DNA from: Pegoplata infirma
Taxonomy: Eukaryota; Arthropoda; Insecta; Diptera; Anthomyiidae
Reading direction: 5' to 3'
DNA: 64,000 nucleotides
Assembly: GCA_963921195.1 (NCBI GenBank)
Contig: OY992536.1
Location: 92,237,007-92,301,006 of the forward strand
Under the pieces are notes generated by a model. That model ran no database searches and was not told the DNA's origin. It saw only the letters and a list, made by a program, of their open reading frames with translations. The position numbers and the translations under genes are program-made. The first letter of the stretch is position 1, and every line of letters starts with the position of its first letter. This document shows positions 1-64,000 of this stretch, piece by piece.

Positions 1-130
1 TTGTCTGTTATAACAGATTTTTCTGCCCAGTTAGTGATTGTGAGTGGAAAAAAATGGGCGTGAGTGATTCGATTATTTTTTGCGTGACCGTGAGTGTGAG
101 GCAAAATCCACTCACGCGCCCACCTCTAGT
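1..130 (-). repeat. GTGAGTG-rich repeat end, possibly hAT-like terminus
   Basis: Repeated GTGAGTG/CACTCAC words end in CGCCCACCTCTAGT. Read on the minus strand this is ACTAGAGGTGGGCG followed by GTGAGTGG. A related sequence lies at 58270-58410 and ends in GAGCCCATCTCTAG. Ends of the form TAGAG fit the loose YARNG pattern of hAT termini, but the other end lies outside the window, so this is only a repeat-family call. Confidence 0.35.
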
Positions 131-596
131 CGTAACAGGGGTAAAATGGTAAATTTGGTTCTTTTTTAATATTTTCTGATATAATGATCTTAGGCAATTG
201 AAATTTGGAATTTAAGATCCTTTGGCGAAATAAATATTCTGAAAAAATGTTTTTTTGGAAATTCCATTGCTAAGGGGAGTAAGAAGGATAAAAAAGTGTA
301 CTTTTGGTATTTTTTATATTTCCAGAAATAATAGTCATAGAAACTTGGAATTTAGAATGGAGGATCCTTCGGTGAAAAAGACATCTTGGAAAAAGTACTT
401 TCAAAAATTCCGTTTTAAAGGGCGGTAATATGGTTAAAAAATTTATTTTTGGAACGTTTTACATTTCCTGAAATAAAGGTTTCAGAAGCATAAAATTTGG
501 AATGTAGGATCCTTTAGTGAAAAATACATGCTAGAAAAAGTAGTTTTTTAAAAAAAGGGTGCTTTTGGTACTTTTTTTTTCCAAAAATTATGATCC
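131..596. repeat. Three degenerate ~145-bp tandem repeats
   Basis: The words AATTTGGAAT and AGGATCCTT recur near 210, 355 and 500 with the same intervening layout (fragment of TTTTTGG, then TTTCC..AAATAA, then TTGGAAT, then GATCCTT). Spacing is about 145 bp. No coding signal is seen. The style resembles the internal repeats at 11236-11520. Confidence 0.5.
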
Positions 597-597
597 T

Positions 598-1752
598 AGG
601 TCTTTCACAGGGCACCCACCGTTTGTCCAGAAACTTGCGTTTAGTAAAGAGGGGAGCAAAAGAAGAGTTACCTGTTTTTATTTTTAGCAGCCCAATCCCA
701 CATTTTTTCCCGGATTTTTTTCATTTTTTTAAGGGTATTTCCCATTTTTTCAAAACAAACTATATGAACATTTAATACAGATCGAAAGGTTTTTTGATGG
801 CCTATCGGTCGTATCCAAATTTGGCTTGCTTAAGTTCGTTATTGTCAAAAATCTATAAACGTAGGTGTAGTTTATATGGAGATGTATATACGCACAACCC
901 CCAAAATCATGTATAATAGTCTTCATTAAAATTAACCTAACCTGTATTTTTCCGTTTGGCGAAATTTATGCTAGTTTGGCTTTTATTCGGATTTTCCCGA
1001 GAGCCCATATTTTTTTATATGGTGGCAACACATTTTTATACCCTCCACTTAATGATAGAGGGTATATATAACTTTGTCATTCCGTTTGTAACTCATCGAA
1101 ATATCGGTCCCCATAAAGTATATATATTTATGATGCCCGATCGATTTTAAGACATTCTAGCGATGTCCGTCTGTCCGTTTGTCCGTCTGTCCGTCTGTCT
1201 GTCTGTGGAAAATGCTATCACGAACAAAATATTGCACAGAGATGACTGAAACTTAACATATTTATTGAAAGTTCTCCCGAGAAGTTTGATATTGCATTTG
1301 AGCGATATCGGTTCAGCGGTTCAAAAGTTATGACCGAAAATGTAAGCACACCTCAAAAATTTCAGTACATTCAACATAACCTAAAAATACAAAATGCTTT
1401 AATTCGGCTTCTGGTTGACATATGTGAACATAATTGAACACCAAATGGTATTTAAACAAGTACGAACATATTTTTTGACAATTAAAGAAAAAAATCGCGG
1501 ACTTTTTTTTTCCAAAATTTTTTTTCAATTTTTTATTTTTTTTTCAAAAGTAATTTCCTTTTGAATAAAGTTATTTGCAATAATCGTTTCGAATTTGTGT
1601 AGGGTATCACTACATTCGGCAAAGCCGAATTTAACTTTTTTACTTGTTAAATTTGAGATTGGGCAGCTAAAAAAAATGGTAACTCGTATTTTTCTCCCCT
1701 CATCCCAATATTCAAGTTTCACGACAATCGGTGGTGCCCTGTGAAAGACCTT
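598..1752. mobile_element. Inverted-repeat-flanked segment split by a mini-me-like insertion
   Basis: GGTCTTTCACAGGGCACC at 599-616 recurs in inverted form (GGTGCCCTGTGAAAGACC) at 1733-1750. These ends enclose AT-rich DNA and the mini-me-like copy at 1034-1648. Whether the inverted pair defines one element is inferred. Confidence 0.35.
1034..1648 (-). mobile_element. mini-me-like element, copy a
   Basis: Read on the minus strand it begins AACAAGTAAAAAAGTTAAAT, contains the hairpin ATTCGGC..GCCGAAT at about 1613-1631, a (GTCY)n tract at 1164-1205, a (TA)n-like stretch, and ends in CCTCTATCATTAAGTGGAGG. The order of hairpin, (GTCY)n, (TA)n and terminal inverted motif matches the layout reported for mini-me elements of dipterans. 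It is the same family and nearly the same length as the copy at 19169-19816. It has no coding capacity. Confidence 0.6.
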
Positions 1753-1799
1753 CCTTGCTAGTTAATAGCTTCTTAGAATTTAGTTAATGACTTCTTAGT

Positions 1800-2760
1800 A
1801 TTTAGTTAAAAATTCAAAATGGTGATATCTTGAAAACTAAGCGAAACGGGTGAAATTTTCAAAAGAAAGTACTAAAAGGAAAAATATGGAATAGTCTAGT
1901 TCTACATATCTGCCGGGGCTTCAAGACCTCAATTTCGGATCTTAAATTTGACATTCCCTAAATTTTATATATGCACATATCTTGGTAAATACTACCGACA
2001 CAACAAAAAGTCCAACAGCATTTTTGTAGCTCCTGACTCGTACACTCAAAAATATACGTTAGTAGATTTACTAATTTTTTTTTGCTAACGCTAGTTAGCT
2101 AACTTTTAGCAAATTTTTAGTTGAGATTAGCATGTTAGCAAAAAATTCTTGTAAACTTCATTTAGCACATTAGCAATTTTAAACAAACTTTGAACTAATT
2201 TCTTTTGCTAAATTTGAAATTGAGTTGACTACATTTTTACAAGATTTTTTGCTGATATTAGCAAAATAAATTTTTTTATTTTCAGAAAACTTAAAATGGC
2301 GCTATCTCGGAAACTAAGACAGATAGAGCAAAATGGAGGCCATTTTTGGTTCTTAGAATCTCCATAGTATCGGTCCTCTTCACATGTGTGGACCCTAATG
2401 GGCCCTAACTTTGGATCCAAAAAAGTTAGCTTTCCCGAAAATTTTAAAATGCTCATATCTCGGTAAATATTGCCGACACAACAAAAAGTCCAAAAGCGTT
2501 TTTGTAGCTCTCAACACGTAGAACAAGACCGCAAAATAGTCAAAAGCTCTCCGAGTAATATTTTTGAAGTTATCGAGTTTTTTTAATTCTCAAGACCCCC
2601 GTGGTCCCCTATAATCACGTATCTCAAAAACTAAGCAAGGTAGAGCGAAACGGACACAAATTTTGGATCAAAAACTATGACGATTTTTAAGGAACCCAAC
2701 TAGGTCTAGGCCCATCGGGGTCTGGACCTTTCGGGTCCGAACCCAATGGGGTCCTCAGAT
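1800..2760. repeat. Two diverged direct repeats across a TIR-element boundary
   Basis: About 230 bp at 1810-2035 recur in diverged form at 2295-2520. Shared words include CGACACAACAAAAAGTCCAA and TTTTTGTAGCTC, preceded by ATCT(C/T)GG(A/T)AA. The second copy lies inside the element at 2043-3769 and the first lies just outside it. Either the flank was duplicated or the assigned element boundary is wrong. Confidence 0.45.
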
Positions 2761-3769
2761 GTGTATAAACTAAGTTCAAAAAAAAACAAGTAAGAAAATT
2801 ATAGTCGGTCAAGACCGACCATATAATACCCTACACCAGAGTTTCCCGGAAAATGGGTACCATGTACCGATTAGATCTATATGTTGTCAAATCTTTAATA
2901 AGTGTAAAAAACACTCACAATTCAAATTTGAGTGAAATAGGCTTCTGTTTGTTGAAAATAAACCGCTTTAACTGAATATCGGGCGAAATTTTCACAAGGG
3001 GCCTGAGTCCAAAACTGGTCCGATGATTATCAGGTTTGATAAGGTTATTTAAGTACGCGTTTAACATACACAAACAAAATTTTAATTAAATATTTTCTAT
3101 TTTCATGAAATTTGAGACATTTGTGTGAAAATCGGGAAGGTGGTTTGTGTGGGGGCTACAAGAAGAACTGGTTCGATTTCTTTGAAATTCGGAATGGTGA
3201 TTTGTGAAGACAAAACATGTTTACCTTCCAAATTTCAGAAAGATACCTGTTATAATACGGTTATTAGAGTCATTTGAGCCAAAACTAAAGAGGACCTTTG
3301 TATGGGGGCTAGGTCCAAATATGGACCGATTTTTTCTAATTTCAATAGGCTTCGTCCTTGGGCCAAGAGAGGCTTAAGTTTCAAATTTCAAGTCAATTGA
3401 TTAAAAATTGCGACCTGTATCGTGTTTACACCGATTACATGGACAGACAGACGGACGGACGGACGGACGGACGGACAGACGGACGGACGGACGGACGGAC
3501 ATCGCTAAATCGACTCAAAAAGTGATTCTAAGTCGATCGGTATACTTAAAGGTGGGTCTAGGACCAATATTCGGGTAGTTACAAACATCAGCACAAACTC
3601 ATTATACCCTGTACCACAGTGTGGTGTAGGGTATAAATATTTAGTTAACTAATTATTGGCAAAACATTTTTGCTAACTTTAGCAAAAAAATTGTGGGTTC
3701 AAAATCAGCAAATTTTCTTGTAGGTTTACAAGCTTTTTTTGCTAACATTACAGTTTTTTTTTTTGAGTG
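2043..3769. mobile_element. TIR element, CACTCAAAA-ended group (interior type A)
   Basis: The left end CACTCAAAAATATACGTTAG and right end TTTTTTTTTTGAGTG are inverted, and each is flanked by TA (2041-2042 and 3770-3771). Subterminal GCTAAC/GTTAGC and TTAGCAAA words occur on both sides. The interior holds the mini-me-like copy at 2786-3638 and no transposase. Family: unknown, with ends and TA target like several other elements in this window. Confidence 0.55.
2786..3638 (+). mobile_element. mini-me-like element, copy b (GTCGGTC hairpin subtype)
   Basis: Starts AACAAGTAAGAAAATTATAG, then the hairpin GTCGGTCAAGACCGAC (2804-2819), then ATACCCTACACCA. It has a pure (GGAC)n/(AGAC)n tract at 3440-3500 and ends with TGGTGTAGGGTATAAA, the inverse of its own start motif. 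It differs from copies a and d in hairpin sequence but keeps the same order of parts. Confidence 0.6.
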
Positions 3770-3771
3770 TA

Positions 3772-3905
3772 TGACGGACGCTCCCAATTCAGGCGTTATA
3801 CGTATATTGGCAACAAGGTTTTTCAGCATTAAAACGATCCCACGCTTTACTCCCAGAACAGACAATGCCAAAATTATCTAGTCTGGGATTACATTATTAA
3901 AAGCC
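3772..3905 (-). pseudogene. LOA-like LINE reverse-transcriptase fragment
   Basis: On the minus strand a short open stretch reads like the RT segment just before the conserved GGVLSP block (ALSVLG.., ML.N..ANIRITPELGAS). The DNA is homologous to 25330-25440, part of the larger LINE in this window (shared words GCTCCCAATTCAGGC and CAGACAATGCCAAAATTAT). Only ~130 bp survive next to the TIR element boundary at 3769. Confidence 0.55.
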
Positions 3906-4207
3906 CCATGTTGCTTTTTCGAAAGCAACCTCGCACAGTGGTTCCAAGTCCAAATCTAGCTGGACAAAATTATTTTATCACTGTTTTATATGTTTATGGG
4001 GTCGCTGAGTTCAAAAAACATGTTTAAATTTTTCTAAGTCGATTACACTAATCGACAACTTTTTATTTTTTTTCTAATTTCAGTAATTCATCAATGACAA
4101 AAATGGTTTTTATGCAGAACAGAAATATGAAATGCAGAAACTTATTTTTTGAAAGTTTTGTAATCTCCAAAAAAAAAATTTTTTTTTGTCGAGAAGTGTA
4201 ATTGAAA

Positions 4208-4690
4208 AAAACAAGTGAGAGTGTTAAATTCGGCTATGCCGAATCTTTTATACCCTCCAAAATGTAAAAAAATGTAAAAAAAATAAAAAACCAGTGAGAG
4301 TGTTACATTCGGCTGTGCCGAATCGTTTATACCCTCCAAAATGTAAAAAACAAACAATAAAAAAAAATCCAGGGGCGTTTTTTTTGGGGGGGGGGGGGGT
4401 TGGTGGGAGACGTTAGGGAGCACCTTCCCCTTGCGATTTCGAACTTCATCTGAGAGAAGAATGTTGCATTTGCTTAGCAAAAGTACAAAAAACCCTGCAG
4501 AAAATGCGATTTTTATTAGGTTGGTTTAGTTCTCCAAGAAGGAACTTTTTTCCCCTTGGTCCGATTTTATCCATTTCCGAACTTAACCTGCCTATGAATA
4601 TAAGACATATTCGTGTAGCTCTTTTATTTTGGACTGTATCGCGTCCTCTACAGACGGACAGACGGACAGACGGACGGACATTTTTGAATT
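4208..4690 (+). mobile_element. mini-me-like element, copy c, with duplicated head
   Basis: The head (GTTAAATTCGGC, hairpin, ATACCCTCCAAAATG) occurs twice in tandem at 4215-4268 and 4290-4345. It is followed by a poly-G run (4385-4399) and a (GACG/GACA)n tract at 4652-4680. The tail after the microsatellite is short. It looks degraded. Confidence 0.45.
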
Positions 4691-5251
4691 TAGTCGAATT
4701 GTGTAATTGGCCGCGGTTTAATAGGAAACATCACATTTAATGCTTTATTTAAGCGAAGCATAATAATAATACTTAAAAGTTATCAAAAACTTACAAAAAT
4801 TCGATACTTTATTTAGAAAAAAAATTTTAGGCGAAAATCTATTTTCATATAAACTGTGATTAATTTTAAACCTGCAAAAACCTGCAAGAAATGTCTGCAT
4901 GACAACGTTCAGTAATAAATTACCTATAAGTTGTATGTGGGTGATTCCATGTCAAACCGCACAGAAAACTGTGATTTTCGGATTTGTCACCTCCGATTTT
5001 AATGAAATTCGCAAAAAATATTTCACATGCGTTGTTTTCATAAAATGATTACCTTGCAGGCTCCAAAAATTTTTAGTTTTCGAAATATGGCGTCTTGAAA
5101 ATTGGCAAAAACGTAAAATTTTCAATAAGGTGCACATACAAAGTCACCCATAACTTTAAAACTATAAAACCAACAATTACCAAATAGGTACCATTTGAAA
5201 GCTGAAAGGATTACCTTAAAAGTGACATGCAAAATTTTTTCTTCTAATGAA

Positions 5252-5264
5252 AGGTCAAAGGTCA
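5252..5264 (+). promoter_or_regulatory. DR1-type nuclear-receptor motif AGGTCAAAGGTCA
   Basis: A perfect direct repeat of AGGTCA with one-base spacing. Its mirror image is at 6721-6733 in the other foldback arm. The sequence equals the consensus DR1 site of RXR/USP- or HNF4-type receptors; any binding here is inferred. Confidence 0.4.
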
Positions 5265-6720
5265 TATTTCAATGTCTAATGTTCAAAGACCTATATCTCA
5301 ATTTCCGATATTTTTTAAATTCTCAAAAAAATATATGATAACAATCAAGTCTTTCCCTACATTTGTATCAAAATTTCAGGGTGGACACTCATATGGTTCC
5401 AAAGTTACAGAAGAAAACGTGCTCGAAGGCAAGGTTTTTTCTACGAGTTCATATAAAAAATATTGCACAAAGAAAACAATATACATAGTCGTAAACAAAG
5501 GTGCGGGCCTAGAACAAGGCTTAAAACTTTTTATGTATTTTGAGTTATATTGTAGGGGTTTTCTTGTTCTTTTACAAGGAAAGTCCTCGAAAGTGAACAT
5601 ACCTGATTTCTTTAAAATTTATACACAAGCTAGAAAAAATAAATCTAAACTCAACCAGTCTGAGCTTGTCGGCCTAGATTCAGGTTAAACAGGGTTAAAA
5701 ATTACCCATTTTCAGTTATTTTAAAGTTTAGGTACTTTATATTGATAACATATATAACAGATCGGTTTCATTCGAAACCTATATTCTTCCATAGTAGGGA
5801 CATAGGAATGGGGTGGGGGAACCGTATGTTCAAAGCGGAATAAAGCTCATAAAAAAGAATATAATCAAGCATAAAAATGGTTTAGAAATGGAAACACTAA
5901 TGTTTCGAACTTCTTTGAATTTTTGCCTTATTTTATTTTTGACACACTAATAAAGATTTTTTTTTTTTTAATTCGGATGAAACCCAACCTGTAAGAAAAA
6001 CTGCCAATAAAAAATTCATGTGATTGCTTAATTTAAATAGAAAATAGTACCAATAATGAATTTGTTTTACAAAAACTATAACAAAAACTATACATTTTTA
6101 ACAAAAACAATTATGCAACAAACAAAATGTCTCAAACAGACGCCAACATTTTTTTTCAAATGAAACGGATCTGATATAAGTGGCATCAATGTACCTAAAA
6201 GTTAAAATTACTAAAAATCGGTAATTTTTGACTCCCGTTTAACCCTTTAAAACTAAATTAAGAGCAATAAGCTCAGACAGGTCGATGTTAGATATTTGTT
6301 GTCTTTCATAAACATAAATTTCAAAGAAATTACGTATGTTCACTTTGTAGATTTTCCTTGTAAGAAAACAAGAAAACCCTACGATAAAATTCAGTTTTAA
6401 TAGTGAAATCAAATTCAGGAGGTCGAAATATTAATAAATAATGGGTTCAGTTTTTAGGTCCGTCCCATTGTTTGTTTACTGCTAGCAGCATGCTAGCATG
6501 TTATGCTGCTTCGTGTGTGTAAGCTTTTGCATATGAACTCGTGGAGAAAATCTTGACTTCAAGCACGTTTTCCTCTGTAACTTTGGAACCATAAGAGTGT
6601 CCACCCTGAAATTTTGATACAAATGTAGGGAAAGACTTGATTGTTATCATATATTTTTTTGAGAATTTTAAAAATATCGGATTTTGAGATATAGGTCCTT
6701 GAACATTAGACCTTGAAATA

Positions 6721-6733
6721 TGACCTTTGACCT
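6721..6733 (-). promoter_or_regulatory. DR1-type nuclear-receptor motif (other foldback arm)
   Basis: TGACCTTTGACCT is the exact reverse complement of the motif at 5252-5264. It is conserved although the flanking arms differ by many substitutions and small indels. Confidence 0.4.
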
Positions 6734-7348
6734 TTCGTTACAAGAAAAAAATTTGCATGCCACTTATAAGGTAATCCTTTCAGCTTTCAAATGATACCTA
6801 TTTGGTAATTGTGGGTTTTATAGTTTTAAAGTTATGGGTGACTTTGTATGTGCACCTTATTGAAAATTTGACGTTTTTGCCAATTTTCAAGACGCCATAT
6901 TTCGAAAACCGAAAGGTTTTGGAGCCAGAAAGGTAATGATTTTAGGAACACTATCCATTTGCAATATATTTGTCAAATTTTATTTAAATCGAAGGTGACA
7001 AATCCGAATGCTGTGTGGTTTGAGGTGGATTTGCCCATGTAGTAATTCGACATGATATGCCTGGATTCGGTTTTGGCAAGCTGCGGAAGTTTCATAAGTC
7101 CTCAAAAATATTGTTATTGTTGACCATACTTCAAAGTACAAAAAATGTAAGAAGAAGATCGATAATAAATTTCTTATTAATGTCCAGAATAAGTATAAAT
7201 CTGTAGCTTTCTTGTACATAAACCGTTTTGAAACCATTGATGTAACATGGATAATATGATGTTATTAGTTGCACACTTATATATTATATATTATTTTTTT
7301 TAAATATTGGATACCAAAAATGTTATTTCATTCGCATATTTAACAAAG

Positions 7349-8134
7349 TTAAAGACCTAATTCCAAAAAATGGTTATTAGTTTGATCAGAACACACCCTT
7401 AGCTTGCCCCTAGCACTATTAATTCCCAATTTTAAGGACACTAATTTTTGGACTTTTGTCCAGCTAGATTTTGATTTGGAACCAATGTGCCTCGGGTCAA
7501 TCACTCTACGCAAATATGAGTCTATCATTCGTTCCATTGTCTTTAACAAAAAAGAAGACAGACTAATTGGTCTGAAATCCTTCGGAGCTGTGTGGGAACT
7601 TTTCCCAGCCTTTAAAGGAATATACGACCAGTTGATGCATGCTGTGTATAGATTATACAGCCAAGGGGTTATATAGTCCGACACTTGCTGCATCTCAGCC
7701 GGGATTATACCATCAGGTCCCGGTGATTTATAGGGCCTGAAGATTAATGTTGGCATGTTTATTATTTCCAAAGCAATTTCAGATGCTTGGGCGTGAGAAC
7801 GTTCCAAAGCTTGAAACGGCGTCATGGAATTGCTCGGAAAATGCGTGTTTAGAAGGATATCCAGCGACTCTCTACTGGAGGAGGACCACAACTCATTAGG
7901 ATCTTTCAGGTATCCAAGGGTGCAAGAAGAAGAAGCCAGAACCTTGCCCAGCCTGGATGCCTCAGAAACGTCTTCTATGTTTCCACAGAAGTTTTTCCAA
8001 GAATCGCATTTGGCAATTCTGATCATCTTCTTATAACTCTTAAGCTGCAGCCTGTATGCAGACCAGTCCTCGTCCGCTCTTGAAGATTTAGCCTTATTAA
8101 AGAGATTTCTGCAGGAATCACTGCTCGTCTGCAT
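7349..8134 (-). pseudogene. LOA-like LINE ORF2 fragment: linker and start of reverse transcriptase
   Basis: The minus strand keeps an open 261-codon frame. It begins in the endonuclease-RT linker (a Lys/Tyr-rich stretch with W..Y...LKSYKKMIR and SWKNFC), runs into RT block 1 (YKSPGPDGIIPAEMQQ, about residues 133-148) and block 2 (DFRPISLSSFLLKTMERMID, about 186-205). Between these blocks sequence normally present before IPLKAGK has been lost, and similarity stops after about residue 225, so the catalytic YxDD region is absent. DNA homology to 29600-30170 shows it is a second copy of the same LINE family. The 5' side abuts a MITE at 8180. It is a non-functional fragment although open. Confidence 0.7.
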
Positions 8135-8179
8135 AATATGAATGCAACAAGAATTTTAGGATTGCTATAAACATATTTA

Positions 8180-8449
8180 GGGAATTCACATGGGTATCGT
8201 ATTTAGTGTTGTATGTTGTATGTCCTATCTAAAAACAGGGTTGGTTAAACTTTAAATTAATAATACGACACTCACACGATATGACGATACAACATTTATA
8301 CATCTGTTTTGTGTGCTATTTTAAAGTATGCTAACAAGAAAAGAATAAAAGAGAAAATTATCAAATGAGAGATAAATAATTTTTACCAATCCTGTTTTTA
8401 GATAGGACATACAATATATACAAGAAATACGATACCCATGTGAATTACC
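8180..8449. mobile_element. 270-bp MITE with ~57-bp TIRs
   Basis: GGAATTCACATGGGTATCGT at the left and ACGATACCCATGTGAATTAC at the right are near-perfect inverses, and the match extends inward through CCTATCTAAAAACAG. TA flanks both ends (8178-8179, 8450-8451). It has no coding capacity. It sits directly beside the LINE fragment. Confidence 0.65.
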
Positions 8450-8451
8450 TA

Positions 8452-9809
8452 ATTGTGATACAATTTTCATAATCATAATATGACGCTCTTAAATGTGGTT
8501 GCCACAATCATATCTCTTCTCTCAGTGTTCAATTCGCGGAATTTCGTATAGTTAAAAGATTGAGGATCATCGCTATAAATTTGCAAAAATCCATTTTAAT
8601 ATAATTTTTTCTCGAAAACTTTATTTGCATTTTATGTCTTGACTAGAAGTTCATACTGCGAAAATAGCCGAAATTTTGGATCATGGCTAGAAAATTCCTA
8701 AAATAATTATTTTTATGATTTATGAAACTTTAAGTGCCATTTATTGCTTAAATAGTGTTTGCAACGAAACTTGTCACAGATTTACTTTAAAAAATACCAT
8801 CAATTTGCAGATGGTAGCCAAATCGATTCATTTTCATTCTAGAAGATTTTTTTGCTTTATTAAAAATATTATTATTCCTCCCATTTCTTTCCTCCTTAGT
8901 CCTAGGTATACTTCTCCATTAAAGCATATTTATGTAAACCTTCCTACATTGACACTTTTTCTTTTTTTATCAAAAAAAAAGCTATAAATGTGAATCTTCT
9001 AGGCTCGCAGTTTTGTCTATAACTAATTTTTATTGGGTGGTTGGTTGTCTAACCGAAAAATAATAATAAAAAATAGTATTTGCAACTAGTTGCATATTTG
9101 CACATGTTATTTATCACTTCACTTTAGTTCACGTGCGTGCTCGTAATTTGCAATCAATTTGGTAAAGTAATTGCCATAGATATACAACAGCCAAAGAAGA
9201 CTCTGCTCCTTTCAAGCCAAAGTGCCAAAAAAAAAAATAAGATACATGTGTTCAACTGAAGGTAGTCCAACAAGTCTGCATACGGGACACTTTAATAAAT
9301 TTTAAAATTAGAAGAATTTCTTTTTCATTTCTAATCAGATCTAAAACACGTAAAAGGGAAATTTATTTATATTAGATACAGCGTTGTTTTTTTTTTTTAA
9401 TCTTAAGAATTATTAATTTAAAAATATAACATACGAGTAAGTATTCCTGTTTGGCGGTATAATCAATCTTCAGTATGAATTATAAATAATATTTCATATC
9501 TTTTATGAATGAAACAAATCTTTACTAATCGCATTAGGACTAATGGCGACCATTGTATAATGTTTGATGATTGTTGGTAGAGATGATGATGGTGGTGGTG
9601 GTGTTGCAAATAATATTGATGGTGGTGGCATTGACCATCATTCTTATTATAACAATCTGTTCTTTATTTAAAATGTTGCATACTCTTGTATCTTGTATCT
9701 CGAGTGTCTCTTGCATCACTTGTCGGCCCTTTAAGTTAGTGTTTTCTTTAGCCACTTATGTTATTTAGATGGCGTTTGCTGATATGTCACTGATCCATCA
9801 CAAGATAAA
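8452..9809. other. AT-rich stretch without recognised genes; GGTGAT microsatellite
   Basis: No reading frame with protein-like composition is present. A GATGATGATGGTGGTGGTGG-type microsatellite lies at 9583-9635. The short open frames here simply read through simple sequence. I see no other element with clear ends. Confidence 0.5.
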
Positions 9810-10009
9810 NNNNNNNNNNNNNNNNNNNNNNNNNNNNNNNNNNNNNNNNNNNNNNNNNNNNNNNNNNNNNNNNNNNNNNNNNNNNNNNNNNNNNNNNNNN
9901 NNNNNNNNNNNNNNNNNNNNNNNNNNNNNNNNNNNNNNNNNNNNNNNNNNNNNNNNNNNNNNNNNNNNNNNNNNNNNNNNNNNNNNNNNNNNNNNNNNNN
10001 NNNNNNNNN
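9810..10009. other. Assembly gap (200 N)
   Basis: Exactly 200 N bases. The gap starts in unique-looking sequence and ends inside the first hammerhead of the ~492-bp array, so it probably hides further array units of unknown number. Confidence 0.95.
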
Positions 10010-10052
10010 GCTGAAGATTCCTTTAGTGGGGATGAAACTGATCAGTACAGAC
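10010..10052 (+). ncRNA. Hammerhead ribozyme, type I, copy 1 (5' strand of stem I cut by the gap)
   Basis: Core CTGAAGA (fits CUGANGA), a stem II hairpin, GAAA, the short stem III ACT-GATC-AGT, then A and CAGAC. The GTCT that would pair with AGAC lies in the N gap. Otherwise it is identical to the complete copies. Confidence 0.65.
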
Positions 10053-10496
10053 ATACTATGAGATAGTAACTTTTTAAAGCAATAAATTAAAAATACTCTA
10101 TTATGACAATATCATAAATAGAAATATTTTTGGGCCTCGAACTAGAATAAAACTCTAATCGAATATATATACATATATAAAGGCCGAATAAATACTTTTA
10201 TTTTTATGTACCTTTTGGTACTAAAATAAAAAAACAACATTTAACACAAAGTTTAGTACGACTTATCCTACCAACACTATTGTTTGGTTAGGCACTGTTG
10301 TTATTGTAAAATAACAGCAACACATATATTAATAGTTACCGACGGTGATTTAATATATACAATTTTGCTTTAAAAGAGTTATTTTTGTTGGAAAACAGAT
10401 TTCGGACCTTCATAATAGTACTTCCATATAACTTGGGAAATATATCAAATATTATGTCTGGTTTGATGTTTGATTGACCAACGATGATTCTCTAAA

Positions 10497-10543
10497 GTCT
10501 GCTGAAGATTCCTTTAGTGGGGATGAAACTGATCAGTACAGAC
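10497..10543 (+). ncRNA. Hammerhead ribozyme, type I, copy 2
   Basis: Parts in order: stem I 5' strand GUCUG (10497-10501); core CUGAAGA, matching CUGANGA (10502-10508); stem II UUCCU with GGGGA-side pairing and a UAGU loop (10509-10524); GAAA (10525-10528), whose last A starts stem III; stem III ACU/AGU closing GAUC; U16.1 then A17, with predicted cleavage between 10538 and 10539; stem I 3' strand CAGAC (10539-10543), a perfect 5-bp match. Beyond a 4/7-nt internal loop, UCUC and GAGA can extend stem I, as natural type I hammerheads do to contact loop II. Caveats: the first stem II pair would be U-U instead of the usual G-C, and stem III is short. Activity is predicted, not shown. Confidence 0.75.
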
Positions 10544-10990
10544 ATACTATGAGATAGTAACTTTTTTAAAGCAATAAATTAAAAATACTCTATTATGACA
10601 ATATCATAAATAGAAATATTTTTGGGCCTCGAACTAGAATAAAACTCTAATCGAATATATATACATATATAAAGCCGAATAAATACATTTTATTTTTATG
10701 TACCTTTTGGTACTAAAAATAAAAAAACAACATTTAACACAAAGTTTAGTACGACTTATCCTACCAACACTATTGTTTGGTTAGGCACTGTTGTTATTGT
10801 AAAATAACAGCAACACATATATTAATAGTTACCGACGGTGATTTAATATATACAATTTTTGCTTTAAAAGAGTTATTTTTGTTGGAAACAGATTTCGGAC
10901 CTTCATAATAGTACTTCCCATATAACTTGGGAAATATATCAAATATTATGTCTGGTTTGATGTTTGATTGACCAACGATGATTCTCTAAA

Positions 10991-11037
10991 GTCTGCTGAA
11001 GATTCCTTTAGTGGGGATGAAACTGATCAGTACAGAC
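10991..11037 (+). ncRNA. Hammerhead ribozyme, type I, copy 3
   Basis: Identical in core and stems to copy 2: GUCUG 10991-10995, CUGAAGA 10996-11002, stem III palindrome ACUGAUCAGU, cleavage predicted between 11032 and 11033, CAGAC 11033-11037. Cleavage at copies 2 and 3 would release a monomer of about 494 nt. Confidence 0.75.
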
Positions 11038-11227
11038 ATACTATGAGATAGTAACTTTTTTAAAGCAATAAATTAAAAATACTCTATTATGACAATATCA
11101 TAAATAGAAATATTTTTGGGCCTCGAACTAGAATAAAACTCTAATCGAATATATATACATATATAAAGCCGAATAAATACATTTTATTTTTATGTACCTT
11201 TTGGTACTAAAATAAAAAAACAACATT

Positions 11228-11660
11228 TTTCCAAAATGTTATTCCGCGAGAGGGTCCTAGACTTCAAATTTCAAGTTTCTGTGACCATTTGTTTAGAATA
11301 TAAAAAATGTACCAATTTGCCCTATTTTCCCCTTTTTCCCCCCTTGGAGGCGGAATTTTCCAAAAAAAATTTTCCGAAATTTTATTTCCGCGAGAGGATC
11401 CTAGAGTTCAAATTTGAAGTTTCTAGGACTATTAGTTCAAAAGATACAAAATCCCCAAAGGGCCCTATTTTCCCCCTTTTGCCCCCCTTAGAATCGGAAT
11501 TTCCAAAATCCCTTCTAGTGGGTGGTTTTGTAGGGAGCCGAACCTACATTCCAAATTTCAAGTCTCTAGCTTCAGCGGTTTGGGCTGGGCGTTGATTATT
11601 GCCAATCAGTCAGTCAGTCAGTCAGTCAGTCACCACACTCTTTTATATATATAGATTGAT
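11228..11660 (-). mobile_element. Helitron/Helentron-like fragment with (TCAG)n tract
   Basis: Read on the minus strand it starts TCAATCTATATATATAAAAG, then carries a (CTGA)n microsatellite (11607-11630). It then has two ~160-bp internal repeats (CCGCGAGAGG(G/A)TCCTAGA at about 11250 and 11388). A TATATATAAAA start followed by a short-period microsatellite is typical of insect non-autonomous Helentron-type repeats. The 3' end is not identified; it abuts the hammerhead array. A 119-codon open stretch here is Phe/Pro-rich repeat read-through, not a gene. Confidence 0.45.
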
Positions 11661-12167
11661 TTCTTCTCAATAAGTAGATTATTTTCTAAAAAACATCAAA
11701 TAAAACAAAATTGGATCTATTTTTTGGAAATAAAACTAGGTTGATAAAAAAATATACCCCGCTTATAGCGAACTTCGCTTATAACGCACTATTTTTACTG
11801 CACTCAAAATATTTTGTAGGCAAAACAAAAGAAAAACACACTTAAAACAAGTGAATAAACAATTGAAAACCATCCCAGTAATTATTCATTTATTTTAACA
11901 AACAGCAACATTTATTTTTTACTGTTGACAAATTTTCTAAAATAAATAACATTAAACATTAAAAAATTACGGTTTTTTCACTCTTTTTTACTAACATATT
12001 CGAAAAAAATAACCTACGAAAACATTAAAAATTAATGATAGTTCTGTTATTTTTACCAACAAATTCCAAAAAAATAACCTACGAAAACATTAAAAATTAA
12101 TGATTTCGTAGGTTATTTTATACAATTTTCTATTGAAATATTTTTTTAAAAATTTTTAATAAAATTT

Positions 12168-12232
12168 TGGGGAATCGATCCCGCAACCAACTACATTCTG
12201 GCCAGACACTCTACCCATCGTGCCAAAGTCAC
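12168..12232 (-). repeat. tRNA-like sequence (SINE or tRNA pseudogene)
   Basis: The minus strand has a box A-like TGGCACGATGGGTAGAG and a box B-like GGGATCGATTCCCC about 35 bases later, the spacing of an internal Pol III promoter. Acceptor and anticodon stems do not pair well, so it is not called as a tRNA gene. Confidence 0.4.
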
Positions 12233-12381
12233 TTCATACAAACATGTTTTTATATTTCTATAAATAATTTTCTGATTTTTTTTTCTACCCGGCTAAAAAT
12301 AAATGTGTATGTTCGTATATGCTTATATATAGATCTTTATATGATCATATATGACATATATGGAAACATATATGTGACCAT

Positions 12382-12664
12382 TAGGGTGGGTCAAATTTTT
12401 TCGACCCAAAGGCTCATCGTGATTCTTATTCTATGGGTCATTCTAAGCAAATTTGCCAAAGAAACCATAGCTCTAAAATGAATTTCGAGCCCCCGGATTT
12501 TTCAAAATAGGTATTTTTTCTAGAAATATTCGAGAATAGAGGCAAAAAATGCTATTTCCTTTAGCCAAATGTGTATGTGGGGGTTTTTTGGGTCGCGGAA
12601 TCCATTTTTGACATTAATTTTTATTTTTGAGTGCCGCCAGAGGGCGCTTTCGTACATTTTTTTG
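12382..12664 (+). repeat. Left long TIR of the hAT-like element
   Basis: Matches the inverse of 15582-15875 along its length. Well-conserved blocks are AAAGAAACCATAGCTCTAAA, CGAGCCCCCGGATTTTTC and AAATGTGTATGTGGGGGTTT. hAT TIRs are usually 10-30 bp, so this length is atypical. Confidence 0.75.
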
Positions 12665-12928
12665 GAAAAATATACGATACTCTTGTGGAAATAGACGAAT
12701 TTTTGACTTTGTATTGAATATATTCAAAATACATACTCGAATTATAAATTGTTAAATCATATTCCATACATTTTGTTCCTTTTTCCAGCTTTTCTAAAAA
12801 TAAAATCGATAGATTTCAAGCTAAGACCTAAATCACATTTTTACCAGCTTTTGAAGGAAGAAAACCTCAAAATCTAGCTGGAAAATCTTAATATTTATAA
12901 ATTAATTAATTAATATTTAATTTTAAAC

Positions 12929-15249
12929 ATGGATCTATTGCCGTCAACATCACAAGCCGCACCAACATCAATAAGTACCGAAAGTAGTTTGAAACATATG
13001 CCTTCTCACGATGTTCCTGCTTTTGGTATGTCTTCTGATTTGACTGGTCTGAATCTGCCAACTAAACAGGATATTTTAAGATGCTATTTTTTCCTGGCCG
13101 AACGTGCTAAAATGCAAAGTAAAATGTTTTCATATAAAACATTTACTCCTCAAGTGACAGACAAATTGATTGGAATTTGGAGCAAACTAAATATTGAAAT
13201 TATATGCAAACGAAATATTGTTAGAAAATTGAATACCTTGCTTGACAAATACTACACTGAAGATAAATGCAAAGCAAAAGGCTCCAGTCTCACATCTTTC
13301 TTACGATCCATAAAAGAATTATTTTACATTGGGAAATGTAAATGTGACTTGAAAGCTGCTCTATGCTCATGTGGAATGATTACAGAAGTGTTGAAAGAGT
13401 TTATGATGGATCAACATAATGACAGAAGATCTACGATACCGGAATACCAGACAGAAATTGAAGAGCAAGCACCTACATCTACAATAATAGAAACAATTGA
13501 AGAGAGCCAGGGTCTAACATACGTGCCAGAAGAAGACCAGGAAAGTGATTATGAGCATAGTTCACATTTAGTAGAAGCACAAAATGCATCTCAAACGAAA
13601 CGAGGACCATATACACCCAGATACGATGCTTTCAAGTTTGCTATGATGTGTGACAGATTTGGTGTGTCAGATAGAATAGCATCAGCATTGGCAACATCTC
13701 TTATGGAAGACATTGGCGTCAAAGATGGTCATGGCAATCTTGTCATTATGGACAAGTCTAAAGTTCGTAGAGAAAAAGTTAAATGTAGACAAAAAGTGCT
13801 TCATAATCGGTATGATGCTTCCAATTTAATTGCATTTTCATTCGACGGCAGAAAAAATGATTCTTTAACGATGGAAAAAATCGATAACAAATTTCATCCA
13901 AGGATGGTGAAAGAACCTCACCTAGTTGTTTTAAAGGAACCACATTCCCAATTATTAGGCTACATAAAAGTAGAAAATGAAGATTCTGAACACAAAGTCA
14001 TCAAATTGAACGAATTTTTAATCAACAAAGCAATGTCTCTAGATTCTTTGATTGGCATATGCTGTGATGGTGAGCGAGCAAATACTGGCATAAGAAATGG
14101 AATTTTGCGACGATTCGAAATGCAGTTAAACAGACCACTGCATTGGTTTGTGTGCCTTCTACACTTTAACGAGCTTCCGTTACGGCATTTGTTTGACACT
14201 TTGGAGAAATCATCCACCACTGGACCACGAACGACAACCGGAACGTTGAGCAAACAAATAGAAACTTGTGATAATGTTCCGGTATGTAATTTTTTTAAAT
14301 TTGTATTACTATTTTGAATCGTATTTCTCAAGTAATGTGTTCGAATTTAAATGATAAAATTGTATTTAATTCATCTAATCTCTTCTATTTTTAGGGGGTG
14401 AACGATTTTGAGATTATCACTCTGGAAAATAAACCTGATTTAAGTGCTGTTGAATTAACTACCGACGCAATGTACTTATACAAAATGGCGCTTGCAATTT
14501 CTTCTGGTGAGGTTTTGGCGGATTTGGCCAACATTAAACCAGGGCCAAAAGCACATTCTCGTTGGCTCACCAAGGCCAGTAGATTATTACGGTTATATGT
14601 GACAACCAACAAGCCATCTACAAATTTAAAAATTCTGGCAAACTATATAATTAAAGTATATACGCCAATGTACTTCAATATTAAATATTACAACTCTGTC
14701 GTGCACGGTAGTGTATTATTTTATAAATTCATACGTTGGACTCAATATTTGGATTCGAATTTAAGCCAAATTGTAAATAATGTTGTTAAAGAAAACCCGT
14801 ATTATGCTCATTCAGAAAACATTTTATTGGCAATGTTGTTCGACGATGAAAAAAAAATACGCGACTTAGCTCTAAAAAAAATTTTACACTACCGTAACCA
14901 TGTGGAAGATCCGATGCTACTGAGAGTTTATAAAAAGCCTATCATAAACTTCAATTGCACAGATTTTACGAATATGATTGACATGAATGATAATTCAATC
15001 TTATTCGAACCACCATTCACTCGAAATATTCCTTATGAATATCTACAAAAATATTTAGAAGACATTGATCCACCGCTGCCTGATCCGAAAATTCCAGTAC
15101 ACATACAAGGAACGGAAAGACATGTTCAATTGCTGTCTAGTGTATCCAAAAGAGTTTTAGAACATAATCGAGAAGGAGTTATGGCGGTGACATTAGAAAG
15201 TCGTGAAAAATTCGCTAGACTTGACAGCAAGAAAGACTTTCAAAAATAA
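12929..15249 (+). CDS. hAT-like transposase, two exons, 735 aa
   Basis: Exon 1 is 12929-14281 and exon 2 is 14395-15249. The 113-bp intron (14282-14394) has GTATGT at its start and a TTTTTAG acceptor, phase 0. The start ATG has an AAAC upstream. Reading on past 14281 hits a stop at 14315, so splicing is needed. The likely role is cutting and joining its own ends. Visible motifs: a Cys cluster C137-x-C139 / C146-x-C148; an acidic Ser-rich linker (about 170-215); SFDG with D306 as candidate first catalytic Asp; CCDG with D380 as second; C409-x2-H412 in WFVCLLHFNELPL, comparable to the hAT CxxH motif; and SRW (506-508) comparable to the hAT TRW block. I could not fix the final Glu and no clear BED finger is seen. 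Similar proteins with a LLHxNELPLRHL signature occur in arthropod genomes (from memory). No stops or frameshifts interrupt it. Confidence 0.75.
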
Positions 15250-15374
15250 CTCCTTCGCGTTTATTTCCTAAAACTCTTCGTTTTGTTTCTTAATTACTGA
15301 ATTCAATTAATTTTTTTTATTAATTACATTTTATATGCTTTTATTATTTGTTATGTTGAATTTTAGAAGAAAAA

Positions 15375-15380
15375 AATAAA
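15375..15380 (+). promoter_or_regulatory. AATAAA polyadenylation signal of the transposase gene
   Basis: AATAAA lies 126 bases after the transposase stop and before the right TIR, a fitting place for 3' end formation. Confidence 0.5.
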
Positions 15381-15581
15381 GTAAAATATGCTTTGTTTAC
15401 TCTTTGTCTTAAATTCGATATAGGTCGTGAATGAATAACCCCCCCCCCCCCCTTCCCCCATCATTTTTAACGCTAAACACTCTGGGCTATTTAAAGTTTT
15501 GGGTTGTCTTATGAGAAAGTCAAATATTCGTCAATTTACACGAAAAATTTCGTAAATTTACCCAAAAAAAAACGATAAAAT

Positions 15582-15875
15582 TAAAAAATGAACGAAAGCA
15601 CCCTCTGGTGGTGCTCAAAAATAAAAATAGATCTCAAAAATGGATTCCTCGATCCAAAAACCCCCACATACACATTTTGCTAGAGAAAATAGAATTTTTT
15701 TTTACATCTATTCTTGAGTATTTGGGGAAAAAACCTATTTTGAAAAATCCGGGGGCTCGAAAATCATTTTAGAGCTATGGTTTCTTTGGAAAAGTATCTT
15801 CAAATGACCCGTAGAACAAGAATCTCGATGAGCCCCTTAACATTTTTTCGGCCCCCTACAATTTGACCCACCCTA
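15582..15875 (-). repeat. Right long TIR of the hAT-like element
   Basis: Inverse counterpart of 12382-12664; the outermost 16 bp are identical. A run of C (15440-15451) lies just inside the element before this TIR. Confidence 0.75.
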
Positions 15876-15961
15876 GTGACCATATATGCAAGAAACGATC
15901 CCATATATGTGGCCGTATATAAAATATGTGCCATATATGATATCATATATGGAAACATATA

Positions 15962-16231
15962 TCGCTCCTTTACTTGTATAGTGTCATAACTCAAAATATT
16001 TGATTTTGCAGAAAACACGTTTAAAGTTTACTATTGAAACTGGTTTTTAATTGAAAAAGGCCGGTACATAGAAAATGTAATAATGGCGTGTACTCTTCTC
16101 AAACGGTGAGTTTAAAAGATATTAATACGAATTTTTGACACAATATAAAGCACGATATAACGAATAATTCTGCATCATTAACTCAAAAAACGCATTTTTT
16201 GAGTTATGACACTATACAAGTAAAGGAGCGA
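15962..16231. mobile_element. 270-bp MITE with ~38-bp TIRs
   Basis: TCGCTCCTTTACTTGTATAG at the left is perfectly inverted at the right, and identity continues through TGTCATAACTCAAAA. TA flanks both ends (15960-15961, 16232-16233). It is inserted in the ATATATG array just after the hAT element. Confidence 0.7.
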
Positions 16232-16599
16232 TATGTTATCATAAAATGTTAAGTTTTAGTGCATGTGTATGAAAATATCAACCGGAATTACAAAACAAAA
16301 GTTTTGTAGGATTGAAATTATATTTTATTACCATATTTATACCTTAATACCGATTCGTATCAATAATTTAAAAAAATATTGTTTCCTAGTTGCAAAATAT
16401 TCTGATTAAAAAAGTTACTTTTACATAAAGAAAATGGAAAAGGTAAGTTTTAATTAGAATTTTAAATGAATTTAGAATTTTAAAATCATATGTATTATTT
16501 TTTCCAGTTCATCGTCATAACAAGTATAAGCGTGTACATTTTATTCCAAAACAAGATCATATTCAAAAGGATCATATATATAGAGTGCTTTGATGTTGA

Positions 16600-17110
16600 A
16601 GAAAATTAAACTACGCAGCTTCGTTAATCTCGTGCAACTTCGTGGAGAGGGCATATGCACCACCATTATGTTTTCACTGCGATTGCAATACTGCAAACTA
16701 TTTTGAAATCCCTTAATGTCGCCATAACAAATTGGAAATGATAGATCGTATAAGCAGTTTTGAGCCCGAATAAGGTTAAGCTCACTCAACTTGGAGATGA
16801 GGACATATGCACCACCAGAAATGTTATCACTACGATTCCAACACTATAAATTATTTTGAAATCCCTTACTGTTGAAAATTGGAAATGGAAAGAACGTATA
16901 AGAAGTTTGAAGGCCGAGTTACTAGAAAATTCAACCATGCGGAGGGACGTTAAGCTCGCTTAACTTACAATTAGAGCAGAGGGCATATGCACGACCATAA
17001 CGTTATCACTACGGTTCCAACACTACAAACTATTTTGAAATCGCTTACTATCGCCATAGCAAATCGAAATGAAAAGAACGATCAGTTTTAAGGTTGAGTA
17101 ACGATTTGGG
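16600..17110 (+). repeat. Three diverged ~150-180-bp tandem repeats
   Basis: GAG(G/A)GCATATGCAC(C/G)ACCA recurs near 16645, 16798 and 16981. Each copy is followed by (T/A)ACGATTCCAACACTA-like sequence and by CTATTTTGAAATC(C/G)CTTA. The copies do not share an open frame. Confidence 0.55.
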
Positions 17111-17185
17111 AAGGACAACGTTTTTATACAATTACAAGAAAGCTGTCTATAAGCGAAAGTGACAATCTGGCACATTGTCACCATG

Positions 17186-17292
17186 ATGTAAGTAGAAATA
17201 GTTACTATCCCTGTCCTTCAAATATCCTTACAAACATGATGTAAGTAGAAATAGTTTTTATCCATATCCTTCAAATATTCTTACAAACATAA
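17186..17292 (+). repeat. ~54-bp direct duplication
   Basis: ATGATGTAAGTAGAAATAGT followed by T(A/T)(C/T)TATCC and CCTTCAAATAT(C/T)CTTAC occurs twice in tandem. The rest of 17293-18230 is AT-rich with no recognised feature. Confidence 0.6.
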
Positions 17293-18235
17293 CCCAGCAA
17301 GATAAAATACATATGTACTACTGAATATATTGCTTTAATTCAAAGTCTTAAGTAATTATTTGCTTGCTATGAATTTTGATGCGTGCATTTAGTAGTAGCA
17401 AGTTCTTTTTTGCTGGAATAAAAAAGAAATGTGTAATAATTTTTAATATTTTTTCAGATGGATTTCTGAAAGACAATATATCTTTCCTTAAAAAGCATTC
17501 CATAGTCTTTAGCATCCAATGGGCTTAAGCATCCCATGGTCTTAACAAAATACACTCCAACATGTATGTATGTAACTAGCAGTATCTAGCCAATCTTTAA
17601 AGGTAAATGGTTGCTTCGTTAAATGACATCCGTGTTATCATTAACCTATTAGCAGCAAATGCTATCGTTTGTAATACTTTAATACAATAAAAATTCTAGA
17701 AATATCTTAAATATTAATATTATTTTATATCCTTTTTTAGATTTTGACTATAAAAATTGTAAAAAAGAGGCTTATACCATAACAAAAACGCTAAGTCTGA
17801 AGATAATCGGAATTAACACTAAAACAATAAAACACAATGGAAATCAACGTTCCTTCAATAAGCCCTTTGTTCGCATCTTTCGTAATTGATATCAATTGAA
17901 AAACTTGATATATAAGATCTTTTATGTTCAATTTATTTTGTTTACTATCAAAATGTATTCTCATATCTATAAGTTAAATTATTTATTTTTATATGGTCAC
18001 CAAAAATGCAAACGATAGTAACTAAAAAATGAAAATCATCAAACTAAAGGGTTTCATTAAAATATATGAAAACACCAAAATTAATAAAAAAAATATTTTT
18101 AATTTTAAATTATACTTATGTACACCGTTTGCAATTCTGGTGAATATATACATAATAATCTATTACATATACAAGTTTAAAATGAAAAAAATAAATAAAA
18201 AATATGAAAAAGAATGTAAAACAAATTGAAAACAA

Positions 18236-18445
18236 CATCATATATGATCCCATATATGATTCAATATATTATCCAATATATGATTCAATATATGATCTAA
18301 TATATGATCACATATATTGGATCATATATGATCGTGTCTTATATAAGCGCCAATTTTGGAATATGGTCATATATGAGACCATATTTGATACAATATATGA
18401 TACTGTATATGGTCTCATATATGATATCATATATGATAATATACA
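18236..18445. repeat. ATATATGATC palindromic array
   Basis: About 20 copies of ATATATGAT(C/T) or CATATATGA in both orientations, able to fold extensively. Outlying pieces of the same array lie at 12316-12373 and 15884-15961, separated by the hAT and MITE insertions. Confidence 0.65.
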
Positions 18446-19168
18446 ACATTTTTAGCCGGGTACAAAAAATTTACTGACTTGTGTAGGTAAAAACTAATGA
18501 TATTTCATTAAAAAATACCAACAATTTTAAAAAAAATGACTTACACAAATCATTAAAAATTTAAAGAATAATCAGTAGTTTTTACTTACAGAACAAAAAT
18601 AAATGACTTTAAAGATTAAATGTTAATGAAAGTCTTTATTTTTTAGTGTGTTATTTTTGAAACAAAGGACAGAAGAAGTCATTAATAAAAACTGAACATC
18701 AAACAAATGTTTTTGCTTTTAAAAACGACTAAACGGAAAACTTTTTAAATAAACTACAAACAGTTAATGACATAATTTTTTGAGTGTGGACCCTCGGAGT
18801 CGTTATAACCGGGTTCGACTGTAGATTAGTTTCTGTTCTGATTTCGAAGAATTCCAAAAATGTTTCCTCGAGAAAATGAAAGCGGATTAAACATCACGTA
18901 AATTTTGCGTTTTTCATGCCAGTGCTCTCATATTTCATGCAACTGTTTAACAATTATATAGATGCAATGCCAACTCGCTGGCTGCTGATGTTGGCTGCAT
19001 GAGTTGTAAAAGGCTGTAAAAAATATTAAAAGCCACCGACTGACACAGAAATCCAATTTTTGTTTGTATGTTTTTTTTTTGCATTTGGTTTCAATGTGTA
19101 TATGCAAACTATGTATTATGTAGATATGTTGTTGTTAAAAATGTTGGCAACATATAAATGCAAAAAAA

Positions 19169-19816
19169 AACAAGTAAAAAAGTTAAATTCGGCCTTGCCG
19201 AATGTAGTGATACCCTCCACAATTTCAAAAAGATTATTGCAAACAACTTTATTTAAATGGAAATTACTTTTGAAAAAAAAAAAAAATTTTAAAAAAATTT
19301 CCGCGAAAAAAAATTTTGGTAAAAAAAAAATCCGCGATTTTTTTTTTTTGTCAAAAAATATGTTCGTACTTGTTTAAATACCATTTGGTGTCCAATTATG
19401 TTCACATATGTCAACCAGAAGCCGAATTAAAGCATTTTGTATTTTTAGGTTATGTTGAATGTACTGAAATTTTTGAGGTGTGCTTACATTTTCGTTCATA
19501 ACTTTTCAACCGCTGAACCGATATCGCTCAAATGCAATACCAAACTTCTCGGGAGAACTTTCAATATATATGTTAAGTTTCAGTCATCTCTGTGCAATAT
19601 TTTGTCCGCGAGAGCATTTTCAACAGACAGACAGACGGACAGACGGACAGACGGACAGACGGACAGACGGACAGACGGACATCGCTAGAATGTCTTAAAA
19701 TCGATCGGGCATCATGAATATATATACTTTATGGGGTCCCAGACCGATATTTCGATGAGTTACAAACGGAATGACAAACTTATATATACCCTCTATCACT
19801 AAGTGGAGGGTATAAA
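19169..19816 (+). mobile_element. mini-me-like element, copy d
   Basis: The head has AAGTTAAATTCGGCCTTGCC (hairpin) and TGATACCCTCCAC. A (GACA/GACG)n tract lies at 19624-19680. The tail ATACCCTCTATCAC..GTGGAGGGTATAAAAA is an inverse of the head motif. It is the best-preserved copy here and closely matches copy a in the opposite orientation. Confidence 0.65.
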
Positions 19817-20154
19817 AAGAAATTAAAAAGAAATTCTGAAAAAATAAACAAAAGTTTAAAAAAAAAGAAAACCAAAAAGTGGAATTGAAATGCAGAAAAT
19901 GAAAGAAAAGGCAAACAAAAAGAGGAGGGAAGAAATATTGTAATCAGAAAAAAATGCACTTTTTTCCAGCAAAGATTCAAAGATGCATGTTTAAAAAAAA
20001 GCTAAACTAACAGTCAAAGACCTTTTTTGTGTTGATGTTGTTTGTGTAAATCTACTTGTAAAAAGAAATGGTTATGTGTGAAAATTGCATTTGTGGCAAC
20101 AACACGAAAAGGAGTGGAAATATCATATAACACATACGCATGTCGTATACCCAG

Positions 20155-21863
20155 TAGGGTGTTCAATTAATCGGGTTTTAAAATTGTTCGATTAAACGAT
20201 TAATCGATATTTGCCATTTTTAAATTATTCGATTAAACGAATAAAATTTTAAAATTGTTCGATTAATCGAATAATTACAAATTCAGAAATTTTCTAAATT
20301 ACAAGATTTTTTTCGACAATTTTAGAAAAATTTGGTACTTGAGTAAATAAACAATATTAATTACAAGTATTTTAACATTTTATTAACAACAAAAAACAAA
20401 ATTAAAATCTTTTCAAAATGTATCAAAATTTAAGTTTTCTGCTAATTTGTTTGAGAAAATTTTTAAAAAATCATATTGGACATTTGTAAAATGTGTAGAA
20501 TTCAAAAACAAATTTTTTGGATTACCACTATCACAAAAAATATATATATTTATTATCTGACTACATTTGGGAAAATCTTAAATTTGATTTTTTTTACAAA
20601 TTAGTGCGTTTTTGCCCAAAACTCCAAACTTTGACCGTTTAGCGCTGTCATACAGTTAACCGATTTGGCCTAAAATTTTACCAGGTACTTATTTAGGTCA
20701 TTTAATAAATCCAAGCTTCATGAACAGCGAAAATCCGAAAACAAATTTAAAATAAGGACCACTTAAGCAAACATGATTGTGTTTTTTTTTTTTTAATTCC
20801 AACGGTAACATACATTTGGTTTATTTATTGGACTTAAAACTTTTAAAAATTATACATATCGAGACCTTAGAACAACAAGGTTCCCCAGGCAGAAAAATAC
20901 AAACGGGAGAGCGCTGGCAAAGTACCTTTTATGGTCGCTTGTGTGCTGGGAAAGCATCACACTTTAGTACTCTCCGAGCGTCCAAAATGATAACCACGGT
21001 AAACGGTATGCCGTTGCTATTTTAAAGCGCTTTGAAAGCGCTTTAAAATCGAGAAATATGGTACTATTATAGCACTTTTAGAACAAAAAAATGGGACGTA
21101 TCTACATAAGCCCATAAGACATAACTTGTTTTGGTGTTTATTTGAATAAAGAAATTTAATAAATTAGGATAAAAAATTTATTGACTCAGTTATTAGGATA
21201 AAAAAATTTTGCAGTTTTTTTTTTGCGTTTTGGAATAAAAACTTTATTAAAATGCTTCCCGAAAAAAAGTGGTGTATTGAACCGAAACGGGTATGTATCC
21301 GGAGTTTAAGGGTGATGTATCTGGAGTTTATGACACTTCCTCACGAAAGAAACAGGTGTTTTTATATAAAATGTGGCAAGTTTGTAATATGTAGGTCATT
21401 GTGTATAAGTGACATATCATGAGAACTATCAAGGACCGGCCACTTATCCTGCAGGCAAATAAAAAATGTTCCAATTATTATGAAAATGAATAAATTTTAA
21501 TAAAAAGCTTATACTTTGAACGGATTTAAATAGAAAAACATTGGCAAAGCACTTGGAAAGCACTTTTTCGAATTCATACTACCTTCTACACAAAAAATAA
21601 AGTGCTTTGCCGAGACTTTTTCTTTGGAACGGTTGGCAGTTTCTGCCTGGGTCTATTTGCTTAAAGAAATAGGCACAGATAGAACCTTGTTGTCCCAAGG
21701 TCGCGATATTTCCAAAAACCCATAAATTAATATTATTCGATTAATCGGCATAAATTCTTCGATTAATCCTTTAATCGAAATTAGCAATTTTAAATTAATC
21801 GAACAATTATTCGTCTAAAATTGTTCGATTAATCGAATAAGAATTAATCGACTGAACACCCTA
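20155..21863. mobile_element. Non-autonomous hAT-like element with TTAATCGA-rich ends
   Basis: The ends TAGGGTGTTCA and TGAACACCCTA are inverted and flanked by an exact 8-bp duplication ATACCCAG (20147-20154, 21864-21871). The ends fit YARNG and the target fits nTnnnnAn. Both subterminal regions are packed with CGATTAATCGA and TTCGATTAA words. An inner inverted pair, CCAGGCAGAAA (20888) and TTTCTGCCTGG (21640), marks a probable second, nested element. No transposase is present. Confidence 0.65.
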
Positions 21864-22181
21864 ATACCCAGTAAATAAAAAAGTAATATTTGTTTCTAGA
21901 TGTTCATCCAGGATTCCGAGCAATTTAGTTTGGATCACAGTGAAGCCACTTGAGCATAACTTTTGCATTATCTCTCCCTATATTTTCTTTTCCTTTTCCT
22001 TTCTATTATAGGTAACACAACGGGACCACATTTTTTGAAGGACCCATCTAAAATTATTTAAAAATCATAAAACTATTTTTTTCTTAAAAAAAATTAAATA
22101 TTGTTTTTTACATTTTTTGTATTCTTTTTTTTTGGTAGAAGCGAAGAACAAATGTAGTTGAACAAAATTTTACAAAATATA

Positions 22182-23448
22182 TGGGTGAAATCAAAAAATG
22201 TCAGTGTTTTTGAGCCAAAATTGTACAAACAAAAAATTTTAATTTTTGGTAATTTTTTTATTAAAATCGATATGTTACATCACTACTACTTAATATAACT
22301 ATAAAAGATCTCTTCTACAAACTGTTTCAAACAAATTTTATAGACATTTTTATGATTTTTTTGGTGACGGAGTTTACATTCACCTTAGAAAAATACATTA
22401 AATTTTTTGAATTTTCTTTGAAAACATTTTATTGTAATTTAAAACACTTATTTATGTAATTGCTAACAATTTTTGTAATTAGGATTTTTTTCTGGTTTTT
22501 GTTATTAAAGATTTTACAATTATTTTTTATTTTAATAGGATTTTTCTAAGGAAGTGTAAAATAAATTTATTATTATTTCTGTTAAAATAAGTTTTTTTAC
22601 TTTTTTGACTGACTAGTGTTAATATTTGCGTCGGTTTTAACAACTTCATAAGGTTTTTTAATGCAATCTGCAAAAAAAAAAAAAGTTGACGGAGTTTACA
22701 GAGACGGAGTTTACATTTCGTCACTTTTTGCCCTTTTTTTCGAAAACTATTTGTCGGAAATTGGTTTCCGAAAAAAAATCATTAGATGTCAACTAGATAC
22801 GTCAAAATATGACGATATTTCAGATGCACGCTAAGTAGTTTTGTTGTAAACGTGGAGACGGAGTTTACAGCATTTTTTGATTTTTCATTTATGATTTAGC
22901 TTTTCATACAGGGGAATTAATATGCAGGGAGCAAACTTGAAACCAATGATGCAAAATGATACTTTATTGCCTCGCGTTTAATAAATGGGGCAATAACCTA
23001 TTATTTTTCTAAACACAATACGTCAAAAACAACAAAATTGTCCGGTTCCATAATGTCTAAAAAAAGTGTCGAAAAATCGTTACACAATTGAAGCCGTGTT
23101 TGTATGGGTAAAAGAGATAGTTATGACTATACAAAAATATTTTTTAAGAACGTCAACATGCCCTATTTAAAAATGTAGTCAATTATTAAGAGTTTGGGTT
23201 ATTGGTTTTTAAGATATAACCGGTTAAAGTTTAAAAATTGAAAATGTTACTGGCGACGGAGTTTACATTTGGCCTACAAAAATGAAAATAACTTGTTTAA
23301 AATAGCTTACTAGTATCCGGATTGTTGTTAGTTATGTAGAACGCCAATCTATGCGACGTTGTACATTAAAAAATATGCGAATACTTTAACCCATGTATGA
23401 GATATTACACGATTACATGGTTTCGTTGACATTTTTTGATTTCACCCA
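22182..23448. mobile_element. TIR element with recurrent GACGGAGTTTACA motif
   Basis: TGGGTGAAATCAAAAAATGT at the left is mirrored by ACATTTTTTGATTTCACCCA at the right, with TATA on both sides (22178-22181, 23449-23452). GACGGAGTTTACA recurs at about 22368, 22687, 22702, 22858 and 23260, all in the same orientation. There is no ORF of note. Confidence 0.55.
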
Positions 23449-23452
23449 TATA

Positions 23453-23605
23453 TATCAGTAGTCCCGGTAATATCGGTAATACCGCTAGAACCGGAACCGA
23501 GATTACCGGTATTCCCGGGAGTACTGGGAATAATTCAAGAACCGGGAAACCGGTACCATTTCTTAGTAGGAATATGTGCCTACGGTAATGACCGTAGGCA
23601 CTAGT
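23453..23605. repeat. CCGGTAA/CCCGGGA repeat and strong hairpin
   Basis: GC-rich ACCGG, CCCGG and CGGTAAT words cluster at 23462-23555. They are followed by a perfect 11-bp stem, GTGCCTACGGT / ACCGTAGGCAC, with loop AATG (23576-23601). The function is unknown; it could be a transposon terminus. Confidence 0.4.
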
Positions 23606-23689
23606 TTATACAAAAAATGTAAAAGACTCAATTAAAATTCCAAAACATTTTTCCGATTTTTAAAGACTGGTCAGGTAATATAGAAAGTG

Positions 23690-24010
23690 GAAACGTCAGC
23701 AAACATAGACTCTGAGGTTTTTGTGATACCACGAGATGGTACTGTGGTTCCACTACCAGTCCCTGCGCTTAAACCAATTTTAGCTTCTTATGAAACTTTT
23801 AAGATGTTGAATTTTGACATTCGACAAATCAGAAAGATCTTTTAGCTCCCTAAATCCTAGTAAAGCAAGTATTTGACCAGAAAATGCCGGGCAATGTCAG
23901 ATTAAGTGTTCTATAGTTTCCAACTCCTTCTCATAAATGCAACTCCAGCAAAAGTTATTTGACGACACATTAACACGCTCAGTCTAGTTTTCTATAAGGC
24001 AGTGACTGGT
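23690..24010 (-). pseudogene. LINE ORF2 C-terminus: Cys/His knuckle
   Basis: The minus strand reads FCWSCIYEKELETIEHLI followed by HCPAFSGQILALLGFRELKD. The spacing C-x2-C-x(n)-H-x(n)-HCPA is the usual C-terminal knuckle of LOA and related LINEs. One Cys before HCPA is a stop codon here. Confidence 0.65.
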
Positions 24011-24012
24011 AG

Positions 24013-24608
24013 TTATGGCCACCACCATCGAAATCTCTCCTCTTTAAAGAGATATCGGCTCATTTTTGCGCTTCTGAATAGGAGCAGGAGAAATATGCCG
24101 TTAAATATTAAAAGTAAATCCATGTGCTCTTTTCTGATAGTCTTTGTCGCGGAACAAAGCCATATATTTTGCTTGCAAGTTTCCAGAGGCATACCAACAC
24201 CTTTCAATTCCAATTGCTTATCGTCTTCGCAATTCTCTAGAATGTCTCTGTGTCCTGGGACCAATATGAGTCGTATGCCAAAATGCTTGGCCATCTTATT
24301 TAAAGACGTACGGCAGTTAGGGGTAGATCTTGTTTTCAGAAACATTGACTCCAGGCACTTGACCGCGGCTTGACTGTTGTGACTGTTGTAGACAAGACAT
24401 TGCAACTCAACCAGTCAGCAGCTTTTTTGATTGCCGGCATCTCTGCCTTGTTAACACTGCAATGATTTGGCAATCTTCGAGCCAGGCTCAACCCAAGTAC
24501 TTTCGAATTGACTCCAAAGCCCACCTGTTCGTGTAGCTTCGTTCCATCTATGTCAAAATTAATGGAGGCTTCACAAACCTGGATGGTATTATGGTGGTAA
24601 ATTAGCAC
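24013..24608 (-). pseudogene. LINE ORF2 RNase H domain
   Basis: One frame (24608-24336) carries INFDIDGTKLHEQVGFGV, the first RNase H strand with the catalytic Asp, then LPNHCSVNKAEMPAIKKAAD with the catalytic Glu. A second frame (24405-24013) continues with SQAAVKCLE, LNKMAKHFGIRLILVPGHRD (His block) and ENCEDD. A frameshift near 24380 removes the TDS motif, and another follows the His block. Confidence 0.7.
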
Positions 24609-25470
24609 TCAAAATGGCTCAAAGGGAGCACAGCTCACAATTTGTGGCATTGTTATCTTCTTTAAGATCGCGCTATGGCCACAATCTACGTAGCCGCATA
24701 CTCCCTACCCTATATATACACTGGTATCAGGTAAAAGAGAATTTCTAATGCTGCCGTAGGTGTAGTACGAAGATCACCACTGATGCACATCGGCGCCATT
24801 CTACTGTTTCCACCGCCATTCTACTGTTCCCACCAGACAATGAATTGGATGCATAATTGGACAAACACTACTCCCTCTTTCCTTCTCCTCATAACCTATT
24901 TTCCTAATATCAACACAATGCATTGCATTTGTAGGGGGCATCCCCTGAGTGTTGACTAAAAAAAAAAAAAATGCAACTTCGTATCTAGAATTACTTCAAG
25001 ATACTTGGCTTCATCCGTTTTAGTGCCGTCCAGAGAAATAATATCAAAAGCAGGAATATTAATTTTCGTTGTAAACAAGACAAGCTCTGTTTTTCTGCCA
25101 GATCACAGTTTCTTGCCTGTTTAGACAGATCTTTAAAAGAACCTAAAGAATGCCCCTTAAGGTTGGCAGGTGCTTTCCCTTTGCCGCTATCGCGATATCG
25201 TTAGCATATGAGACAACATGACAACCATGTGCTTCTATAGAGAGCGGCATTAAATTCAGTGCCAGGTTCCAAAGAAGTGGCGAAGGAAAACGCCTCTAGG
25301 GTGTGTCCATATTGACAAATCGATATATGACAAACGCTCCCAATTCAGGCCTTATACATCTATTGGCAAGCTGCAATAAAACGCTTCAATCCCAGTCCAG
25401 ACAATGCCAAAATTATCGAGTCCGAGATGACATTATTAAAATCTTACTATGTATCAAGAAAAACCACCAT
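24600..25470 (-). pseudogene. LINE ORF2 reverse transcriptase, palm and thumb
   Basis: After the large insertion the minus strand resumes at SMVVFLD, then the GVLSP-like block decays to RRFPSPLLWNLALNLMPLS. It goes on with CHVVSYANDIAIAAKGK, where the catalytic YADD has become YAND, then ELVLFTTKINIPAFDIISLD and DEAKYLEVILDTKLH. After an inserted segment it continues GDLRTTPTAALEILFYLIPV. Several frameshifts are present. Confidence 0.7.
24790..24975 (+). mobile_element. Short retroposed segment with A-tail inserted in the LINE
   Basis: Between LDTKLH and GDLRTTPTAAL of the disrupted RT lie ~185 bp that end on the + strand in GTGTTGACTAAAA and a run of about 15 A (24957-24971). A + strand A-tail inside a minus-strand LINE implies a separate 3'-truncated retroposition. 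Left border approximate; source unknown. Confidence 0.4.
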
Positions 25471-26024
25471 AGAGTACACTGAGGGAAAAAATCGTCGTCA
25501 AATCAAAAATTTTCGCACTTATTTTTAAAATTCTCAAATTTTTGAAAGAAATTTTAATAATGAAATGAAATTTTATAAAATTAAATATGTTTCGGTCTTG
25601 ATTTTAAAAGTATATTTTTTGAATTAAATATAAAAAAACTCCTTTTTATTTCATAATGCTGCCATGATAAAAATAATCATTTTGATTGTAAACAATAGCA
25701 AAATGAGATTTCAACAACTTTAAAAACGACGCCTCATAAATGACGCAATTATTTTAGAAAAGTTTCGTGGCGTTTCATAAGTGAAAACTTTTCAATTTCC
25801 ATAAAAATTAAATAAACGAAAAAAAATTATTATTTTCTTATGTGGTTATTCATAAAACCTAAAATATATTTAAAGTAGGTTTATTTGACAGATATTGCAG
25901 GAACAATTGTCAAATAAACCTACAATAAGTCTGTTATAAGTATTATGAATAAGAGCCTTAAAGTAAAACAATGAACTAAATTTTTGTAATAAGTGACAAA
26001 AGTCAATACATATGTACTGACATA

Positions 26025-28743
26025 CACTCTTATAAATTTTTGTTGAAATTTACCCACTTTATTGTAGGTAACTGTTCTCCTACAATAAAGTGGATAAAAA
26101 TACTCGATGTGTTTAAATTTACACACAAAGTGTGCAGTTGTAAACATTTTGTGTGTAAACCTACAAATGAACTGCTTTCAAAATTCTCTGGCAATACACA
26201 CAAAATGTGTAATTTTAGCTTACTTGTGCTCAAAAATAGATTTAAAATGTTTAAAATTGCATCTTAAATGTTTTCTTTTACATAAAAGGTGCCTAATTTT
26301 TAACAACCTGCTAAAAAATTTATTCCTATAAACAAATAAAACCAAAAATGCATTTTTATTATTATTTTTATAGTTTTTATTTAAACTGAAATGAAAATGG
26401 GTATAATAGTGAAATATGTATAATATTCAAAAATTATAATTTAAATACAAATTTTTTTGGGGTTATAAAATTATTCGTAACTTAAACTAAATATTAATGA
26501 CAAATGAAAAATAACACGTTACAATAACCAAATAAAAGATAAAATTTGTTAAATTAAAGAATTGACAATCGCAATGAGTGGAGAATTCGTTGGAACTTTA
26601 CTTTCTTATCATAAGTTGTTGTCTCAAACTGCAAGTATAAAAAAATTTCACATTATTTACGAGATATTTTTGATATTAAAATCATACAAGGGAATATTTT
26701 CAGAATCTGAGAAGTTTTTTCTGTAGAAAAATTCTCAGAATTCAAGATAATATTTCTTTACAAAATATGTCAGAATCTGAGACAGAATCTGAGATAATTT
26801 TTCTATAGAAAAATTCTTTGTAAAATTCTGAGATATTTTTTCTATAAAATCAGTATCTGAGATATTTTTTCTATAGAAAATTTTTCAGAATCTAAAGAAT
26901 TTTTTCTATAGAAAAGTTATTAGAATCTAAAGAATTTTTTCTATGAAAAATTTTCAGAATCTAAAATATTTAAAAATTAGAAAAATTCTTAAAATTTGTT
27001 ATATCTTTTTAAAGAAAAATTCTTAGAATCTGAGATATTTTTTCTATAGAAAAATTATCAGAATCTAAAATACTTTTTCTATAGAAAAATTCTAGGTATC
27101 TAAGATATTTTTTCTATAGAAAAATTCTCAGAATCTAAAATATTTTTTCTTTAGAAAAATTCTTAAAATATTTTTTAGAGATATTTTTTTTATAGAAAAA
27201 TTCTTAGAATCTGAGATATTTTTTATAGAAAAATTCTCCAAATCTGGGAAAATTATAAAATTTTCGGAATCTGAAATAATTTTTCTACAGAAAAACTCTC
27301 AGAATCTGAGATATTTTGTAATAGAAAAATTTTTAGAATCGAAGATATTTTTTCTATATTAAAATTCTAAGAATCTGAGATATTTATTCCATAGAAAAAT
27401 TCTCAGAATCTGATTTGTTTTTTCTATAGAAAAATTCTTAGAATCTGATACATTTTTTCTATAGAAAATTTCTCAGAATCGGATATATTTTTTCTACAGA
27501 AAATTACTCAGAATCTGATATTTTTTTTCTATAGAAAATTTCTTAGAATCTGAGATTTTTTTTCTACAGAAAGTTTTAGAATCTGAATATTTCTGTTATA
27601 GAATAATTCTCAAAATCTAAAATATTTTTCTATAGAAAAATTCTCAGAACATAAGAAATTTTTTCTTTAGAAAAATTCTCAGAATCCATTGAATTTTTTC
27701 TATAGAAAAATTCTCAGAATCTAATGAATTTTTCTACACAAAAATTTTCAGAATCTGATATATTTTTTATAGACAAAATATAAGATTCTGAGATATTTTT
27801 TCTATAGACAAAATATGAGAATATATTTTTGTTCTATAGAAAAATTCTTAAAATCTGAGATATTTCGTATATAGAATAATTCTCAGAAACTGAAATATTT
27901 TTTCTATAGAAAAGTTTTCAGAATCAAAAATATTTTTTCTATAGAAAATTTTTCAGAATCAGAAATATTTTTTCTATAGAAAAATTCTCAGAAACTGGTA
28001 AATTTTTTTTTGCAGAAAAAAATCTGTTGGAATCAAAAAATTTTTATTGAAATCTTCCCAGAATCTGCTAAGGATTTGAAAAAATTTTTTCTGTAGATGA
28101 ATTCTCATAATCTGAGACACTTTTTCTTTCCAAAAAATATTCTCAGATTCTGATATCCACACATTTTTGTAAAGAATAATTCAAAAAATCCAAGACATTT
28201 GTGGTACTTACCTTTCTGATTTATAATTGCAAATATTTAAGAAAAAATGCAATGTATATTTTTCATAAATATTACAAATTTAAAAAAATCGGGTTTGTTT
28301 TTGTGTCTTTGATCAGCAACGCGTTGGTTAATATTTTCACTTTTTTTTTAATTTATTTGTTTTCATTTTATGGTTTTTTCGCGTTATTTTAGTTTAATTG
28401 CGAGCATAACAAAATTTTTTGGTTAAATTTTCCTTTTTTATTTTATTTTGACAATTTGTATTTTAAAATTGTTGAATATTACGCATTTAATGTTTAATAT
28501 TGAAAATTAAACACTTAATGTTTACAATAAACATTAAATGTGTAATTTTAAAAATTTTGTGTTTATAATTTTAAAAATATATTTATAAACTCACAAAATA
28601 CTATATAATGTGCGTAATATTAGAATTTTTGTGTGTAAACTAAAATTTTAAACACTTGGTGCTCAATTTTAGGCGTTGTGTGTAATTTTACATAAAAATT
28701 TACCCACTTTATAGTAGTATTTTTACAAGGACTTTTTAGAGTG
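26025..28743. mobile_element. CACTCT-ended TIR element (interior type C) with satellite core
   Basis: The left end CACTCTTATAAATTTTTG and right end CAAGGACTTTTTAGAGTG are inverted, with TA at 26023-26024 and 28744-28745. AATTTACCCACTTTAT occurs near both ends (26047 and 28698), in the same orientation. The core is the array at 26690-28190. Confidence 0.55.
26690..28190 (+). repeat. ~36-bp satellite, AGAATCTGAGATATTTTTTC type
   Basis: About 40 degenerate tandem copies of (T/C)AGAATCTGAGATATTTTTTC followed by TATAGAAAAATTCTC. The inner palindrome TTTTCTATAGAAAA recurs. A far more degraded relative fills 53040-53800. Confidence 0.7.
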
Positions 28744-29599
28744 TACATAAATAAAAAAAACGGTGTGGAAATTAATGTGGAGTTTGCGTAAATTAATATG
28801 GAGTTTGTGGAAATTAATGTGGAGGAGTACCTATAATCCAGAAGAAAGTTAACATTTTATGACAGCAATCCCGGAATTTTTGTGTTATTTGATGTCTATT
28901 TCATCGTCCGTGCTCTGACAAAAACACCTACGTGTACTTCTTGAAGAGACTGACTAAATTAGCACAGATTGTGAACTTTTGCGTTGAGTTTTAAGGTAAT
29001 CTTAATGGAAAAAGTAGATTTGCAATATTATTTAAATATAAACGTGAGAGGTGTAACTTTAAAACAACGCGAAATGACAAAATTAATCTAATTCGTAGAC
29101 GTCTTCAACAATTTTTGAAAATCACATGGGTGTTTTCGTCAGAGCAGCGACGATATATTATTTTATTTCTATATTTCTGTGGTAAAGAAAAATAAATAAA
29201 ATTTGTATATAAATATAAAAAATTCCAATTGTTTTATTTACATTGAAAATTTTAGGAAACAGAAAGAAAATTATATAAATAATTTTTAATATTTAATTTG
29301 ATTATGTGCACTTTTGATTTGAACATAAAACATTCTCAAATCAACGTTGTTTCAGTTTATTTTTAAAATTTTGTTTGTTACTGAAGCCATATTAAAAGTG
29401 TCGATAAACATTTTCAATTTGAGAAAAAACAAAGTTTGTTGACTTTTGTCACTGTTTTATTTTTAATTTGAGATTGTTTTTGCTTGATTTGAGAATTTTT
29501 TTTTCTTAGTGTACTTCTTTACCTAAAGCGATCTCTCGATGGAACCAACGAGCTCATGAAGAGCCGTTTCCATTGATCTACTGTTGTTGTATGCATGTT

Positions 29600-30180
29600 A
29601 TATATCCGAAAGCAATTTCGGGTCAATCACTCTGCGTAAATATGTGTCTGTCAATCGTTCCATTGTTTTAAACAAAAAATAAAACAGACTAATTGGTCTG
29701 AAATTCTTCGGAGATGTGCAAGCATTTTTCCCAGCTTTCGGGATAAAAACGGCTCTAGCGTCCCTCCACTTGCTGCATCTCAGCAGGGATCGGGATTATA
29801 ACGTCAGATCCAGAGGATTTATAAGGCCTGAAGCTTTTAAGAGCCCTAATCAATGTTGGCATATTTATTATTTCCGAAGCAATTTCAGATGCGTAAACGT
29901 CAGAACATTCCAAAGCTTAAAGCTGTGTAATGGAAGTGCCCAAAAAAATTCGTGTTTAGAAGGAGATCCAGCTTATCCCCACTGGAGGTAGACCATACCC
30001 CATTAGGATCCTTAGATATCCCAGGGTGCATGGAGAAGAAGCCAGAACTTTGCTCAGCCTGAATGCCTCCGAAACATTTTCTATGTTTCCACAGAAGTTT
30101 TTCTAAAAATCACATTTGGCAATTGTGATCATCTTCTCAAGGATTTTGCCTTATTAAAAAGCAGGAATCTCTGCTTGCCA
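29600..30180 (-). pseudogene. LINE ORF2 linker and N-terminal reverse transcriptase
   Basis: Homologous over its length to 7440-8134. The minus strand shows the KSPG..PDG region and the later block QHAYNNSRSMETALHELVGS (29530-29600), which precedes the insertion at 29511. Frameshifts are frequent, unlike the open copy at 7349-8134. Confidence 0.65.
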
Positions 30181-30369
30181 GCAACATTTGCCCCTAGGCT
30201 CCAGAAGGGCAAAACGCATCCAGCAACCTATTACAAACATTTGTTATATTGTCAACCAGACAGTCAATTTCCGCCAAATTATGCGGTTCAGATAAGGATA
30301 CTTCATCCAAAAGCTCAGAAAAAGTCTCTCTTTATCTCACCCAGTTTGTTCTCCTCAGATTTCTAGAGA

Positions 30370-30550
30370 CTGTATCATCCGGATCCCGCTCCCTGGGTAA
30401 AAACTCAATTTAGCGATGATCTGAGAAAGAGTGTTCTTCCAAAACTCTCCAGTCATCAATTCTATCAGACAATGTATCTGATATAAGTGTTACGTCAAGA
30501 ACCTCTTGCCACCTTTTAGTTACGAAAGTAAGTTTACAAACTCTGTTACA
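30370..30550 (-). pseudogene. LINE ORF2 endonuclease, C-terminal part
   Basis: The minus strand reads CNRVCKLTFVTKRWQEVLD, then VTLISDTLSDRIDDWRVLEE, then HSFSDHR. The SDH triad ends APE-type endonucleases. The segment follows the inserted AT-rich element at 30551-31034. Confidence 0.7.
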
Positions 30551-31034
30551 ACACTCCAAAAATAAACCTTGTAAAATTTCATGAAAAACTTGTAACTTTT
30601 TTTTGTTTGCTATCTCCTTTTTGACAAATTTTCCTAGTAATTTTACAAGATTTTTACCAATAATTTTGTAATTTTACAAGGTTTTCTCCAATAAAATTGT
30701 AAATTTAAAAATTTTTTGACATGATCAAATTTACAAAGAGGTTTCGTAATTTTACTAGATTTTTTGCTACCTCCTATTTTACGAGAATTCCTAGTAATTT
30801 TACAAGCTCTACCAATAATTTTGTAATTTTACAAGCTTGTTACCAATAAAATTGTAAATTTACAGTTTTTTGGCGCAATTAAAATTACAAGGAATTCTCG
30901 TGATTTTACTTGATTTTTTTTGTAAAATTATCTTGGAAATTTGTAAAATTACAAAAAAACAAGGAAAACTATCAAATATTGGCAAAATGGGATTACGAGA
31001 CTTTTCCTAGTAATTTAACAAAGTTTTGTTTTGT
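30551..31034. mobile_element. CACTC-ended MITE (interior type D, TTGTAAAATTACAAG) in the endonuclease
   Basis: The left end CACTCCAAAAATAAACCTTG and right end CAAAGTTTTGTTTTGTGTG are imperfect inverses, flanked by AA on both sides. Removing it reconnects LNI with CNRVC in the endonuclease frame. The interior is made of TTGTAATTTTACAAG and TTTTTACCAATAA words. Relatives lie at 51395-51870 and 62107-62344. Confidence 0.6.
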
Positions 31035-31039
31035 GTGAA

Positions 31040-31217
31040 ATATTCAGGTTAGTGCTTAACAAAAACTTCAATGGTGACTCTCCTATATCGTTTGTGTCTG
31101 TACTTCCCCATATTGAATGATGTGCATTAGCATCACAGCACACTACTAACTGGTGTCCCCTAGATTTAGACTCCCGAATCTGAAAAGGCGCAGAGGCGAG
31201 CCAAATATACTTCGCAC
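31040..31217 (-). pseudogene. LINE ORF2 endonuclease, central part
   Basis: The minus strand reads SRGHQLVVCCDANAHHSIWG and STDTNDIGES. The DANAHHxxWGS block is a hallmark of APE-type endonucleases of this LINE group. Inserted elements flank it on both sides. Confidence 0.75.
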
Positions 31218-31220
31218 TAA

Positions 31221-31820
31221 CAAGGGAAGTCTCCCTAGTGTCACCCGCGGATCTTTATGGAATTGGTTTTATTTTGTAGATCAGAAAAAATAAAGGGACA
31301 CGTATTTTTTTATAGCGGCCCAAATTCATATTTAGGGGGTAAAAAGGAGGGGGGAAGACAAGGCCATTTTTCAGTTTTTTTCGTTTATCTCCTATATTAT
31401 ACAAAGAAACCTAGTCATGTTACATACCAAATGAAAGCTCTTTGGAAAACCTATCTACGTGTGCTAAGAACGTGTCCAAACATGCACAACTTTTCGTCAT
31501 ATTGAGTAAAATACCAAAATTTTAGGACATTTTTGTTAATAAGTCGAAAAATGTTAACTTCTTTGGGCCGTTGTTAGCATCACGAGATAGGTATTTTTAA
31601 TACCATTAATCTGATACCAAACATGCCTATATTAATTTTGTATAAATAGGCGTAAATCGTAAAAAACTGAAAAAGGTCAATTTCCCCCCATACAAATCGA
31701 CCCCCCCTAAAAATGAGTTTGGGCCGCTAAAAAAAAATACGTGTCGAATTAATTTTCGTTCTTAACAACATATCCAAATTTCATGAAGATCGGAGGGTGA
31801 CACCAGGGAGACTTCCCTTG
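31221..31820. mobile_element. 600-bp MITE with TAA target duplication, PIF/Harbinger-like
   Basis: CAAGGGAAGTCTCCCT at the left and AGGGAGACTTCCCTTG at the right are inverted, and TAA flanks both (31218-31220, 31821-31823). Inner arms are also inverted (GCGGCCCAAA near 31315 with TTTGGGCCGC near 31718). A 3-bp TWA target is typical of PIF/Harbinger. It splits the LINE endonuclease. Confidence 0.6.
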
Positions 31821-31823
31821 TAA

Positions 31824-32110
31824 GCTCCAAGCTACCCGATTTAACATCCATATAACTAAAATTTGATAAAAGTAATATATTTTAGCTATTTTTCGCTAAG
31901 ATGCAGCCTCTTGGTGATCACTCACCCTTGGCAAACATACACCTACACCCGGGGGTCTTTAATCCGCAAACAGTACCACCCCGCCCCCAAGACTCAAGGA
32001 TAAAACCCAAATCAATTGCTCCTGTGTTTATGTGCAGCAACAGTATAACTGAGGCTGCCTTACAATGGTGGAGGTTTATTTGTTGGAACCGCAACATCTT
32101 ATTTATTGCC
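31824..32110 (-). pseudogene. LINE ORF2 start: endonuclease N-terminus
   Basis: The minus strand reads FQQINLHHCKAASVILLLHI followed by a Gly-rich stretch and GLKTPG. The QINLxHCKAA block with its Asn is the canonical start of an APE domain in LOA-like ORF2. Where an active copy would have the metal-binding Glu (QEPW), this copy reads LESW. Confidence 0.7.
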
Positions 32111-32154
32111 CCATCCTTTCCACCACCGTGTTATTTGCTTCATCCTCCATGTTA

Positions 32155-33507
32155 TCATAGAGGTCGCATTCCAGATGTGTGTCCCATCTGTTCTGAATCG
32201 GAGGCTACATAACTCTCCGCATTTTTTACTGCATGGGCCTCGTCCAGAATGTTACCCATTGTGACATTAGCTCTGTTCTCCGGGTTATCACAGAGGTCGC
32301 ATTCGTTACCAGATTCATTCTCGAAAATGCCAGTTGCATCTCCCATCTGCATAGATTTGGTCAGCTGAATATCAACCTCTTCCGGATTCTCCTCTCCAGC
32401 TGACTCTGCCACTAGCTTTGCTGCGTCCGAAATAGGCCTCTGGTCGCCCTTGTAGACATTGACTCTTATATGATAAAAGCCAAATTTAATAATGGCTAAA
32501 AGCGTAAGCGACTCCTCATTAACCGAGATCACTGCTTGACGGCGAGAGCCCTCCACCTCACCCAATCTGGCAATTTGCCAATTCTGTGTTGGAAGGTCAG
32601 GATTGTAGACCCTGATCATTTTCAGAACGACTTCAGTGCCACTTGTAGCCATCGGAATCCATGCATGAGCTCTAGGCTGCGACGGGATATCATTTTTTTA
32701 CAACTTTCAGTTTGGCTCCAGGGAAAAAGCAACGAGCTTTACTTGCCCTTGATACCAAACTGCGTTGACAGCAGTAGGGAGAAAATCAGGCATAAGGAGC
32801 CTCAAGTAGATTTCATTTCATTTAGATTAAACTCCTCTTGTCTCTTGAGATACTAAAATCCCCATTCCCCCTGTTGATCACAGCCCTAACCAAGCTAACT
32901 TTCACCACCTCACTAAATTACTGAGTCCAGACGTTGCCGGTCACCTTAGATCTCTTAGGTAAATGTTAATCTTCTGGCGGGCGTAACTTTTTTCCAGACT
33001 TCGATGATGAGGCCGAAACAGCGCCTTGTTTGTCAGATGCGCGCATTGCCGAGAGTTTGTCTTGCTCTTTGATGACTCTTTTCGCCCATAATAGCAAAGC
33101 CCTTTCACGTTCGGACTGCGTCGCGTTGGCTTAGTCTGTTAATTATTTTCAAACAAAGCCATTTTTGGTTGTGCCATACCTTTGGTGACTTAAATTTATT
33201 TTTTCCACTAATATTGGGCTGAGCACCCTTATCAGATTTGAGACTGTACTTTAAGGTCATAACCTTTACCCCAGTGCTGGGAGTAGCACCAGCCGGTGAG
33301 GCAGACCGTCGAATTAAATCGGTATCATTGGTGTTCATATTTTCATTTTCCTTGATGTGGTCAAACAATTTTAGTAATTTAATTAATAGTAACTCCGTGC
33401 TAAAAACACGCCCACACTTGTCAACAGTTGAACGAAAGTCCTGTTCCAAAGTCATATTCGGCTACAGAACGCCAATCCGTATCGAACATATCTCCCAAAT
33501 TAATATA
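32155..33507 (-). pseudogene. LINE ORF1 with DUF4780-like C-terminal domain
   Basis: The N-terminal part (33455-33105) is hydrophilic with SASPAGATPSTGVK. The middle (33100-32660) is interrupted by stops but reads SERERALLLWAKRVIKEQDK and VSLVRAVINRGNGDFSISRD. The C-terminal frame (32652-32155, 165 codons) has YNPDLPTQNWQIARLGEVEG, RRQAVISVNEESLTLL and RVNVYKGDQ, which I associate with the DUF4780 domain of LOA-type ORF1 proteins. These act as RNA-binding chaperones in LINE RNPs. Multiple breaks make this copy non-functional. The 5' side is cut by the TIR element starting at 33508. Confidence 0.65.
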
Positions 33508-34737
33508 TCGTCGCTGCTCCGTCGTAATTTGGTATGTGTTTTTAATGAAGTTTTTAGGAGAGCAAAAAAACCGTTTTATTTTGCCATTTTGCCATATTTT
33601 ATAAAAGTCAATCGCCTTTAAAATACATAAAGATGTTTTATAGATGTGTACCACAAAAAAAAGAATGATTTTTTAGCTAAAACGAAGATATTAACGAATT
33701 ACATAAAAAACTACACATAACACATTTTGTTGGAACATTTTTGGTATTAATTTTTTTATTTTTGGACATTTTTATACACATGACCGTTTTTGTTCATAGA
33801 CCTTAAGTTATAAAATTTAATAATAGTGCAAAAAATTGTCATATTCATTAAAGTGATAGTAAATACACTTTTAAATCCCATATTTTGTACAAATCTGCAT
33901 CCAAGTGCTGTTGCTTCAATGAATTTTGTTTTTTTTTAGCGAAAAAATTTTACTCAAAAAAATGTTCCTGAAATTTGTGCCATGAGATCTGACCATCATT
34001 TCTATATAATTGGGGCATGCTTATTTCAATGGTGAAGTCCGTTTTTGAATCAATGGAACAGTTTTCATGGAAATCATCGTTAAAGTTATGCACATTTTGT
34101 TGCAGTTTTTTTATTTAAAAAATTCTTCTTTTACAAATGCAAATTTGTTTGGTATGGCAAATGGGAATTAGACTCATAACGATATAATAGTACAAATTTG
34201 GATAAAAATGTTTGCGTTAAAATGTTGAAAATCGCGATTTTTCTCATATTTTAATGATTTTGCGTTTTTTTTGCAACCCTATAATTAATTTTCCGAATTG
34301 ATTTCATGTGTATGAAAAGACTAATGTATGTAATTAATTTCTGCAAAAAAACTTTTTAGATACATATAACTTTTTTTTGAAAATCGCGAAAAATCGTCTT
34401 TTTATAATGGCAGCATCCCTTTAAAATGTGATCTCATTCTTCATTTTTTAGTATAGTATGTAAGCATGCCTAAAACCGTTATGTTAAAAATTTTAAGCAA
34501 AAATGTTTATATTTGCAAAAGTTTTCTTAACAAAAACTTGTTTTTAACTACACATACCATTTTTTTTGGAACATTTTCATATGGATTTCACATAGCTACT
34601 TTTGCTAACTTCCAAACCATTCAAGATATCGCTAAACGGTTTAGTGGGCAGACGGATGCCCTATAGAGGTTTCATATTATGCAATAAAAAAAAAATCCAA
34701 AAATGTCACATACCAAATCACGACGGAGCAGCGACGA
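33508..34737. mobile_element. 1.2-kb TIR element (TCGTCGCTGCTCCGTCGT ends)
   Basis: TCGTCGCTGCTCCGTCGTAA at the left is matched by ACGACGGAGCAGCGACGA at the right, and the match goes on through ATTTGGTATGTG. TA flanks both (33506-33507, 34738-34739). Diverged inner arms pair further (CTACACATA near 33711 and 34549). A relative of the end is at 29147-29162. No ORF resembles a transposase. Confidence 0.6.
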
Positions 34738-34739
34738 TA

Positions 34740-35756
34740 TGGCAATTAGGAAGCTTCATCAGAAAAAAAAATTACATTTTCGGAGATTCCATTTTGTACG
34801 ATTATTTAAGGTGCTTATTTTGTTCGCTGGGTAGCGGTGTCCATTGAGCTTACAATTTTTGTTATTTTTTTTGTTCTTTTTTTTAACATAACAAAAATCA
34901 TGATTATGTTTACACATACACATAAACAAACATATGGATGGTCTATTTTTTTTTTGTATGTGTGCGTTTGTTTGTTAGCGTAAATGTATGAGTACAATTG
35001 TTAACATAGCAGCTGTCAGTGATTTCTGACAAATTGATTTGACATGAGCTACAAAAAGCAAACAGAAAAAAATAGAAACCATAAAATTAACAGCAAAGAG
35101 ATAGAGTGAGAGACAACAAGAGTCCTAGAAAAAATAGTGAGAGTTGGCAATATATAAAAAAATATCCATATATTTCTATGAATAGAACAACTTTTAAACT
35201 CTTCCTCCACCTTCTATAATTGCTCTTTAGCATATACTCTGCTAAAAATAACAGAGAATTTGGATTTTGATTTATTATACTGTTATTCGATTTTTGTTGC
35301 TTTCTTGAAAACAATTCAAAAGTCCTCGTTAATTTAGAAGCAACAAAAACAAAGCTTGCATTTATTTTCCTTTCCACTTGTTTTACACTCACCAGAGCAA
35401 GTGTGAGTAAAAGCTTTTGCAACATGTGATATGTAAACATGTGTATGTGATTTATTGTTATTTTTAAAACAAGTTTATGTTTTTCGGATTTATTTCATAC
35501 CAACTTTTAATTTCTCTGTTAGTGTTGTTGTTGTTTTTTGCAATCATATTTAAGTAGTATTAGTTGTTTGTTTATTTTTATTAATATTGTGTGAGTACAT
35601 ATTTGATTGTTATTGACATACGTCACTAACAGCATTTAGGTTTTTTTTTTTGAAGTTTATAATGCATTCAATGAAATATCGTAAAACTAATTTAGTGTTT
35701 TCTTTTTTTGCACAGTTATGAAGAACAAACACGGTACGAGAAATTTTTACTCAAAT
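34740..35756. other. AT-rich stretch, nothing recognised
   Basis: Low-complexity and AT-rich, with a 117-codon minus-strand open stretch (35087-35440) that is Leu/Ser-rich and has no motif I recognise. I do not call it a gene. Confidence 0.4.
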
Positions 35757-35760
35757 TACA

Positions 35761-37001
35761 CAGTGCAACACCCAAAATCGGAATGGGATGAAACCAAAAG
35801 CAAATGAAAGTTGACATATTCCATAACAAACCCCTTAAGTCTTTTTTCTAGCTCAGAGCTAGATTTTGTTTTACACGCATTTGAAGTTAGTGCACTTTTA
35901 TTATAATTATAATAATAAATGCTTGAAAACTGTATTAGTGGCGAATGATTAATATTGTAATTGCCTTTAAATAACAATCATACGCAACGGTGTACAGTGG
36001 TTTATTATAATAATTTGGCTATTCAGTAAATAGGTACTGGACCGATTGCAGCAAAATTCATACCAGTCATAGCTGAAGTAATTTTGAGCTTAAGTTTGGA
36101 AACTGGACCCTTCATTAGGCTGGGTCGTATTCCAACAAAGTGCTCAGATCAACTATTAATAGTGAAAAAAAGTTGGTACAAGTAAATACAAGCAATTTAA
36201 AACCAAAATGAACAAAATCAGTCCATGGCTTCCGTTCTCGCATCGCGGGTCAAAATTGCGGTTTTTGAAAAAATGGATATAATTTAAAAAAAAATTAAAT
36301 ATTTAAAAAAAAATTATTTAAAAAAAAAAAAAATTTTTTTGTATCGCATTAATTCAAAGATATTTAGAAAGATTTTGTTTGTTTTTTTCGGATATCGATA
36401 ACCAACCCAAACGTGATGCCAAAAAAAAACTCACATTTTTAACATGGAGCTCAAAACTACTTTTTCACTATTTTAAAAATTTAGTGAAACAAAATTTTTA
36501 AATATATTAGTTTATCCACTTGATATCATTGAATACATCTCAGGGATTGTAGAAAAAAAGTCTTAGTTAAATTCCTTCGCCCAGTTGGTGTGTGGAGCGA
36601 TTTGAATTTATCGGATTTCCAGAACATGTGTTTTTATCGACATTTTTGACTAATTTGTAGTTGTTAGCAACATTTTACTTAAATTAACCAACTTTTTTTG
36701 TTCAAATGGTTGTTTTGGACCATAGTAACTCTGCTTTGAAATAATAGGTTTTTGGACAACGCTAACCCTTGCCGGCACGGGGTTAAAAAATTCATCCAAT
36801 GAAATTTTTTAAAATTCCTCACTCTAAAATCGTGTATGTGTTTAAGGCCTTTTTAGGTCAGAGCTAAAATAAGGCCCTCAAGGCCTTTTTTTAGCTCTGA
36901 CTTAAAAAAAGGCCTTGAGGGTTTTGTTGTGGAAAACGTCAGCTTTTATTTGCTTTTGGTTTCATCCCATTCCGATTCCGAAAGTTCGATTTTGTATCAC
37001 T
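35761..37001. mobile_element. CAGTG-ended palindromic element, copy 1
   Basis: The left end CAGTGCAACACCCAAAATCG, then GGAATGGGATGAAACCAAA, is mirrored at 36955-37001 (TTTGGTTTCATCCCATTCCG, then ATTTTGTATCACTG). Paired inner blocks include the AGGCCTTGAGGG-type repeats at 36855-36925. No target duplication can be set because satellite follows directly. Confidence 0.5.
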
Positions 37002-37009
37002 GTGTTATC

Positions 37010-37170
37010 GATATATTGATAACTGTACAAATTTCTAGAGAAAAATTTCTGTTATCAATATATTGATAACTAGACAAATTTCTTTTAAAAAAATTGTGTT
37101 ATCGATAAATATATCGATAACTAGCCAATTTTTATAGAAAATATTTCGTTATCTTCGTTATCTACATCGA
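37010..37170. repeat. TATCGATA satellite, segment 1
   Basis: Short block of GTTATCGATATATTGATAAC and TTTTCTATAGAAAA units between the two CAGTG-ended elements. Confidence 0.6.
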
Positions 37171-37172
37171 TA

Positions 37173-38690
37173 ACACACTAATACAAAAGCGAACTTTCCG
37201 GATCGGAATGGGATGAAACCAAAGGCAAATGAAACTTAATATTTTACATAACAAAACCCTCAAGGCGTGTTTTTAGTTCTGCGCTTGATTATTTTTAACA
37301 CGCATTTAAAGTTGGTGATTTTAAAGCATTTAAAGTTTTTTTGTACTAAAAATGTTCTTCTTTAGGGGCCCCTGGTTGTGCCCTTATTGGACATGTGGGG
37401 TCCAGCATCCAAATTTAAACTTGATGAAGTTAGCTATAACCGGTATGAATTTCGCTGCAATCTGTTCTGTACGTACTTACTGAATAGCCAAATTATTAAA
37501 AATAACACTGTGACACAATTGAAGGGGTATTTTTTAGGGCCTTAACCAAACCAAGACAGTTTGAAACTACTTGTGTGTAGTAGTAAAACCCCCAACGGGT
37601 TTTTGCTCTGTAACGTCCAATTTTTTTTTTATACCCCACTGAACTTTTCCTGTTTTTTTCAAAGGCGTTTGAAAAAAGTCGAAAAAAATAATGACAATGT
37701 TCTTCTGAGCTTGAAATAGCGTTGAGAATTCTTCAAGAGAATTTGATGGGAATTTTTTTTCTAGAACATATTACCCTCTATCTTCCGTATTTATTTGCCA
37801 TTTATGTATTTTTTTAAGAAATCGCTGAAAAGTCTACTAAATCTTGCGTTTAAAGGGTTAAAATGTTCTACAAATATGTTCAGCATCAACTTTCACTAGG
37901 GGTTACTGAAGGCAGAAAGTTCGTCTGGTATAAGGAAAATGCAGAAAAAAGGTAAATTGAAAAGTTTCATTTATTTTTCGTATTTTTATGACACAAACCG
38001 TATACAAATGGGACTAACAAAATTAGGATTAAATATACAAAATTAACCTTTTTCTTATATCGGATGAAATTTTGGCTTTGGGAAACCCCCAGTGAAATTT
38101 GATGCTGAAAATAATCGTAGAACATTTTAACCCTTTAAACGCATGTCTTAGCAGTCTTTTGAACCATTTCTTTAAAAAAGGGCTCAAATGTCCCATTAAA
38201 ACGGGATATAGAGGTTTAAGGTTGTCTAGAAAAAAATTCTCCATAAAATTATATTGAAGACATCCAAACACTATTTGAAGCTCAGAATAACATTAACATT
38301 ATTTTTTTCGACTTTTTTCCAACGCCTTTGAAAAAAAATGATAAATTCAGTGGGCTATAAAAAAATTTTGAGACGTTACAGAGCTAAACCCTTTGGGGTT
38401 TTTACTACTACACATATGTACTTTCAAACAGTCTTGGTTTGGTTGAGGCCCTAAATAGGCTGTGCACCGCTGCGTATGATTGTTATTTAAAGGCAATTAC
38501 AAAATTAAGCATACGCCTTATATAGTTTTCAAGATTTAATTGTAATTTTAATAAAAGATCACCAACTTCAAATGCTGTGAAAAGAAATCTAGCGCTGAAC
38601 TAAAAAAAGGCCATGAGGGTTTTGTTTTGAAATATATCAACTTTCGTTTGCTTTTGGTTTCATCCCATTCCAATTTTAGTTGTTGCACTG
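37173..38690. mobile_element. CAGTG-ended palindromic element, copy 2
   Basis: The left end (ATACAAAAGCGAACTTTC, then GGAATGGGATGAAACC) and right end (GGTTTCATCCCATTCC, then GTTGTTGCACTG at 38679-38690) are inverted. Inside, 37505-37900 pairs with 38060-38460 (AAACCAAGACAGTTTG with CAAACAGTCTTGGTTT), so the element is almost all foldback. The right end equals the outer left end of copy 1. Confidence 0.5.
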
Positions 38691-38696
38691 TGTAAT

Positions 38697-40834
38697 TAGA
38701 CTATTTTCCATAGAAAATTTTTTGTTATCGAAGTATTGATAACTATTAAATTTTCAATAGAAAACTTTCTGTTATCGATAACTATTTAATTTTCTTTAGG
38801 AAATTTTTCTGTTATCGATTAATAACTAGTCAATTTTTTCTTAAAAGCTTTCTGTTATCGATACATCGACAACTTTGAAAATATCCATAGAAAATTTTAT
38901 GTTATCGATAGATCGATAACTATAGTATTTTCTACAAAAATTTTCTGTTATCGATATATAGAATTTTCTATAGAAAATTTTCTGTTATAGATGTATTGAT
39001 AACTTTAAAACTTTCTTTAGAAAATTTTCTGTTATCGATAACTATTGAATTTTCTACAAAAACTTTCTGTTATCGATAACTATAAAATTTTCTAAAGAAA
39101 GTTTTCTTTTATCATTACATCGATAAATTAAGAATTTTCTATAGAAAACTTTCTGTTATCAATATATCCACAGCAATAAAATTTATTATAGGAAATTTTC
39201 TGTTATCGATATAACGATAACTAGACAATTTTCTATACACAATTTTCTGTTATCGATATATCTACCGATAGACAATTTTCTATATACAATTTTCTGTTAT
39301 CGGTATGTCTATAAATATAGAATTTTCAATAGAAAATTTTCTGTTATCGATATATCAATGACTATTGAATTTTCTACAAAAAAAATCTGTTATCGATAAC
39401 TAAAAAATTTTCTATAGAAAATTTTCTTTTATCATTACATCGATAAATTAATGATTTTTCTATAGAAATTTTCTATTATCAATATATCCATAACAATAAA
39501 ATTTATTATAGAAAATTTTCTGTTATCGATATAACGATAACTAGACAAATTTCTATATATAATTTTCTGTTATAGATAACTAGACAATTTTCTTAAGACA
39601 ATTTTCTATTATTGGTATATCAATAAATATAGAATTTTCTGTAGAAAATTTTCTGTTATCGATATATAAATGACTATTGAATTTTCTACAAAAAAAATTT
39701 GTTATTGATAACTATAAAATTTTCTATAGAAAATTTTCTTATATCATTACATCGATAAATTAAGATTTTTCTATAGAAATTTTCTATTATCAATATATCC
39801 ATAACAATAAAATTTATTATAGAAAATTTTCTGTTATCGATATTACGATAACTACATAGACAAATTTCTATATATAATTTTCTGTTATGGATAACTAGAC
39901 AATTTTCTTAAGACAATTTTCTATTACCGATATACCGATAAAAATATAAATTTCTATAGAAAATTTTGTAATCGATAACTAAACCAGAAAATGTTCTTTA
40001 GAAAATTTTCTAGTTATCGATAAAAAATTATATAGTTATCGATATATCGATAAAAGAAAATTTTCTGCAAAAAATTGTATATATATCGATATTTTGACAA
40101 CTACACCATTTTATGTATACATATTTTCTAAAATCGATATAGCGATAACTACACAATCTTCTACAGAAAACTTTCTAAGTATATCAATATACAGATAACT
40201 AAATCATTTTTTATACACACATTTTTTGCATATCATTTTCTACTAAATATACAATTTTCTATGGAAAACTTTCTGTATCGATATATCTATAACTATTGAA
40301 ATTTCTATAGAAAATTTTCTGTTATCGATAAATCGATAACTACACCAAAAGAATTTCCAGTATATTTATCAATATGTCGATGACAAAAAAATTCTCTAGA
40401 AAATTGTATAGTTATTGATTTATCAATAACAAAAAGTTGGCTGTAGAAAATTGTCTAGTTTTCTATTCATCGATTACAGAAAATTGTCTATATAAAATTG
40501 TCTAATTATCGATACATCGATTACAGAAAAATTTCTATAGAAAATTGACTAGTTACCAATGTACCGACACGCAGAAAATTGTTTGCTATCGATATATCGA
40601 TAAAAAAGTTTTATATTTATCGATAAATCCATAACAGAAAATTTCTTTAGAAATTGCCTAGCTTTTTATATATCGATGACAGAAAATTGTGTAGTTATCG
40701 ATACATTGATTACAGAAAATTTGCTATAGAAAATTGAGTAGTTATCTATGTAACGACAACACAAAATTTTCTATAGAAAATTGTTTAGTTATCAATATAT
40801 CGACAACATTATGTTTTCTATAGAAAATTCTTTA
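38697..40834. repeat. TATCGATA satellite, segment 2 (main array)
   Basis: Roughly 45 degenerate ~47-bp units of the form TTTTCTGTTATCGATATATC, GATAACTA and ATTTTCTATAGAAAA. The octamer TATCGATA and its half CGATA recur throughout. No coding. Confidence 0.75.
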
Positions 40835-42390
40835 CCCGAGTAAAAAAAATTATATGACACAATATATAATTTAATATGGGTTCGTGTCTATTTTGATATA
40901 ATCTTATACGAAAAATGGTTTCATAAGATTTCATCGAATATTATCTAATAATATCAGTTTATATAACTTTATATCGACTTTGATACGAGTTTTGGTCTAA
41001 TCCAATGATATAAAATTATATCCAATTATATTTAAATTTATACAATTTTATAAATCGGATGTTTTTTTTAGTTTTTACTTAAAAGCTGAAAAATTAAAAT
41101 AATAAAAATAAGTTGTTCTTGAAAAAAACTTGGAAAAATTTCAAAAAATGGAGTCATGTTAAATTTTATATAGAAGATTTAGAAAATATTTTCAAAAAAA
41201 TTTGTCCTTGGAAAAACTTAGAAAAATTTAAAAAAAATGGAGTCATATAAAATGTTATATAAAACAGAAAATATTTGCGATAAAAAAATGTTCCTTGAAA
41301 AAAACTTAGAAAAAATTTGAAAGATGGACTCATATAAAATTTTATATAAAACACTTAGAAAATATTCGTGATAAAAAAATTGTGCTTGGAAAAAACTTTA
41401 AAAAATAAAAAAATTATGGAGGCATATAAAATTTTATATTTTATATTTTAATTTTATATAAAAAACTTAAAATGATACATGGGAGCAGATGTTACAACAT
41501 ATAGTTATGTATGGCGATATCTTAAAAAAATCCCACATCAAAATTTATTATATAAATTTATCTTGCAAGACATAGTAGGGTTATATAATCGCAACAAAAA
41601 GTCGACTTTTCGACTTTTCGACTTTTTTCAAATTTTAAAAAGTCGACTTTTCGACCTTTCGACTTTTTAAAAAGTCGACTTTTTTCGACTTTTCGACTTT
41701 TTTCGACTTTTGACTTTTTTCGACTTTTCGACTTTTTGCGACTTTCTTCGACTTTTTAACTTTTTCGACCTTTTCCAACTTTAAAAAGTCGATTTGTTTG
41801 TAAATAAAAGTTTAGTTTTGACTTGTTGTACTTAAGCATTTGGGTGCTATTTTTTTTGGTTGTATTTTATTTATCAAAAAAAGTCAAAGAAATCGAAAAT
41901 GTGGAAAAGGTTGAAAAAATCGAAAGCAAAAGAGTCGACTTTCGATTTATAGAACCCTATCACTGAGGTGTTTACAATAATCAAAAATATTGGTAAATAT
42001 TGCAGTTAACACTTTCTATTTTCAACTCATGAATTTGGCATTGACATTTTTGCTTCACATACAAAATACATGGAAACACCAATAGCTTCAGTTGTTATTA
42101 AACTCGGCTCTCATTTGAAATTTTTTTCAGAAGAAAGAAATTATTTTCGTTTCGCAAAAGTAAAAAAAATCAAAAAAAAAATCGGAAAAAGTCGAAAAAA
42201 GTCGAAATCAAAAGTCGACTTTTCGACTTTTTAAGAACAAAAAAGTCGATTTCGACTTTTCAACTTTTTCATACAAAAAGTCGATTAATCGACTTTTCGA
42301 CTATAAGACATAGTGTCACACATGATCATATATGAAATAATATGACTATATAAAAGTATATAAGATCATACTAAATTATTTTTACTCGGG
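40835..42390. mobile_element. CCCGAGTAAAA-ended TIR element inserted in the TATCGATA array
   Basis: CCCGAGTAAAAAAAATTATA at the left and AATTATTTTTACTCGGG at the right are inverted, with TA at 40833-40834 and 42391-42392. The array reads through when the element is removed (GAAAATTCTTTAGTTATTGA, as in the intact unit at 42675). A matching right end lies at 63415-63557. It carries the insertion at 41576-42305. Confidence 0.65.
41576..42305. mobile_element. GTCGACTTTT-rich insertion with 8-bp duplication AGACATAG
   Basis: AGACATAG lies on both sides (41568-41575, 42306-42313). The left end TAGGGTTATATAATCG is hAT-like, and an inverted partner CGATTTATAGAACCCTA sits inside at 41943-41959, so two related elements may be fused. 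The body consists of AAAAGTCGAC/GTCGACTTTT words. Confidence 0.5.
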
Positions 42391-42392
42391 TA

Positions 42393-43488
42393 GTTATTGA
42401 TATATTGATAACAGAACATTTTTATAGTTATCGGTATATTTGTAACAGAAAACTTTATAAAGAAAATTCTATATTTATCGATACATCGAAAATTTTCTAT
42501 AGAAAATTCTATAATTATCGACATATCGATAACAGAAAGTTTTTTATAGAAAATTCTACGGTTATCAATATATCGATAAACATAAAATTTTCTATAGAAA
42601 TTTCGTTGGTTATCGATAACAGAAAATGTTCTATGGAAAATTCTATAGTTATCGATAACAGACATTTTTCTGTAGAAAATTCTTTAGTTATTAATATATC
42701 GATAACAGAAAATTTTCTATAGAAAATTCTATAGTTATCAATATTTCGATAATAGAAAATTTTCTAAAGAAAACTCTATATTTATCGATATAGCGATAAT
42801 AGAAAATTTTTTACCGAAAATTCTATAGTTATCGGTATATTAAAAACAGAACATTTTTTTATAGAAAATTTTATAGTTATCGAAAATAGAAAATTTTATA
42901 GTTATCGAAAATAGAAAATTTTCTATAGAAAATTTTATGCAGAAACTTTGCATATAGGAAATTATCTAGTTATAGGTAATTCGGCGAAAGAATCTTTTCT
43001 GTAAAAAATTCTATTGTTATCGATACGGAAAAATTGTATTGTTATCGATATGGATCGATGCCATTTCTTGATTCGGAAAGATAATCGGTCGATATCGGTT
43101 TTACACTATCGACAAAAAACATGCATTTGAATGGAAATCACATCCCTATTGATAGCTATATAATTTTTTCGAAAGAGAATTTTCTGCAATTTTTTTTATA
43201 AAAAATGTTCTTTTATCTACATATCGATAACTTAAGAATATTCTTTAAAAAAATTTCTGTTATCGATGTGTGGAAAACTAAAAAATTTTCTTTGGAAAAT
43301 GGTCTGTTAAAATTTATCGATAATTATAGATGAATAAAAAAAAATTTTTCAATAGAAATTTTTTTGTGATAGATAATATAAAACAGTACCATTTTTACAG
43401 AAAATTTTCTGTTATCGATAATTTCCTTTAAAAAATTTTCCGTTATCAATAGAAAATTTTCTGTCATCGGTATATCGATAACTAGACA
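42393..43488. repeat. TATCGATA satellite, segment 3
   Basis: Continuation of the main array, about 22 units, with GATAACAGAAAATTTTCTAT and ATTCTATAGTTATCGATATA words. Segments 2 and 3 were one array before the insertion at 40835-42390. Confidence 0.7.
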
Positions 43489-43499
43489 ATATTTCAGTC

Positions 43500-44875
43500 G
43501 GCGACACGAAATAACTCCCACATGAAATAACTCCCACCTAAAAAATGAAAAAAGTCCCAAAAAAAACTCCATACAAAGTTGGGAGTTATTTCATTTGAAG
43601 TAACTCCCAATTTAGTGGGACTTTTATCATTTTTGTTGGGAGTTATTTCATAATTTTCGTTGGGAGTTCTTTCATATGAAAGAACTCCCACTACAATAGC
43701 AATGAAATAACTCCCACTTTTATTCCATTGTTGGTGGATGTATCTGGAACATTTTGACTTATACAATATTATTATTAATAAAATAAATTTTTTTATGATA
43801 TTGGTACCAAATTTTTGGACGAAGTGCTTTCTAACAAATTTGTATATTTCAGAAATTTTTGTACCAAAACTGGCAAGAATTTTTGAGTTAAGAGCGCACT
43901 GCAGCCGAAAATATTTTCGTTTGAATAGAAAATTGTTAAAAAAAAACGGCTCACGTGAAAATATCCAACGCGTTGTGTTTCTCGATAACATAGAAAGTTT
44001 TTCGATAACATACAAGATTGTTGGAAAAAGCACCACAGGTGAAAATTTAAAAGATTTCATTAGCACTTGTAAAAAGCGCCGCAGGCGAAAATTTGGTACC
44101 AAAAATCGCCGCGATTTTTGGTACCAAATTTTCGCTTGTGGCGCTTTTTACAACAAGTGCTAATTAAATCTTTTAAATTTTCGGTAACAAACAAATTTGT
44201 CGCAAAAAGCTCCGCAGGCGAAAATTTGGTACCAAAAATCGCCGCAATTTTTGGTACCAAATTTTCGCCTGCGGCGCTTTTTACAACAAGTGCTAATTAA
44301 ATCTTTTAAATTTTCGGCAACAAATAAATTTTAATTACAACAGGTTGTAATTAAATCTTTTAAATTTTCGGTAACATACAAATTTGTCGCAAAAAGCACC
44401 GCAGGCGAAAAATTGGTACTAAAGGTCGCCTCAAACCGCACATCCAGCGATGTTTGTAGGTAACCGAATCAAGTCAAACAGAACACTCACAATCCGTGTA
44501 TTTTTGCATGTTATCGAAACACTCTTAAAAAAATCAGCCGTCAACTTTCGCATCGGCAGTTATAACATGTTTGTATTGTACCGAAAGTAAGATCAGGATC
44601 TTCATGCTCGATTTATCTGATATATGTACATATTTTCCCTTATTGTTTGTGGAATTTTTGTTGAGACTTTTAAATTTTTTTATTGGGACTTCTTTCGTTA
44701 TTAATGGGAGTTATTTCATTGGCACTTATTTCATTTTGTAGGTGGAAGTTATTTCATTGCAGTTGGGACTTTTTTCATTTATTTCTTTATTGGGACATAT
44801 TACATTTTTGGTGGGATTTATTTCATTGGGAGTTATTTCGTGGGAGTTATTTCATGTGGGAGTTATTTCATGTCG
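43500..44875. mobile_element. Foldback element with tandemly repeated ends, FB/Mutator-like
   Basis: Both ends are arrays of ATGAAATAACTCCCA in inverted orientation (43508-43720; inverse 44690-44875). ATATTTCAGTC, 11 bp, flanks both sides (43489-43499, 44876-44886). The core holds inverted and direct copies of AAATTTGGTACCAAAAATCG and GGCGCTTTTTACAACAAGTG. Long inverted ends built of short tandem repeats are the signature of Drosophila FB elements, which belong with Mutator-like elements that duplicate 8-11 bp. The 202- and 141-codon open stretches run through the repeats on opposite strands and are not called as genes. Confidence 0.65.
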
Positions 44876-44886
44876 ATATTTCAGTC

Positions 44887-45790
44887 ATGTTTACAGGTAA
44901 ACAACATTGAATTTAAATATTCAATTTTAATATAACAGACGTATACGTAACATTATCTCATTTTGAATTCAATATTACGTATACATCACGTTGCACATCA
45001 CGTGAAATTGATATTTAAATCTGGAATGAAAATATTTTTCAATACAAACAAAATAAATTTTAATTTGTAAAGCTATTAAAGTCCACCGTTTTATAAAAAA
45101 AAAATATCTAGCCAAAAAACAGAAGGTGTAGAGTCCTTGATAAAAACTCATATCATAACATTGCGGCATAAATACATAAACCAACATTTAATTTTATATA
45201 TTTTTTTCTCTCTTTTTTAGGTTCAATTTACAACCAAAGATTATTCATTTTTAGAATGGCCCCAATCTGTCATTTGATTTCTTTTTTTTTTTTTTTGTTG
45301 TTGTGATATACTGCTTGCTACACATTTATACAGCATGCAACTTCAACATTTTTATGTACCAAAAAAGTATGAATGTGTTTTTACTACAATAGTTTTCAGG
45401 CCAACGTTAAAGGACACTTAACAAAAAAAAAAAAAAAAAAAAACAAAAGGATTTTAACAAAAAAAAGTATAAAAAAAACTTGGAATTAATTTTTGGGGTT
45501 TTCTTTAGTAATCCTTAGGAAAAATATGTTAAAATCCATAGATGTATATAAAATTCATATTGAACAAATATGTGCCTTAAAAATAAATTTTTAAAAATAG
45601 GAAAAGTTAAAACACTAATGTTTCAAGCCTGTACGGACTGTTTTAAAATTGTTTGCTATCTCCCACTGTGAAATTTAATTGCTATATTGCCGCCTTTTAT
45701 TTTTTTTAGCAACTTTTTATGAAAATATTGACTGAAAAGAAAGCTGAAACAACACCAAACTAAAATTGAAGTGCTGAGTTTTCAATTAAA
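44887..45790. other. AT-rich stretch with homopolymer runs, nothing recognised
   Basis: Contains T(16) near 45281 and A(21) near 45423 and no open frame of note. I see no element ends. Confidence 0.4.
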
Positions 45791-45791
45791 A

Positions 45792-46480
45792 ACAAGTAGA
45801 AAAGTTAAATTCGACTTTGCCGAATCTATGAATACCCTCCACAATGCATTTTTTAAAGGATATTAAATTTTTAACGTGAAAAAATTAACAATTTTGATTA
45901 GAAATATTTTATTTTGAGTAAAAAACTCTTTTTTTTTGTCATTAAAAAAAAAAAAAAAAAAAATACTAGGTTTTTTTTGAGTGTAAAACTTTTTTCGAGT
46001 TTAATGTTTTTTTTCCTGTAAAAATGTTTCTGAGTGAATGCACGTACGTATGTACACAAAATATTGACATTTTTGTAAAAAAAACAAACTTTTTTTTGAG
46101 TGTAAAATTTTTTTTGAGTGTAAAATTTTTTTGAGTGTAAAATTTTTTTCGAGTGGAATTTTTAAGTTACCAATGTTTTTCAAACTAAACAAATTTAAAA
46201 AGCATTGCTTTAAAACTAAACAAGTTTAAAAGGATTGCTAAGTTACAACCAATGCTTTTAAAACTGGTTTACCACGTGGCATTTAAGATGAACAAATCAG
46301 AAATTCGTCGTTTTGCTCATAACTTTTGAACCACTGGACCGATTGAGCTGAAATTCAATACCAGATATACCTGAGGAATGGCAAAGATACATGCCACGTT
46401 TCAGCAGTCTCATTATTGTCTTCCGAAAGTTATCGTGTTTTTTACAAGGTTGGCAATCGATTCCCACCCTGAATAACGGT
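45792..46480 (+). mobile_element. mini-me-like element, copy e (degraded)
   Basis: The head AACAAGTAGAAAAGTTAAAT has a hairpin decayed to TTCGACTTTGCCGAA and is followed by ATACCCTCCAC. The middle is rich in TTTTTTTGAGTGTAAAA repeats (46088-46150). The part CATAACTTTTGAACCACTGG matches the region before the microsatellite in copies a and d. No (GTCY)n tract or tail remains. Confidence 0.5.
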
Positions 46481-46684
46481 ATTTGGCTATTGTACCGCAA
46501 CCAATAAAGATATTGACATTTTTAAAAGCGATTATGAAAGTCTATGAAATTTCTAGTATTTTTGATGTGTTACTTTGTGTTTGTAGGTAAACACTGAAGT
46601 TAATTTACGTTACAAAAACCAAACAATATACACAGAACAAACCTCAATTATATCACATCATTTCCAATCGTATTTCAAAAATTA

Positions 46685-48334
46685 CACTGTGCTACAAAAA
46701 ACACAAAATCGAATATACTTTTAAAATGAGGTAGTTAAGGTTGTAGGTCTCGTCGAAAAGATCACAAAAATGCCCATCAAACTTGCCAGACACCCTCAAA
46801 TTTTAAAGTTATTGTCAAAAAACGTTTTTTTGGGACTTTACTCACTAAACCACGTGTAACTTAAACATTTTTCAACCGATTTTAAATTTTTCAACTGTTT
46901 TGTATAGAAGAAGGATAGGGCTTTTCATGTGTGTGAATTGGTCTTTACATATAAGAAATATATTTATTGATTTTTTCAACAATATCTAATTTTTTGTTAT
47001 TTTTTGAAAATTTTTTGAGTTTATCGATTTTTTTTTCTGAAATAGTTTTTTCAACAAAATTTATATTAATAAACGTACTCCTAAAGAAAATTTAATTGTG
47101 AATACGATGAGCTTTATGCCAAAAAAAATCGGATAACAATTGACAGAGTTGTGATAATTTTTCTAAAAAAGAAAATTAAGATTTTGTATGAAATTGCCGT
47201 GCGGATAACCCAGGCAAAAAAATAAATAAAAAAATAAACGAACATACTGAGAGGTCGCGTATCATTATTTTAAAGGTTTTTGACCTCCTGAATTCGAATT
47301 TGACCTTGAAATTGCACTATCTTATTAAGTTTTTGATATATCAATTTATGTTAAATATCTCAAAAACTTGAAGAGATAGAGTAATTAAAAGGCCAGATTC
47401 AGATTTAGCGCGCCAAAAACCTTTTAAAATATTGTACATGACCATTTATGATAAATTATTTTTTTTTGCCTGGGTTATCTGAACGGCGATTTCCTGCAAA
47501 ATCTTAATTTTCTTTTTTAGAAAAATTATCACAACTCTGTCAATTGTTATCCGATTTTTTTTGGCATAAAGCTCATCGTATTAAGAATTAAATTATCTTT
47601 AAAAAAACGCTTATATATATAAAGGTTGTTAAACGAACTATATCAGAAAAAAAATCGATAAACTCGAAAAATTTTCAAAAAATAAACAAAAAAATTTATT
47701 ATATAAAAAGAATCAATAGATATCTTTTTTTTGCGTATTGACCAATTCAAACACATGGAAAGACTTATCCTTTTTCTATCCAAAACAGTTTAAAAATTTA
47801 AAATCGGTTGAAAATTTTCTGAATTACAGAAGGTTTAGTGAGAAAAGTCCAAAAAAAAGTTTTTTGACAATAACTCTAAAATTTGAGGGTGTCTGGCAAG
47901 TTTAATGGGCATTTTTTGTGATCTACTCGACAAGACCAACAACCTGTACTATGTCACATCAGTAGTGCGATTCAGTAACTTTTTTAAGGAAATTATCGAT
48001 ATTGTTAACTTACGAGAATTGTCGGTTGTTTTAACGAATATGTGATTCTTAAATTTTTAAATTATCGACAAGAATTAACGACAAAAATAGTTAATTTGAA
48101 ATTTGTTTATTTTGAAATTGTATTGAGAACCGAAAATTTTCGTTAACTTTAACTTCAAAAAAATTTTTGTTGATAAGTTAACGATTTTCAATAACGACAA
48201 AATTCGGTAGAAAAAAGTTATAGAATTTCTTTCAAAGACAATTGTCGATAATTAACGATTTTTGACAATATAACTACCGATTTTTGTCGTTAAAAAGTTA
48301 GTGAATTGCACTACAGAAGTATTTTTTCACTGTC
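46685..48334 (+). mobile_element. Palindromic CACTGTGC element, copy 1
   Basis: The left end CACTGTGCTACAAAAAACAC follows TTA. The left half (to about 47330) pairs with the right half, for example ACACCCTCAAATTTTAAAGT (46790) with its diverged inverse near 47870-47890, and AAGATTTTGTATGAAATTGC with GCGATTTCCTGCAAAATCTT. The right terminus is lost after TATTTTTTCACTGT (48321-48334), where satellite begins. It contains the MITE at 47963-48313. No coding. Confidence 0.7.
47963..48313. mobile_element. 351-bp TIR element with CAG duplication
   Basis: The ends TAGTGCGATTCAGTAACTTT and AAAGTTAGTGAATTGCACTA are near-perfect inverses, flanked by CAG (47960-47962, 48314-48316). The sister copy at 55150-56643 reads ACATCAGAAGTATTTTTTCA without it, giving an empty site. 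The superfamily is unclear: a 3-bp target, but not TWA. Confidence 0.7.
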
Positions 48335-48380
48335 AATTGTATTTCAGAAATTACCAATTTAACTTCAGAAGTAATCAATT

Positions 48381-48618
48381 AAAGGGCTTACTGCAAAAAC
48401 TTGATAAGCAACATTACATTTTTTGTGTTTTTTTTTGCCTTCTACTGATGTTCCATTGATAGATTTTTGGCAGAATTTTTACATTAACCCTTCGTACAAG
48501 TATCTTGAGTATGAAAGTTCTTCAAAAGATCTATTTTCTATGTAATTTCAAAAGTTTTAAGGCAAAAACCACCATAAAATGAAATGTTGCTTATCGAATT
48601 TTTACAATAAGCCCTTCA
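48381..48618. mobile_element. ~238-bp palindromic MITE in the 21-bp satellite
   Basis: AAGGGCTTACTGCAAAAACT at the left pairs with the diverged TTTTTACAATAAGCCCTT at the right; GATAAGCAACATTACATTTT pairs with AAAATGAAATGTTGCTTATC. CAATT is repeated on both sides. Confidence 0.5.
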
Positions 48619-48929
48619 ATTGTATTTCAGAATTTATCGATTGTATATCAGAAGTCATAAGTTGTTTTTCAGAAGTTATCAATTTTTTTTAGAAATTATC
48701 AAATGTATTTCAGAAATTATTAACAGTTTTTCAGAAACTATCATTATCGCATTTTTCTTCTAAATGACTGTATAAATACCTAATTTTAATCTTACACACC
48801 TACAGTGACAATCGAAGAGTGCTGACGAAGGGTGGCTTCTTCCAAAATCTGTCGACATCTCCAATTAGCCTGACAAACACAGATTTTTTTTCAGATTTTC
48901 TCATAGTACAACAAAAATTATTATTTCTT

Positions 48930-49316
48930 AATATATACAATTTTTGCTTTAAAAGAGTTATTTTTGTTGGAAAACAGATTTCGGACCTTCATAATAGTAC
49001 TTCTCATATAACTTGGGAAATATATCAAATATTATGTCTGGTTTGATGTTTGATTGACCAACGATGATTCTCTAAAGTCTGCTGAAGATTCCTTTAGTGG
49101 GGATGAAACTGATCAGTACAGACATACTATGAGATAGTAACTTTTTTAAAGCAATAAATTAAAAATACTCTATTATGACAATATCATAAATAGAAATATT
49201 TTTGGGCCTCGAACTAGAATAAAACTCTAATCGAATATATATACATATATAAAGGCCGAATAAATACATTTTATTTTTATGTACCTTTTGGTACTAAAAA
49301 TAAAAAAACGACATTT
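48930..49316 (+). mobile_element. Isolated 5'-truncated copy of the ~492-bp hammerhead unit
   Basis: Starts TTAATATATACAATTTTTGC and runs to AAAAAAACGACATTT, nearly identical to 10354-10733 of the array (allowing for small indels), then stops where the array itself stops. A fixed 3' end with a variable 5' start is what target-primed reverse transcription leaves. It sits 38 kb from the array, inside the 21-bp satellite. Confidence 0.75.
49077..49123 (+). ncRNA. Hammerhead ribozyme, type I, copy 4
   Basis: Same sequence as copies 2 and 3: GUCUG 49077-49081, CUGAAGA, stem II, GAAA, ACUGAUCAGU, A17 at 49118, CAGAC 49119-49123. The core is unchanged in the dispersed copy. Confidence 0.75.
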
Positions 49317-49429
49317 CTCAGAAATAATTAATATGGACTCCAACCGAAATACATAAAAAATCACTGGTATTTCAGAATTATCAATTGTATTTCAGAAATA
49401 ATCAATTGTATTTCAGAACTTATCAATTG

Positions 49430-50004
49430 TATAGGGTGTTTTTTTTACTGTTACCGAACTTTAAATTAAAATAAAGTAAGGAAAAATATTTTTAATATCA
49501 ATCAAACTGACTTTATTGGATAGATAATTTTGTGACATTAATGTTTAAAAATGATTTGGAGCCATATCGATACCAAAAATGGCTTGTACATGGAGTAATC
49601 TGAACCTCCATTTTCACACAATTTTCACAGAATTTGAGGCCGTTTTTCGAATTTCACCAATAACTTGTCGAAAGTTTATTTCCAGGTGTTTAATTGTCTC
49701 TAATTTATCGGAAAAGACAAGTTACTTTAAATAGTCCCACAGAAAATAATCCAGTGGGATTAAATCGAACGATATTGGCAACTAATTAATAGGATCTTTG
49801 AATAAAATTTAAGTTCGACGAAAAGAATCACTTTTTTGATAAAAAATTTCTACAACTTGGAAGCGTTGGTCTTATGTAAGTCTTTGCTTGATAAAATGTC
49901 AAACCATACTTAACAAAATACAACTATCAGCAGTTAGATCGGTTGTCAAATAAAGCTGTATTACCAATTCAAAGTTGTGAACCTCTAAAAAAAACACCCT
50001 ATAT
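49430..50004 (-). mobile_element. Decayed mariner/IS630-like element
   Basis: The ends AGGGTGTTTTTTTTA and AAAAAAAACACCCT are inverted with TATA on both sides. On the minus strand a fragment reads SFDLIPLDYFLWDYLK, matching the DxTPLDYFLWGYLK block that holds the third catalytic Asp in mariner-type transposases of insects. At ~570 bp it is an internally deleted relic. Confidence 0.6.
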
Positions 50005-50455
50005 ATCAGAAATCTTTATTTTTATATTTCAGAAAATATCAATTTTATATCACAAACTATCAATCGTATTTAAGATAATATCAACTGCATTTCAGAAATT
50101 ATTAATTGTGTTTTAGAAATTATCAATAGTATTTTGGAAATTATCAATTGAATTTCAGAAACTAACCATCGTTAAACAATTGATAATTTCTGAAATACAA
50201 TTGATTTATTCTGAAATACAATTGATAATTTCTCCAGAGCAATTAATACATTTTTAAGTTCAATTGCTTATTTTTAAAAAATAATTGATAATTTCTGAAA
50301 TACAATTGCAATTTTCTGAAACAAAAATTAAAATTTTCTGAAATACAATTGATAAATTCTTAAAATACAACTGATTATTTCTGTAATACAATTGATAACT
50401 TCTAAAATACAATTGATAATAACTGCAGTTTTATTACGTTCGATTGGAGTCTTCT

Positions 50456-51400
50456 GTGTTTCCGAATTTCTTTGTGTGGATGGACAAACATCTAAACTTA
50501 AAAAAAAAAAATTAAAAAAAATGACCGGATTTTTGGAAAATTTACTTTTTTAAAAAATGGAAAATTTCAGAACGGGTTCTGAAAATTTTCCAAAAAAAAA
50601 AAATTTAATCGATAGCCCATACAAAACTATATAAGAACGTAAATTTTTGACATTGTGGTGCATTCCGTTTTAATGTGATAAATATTTAATCAAGGCAACT
50701 CTCCACAAATTTTACCATTTTTCCAATATTTGACCACGCCTCCTAAGCCCAGTTTTCGAAAATTTGAAAAACCAAAAACGCAATTTTCTTAGTTACATAT
50801 AGGGCTATCCAAACAACCTATTCAGAAATTTACGGGACACATGTTTTTCTGTAGCGGGACATTTGGTGTGGAATGCCTCATATGGAACTTAAAAAATTGC
50901 GTTTTTGGTTTTTCAATTTTTCAAAAACTGGGCTTAGGAGGCTTGGTCAATTATTGGAAAAATGGTCAAATTTGTGGCGAGTTGCCTTGATTAAATATTT
51001 ATCACATTAAAACGGAATGCACCACAATCTCAAAAATTTACATTCTTATATAGTTTTGTATGGGATATCGATAAAAAAATTTTTCATAACAATTTTGTAA
51101 TTTGCTTGTATTTTCTTGTATCAACAGAGCGTATGAGAAATATTTATGCAATTAATATTACTCATTCGCAACGTTAAAACAAGAAAATACAAGCAAATTA
51201 CAAAATTGTTATGAAATTTAAAATTCAAATGCGATTTTCTCGAAAAAAAATAGGAACGTGTTTCTGAATTTCTTTGTGTGGATGGACAAACATCTAAGCT
51301 TAAAAAAAAATTTAAAAATGACCGGATTTTTGGAAAATTGACTTTTTTAAAAAATGAAAAATTTCAAAAGGGGTTTTGAAAATTTTCCAAAATTTGTCAA
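50456..51400. repeat. ~145-bp direct repeats flanking a foldback (50605-51077)
   Basis: GAATTTCTTTGTGTGGATGG, CAAACATCTAA and ATGACCGGATTTTTGGAAAA occur at 50466-50600 and again at 51267-51400. Between them, 50607-50790 pairs with 50880-51070 (AGTTTTCGAAAATTTGAAAA with TTTTCAATTTTTCAAAAACT). The direct repeats could be duplicated target or element ends; undecided. Confidence 0.5.
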
Positions 51401-51870
51401 ATAGGAGGCAGCAAACAAAAAAAGTTACAAGTTTTCTTGTAATTTTACAAGGTATTTTTTTTTTAGTGTACGCTCAAAAAAAAAACTTTGTAAAATTACA
51501 AGAAAAATTTGTTACTTGGTTTTTTGATACCTCCTATTTGTATAAACTTTTGTAATTTTACTATGTTTTTACCAATAAAATTGTAAATTTACAATTTTTT
51601 TGAAGCGATTAAATTTACTAGGAATTTTCGTAACTTTACTAGATTTTTACTACCTCATATTTGACGAGAATTCGTAGTAAAAACTACGAGCTTTTTTTGT
51701 AATTTTACAAGCCTTTTACAAATAAAATTGTAAATTTACAACTTTTTTTGGCAAAATAAAACTTGCAAGGGATTCTCGTGAATTTAAGAGTTTTTTTTTG
51801 TAAAATTATCTTGGAAATTTGTGAAATTACAAAAAATATTGTAAAATTACAAAACAAATTTGTAAATTTC
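51395..51870. mobile_element. Two abutting type-D termini (TTGTAAAATTACAAG)
   Basis: One end points left (CTTGTAATTTTACAAGG..TTTAGTGTA, to 51470). Another starts CGCTCAAAAAAAAAACTTTG at 51471 and runs right with TTACAAGCCTTTTACAAATA-like words. They are relatives of 30551-31034. The right border is not clear. Confidence 0.45.
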
Positions 51871-51959
51871 AATTTCGCTAAATCGTGCAAAAAAATTATT
51901 AACATAAATAAATTTAAAAAAGAAAAATAATTTTCTTGAAAAATATTCTATGATACTGT

Positions 51960-52054
51960 CATGTTTGTAATCAATAAAGAAAAATAGCCTCGATCTGGAA
52001 TGATCCTATTCTGAATATTTTATATATTTTAAAGGTCGAATAAATAAATTTATA
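51960..52054 (+). mobile_element. Diverged 3' fragment related to the hammerhead unit
   Basis: CCTCGATCTGGAAT, then GAATATTTTATATATTTTAAA and GGTCGAATAAATAAATTTAT, follow the same order as CCTCGAACTAGAAT and GGCCGAATAAATACATTTTA in the array unit. The hammerhead part is not present. It implies an older member of the family. Confidence 0.4.
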
Positions 52055-52546
52055 TCTTAATATATAAAAACGTTTTTGAGGGGTATGTTTTACCAAAACT
52101 CAAGACCCGCTTGACCGATTGACACCAAACTTGAACAAAATATTAGTTTAGTCCAGAGCCAATTTTCTCTTAAGTTTAATCCCGATTGGTCACGCTGTCG
52201 TCGTCTATTTAAATTTTTGAAGTTATGGTAAGATTTGGCTGAAATTCACGAAATATATTTATTAAACAAAAATAAGTTTCCAGCTGGCGCTGTTGTCGTC
52301 ATAACTCCATTTTTTATATTTATGGTACGATTTTGCTCAAATTGACAAAATATATTTATTAAACAAAAATTTGTTTACTAATAAAATTTGGACCCGGTAG
52401 ATGGCGCTGGGGTGAAATTATAAACAAAATTCTTTGTTTTAGCGAAATTTTGCGGCACCTCAGAGCCTGATAGGAGGTGCTGGGAAGAAGCTTTTGAGAT
52501 ATTCATATCTAAGTCGACATGGGCAACGTTGGGCGCTACAGCTAGT
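52055..52546 (+). mobile_element. Helitron/Helentron-like non-autonomous element
   Basis: Begins TCTTAATATATAAAAACG and ends GGGCGCTACAGCTAGT, preceded by a short palindrome CAACGTTG. TC...CTAGT ends and a TATATAAAA start are typical of insect non-autonomous Helitrons. The interior repeats TGGCGCTG and ATATATTTATTAAACAAAAA twice. No Rep/helicase. Confidence 0.55.
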
Positions 52547-53845
52547 ATTTAATAAAAATTTATCAGAATTTGAAAAAAAATTATTAAAAAATTTTATATT
52601 TTTTTTTATGTTAAAAAAAGTTTTTTTGCACTCCAAATCGAACCCAATTTTTTTACTTTTTTTTTATATTACTGAAGTCAATTTTTGTTTTCCCCCTGTT
52701 TTTCCTTATGTTATTTTCGTATTGTGAGCAATTTCCGATTTTTATTTAATTTTTCTTTACTTTAATACATATGCCGATGATGATGACGATAGCAACGACA
52801 AATATAAACGTAAAAAGTTTACTTAAGCACATGCCAATTACATCAAATAAATATATAAGTACACATGGAGAAAAATTGGGGAAAACTTAATGTGTCGAAG
52901 ATAAGGGAGTTTAAACTCTGTAGCTTCGACAGTAACACAGTTCAATCTCAAGTCGGATTTTCGTCATTATATAAGATTTTTTAGTGCATACCTCTTGTTA
53001 AGTATGATTTTTTATAAAGAAAAATTTCCAAATTTTAGAACTTTAGAAATTTTTTGAAATTTTAAAGAATATCTCCTCAAGAAAAAGTCCCAGATTCTGA
53101 AACAATTTTAAAACATGTTGCATTCGGAAAAGTTTTCTAATTTTAAAATTTTTCTGAGTTATTTGCTTAACTTTTGTTAATTCTATCAATAAGACATTTT
53201 CCGGGTAGAAATTTCCTGATGTTCTGAGACATTTTTTCCGAAAAAAATTTAAGAATTTAAAATGTATGCTACAGCAAAATTCTTGATTTAGACACACTTT
53301 TTCAATAGAAAACTTCTTCTAATTTATTTTTCCTTAAAATTATACTCGGATTCTGAGAAAATTTTTCTTCAGAAAAATAAAATACCAAAACTTTCTTTCT
53401 ACGCCAAAATAAATATAAAACTTTTCTCAACAAAGTACCTGAGATTAGAAAAATTTAAATTGCTTTTCAACATTTTCTAAAACAATTATCAATATTCTGA
53501 AACAATTTTTCTATGGAAAAATTATCGTTTTCTGAGATATTTTTGCTTAGAAAAGGCCTTTTATTTTGAAATATTTTCATGGGAATTTTTATACAGAAAT
53601 AGACTCAGCCTTTGAAATATTATTTTCTATTGAAAATGACTGAGTCTCGGGTTAAGGATATCATGAAATATTTTTTCTATAGAAAATATCGCAGATTCTC
53701 CGAGTCGGAGGGTCTGAATATAAGATTCTGTAAGTTTTTTTTTTCGATAGAAAAAGTCTTAGATTCTGACACATTTTTAAAATTTTTCAGATTCTGAATT
53801 ACAATTATCCAAGCTGACAACTTCCTTAAAAATACAATTTGTAAT
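52547..53845. repeat. Degraded relative of the AGAATCTGAGATATTTTTTC satellite
   Basis: 53040-53800 keep scattered GATTCTGAG, TTTTTCTATAGAAAA and GAAAAATTCT words at irregular spacing. 52547-53040 shows nothing recognisable. Confidence 0.45.
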
Positions 53846-54630
53846 GCCGTCCACTCTAGTGATAGAGGGTATATATAAGTTTGTCATTCCGTTTGTAACA
53901 TCTCGAAATATTTGCCTACGACCCCATAAAGTGGAAATATTCTTGATGCTCGATAGATTTTAAGTCGATCTAACGATGTTTCTCCGTCTGTCTGTAGAAA
54001 ACACGCTAAATTTCGAAAGACTTTACATAGAGTGCTGAAGTTTGGCTTTTAAGTTTGTCATTTACCTAGGTAGGTTGGTATTGCAACCCAGCGAAATCGG
54101 CCCAGTCGTTCAAAAGTTATAAGAAAAAGATTGAAATTTTGCAAAAAACACGCTAACTATCGAAAGACAATCCTGAAGCTTGGCATATATATTTGTCGTG
54201 ACCCTGATCTGGTGGGTATTGAATTTCAGCCAAATCGGTCAAGTGGCTCAAAAGTTATTAAGAAAACCGTGAATTTCAGATTGGTTTCACCTTAAATTCA
54301 CTTGTTAAAAAAATGTTAAACAAGCTTTGAAAACATTTATAAGTCGGAAAAGTATTTTACAAAGTATTTTTGTCGGTCAAAAATATTTTTACATTAAAAA
54401 AAAAAAAATACACTCGGAAAAAAACTTACACTAAAAAAAAATTACACTCAAAAATTTTTTTTAAATTTTTTTTTTTCAAAAATTATTTAAAACAATTTTT
54501 TGCACAAAAAAAAATATTTAAATCAAAATTATTATTTTTTTTTTACTTTAGAAAATTTACTACCAATTCAAAATCCATTGTGAAGGGTTTTATGGATTCG
54601 GCCAAGTCGAATTTAACTTTTCTACTTGTT
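53846..54630 (-). mobile_element. mini-me-like element, copy f
   Basis: On the minus strand the head is AACAAGTAGAAAAGTTAAAT with the decayed hairpin TTCGACTTGGCCGAA, and the tail is CCTCTATCACTAGAGTGG. Only CTGTCTGT remains of the microsatellite (53988). The segment with CAAATCGGTCAAG...GTTATAAG occurs twice (54090-54125 and 54225-54260), an internal duplication. Confidence 0.5.
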
Positions 54631-54855
54631 TTATTTTCTATCAGTTTTGGTTTGTTTTATTAGTTTTTTGTCTCACTTTTTTCTTTGTGTGTAGAAGAGA
54701 CGTGTATACACCGTAAGTAAACATAAAAAAAAAAATTGTGAAAGATTTTGTAATCCCATTCTACTAATATATAACAATTTCTGTTTTAATTTTAAAATTA
54801 ACATAAATTAGCTTTTATTCAACCTAATTATTTTTATTTTGAGAAAAATTATTCT

Positions 54856-54985
54856 AGCTCGAGGTCACACTTCTTTAGTAATCATTAAAATAATATTAAT
54901 GAAGCAAATTGATAAATAATTTCTTTAAAATTGTTGCTTTGACAATATCATCGTAATCATTTCTAAAGAATATGACCTCGAGCTA
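54856..54985. mobile_element. 130-bp MITE with GCTCGAGGTCA ends
   Basis: The ends GCTCGAGGTCA and TGACCTCGAGC are inverted with TA outside (CTA..TAC). The arms extend with TTCTTTAG / CTAAAGAA. One matching end occurs alone at 57108-57122. Confidence 0.55.
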
Positions 54986-55149
54986 CAATAGTCTTTCTTA
55001 AATTCATATTTACAATTTTCCTTGTTTTTTTTCTAGTGTATTTTTAAAAAAATTTCCTAGAAAAATCAACAATAAATATTTTTTGTACTATACAAAAGTA
55101 GACGGAGAATACTTGAAAGTAAACGCTTCGAAGTAATTGTAAAAAATTA

Positions 55150-56643
55150 CACTGTGCCACAAAAAACACAAAATCGAATATACTTTTAAAATGAGGTAGT
55201 TAAGGTTGTAGGTCTCGTCGCAAAGATCACAAAAATGCCCATCAAACTTGCCAGACACCCTCAAATTTTAAAGTTATTTTCAAAAAAACTTTTTTTGGGA
55301 TTTTCTCACTGAACCACGTGTAACTTAAACATTTTTCAACCGATTTTAAATTTTTCAACTATTATGGATAGAAGAAGGATTGGGCTTTTCTTGTGTATGA
55401 ATTGGTCTATACCAGTGGTCGGCAGAAAGATGGAACATTTTTCTAAAACATAGCTTTATCTACCCGCTTTTTTAAATGCTACCATGACACTAAATAAAAT
55501 ATTTGTATTTTTAATGCTCTTAGTTGCGAGTTTCGCTGATGCTCGCGTTGTCTACGTGCAAATAGCCAATTTCATTATGCACCTGGGTGCAATGGGTGCC
55601 GACCACTGGTCTATACATATAAGAAAGATATGTATTGATTTTTTCAACAATATCTAATTTTTTGTTATTTTTTGAACATTTTTTGAGTTTATCGATTTTT
55701 TTCTGATATAGTTTGTTCAACAACATTTATATTAATAAACGTATTCCTAAAGAAAATTTAATTGTGAATACGATGAGCTTCATGCCAAAAAAATCTGATA
55801 ATAATTGACAGAGTTGTGATAATTTTTCTAAAAAAGAAAATTAAGATTTTGTATAAAATTGCCGTGCGGATAACCCAGGCAAAAAAAAAATAAAAAAAAA
55901 TAAACGAACATACTGAGAGGTCGCGTATTATTAGTTTAAAGGTTTTTGACCTCCTGAATTCGAATTTGACCTTGAAATTGCGCTACCTTATTAAGTTTTT
56001 GATATATCAATTTATGTTAAATATATCGAAAACCTGACGAGATAGAGCAATTTAAAAGCCAGATTCGGATTCAGCGCGCCAAAAACCTTTAAAAATATTG
56101 TACATGAACATTTATGATAATTTTTTTTTTTTGCCTGGGTTATCTGAACGGCGATTTCCTGCAAAATCTTAATTTTCTTTTTTAGAAAAATTATCACAAC
56201 TCTGCCAATTATTATCCGATTTTTTCAGGATAAAGCTTATCGTATTTAGAACTAAATTATCTTTAAAAAACGCTAATAAATATAAAGATTGTTAAACGAA
56301 CTATAGCAGAAAAAAATCGATAAACTCGAAAAATTTAAAAAAAAAAAAATTGATTTTATAGAAAAAATCAATAGATATCTTTCTTTTACGTATTGACGAA
56401 TTCACACATATAGAAAGTCCTATCATTTTTCTATCCAAAACAGTTTAAAAATTTAAAACCGGTTGAAAATTTTCTGAATTACACAAGGTTTAGTGAGAAA
56501 AGTCCCAAAAAAACGTATTTTGATAATAACTCTAAAATTTGAGGGTGTCTGGCAAGTTTAATAGGCATTTTTGTGATCTACTCGACAAGACCAACAACCT
56601 ATACTATGTCACATCAGAAGTATTTTTTCACTGTAGCACAGTG
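55150..56643 (+). mobile_element. Palindromic CACTGTGC element, copy 2 (both ends intact)
   Basis: CACTGTGCCACAAAAAACAC at the left and TTTCACTGTAGCACAGTG at the right, with TTA on both sides (55147-55149, 56644-56646). Same interior as copy 1. It contains a hAT-type MITE at 55413-55608. The 3-bp TWA target points to a PIF/Harbinger-type mechanism. Confidence 0.7.
55413..55608. mobile_element. 196-bp hAT-type MITE
   Basis: The TIRs CAGTGGTCGGCA and TGCCGACCACTG are exact. The 8-bp duplication GTCTATAC is at 55405-55412 and 55609-55616; it fits nTnnnnAn. The sister copy at 59626-60932 has the site once and uninterrupted (59884-59891). Confidence 0.8.
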
Positions 56644-56646
56644 TTA

Positions 56647-57224
56647 TTCTAGGAGTACTTATTTACTTACAACTCACACACACACATACAAACACCCTTA
56701 GAAAACAAGAAATAACGAAGAGTTTCGTTATAACAAACACCGAGATTATTAAACTGGTTTTTAAAAGGAAATCCTGTCAAGAAGTTTACATAACAACATT
56801 AATAACGAACTTAAATGCAAGGAATCTTCGAGTTCGCTCAAATCGAGTTCTACTGTAAATAGAGTAGTTGATGTACCATATTTAATTCACACCATCATCA
56901 TTACCATCATCAGTTGAAACAGCAACCTTAAACATTTTAACAAACACCTCCCTTCCAGAGATGATAAATGGACTCTTTTTATTATATTGTACAAATTGTC
57001 AAAAGTGTACTTTTTAAAGGGAATCGCTGGACTTAAAAATCTTAGAAACAAACATAAATACCCTAGAAAATGGAACAATATAATTAAAAATATTTTGACT
57101 AGGTTTATTCTAGCTCGAGGTCATTACTTTATTTACTAATTAAAACTACCAAGGGTAATCACAATTATATTTTTCGACAACAAAGTAATACAATATTTAA
57201 AAATATTCATTTTTGAAATACTAA
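56647..57224. other. Non-coding stretch with (CA)n and pogo-like end
   Basis: (CA)6 lies at 56671-56683. TTCGAGTTCGCTCAAATCG followed by AGTTCTACTG (56826-56855) resembles a pogo-type end, with a weak partner GAGTTTCGTTATAACAAACA at 56721. A GCTCGAGGTCA MITE end is at 57110. Confidence 0.35.
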
Positions 57225-57619
57225 TGGCGTTTTCTTTTCTGGAAAAAAATGTTGCACTTTCTGCACTTTTTTTTCTTTAATGACTCCTTGTGGACAGTAA
57301 TATACAGTAAGTATAGACATATTTGATACCAAAGGAAAGGTATTTTCGAGTTCTATCTAACTGTTTATAATAAAATGTCGAAACACGCTTATTTTATTGA
57401 AAAAAAAATCAAAAACCCATAAATTTTTACATTTATCGGATCAGCTTAAAAACTGAGTATTGTTTTCAAATGCTTGATATAGCATTTTATAGTCCTTATA
57501 AATACCTTTCTTTTGGTACCAAATACGTCTATATTTACTGTACATAACTGTGCAGAAAGAGTCATTAAAGAAAAAATGTGCAGAAAGTGCAACATTTTTT
57601 TCCAGAAAAGAAAACGCCA
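57225..57619. mobile_element. 395-bp MITE with >60-bp TIRs, TAA target
   Basis: TGGCGTTTTCTTTTCTGGAA at the left is inverted at the right, continuing through TGTTGCACTTTCTGCAC and TTTCTTTAATGACTC. TAA is on both sides (57222-57224, 57620-57622). Inner arms (ATTTGATACCAAAGGAAAGG and its inverse) make it almost wholly foldback. Confidence 0.65.
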
Positions 57620-58023
57620 TAAGTTTATATTTCAGTCAAGCAGTAATTAAAAATATTTTTTTTTTTTTTGCAAAACAGGAAAAAAAAACAAATAATAAAA
57701 CAAAAAATTATACCGACCAAAAAATTTTTTTTGACCATAAAAGCACTTTTTCTGTATTGTCTGAATATTAGCTAATATTTTAAGCAAAAAAAAGTAAAAC
57801 AATTTTTTTCACTTTGTTCGTAAGTTTTCAAGTTAAAAAAGAAACCCAAATCCATTGTCCTACAGGTCCAATATTTTCTTGAGTTAATATCGACCCTAAA
57901 CGGCAACTTTTCCGAAACCGACGTTTTCGGATTCAAAAAAATGCAAAATTTGCTCCACCCTAATGTGCATGCCTTAAAAAGAGAAATAGGCAAGTCAATG
58001 GCGCTTAGACGTAAAACAATCCA

Positions 58024-58757
58024 TCCCAGCAAAACTTCGATTACCAAATAAGGTATAAAATAAGGTATAGGATCTCTTATTTTATACATTGCAGCATTGA
58101 TGATTTTAACAGGCGATGAGACTCAAAGTAATGCATCCACATTATCACAAAGAATACCAGTAAGGTATAAAATAAGTCATAAATTTATAACGAAGAATAC
58201 GAGTAAGGTGTAAAATATATGATATTTTATAGGTTACGAGAAATGAAATAATATAGCATACCAGAAGATAATATATAAGGTGTTACGAGTAGTGAAAAAG
58301 TAAGTTTGTATTAAATTTACTCACGTGATTGTAAGTGAGTGCAAGTAGATAAAATATGCTCGTGAGTGTGTGTCGTTAGAAATTTCCTGTCGTGAGCCCA
58401 TCTCTAGTTTAAACTTATGCATTTTTTATAAAATAATTATTTTTTATGTTATTTTAATGCATTATGCATCCAATTATAAATAATGCATTATTTCAAACTT
58501 TCAAATAATACATAATGTAACCAAATATAAGTCATCCATGATTTAATGTTTAGAAATAATAAATATGAAATACATTTTTTCCAATAATCATGCATTACAT
58601 AGCAAATTATTAGTAATGCATTATTTTTCACTATCAAATAATACGTTGTGGAACAAATGTTTGGTAAGACATCCTAAAATAATGCTACAAATAAGGCATA
58701 TACATTACCTGGTAATGTGTTATATAATCACTACCCATTACCAAAGTTTTGCTGGGA
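58024..58757. mobile_element. TIR element TCCCAGCAAAACTT
   Basis: TCCCAGCAAAACTT at the left and AAGTTTTGCTGGGA at the right are exact inverses, followed inward by CGATTACC and its diverged partner GGTAAT. The interior has TAAGGTATAAAATAAG words, the GTGAGTG block (58270-58410) and ATAATGCATTA-type palindromes. No ORF. Confidence 0.5.
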
Positions 58758-58839
58758 TTGTACCTTAAAAAAATTTAATTTTATTAAATACCACTTCATT
58801 ACACAAATTTCTATAAAAAATTAGATAATTTTAAAATTG

Positions 58840-58880
58840 AGTATGAAAATTTTTGATTTGACAACGATTTTTCCCTTAGT
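58840..58880 (-). repeat. Lone terminus of the CACT(G/A)AG element type
   Basis: Minus strand CTAAGGGAAAAATCGTTGTC, then AAATCAAAAATTTTC, matches the left end of the 4-kb element at 25477. The partner end was not found nearby. Confidence 0.45.
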
Positions 58881-59625
58881 ATAAGTATGATGCATAACAA
58901 ATTTATCTCACTATTAGACCAAAAAGGAGTTAAAGATGTGTCATTGCTGCAGTCAAGTGTTAATTTGTACCATTTTTATCATCTCTGTTTTTCTTCTATA
59001 TACATTATATATTTTAACACTTAAGAACTTTCGTATAAAAAACCAAATAACCACCCTTCTTAAATTTAAATATTTTTTTTTCAATATTTCCTCCTATCAA
59101 ATTTACACACATTTTATCCATAGTACTTCAATCAATTTATACGTATAACATTTTATACTTATTACAGTTATCGTCGACTGTAATGCCATCTCCACCATGT
59201 CAACTCCTCAAACATTTGATTTAAATTACATTCGGTGAAAAACGGTAGTTGGCAACTACTATAAAAAGGAAGTTGATGCCGCGCTACTATAAATTGAATA
59301 GAATTTATTTAAATTACTATACTACTACAACTATTACGTGATTATATATATGTTTGTGTTTGTGTGTGTGTGTGCAAGAATTTGATTGGGTTTGTATTTG
59401 AGTCTGCACACTGAAAGAATTATTGTTCATAATATCTATGAACATATTTCATAAAACCAAATTCATAGAATCTTTGAAACAATTCATTGGCTGAATGAAT
59501 ATTCATTAGTATTGTGAAATATTTCATAGAATTTAATTCATAGATTTTGTAAGATTCATAGAAAAAATTCATAGAAAAAAAATGTTGTTAATAATTTTTT
59601 AAAAATTAAAATAATGTTACAATAA

Positions 59626-60932
59626 CACTGTGCTACAGTGAAAAAATACTTCTGATGTGTAGACCAACAACCTATAGTATAGGTTGTTGGTCTTGTCGAG
59701 TAGATCACAAAATTGCCCATTAAAGTTGTCAGACACCCTCAAATTTTATAGTTATTGTCAAAAAACGTTTTTTTGGGACTTTTCTCACTAAACCTTTTGT
59801 AATTCAGAAAATTTTCAACCGAGTTTTAAATTTTTAACTGTTTTTGATAGAAGAAGGATGGGGCTTTCCATGTGTGTGAATTGGTCTATACATAAAAGAA
59901 AGATATTTATTGATTTTTTCTATAAAATCTAATTTTTTTGTTATTTTTTGAAAATTTTTCGAGTTTATCGATTTTTTTCTGCTATAGTTCGTTTAACAAC
60001 ATTTATATTTATAAACGTATTTTTAAAGAAAATTTGATTTTGAATACGATAAGCTTTATCCTGAAGAAATCGGATAACAATTGACAGAGTTGTGATAATT
60101 TTTCTAAAAAAGAAAATTAAGATTTTGCAGGAAATCGCCGTTCAGATATCCCAGGCAAAAAAATAATTTTATCATAAGAGGTCATGTACAATATTTTTAA
60201 AGGTTTTTGGCGCTCTGAATCAGAATCTGGCCTTTAAATTGCTCTATCTCATCAGGTTTTTGAGATATTTAACATAAACTGATATATCAAAAACTTAATA
60301 AGATAGCGCAATTTCATGGTCAAATTCGAATTCAGAAGGCCAAAAACCTTTAAAATAATGATACGCAATCTCTTAGTATGTTCGTTTATTTTTTTATTTT
60401 TTTTGCTTGGGTTATCCGAACGGCAATTTCAAGCAAAATCTTAATTTTCTTTTTTAGAAAAATTGTCACAACTCTGTCAATTGTTATCCGATTTTTTCGA
60501 CATAAAGCTCATCGTATTCACAATTAAATTTTCTTTAAGAATACGTTTATAAATATAAATGTTGTTAAACGAACTATAGCAGAAAAAAATCGATAAACTC
60601 CAAAAATTTTCAAAAAATAACAAAAAATTAGATATTGTTAAAAAAATCAATACATATCTTTTTTATATGTATAGACCAATTCACACACATAAAAAGCCCT
60701 ATCCTTCTTCTATCCAAAACAGTTGAAAAATTGAAAATCGGTTGAAAAATGTTTAAGTTACACGTGATTTAGTGAGAAAAGTCCCAAAAAATCGTTTTTT
60801 GACAATAACTCTAGAATTTGAGGGTGTCTGGCAAGTTTGATGGGCATTTTTGTGATCTTTTCGACGAGACCTACAACCTTAACTACCTCATTTTAAAAGT
60901 ATATTTGATTTTGTGTTTTTTGTAGCACAGTG
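59626..60932 (-). mobile_element. Palindromic CACTGTGC element, copy 3 (uninterrupted)
   Basis: CACTGTGCTACAGTGAAAAA at the left and TTTTTTGTAGCACAGTG at the right, TAA on both sides (59623-59625, 60933-60935). It is in the opposite orientation to copies 1 and 2 and without insertions, so it serves as the reference for their empty sites. Confidence 0.75.
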
Positions 60933-61013
60933 TAATTAAAAAATTTGAATAAATATATTACAAAAATATAAAAAAAATAAAAAAACATAAAAAACGTAAA
61001 AAAAAAAAAATAT

Positions 61014-61096
61014 TGCTGCCCTGGCGGGGTTCGAACCCAAGACCTACCGGCTGGGAAATTTATAATCGACGCCTTAGCTATCAGCGCCACCAAAGG
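61014..61096 (-). repeat. tRNA-like sequence with perfect box B
   Basis: The minus strand has TGATAGCTAAGGCG (box A-like) and GGGTTCGAACCC (box B). The T arm pairs for four of five bases, but the acceptor stem does not form. A SINE head or tRNA pseudogene is likelier than a working gene. Confidence 0.45.
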
Positions 61097-61266
61097 ATGA
61101 AAACCTCGCCGACTAACACTTAGTTTTGTAATGTTCGTTATTTTTTTTCTGCAAATACACAAACATTTTGTTTTCTACAAACATACACACAGATTTTGGC
61201 AGAGCATTGTGGCAGAGCATAATATTTTAAAGCAGAAAATGGATTTTAAGTGTTATAACTTGTTTA

Positions 61267-61340
61267 TTTATTTTAGCTCAGTGGTTAGAGACTTAGCTTC
61301 ACAAACAACTGGTATTGTGTTCGAATCTCGGTGGGGATAA
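61267..61340 (+). repeat. tRNA-like sequence with perfect box A
   Basis: TTAGCTCAGTGGTTAGAG (box A) and GTGTTCGAATCTC (box B-like) are 32 bases apart. The acceptor stem is poor. It faces the tRNA-like sequence at 61014-61096. Confidence 0.45.
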
Positions 61341-61669
61341 GTTAAAAATAAATAAATTTTTAAAAATAGAATATTGTAAATAAATAAAAATAAAATAATA
61401 AAGTAAATAAAAATTAAATAATAAAATAAATAAAAATAGAATTGAACAATAATTTTTTTTTTCCATAGCCTATGAACTTTTTTATAGGTATCTGGTTTCT
61501 ATGAATTTGTTTCATAGATTCTATGAAGGGCATCATTGGCTCACTTCTAATGATTTTTTTCATAGAATCAATGTACGTTTTCATGGCCGTAATGAACAAA
61601 ATTCTTTCAGTGCAATTGTCAATGTATGTGTTTTCGTATTTATTTGAATTGTATTCTCGCACTTTTCTA

Positions 61670-61850
61670 TACCCTCTACTTAATGCTAGTGGAACAGAGG
61701 ATATATAAGTTTGTCACTCCATTTGTAACTCTTCGAAATAACGGTGTGGCACCCCATAAAGTATATGGAGTACTTCACGACAAATCGGACACTATAAAAA
61801 TTGTTTTTTTTTTTAAATTATTAGTACCCTTTGAAATGCCCCAAATTTTC
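61670..61850 (-). mobile_element. mini-me-like tail fragment, copy g
   Basis: ATACCCTCTACTTAATGC, GGATATATAAGTTTGTCACTC and ACCCCATAAAGTATAT match the tail of copies a and d in reverse. It could belong with the head at 63760-63818 if ~1.9 kb were inserted between. Confidence 0.5.
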
Positions 61851-62106
61851 AAATTTTTTTGATGACTCTTTCAGAAGATAAAGAACTTTAAAAAATTTGG
61901 AGCTTGTTCATTTAGTAAAACTCTTTCACTCATAATTTCTTCAAAAATGGTCCAAACTTAAATTTTTTTATTACTTTTTTTTTTTTTGTTAAATTACATA
62001 CTTTAAAAAAAAATGCATTTGAGTAATATCGGATGAACGCACAGTGCGTTGTCCTATAGACAAAAATCAAAAGTAAGGTCATGGTCTTAAAAACTGATGA
62101 CATTTA

Positions 62107-62344
62107 TTCACTCAAAAAAAAAAACCTTGTAAAATTACAAGAAAAGTTTGTAATTTTTTTTTTTGCTACCCCCTATTTGAAAAGAATTCCTTGTTATTTT
62201 ACAAGCTTTTTACCAATAATTTTGTAATTTTACAAGATTTTTACCAATAAAATTTTAAATTTACAATTTTTGACGCAATAAAACCTACAAGGAGGTTTCG
62301 TGATTTAATTTGATTTTTTGCTACTTCCTATTATACGAGAGTTC
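62107..62344 (+). mobile_element. Type-D terminus (CACTCAAAA, TTGTAAAATTACAAG)
   Basis: CACTCAAAAAAAAAAACCTT followed by GTAAAATTACAAG, TACCCCCTATTTG and TTTTTACCAATAATTTTG. It is truncated by the type-B element starting at 62348. Confidence 0.5.
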
Positions 62345-62347
62345 CTA

Positions 62348-62743
62348 CACTCAAAAAATTATGTAGGTAAATTTCAGTGAATATTCACTTAAAACAAATG
62401 AAATTTTATTTAAAAACCATTCCAGTGTTTTTTCTTTTCATATAAAAACATAATACAGTCAATTTTTAATGTTAATTTAATGACTATCCAAAACATTAGA
62501 AAACTAGTGAATATTCACATATTTTGTATTGAAAAACAGTAAAACTATAGAAGAAATTTTTTACTACCGAAATTGAATGTAACAGAAAATTCAGTTTTAA
62601 GACAGTAAATTATTTTTTTTAACTACAGAAACAGTAGAAAACAAGAAATCCATAATAAAATTAATGATTTCTCTTTTAAAATAACTTTACTGATTACTTT
62701 TTAAAATAGCCTACAAACAGTTAATGACATAATTTTCTTAGTG
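62348..62743 (+). mobile_element. 396-bp CACTCAAAA-ended MITE (interior type B, compact copy)
   Basis: The left end CACTCAAAAAATTATGTAGG and right end GTTAATGACATAATTTTCTTAGTG match both ends of the 7-kb element at 11801-18786. It shows what that element looked like before it was loaded with insertions. Confidence 0.6.
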
Positions 62744-62749
62744 TGCGTT

Positions 62750-63340
62750 TTTTGAACATTTAGGTGCATATATCTTGAAAAGCAATAGCGATAGGCCAGT
62801 TCAAAAGTCATATTTGGACTCAGCACGTCAAAAATATTCAGAAAAATTTTGGTACCAGAATTTCTAAGACAAAAAAAATATTTTTTTTTCAGATGGAAAT
62901 TACACCGCTTTTTCTTTCCTGTCACAATGTTTCTATTAATATTAAAAGTTCCAATGAAGTCTCCATCCTGAAAATTTAAAATTAAGTTGCATAGGTGATT
63001 CTTAACAACATATATTTTTTCCAAAATTTTAAAAATATCGTTTTTTGAGATATAGCTCTCCGAAAATTAGGGTTAAAACCAATGACCTTTGACCTTTTTC
63101 AAAAAAAATTTTGGGGAAAGCCATTTGGAAGGCTGTCTCATTACCAATTATTTGAAACTTAAATCAGACCTGTATTATTATTACTTTTCGAGACATCTTT
63201 ATTTATGTCAGAACACTTTTGTCAAATATATACGATTTTGTTAATTTTCAAGACCGCATATCTCGAATACTGCAATGACCAGAAGGCTGAAAAATTGGTA
63301 AAATCTCTTTTTTATTAAAGTAAACCCCAGTACCTAATTT
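62750..63340. repeat. Diverged relative of the 4.9-7.0 kb foldback, with DR1 motif
   Basis: It keeps the order of GAGATATAG, TGACCTTTGACCT (63083-63095), ATTACCAATTATTTGAAACT and TTTTCAAGACCGCATATCTC seen in the right arm of the foldback. Only one arm is present. Confidence 0.45.
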
Positions 63341-63414
63341 CATTAAATTTGGCGGTCAACTCGTCGGTTGAATTGAGGTGTTTTAGCTCAAAACACTTAG
63401 AAATTTGAAATGAT

Positions 63415-63557
63415 GCATGGGACCAGATGTTACAACATAAAGTTATAAATAACGATATCTTAAAAAAATCGCACATCAAGTGTCACACATTAGCATATAT
63501 GAATTAACATGACTATATAAAAGTATATAAGATCATATTAAATTATTTTTACTCGGG
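63415..63557. mobile_element. Right end of a CCCGAGTAAAA-type element
   Basis: GATGCATGGGACCAGATGTT to TTTTTACTCGGG parallels 41475-41545 joined to 42311-42390 of the nested element, lacking the GTCGAC-rich insertion. TA follows at 63558. Confidence 0.55.
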
Positions 63558-63559
63558 TA

Positions 63560-64000
63560 TTTAAAACAAATATTTTTGGAATTTTTTTTACCAAAATTTT
63601 TTTTTTTCGTGATTTTTTTTTTCAAAATTATTTTTTTTTTCTCAAAATTTAATTTTATTTAAATTTATTAAAATTTTTTTAACAACATTTTTTGAACAAA
63701 TTTTTTTTATTAAAAAAAAATTTTTTTTTAATAAAATTTTTTCCAATAATTTGTTTTTCACTTTGGAGGTTATCAACGCATTCGGCAAGGCCGAATTTAT
63801 CTTTTCACTTGTTTTCATTTTTTGTTGCCTGTAAACACAAGATGTTTATGATAATGTTGTTAATAATAATGTTTATACATAAAATTTCCTATTTCTAAAC
63901 AAAAAAATGTCAATGATAACGTGGCTCATAGTCATTGCTGAAATTATCATTGTAGTGAAAGTAAAGATAAATTTTATATTGATAGAATCATGTTATCAAA
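63560..64000 (-). mobile_element. Homopolymer-rich tract and mini-me-like head (copy h)
   Basis: 63570-63760 is T/A homopolymer. At 63760-63818 the minus strand shows AACAAGTGAAAAGATAAATT, the hairpin TTCGGCCTTGCCGAA and a degraded ACCTCC. After this nothing is recognised. Confidence 0.45.

Follow-up and report, generated by a model that had tools for sequence, protein, structure and literature searches.

A dispersed non-coding repeat of Pegoplata infirma with a predicted type I hammerhead fold and insertion scars resembling those of Penelope-like elements

Metazoan non-LTR retrozymes are described as dispersed, non-coding, low-GC tandem repeats of 150-450 bp that lack an LTR, carry a type I hammerhead and are flanked by duplications longer than 4 bp; their RNA is expressed in linear and circular form, some have a weak stem III, and dimeric hammerhead action has been described for those of amphibians (PMC7229834). 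Penelope-like elements (PLEs) have been named as strong candidates for moving animal retrozymes on the grounds that the two share hammerheads and tandem copies and co-exist (PMC7229834, PMC7761336). In the open-access PMC literature, where PLEs are stated as candidates, no description of PLE insertion scars on retrozymes was found. PLEs encode a reverse transcriptase and an endonuclease, occur as head-to-head and tandem copies in AT-rich targets with duplications of approximately 8-15 bp, carry a type I hammerhead, and have a 3' tail of 30-40 bp on one inverted end (PMC3846280, PMC11167929). In Adineta PLEs a 31-bp tail is optional at one inverted terminal repeat and duplications measure 8-10 bp (PMC3846280), and in an anole PLE two reverse-transcription starts delimit the tail (PMC11167929). 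The anole enzyme acts at AT-rich sites, where it cuts as well as extends both strands, and initiates within an AC-rich stem-loop; the ribozyme of this PLE requires protein, and ribozyme mutants still insert (PMC11167929). Minimal PLE hammerheads, for which dimeric action has been suggested, are reported with a palindromic and nearly absent stem III (PMC7761336). The pDo500 satellite of Dolichopoda cave crickets is a hammerhead-bearing tandem repeat of about 500 bp, for which compensatory changes in stems I and II, a variable core position N7 and a double-hammerhead proposal are given (PMC2837043).

The repeat described here was found in a window of 64,000 bp (C1:92237007-92301006) of the P. 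infirma genome (1.38 Gb, 813 contigs). It is probably a non-coding retroelement of approximately 494 nt (family A), of the metazoan retrozyme kind and mobilised in trans by a PLE. The proposed hammerhead fold and the insertion signature are supported by the evidence below; cleavage, circular RNA and a helper PLE we infer. Judged from its sequence, the unit fits the retrozyme description in every testable feature except length: it is a short, low-GC (27.9%), tandem and dispersed repeat with no long frame and no LTR, carries a type I hammerhead with a weak stem III and a predicted dimeric action, and shows duplications longer than 4 bp (at least 9 bp at 10 of 31 insertions). It departs from the account in PMC7229834 in its 494-bp length, in its mismatched 10.1-11.1 pair and A17, and in bearing PLE-type scars, PLEs being only proposed there. 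With PLEs it shares the head-to-head and tandem copies, the 3' tail on one inverted end, the duplications, the AT-rich targets and the type I hammerhead, but it has no frame for reverse transcriptase and GIY-YIG endonuclease, the coding feature of PLEs, and its tail is about 75 bp long. Stem III is short and palindromic as in minimal PLE hammerheads; unlike in those, it would reach 8-10 bp in the predicted dimer, and stem I has an outer extension. Furthermore, the unit is likened by description to pDo500 in repeat length, compensatory changes, variable N7 and double-hammerhead proposal, whereas in pDo500 the hammerhead exceeds the remainder of the repeat in conservation (here the two are equal) and the description in PMC2837043, as drawn on here, names no retro-insertion features. 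The unit is a dispersed short retroelement, not a plain satellite and not itself a PLE. The kin named in the preliminary description of this DNA (PLEs, retrozymes and animal satellites) were right in kind.

Tandem repeat analysis (TRF) of the window yielded one array (period 494, 2.5 copies, 98% matches), in agreement with the tandem organization first proposed; the unit length had been put at about 492 bp. The motif reads GTCTG-CTGAAGA-stem II-GAAA-CTGATCAGT-A-CAGAC in the three complete copies (Table 1), with letters, positions and predicted cuts as previously given. The array ends at the long 3' end place of its next unit. An assembly gap, a run of 200 N at 9810-10009, adjoins the array start and leaves a single base of the first motif's 5' stem I strand; copies may be missing there. 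The claimed invariant core letters (CUGANGA, GAAA and UH) are present in the window copies, and the proposed UCUC/GAGA extension of stem I beyond an internal loop is likewise borne out, with 95.3% of outer-helix cells paired across the aligned family A rows. Two weak points raised at the outset, U-U at 10.1-11.1 and A17 (in what we take to be the hammerhead position numbering), both stand.

Table 1. Features of family A in the window. Unit positions (q) refer to the complete unit 2.
Feature	Position	Strand	Remarks
Family A unit array	10010-11228	+	2.5 units; sequence reading, TRF, mapping
Family A unit 1	10010-10479	+	5' part lost to assembly gap
Family A unit 2, complete	10480-10973	+	reference for unit positions q1-q494
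Family A unit 3	10974-11228	+	stops at long 3' end, ...AAAAAAACAACATTT
Hammerhead motif copy 1	10010-10052	+	5' stem I strand cut by gap; predicted cut after 10047
Type I hammerhead motif copy 2	10497-10543	+	predicted cut after A10538 (q59)
Type I hammerhead motif copy 3	10991-11037	+	predicted cut after A11032
Hammerhead with outer stem I extension	10490-10555	+	TCTC (10490-10493) pairs with GAGA (10551-10554) across internal loop
Short 3' end place	10656-10673 (about q177-q194)	+	one outer end of head-to-head insertions elsewhere stops here
Long 3' end place	10722-10739 (about q243-q260)	+	AC-rich; other outer end stops here
Dispersed copy, 5'-truncated	48928-49316	+	from q364 through next unit to long 3' end; BLAST reaches 49324
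Type I hammerhead motif, dispersed copy	49077-49123	+	predicted cut after A49118

The window motif taken alone would be no more than suggestive. The bare core pattern, CTGANGA followed by GAAA, is uninformative, since its count is at chance level: seven matches in the window, four of them copies of the motif, compared to 4.06 (sd 2.26) in shuffles. A fuller motif, with thresholds picked after the motif had been seen (stem I of at least 5 bp, stem II of at least 3 beyond an optional mismatched first pair, stem III of at least 3), turned up at a rate of 0.013 per window (25 in 1,865 simulated 64-kb windows from a first-order Markov model), and the real window holds one independent sequence of this kind in three complete copies. 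The covariance search with hammerhead models that the preliminary description had proposed gave no Rfam match to the unit motif, neither at gathering scores in the window nor up to E = 10 on 9800-11400. A second family described below (family B) was likewise without an Rfam match. A search of the P. infirma genome with RF00163 gave no match among the 73 of 166,337 candidates scored, a search in which controls also went undetected. A hammerhead lineage with a mismatched 10.1-11.1 pair escapes standard covariance models.

Relatives of the unit are abundant in the genome. A search with the unit as query returned at least 92 matches (40 of 59 candidates scored), and a genome-wide pattern of the hammerhead core plus the loop II letters AGTGG (CTGANGAN{4,7}AGTGGN{3,7}GAAA) matched 5,169 times (2,566 + 2,603), compared to nine (7 + 2) for the reversed pattern. 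Among 100 matches listed, a hand count assigned 72 to family A, the family of the window, 27 to family B and one to neither. Family B has a 560-bp unit, also in tandem and head-to-head arrangement, with the hammerhead CCTA-CTGATGA-C.GTAG-AAGTGG-CTAC.A-GAAA-CCATGGT-C-TAGG; it carries less weight as evidence for the fold because the scan by which it was first detected required pairing. Rows repeating the window or L009, L011, L012 and L020 (L001-L008), a duplicate locus (L034, identical to L033) and rows at their neighbours' places (L074, L075, L077, L078, L081, L082, L087 and L091) were dropped. In one family B locus (L098; C1, about 10.92 Mb), unit positions 472 and 527 bear words resembling pol III boxes beside the hammerhead, TAGCCTAGTGGTTATGG and GGTTCGAAGC, which we take to be A box-like and B box-like, respectively, as in tRNA-derived SINEs; ARAGORN found no tRNA gene in this locus or in the window.

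Comparison of these copies argues for the fold. Within family A, 22 aligned rows (16 distinct) pair in 96.2% of 236 cells, and two pairs change on both sides, compared to none in six slid control structures; G-C, G-U and A-U all occur as the outer stem I pair, and U-A and C-G as the second pair of stem II. In a fixed 46-base background across the genome, the outer stem I pair was G-C in 468 copies, G-U in 64, A-U in 31 and A-C in one, where arithmetic gives an expectation of about 27 A-C if the sides were independent; since the copies are related, these counts represent a path through A-U, G-U and G-C, not hundreds of events. Several subfamilies and the two families preserve stems I, II and III through compensatory changes. 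The preliminary description had held that a lack of such changes among diverged copies would speak against the ribozyme; across 20 rows of families A and B, aligned by hand (MAFFT had put the family B rows off by one), change on both sides was found in 7 of 12 pairs, spread over all three stems. Stem III varies among these rows as ACUGAUCAGU, ACAGAUCUGU and ACCAUGGU, and the L088 copy with ACAGAUCUGU was found by a pattern making no demand on stems I and III. A type I hammerhead fold in the unit is therefore well supported by the compensatory changes in three stems. The core is intact by eye in 17 of the 20 rows; L025 and L026 have changes in core letters or around A15.1/U16.1-N17, and L090m keeps the core with a stem I mismatch. 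In 34 diverged segments, the ribozyme region showed no extra conservation, with 74 of 1,010 positions mismatched (7.3%) compared to 493 of 6,726 (7.3%) in the rest; 28 of the 74 changes fall on four covarying positions.

Measured against the usual type I consensus, the core CUGANGA and GAAA, A15.1-U16.1, a UH before the predicted cut and an open stem I are all present, and the Watson-Crick pair at 10.1-11.1 is absent, being mismatched in all 20 rows (uu 15, ca 4, cu 1). This does not exclude a hammerhead, since natural hammerheads with U10.1-U11.1 exist and U-U supports the most cleavage of all mispairs (PMC3088659).

The copies also carry a characteristic insertion signature. Their 3' ends fall at either of two fixed places (about q180 or q257) and their 5' ends vary, and insertions often have target-site duplications and head-to-head halves. 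Copies that seemed to end at unit position 47 were an artefact of the query cut point, dismissed by mapping with a tripled unit. Flanking matches of 9 bp or longer occur at 10 of 31 insertions, compared to 1.8% of 930 mispaired controls; duplication lengths vary among insertions, and exact lengths are uncertain because of AT-rich flanks and microhomology. The dispersed window copy entered this test with its end at 49311, the recognisable end being 49316. Head-to-head insertions with both ends classifiable had one short and one long outer end in 18 of 18 cases (all 12 of an initial set and all 6 among loci retrieved afterwards); the ends come from a hand-typed table whose end windows were fixed once the initial set had been seen. 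The 18 exclude insertions with one end at neither site (L011, L014, L015, L019, L039, L042, L076 and L083), those too complex to classify (L017, L040 and L044), and L090. The last (C1:8576049-8576125) is an old family A copy with two short outer ends, mid-palindrome and inside a larger inverted duplication in which the flanks are inverted too. A short end combined with a long one is also seen in two family B insertions (L098, L099), whose duplications measure about 9 bp by eye. The family A long end is AAAAAAACAACATTT and the family B short end AAACACAAACA. Among the pattern matches listed, opposite-strand neighbours within 3 kb were head-to-head in 18 of 18 cases (hand count); single-orientation copies also occur (L086, L089). 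The combination of one short and one long outer end corresponds to the published PLE tail signature. Since an in vitro PLE study saw the start site alike between strands (PMC11167929), the rule of one short and one long end constrains PLE integration. As separate observations, unrelated DNA interrupts copies within two bases of the predicted cut (q60-q61) in L033 and L040. In addition, a family A copy in L013 (1063-4128) contains an insert of about 3 kb, with short inverted ends and an 8-bp direct repeat (TCCTACCA), which is presumably hAT-like.

The preliminary description had inferred that array transcripts would self-cleave into monomers of about 492 nt. In its simple form, with cleaved linear monomers as the main insertion template, this is not supported: 5' starts show no excess at the predicted cut (1 of 59 compared to 0.96 expected, in a hand list covering a subset of copies), and one run of 1,606 bp, more than three units (L009), repeatedly spans the cut site. 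This leaves circles or uncut multimers as candidate templates. The mean difference between units is 1.2% within an insertion (median 0) and 4.9% between insertions, a weak comparison because most recent loci have an equally close copy elsewhere.

In the proposed mechanism, tandem copies would be transcribed as multimers, neighbouring hammerheads would pair via stem III and then cut, and the monomers would be closed into circles. A PLE protein dimer would nick both strands of an AT-rich target, and cDNA synthesis would begin on a circular or multimeric RNA, with one target strand using the short site and the opposite strand the long site; the two cDNAs would then be joined into head-to-head, tandem insertions. 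Cleavage would thus yield unit-length circles, and the insertion step itself would not require it. It is conceivable, as a tentative extension, that each head-to-head insertion uses both reverse-transcription starts once, with a PLE dimer on one RNA (a circle or double-hammerhead dimer) placing its two active sites at the two starts and copying onto both nicked strands. If the proposal is true, ribozyme-made RNA circles and PLEs form one transposition system, and that system is served by a hammerhead lineage without the usual first stem II pair. The insertion scars of the unit themselves bear the PLE signature, which is relevant to how ribozyme elements spread in animals; because they sit on a non-coding element with thousands of copies, retrozyme mobilisation by PLEs becomes directly testable.

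Candidate helpers are encoded in the genome. A GIY-YIG search (E up to 1, 88 of 88 candidates scored) gave 64 matches, of which 33 lie in open frames of 400 aa or more and some in tandem or inverted sets; RVT_1 and GIY-YIG occurred in the same frame in 5 of 5 frames tested, with some scores just under curated cut-offs. One tandem set has 859-aa frames with a period of 2,899 bp, RVT_1 at residues 384-581 and a weaker GIY-YIG match (20.6 bits). After the frame, the PLE loci L053, L055, L056, L058 and L063 contain TTGAAAAAGTAACC-AAAAAA-GTTACGAAACGTCGGG or similar, possibly a degenerate hammerhead with U3-A8 replacing C3-G8.

One alternative is that the unit is a terminal repeat (pLTR) of an autonomous PLE and that the arrays are its solo or tandem pLTRs rather than an independent retrozyme family. 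Published pLTRs are tandem and inverted and bear minimal hammerheads (PMC7761336), and the 322-nt spacer of the 859-aa set holds a minimal hammerhead-like motif, CTGAAGATGCAATTC-AAA-GAATTGCGAAATATCGG. The stretch after this motif shares short collinear words with the unit, including under strict scoring a 27-base AT-rich match that 4 of 1,000 shuffles also attained, but lenient scoring against the PLE start region did no better than shuffles (372 and 516 of 1,000). The family B unit compared with the same region was matched by 385, 995 and 945 of 1,000 shuffles, and homology to the PLE start region was established for neither unit. An AT-rich match in L051 (3171-3236; 72 columns, 73.6%, E 1e-5) to q208-q278, about 1.4 kb after a GIY-YIG match, also favours the pLTR reading and could represent a unit-related PLE start region. 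Against it, no PLE with the unit as terminal repeat was found among the copies and PLE loci examined, none of the copies read joins the unit to a PLE frame, and the unit hammerhead differs from the very small PLE motif in its extended stem I and in a stem II of ordinary size. We consider this reading unlikely.

Similarly improbable is a PLE-mobilised repeat whose conserved structure is a non-cleaving bulged hairpin serving protein binding or reverse transcription. Such a hairpin, using core letters, has a lower predicted monomer energy than the hammerhead (-9.8 compared to -6.9 kcal/mol; minimum -13.9) and shares the covarying pairs of family A; furthermore, insertion 5' ends ignore the predicted cut, and the insertion of anole ribozyme mutants and the protein requirement of that ribozyme (PMC11167929) would suit it. 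Single-strand folding was no better than shuffles (z -0.5 to 0.6). However, CTGANGA, GAAA and the U-H rule are preserved between families with different stems, the family B stem III CCATGG is not complementary to the core CTGA, and a double substitution in L088 retains the stem III pair and disrupts hairpin pairing with the core.

The short palindromic stem III favours, in the folding models, a double (dimeric) hammerhead. Two window ribozymes co-fold at -38.4 kcal/mol in double-hammerhead topology, with a 10-bp stem III and stems I and II partly shifted, and the exact double hammerhead is predicted at -30.4 compared to -27.8 kcal/mol for two separate minima. In an older composite, the exact form (-28.4) falls short of two minima (-31.2), the joint minimum (-39.6 kcal/mol) again having double-hammerhead topology.

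It is very improbable that the motif is a chance hammerhead-like word in an ordinary satellite or DNA transposon, such as a foldback element with inverted repeats. The tandem and inverted copies, the blank Rfam result and the frequency of the full motif (about one per 75 windows, or some hundreds in 1.38 Gb) fit that account; the fixed 3' and variable 5' ends, the varying duplication lengths, the single-orientation copies and the compensatory changes in three stems speak against it.

Other repeats and frames occur in the window. A 144-bp tandem repeat (11227-11508; two copies, 81%) abuts the array end and is followed by a TCAG run (11606-11632). Consecutive frames of 467 and 284 aa at 12914-15249, with no Pfam match, possibly encode a transposase. 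From 38703 to 43293 lie long, AT-rich minisatellite arrays whose periods are about 47, 94 and 312 bp, and at 44071-44331 two 133-bp copies hold a GC-rich inverted repeat (AAAAAGCGCCGCAGGCG) in AT-rich surroundings.
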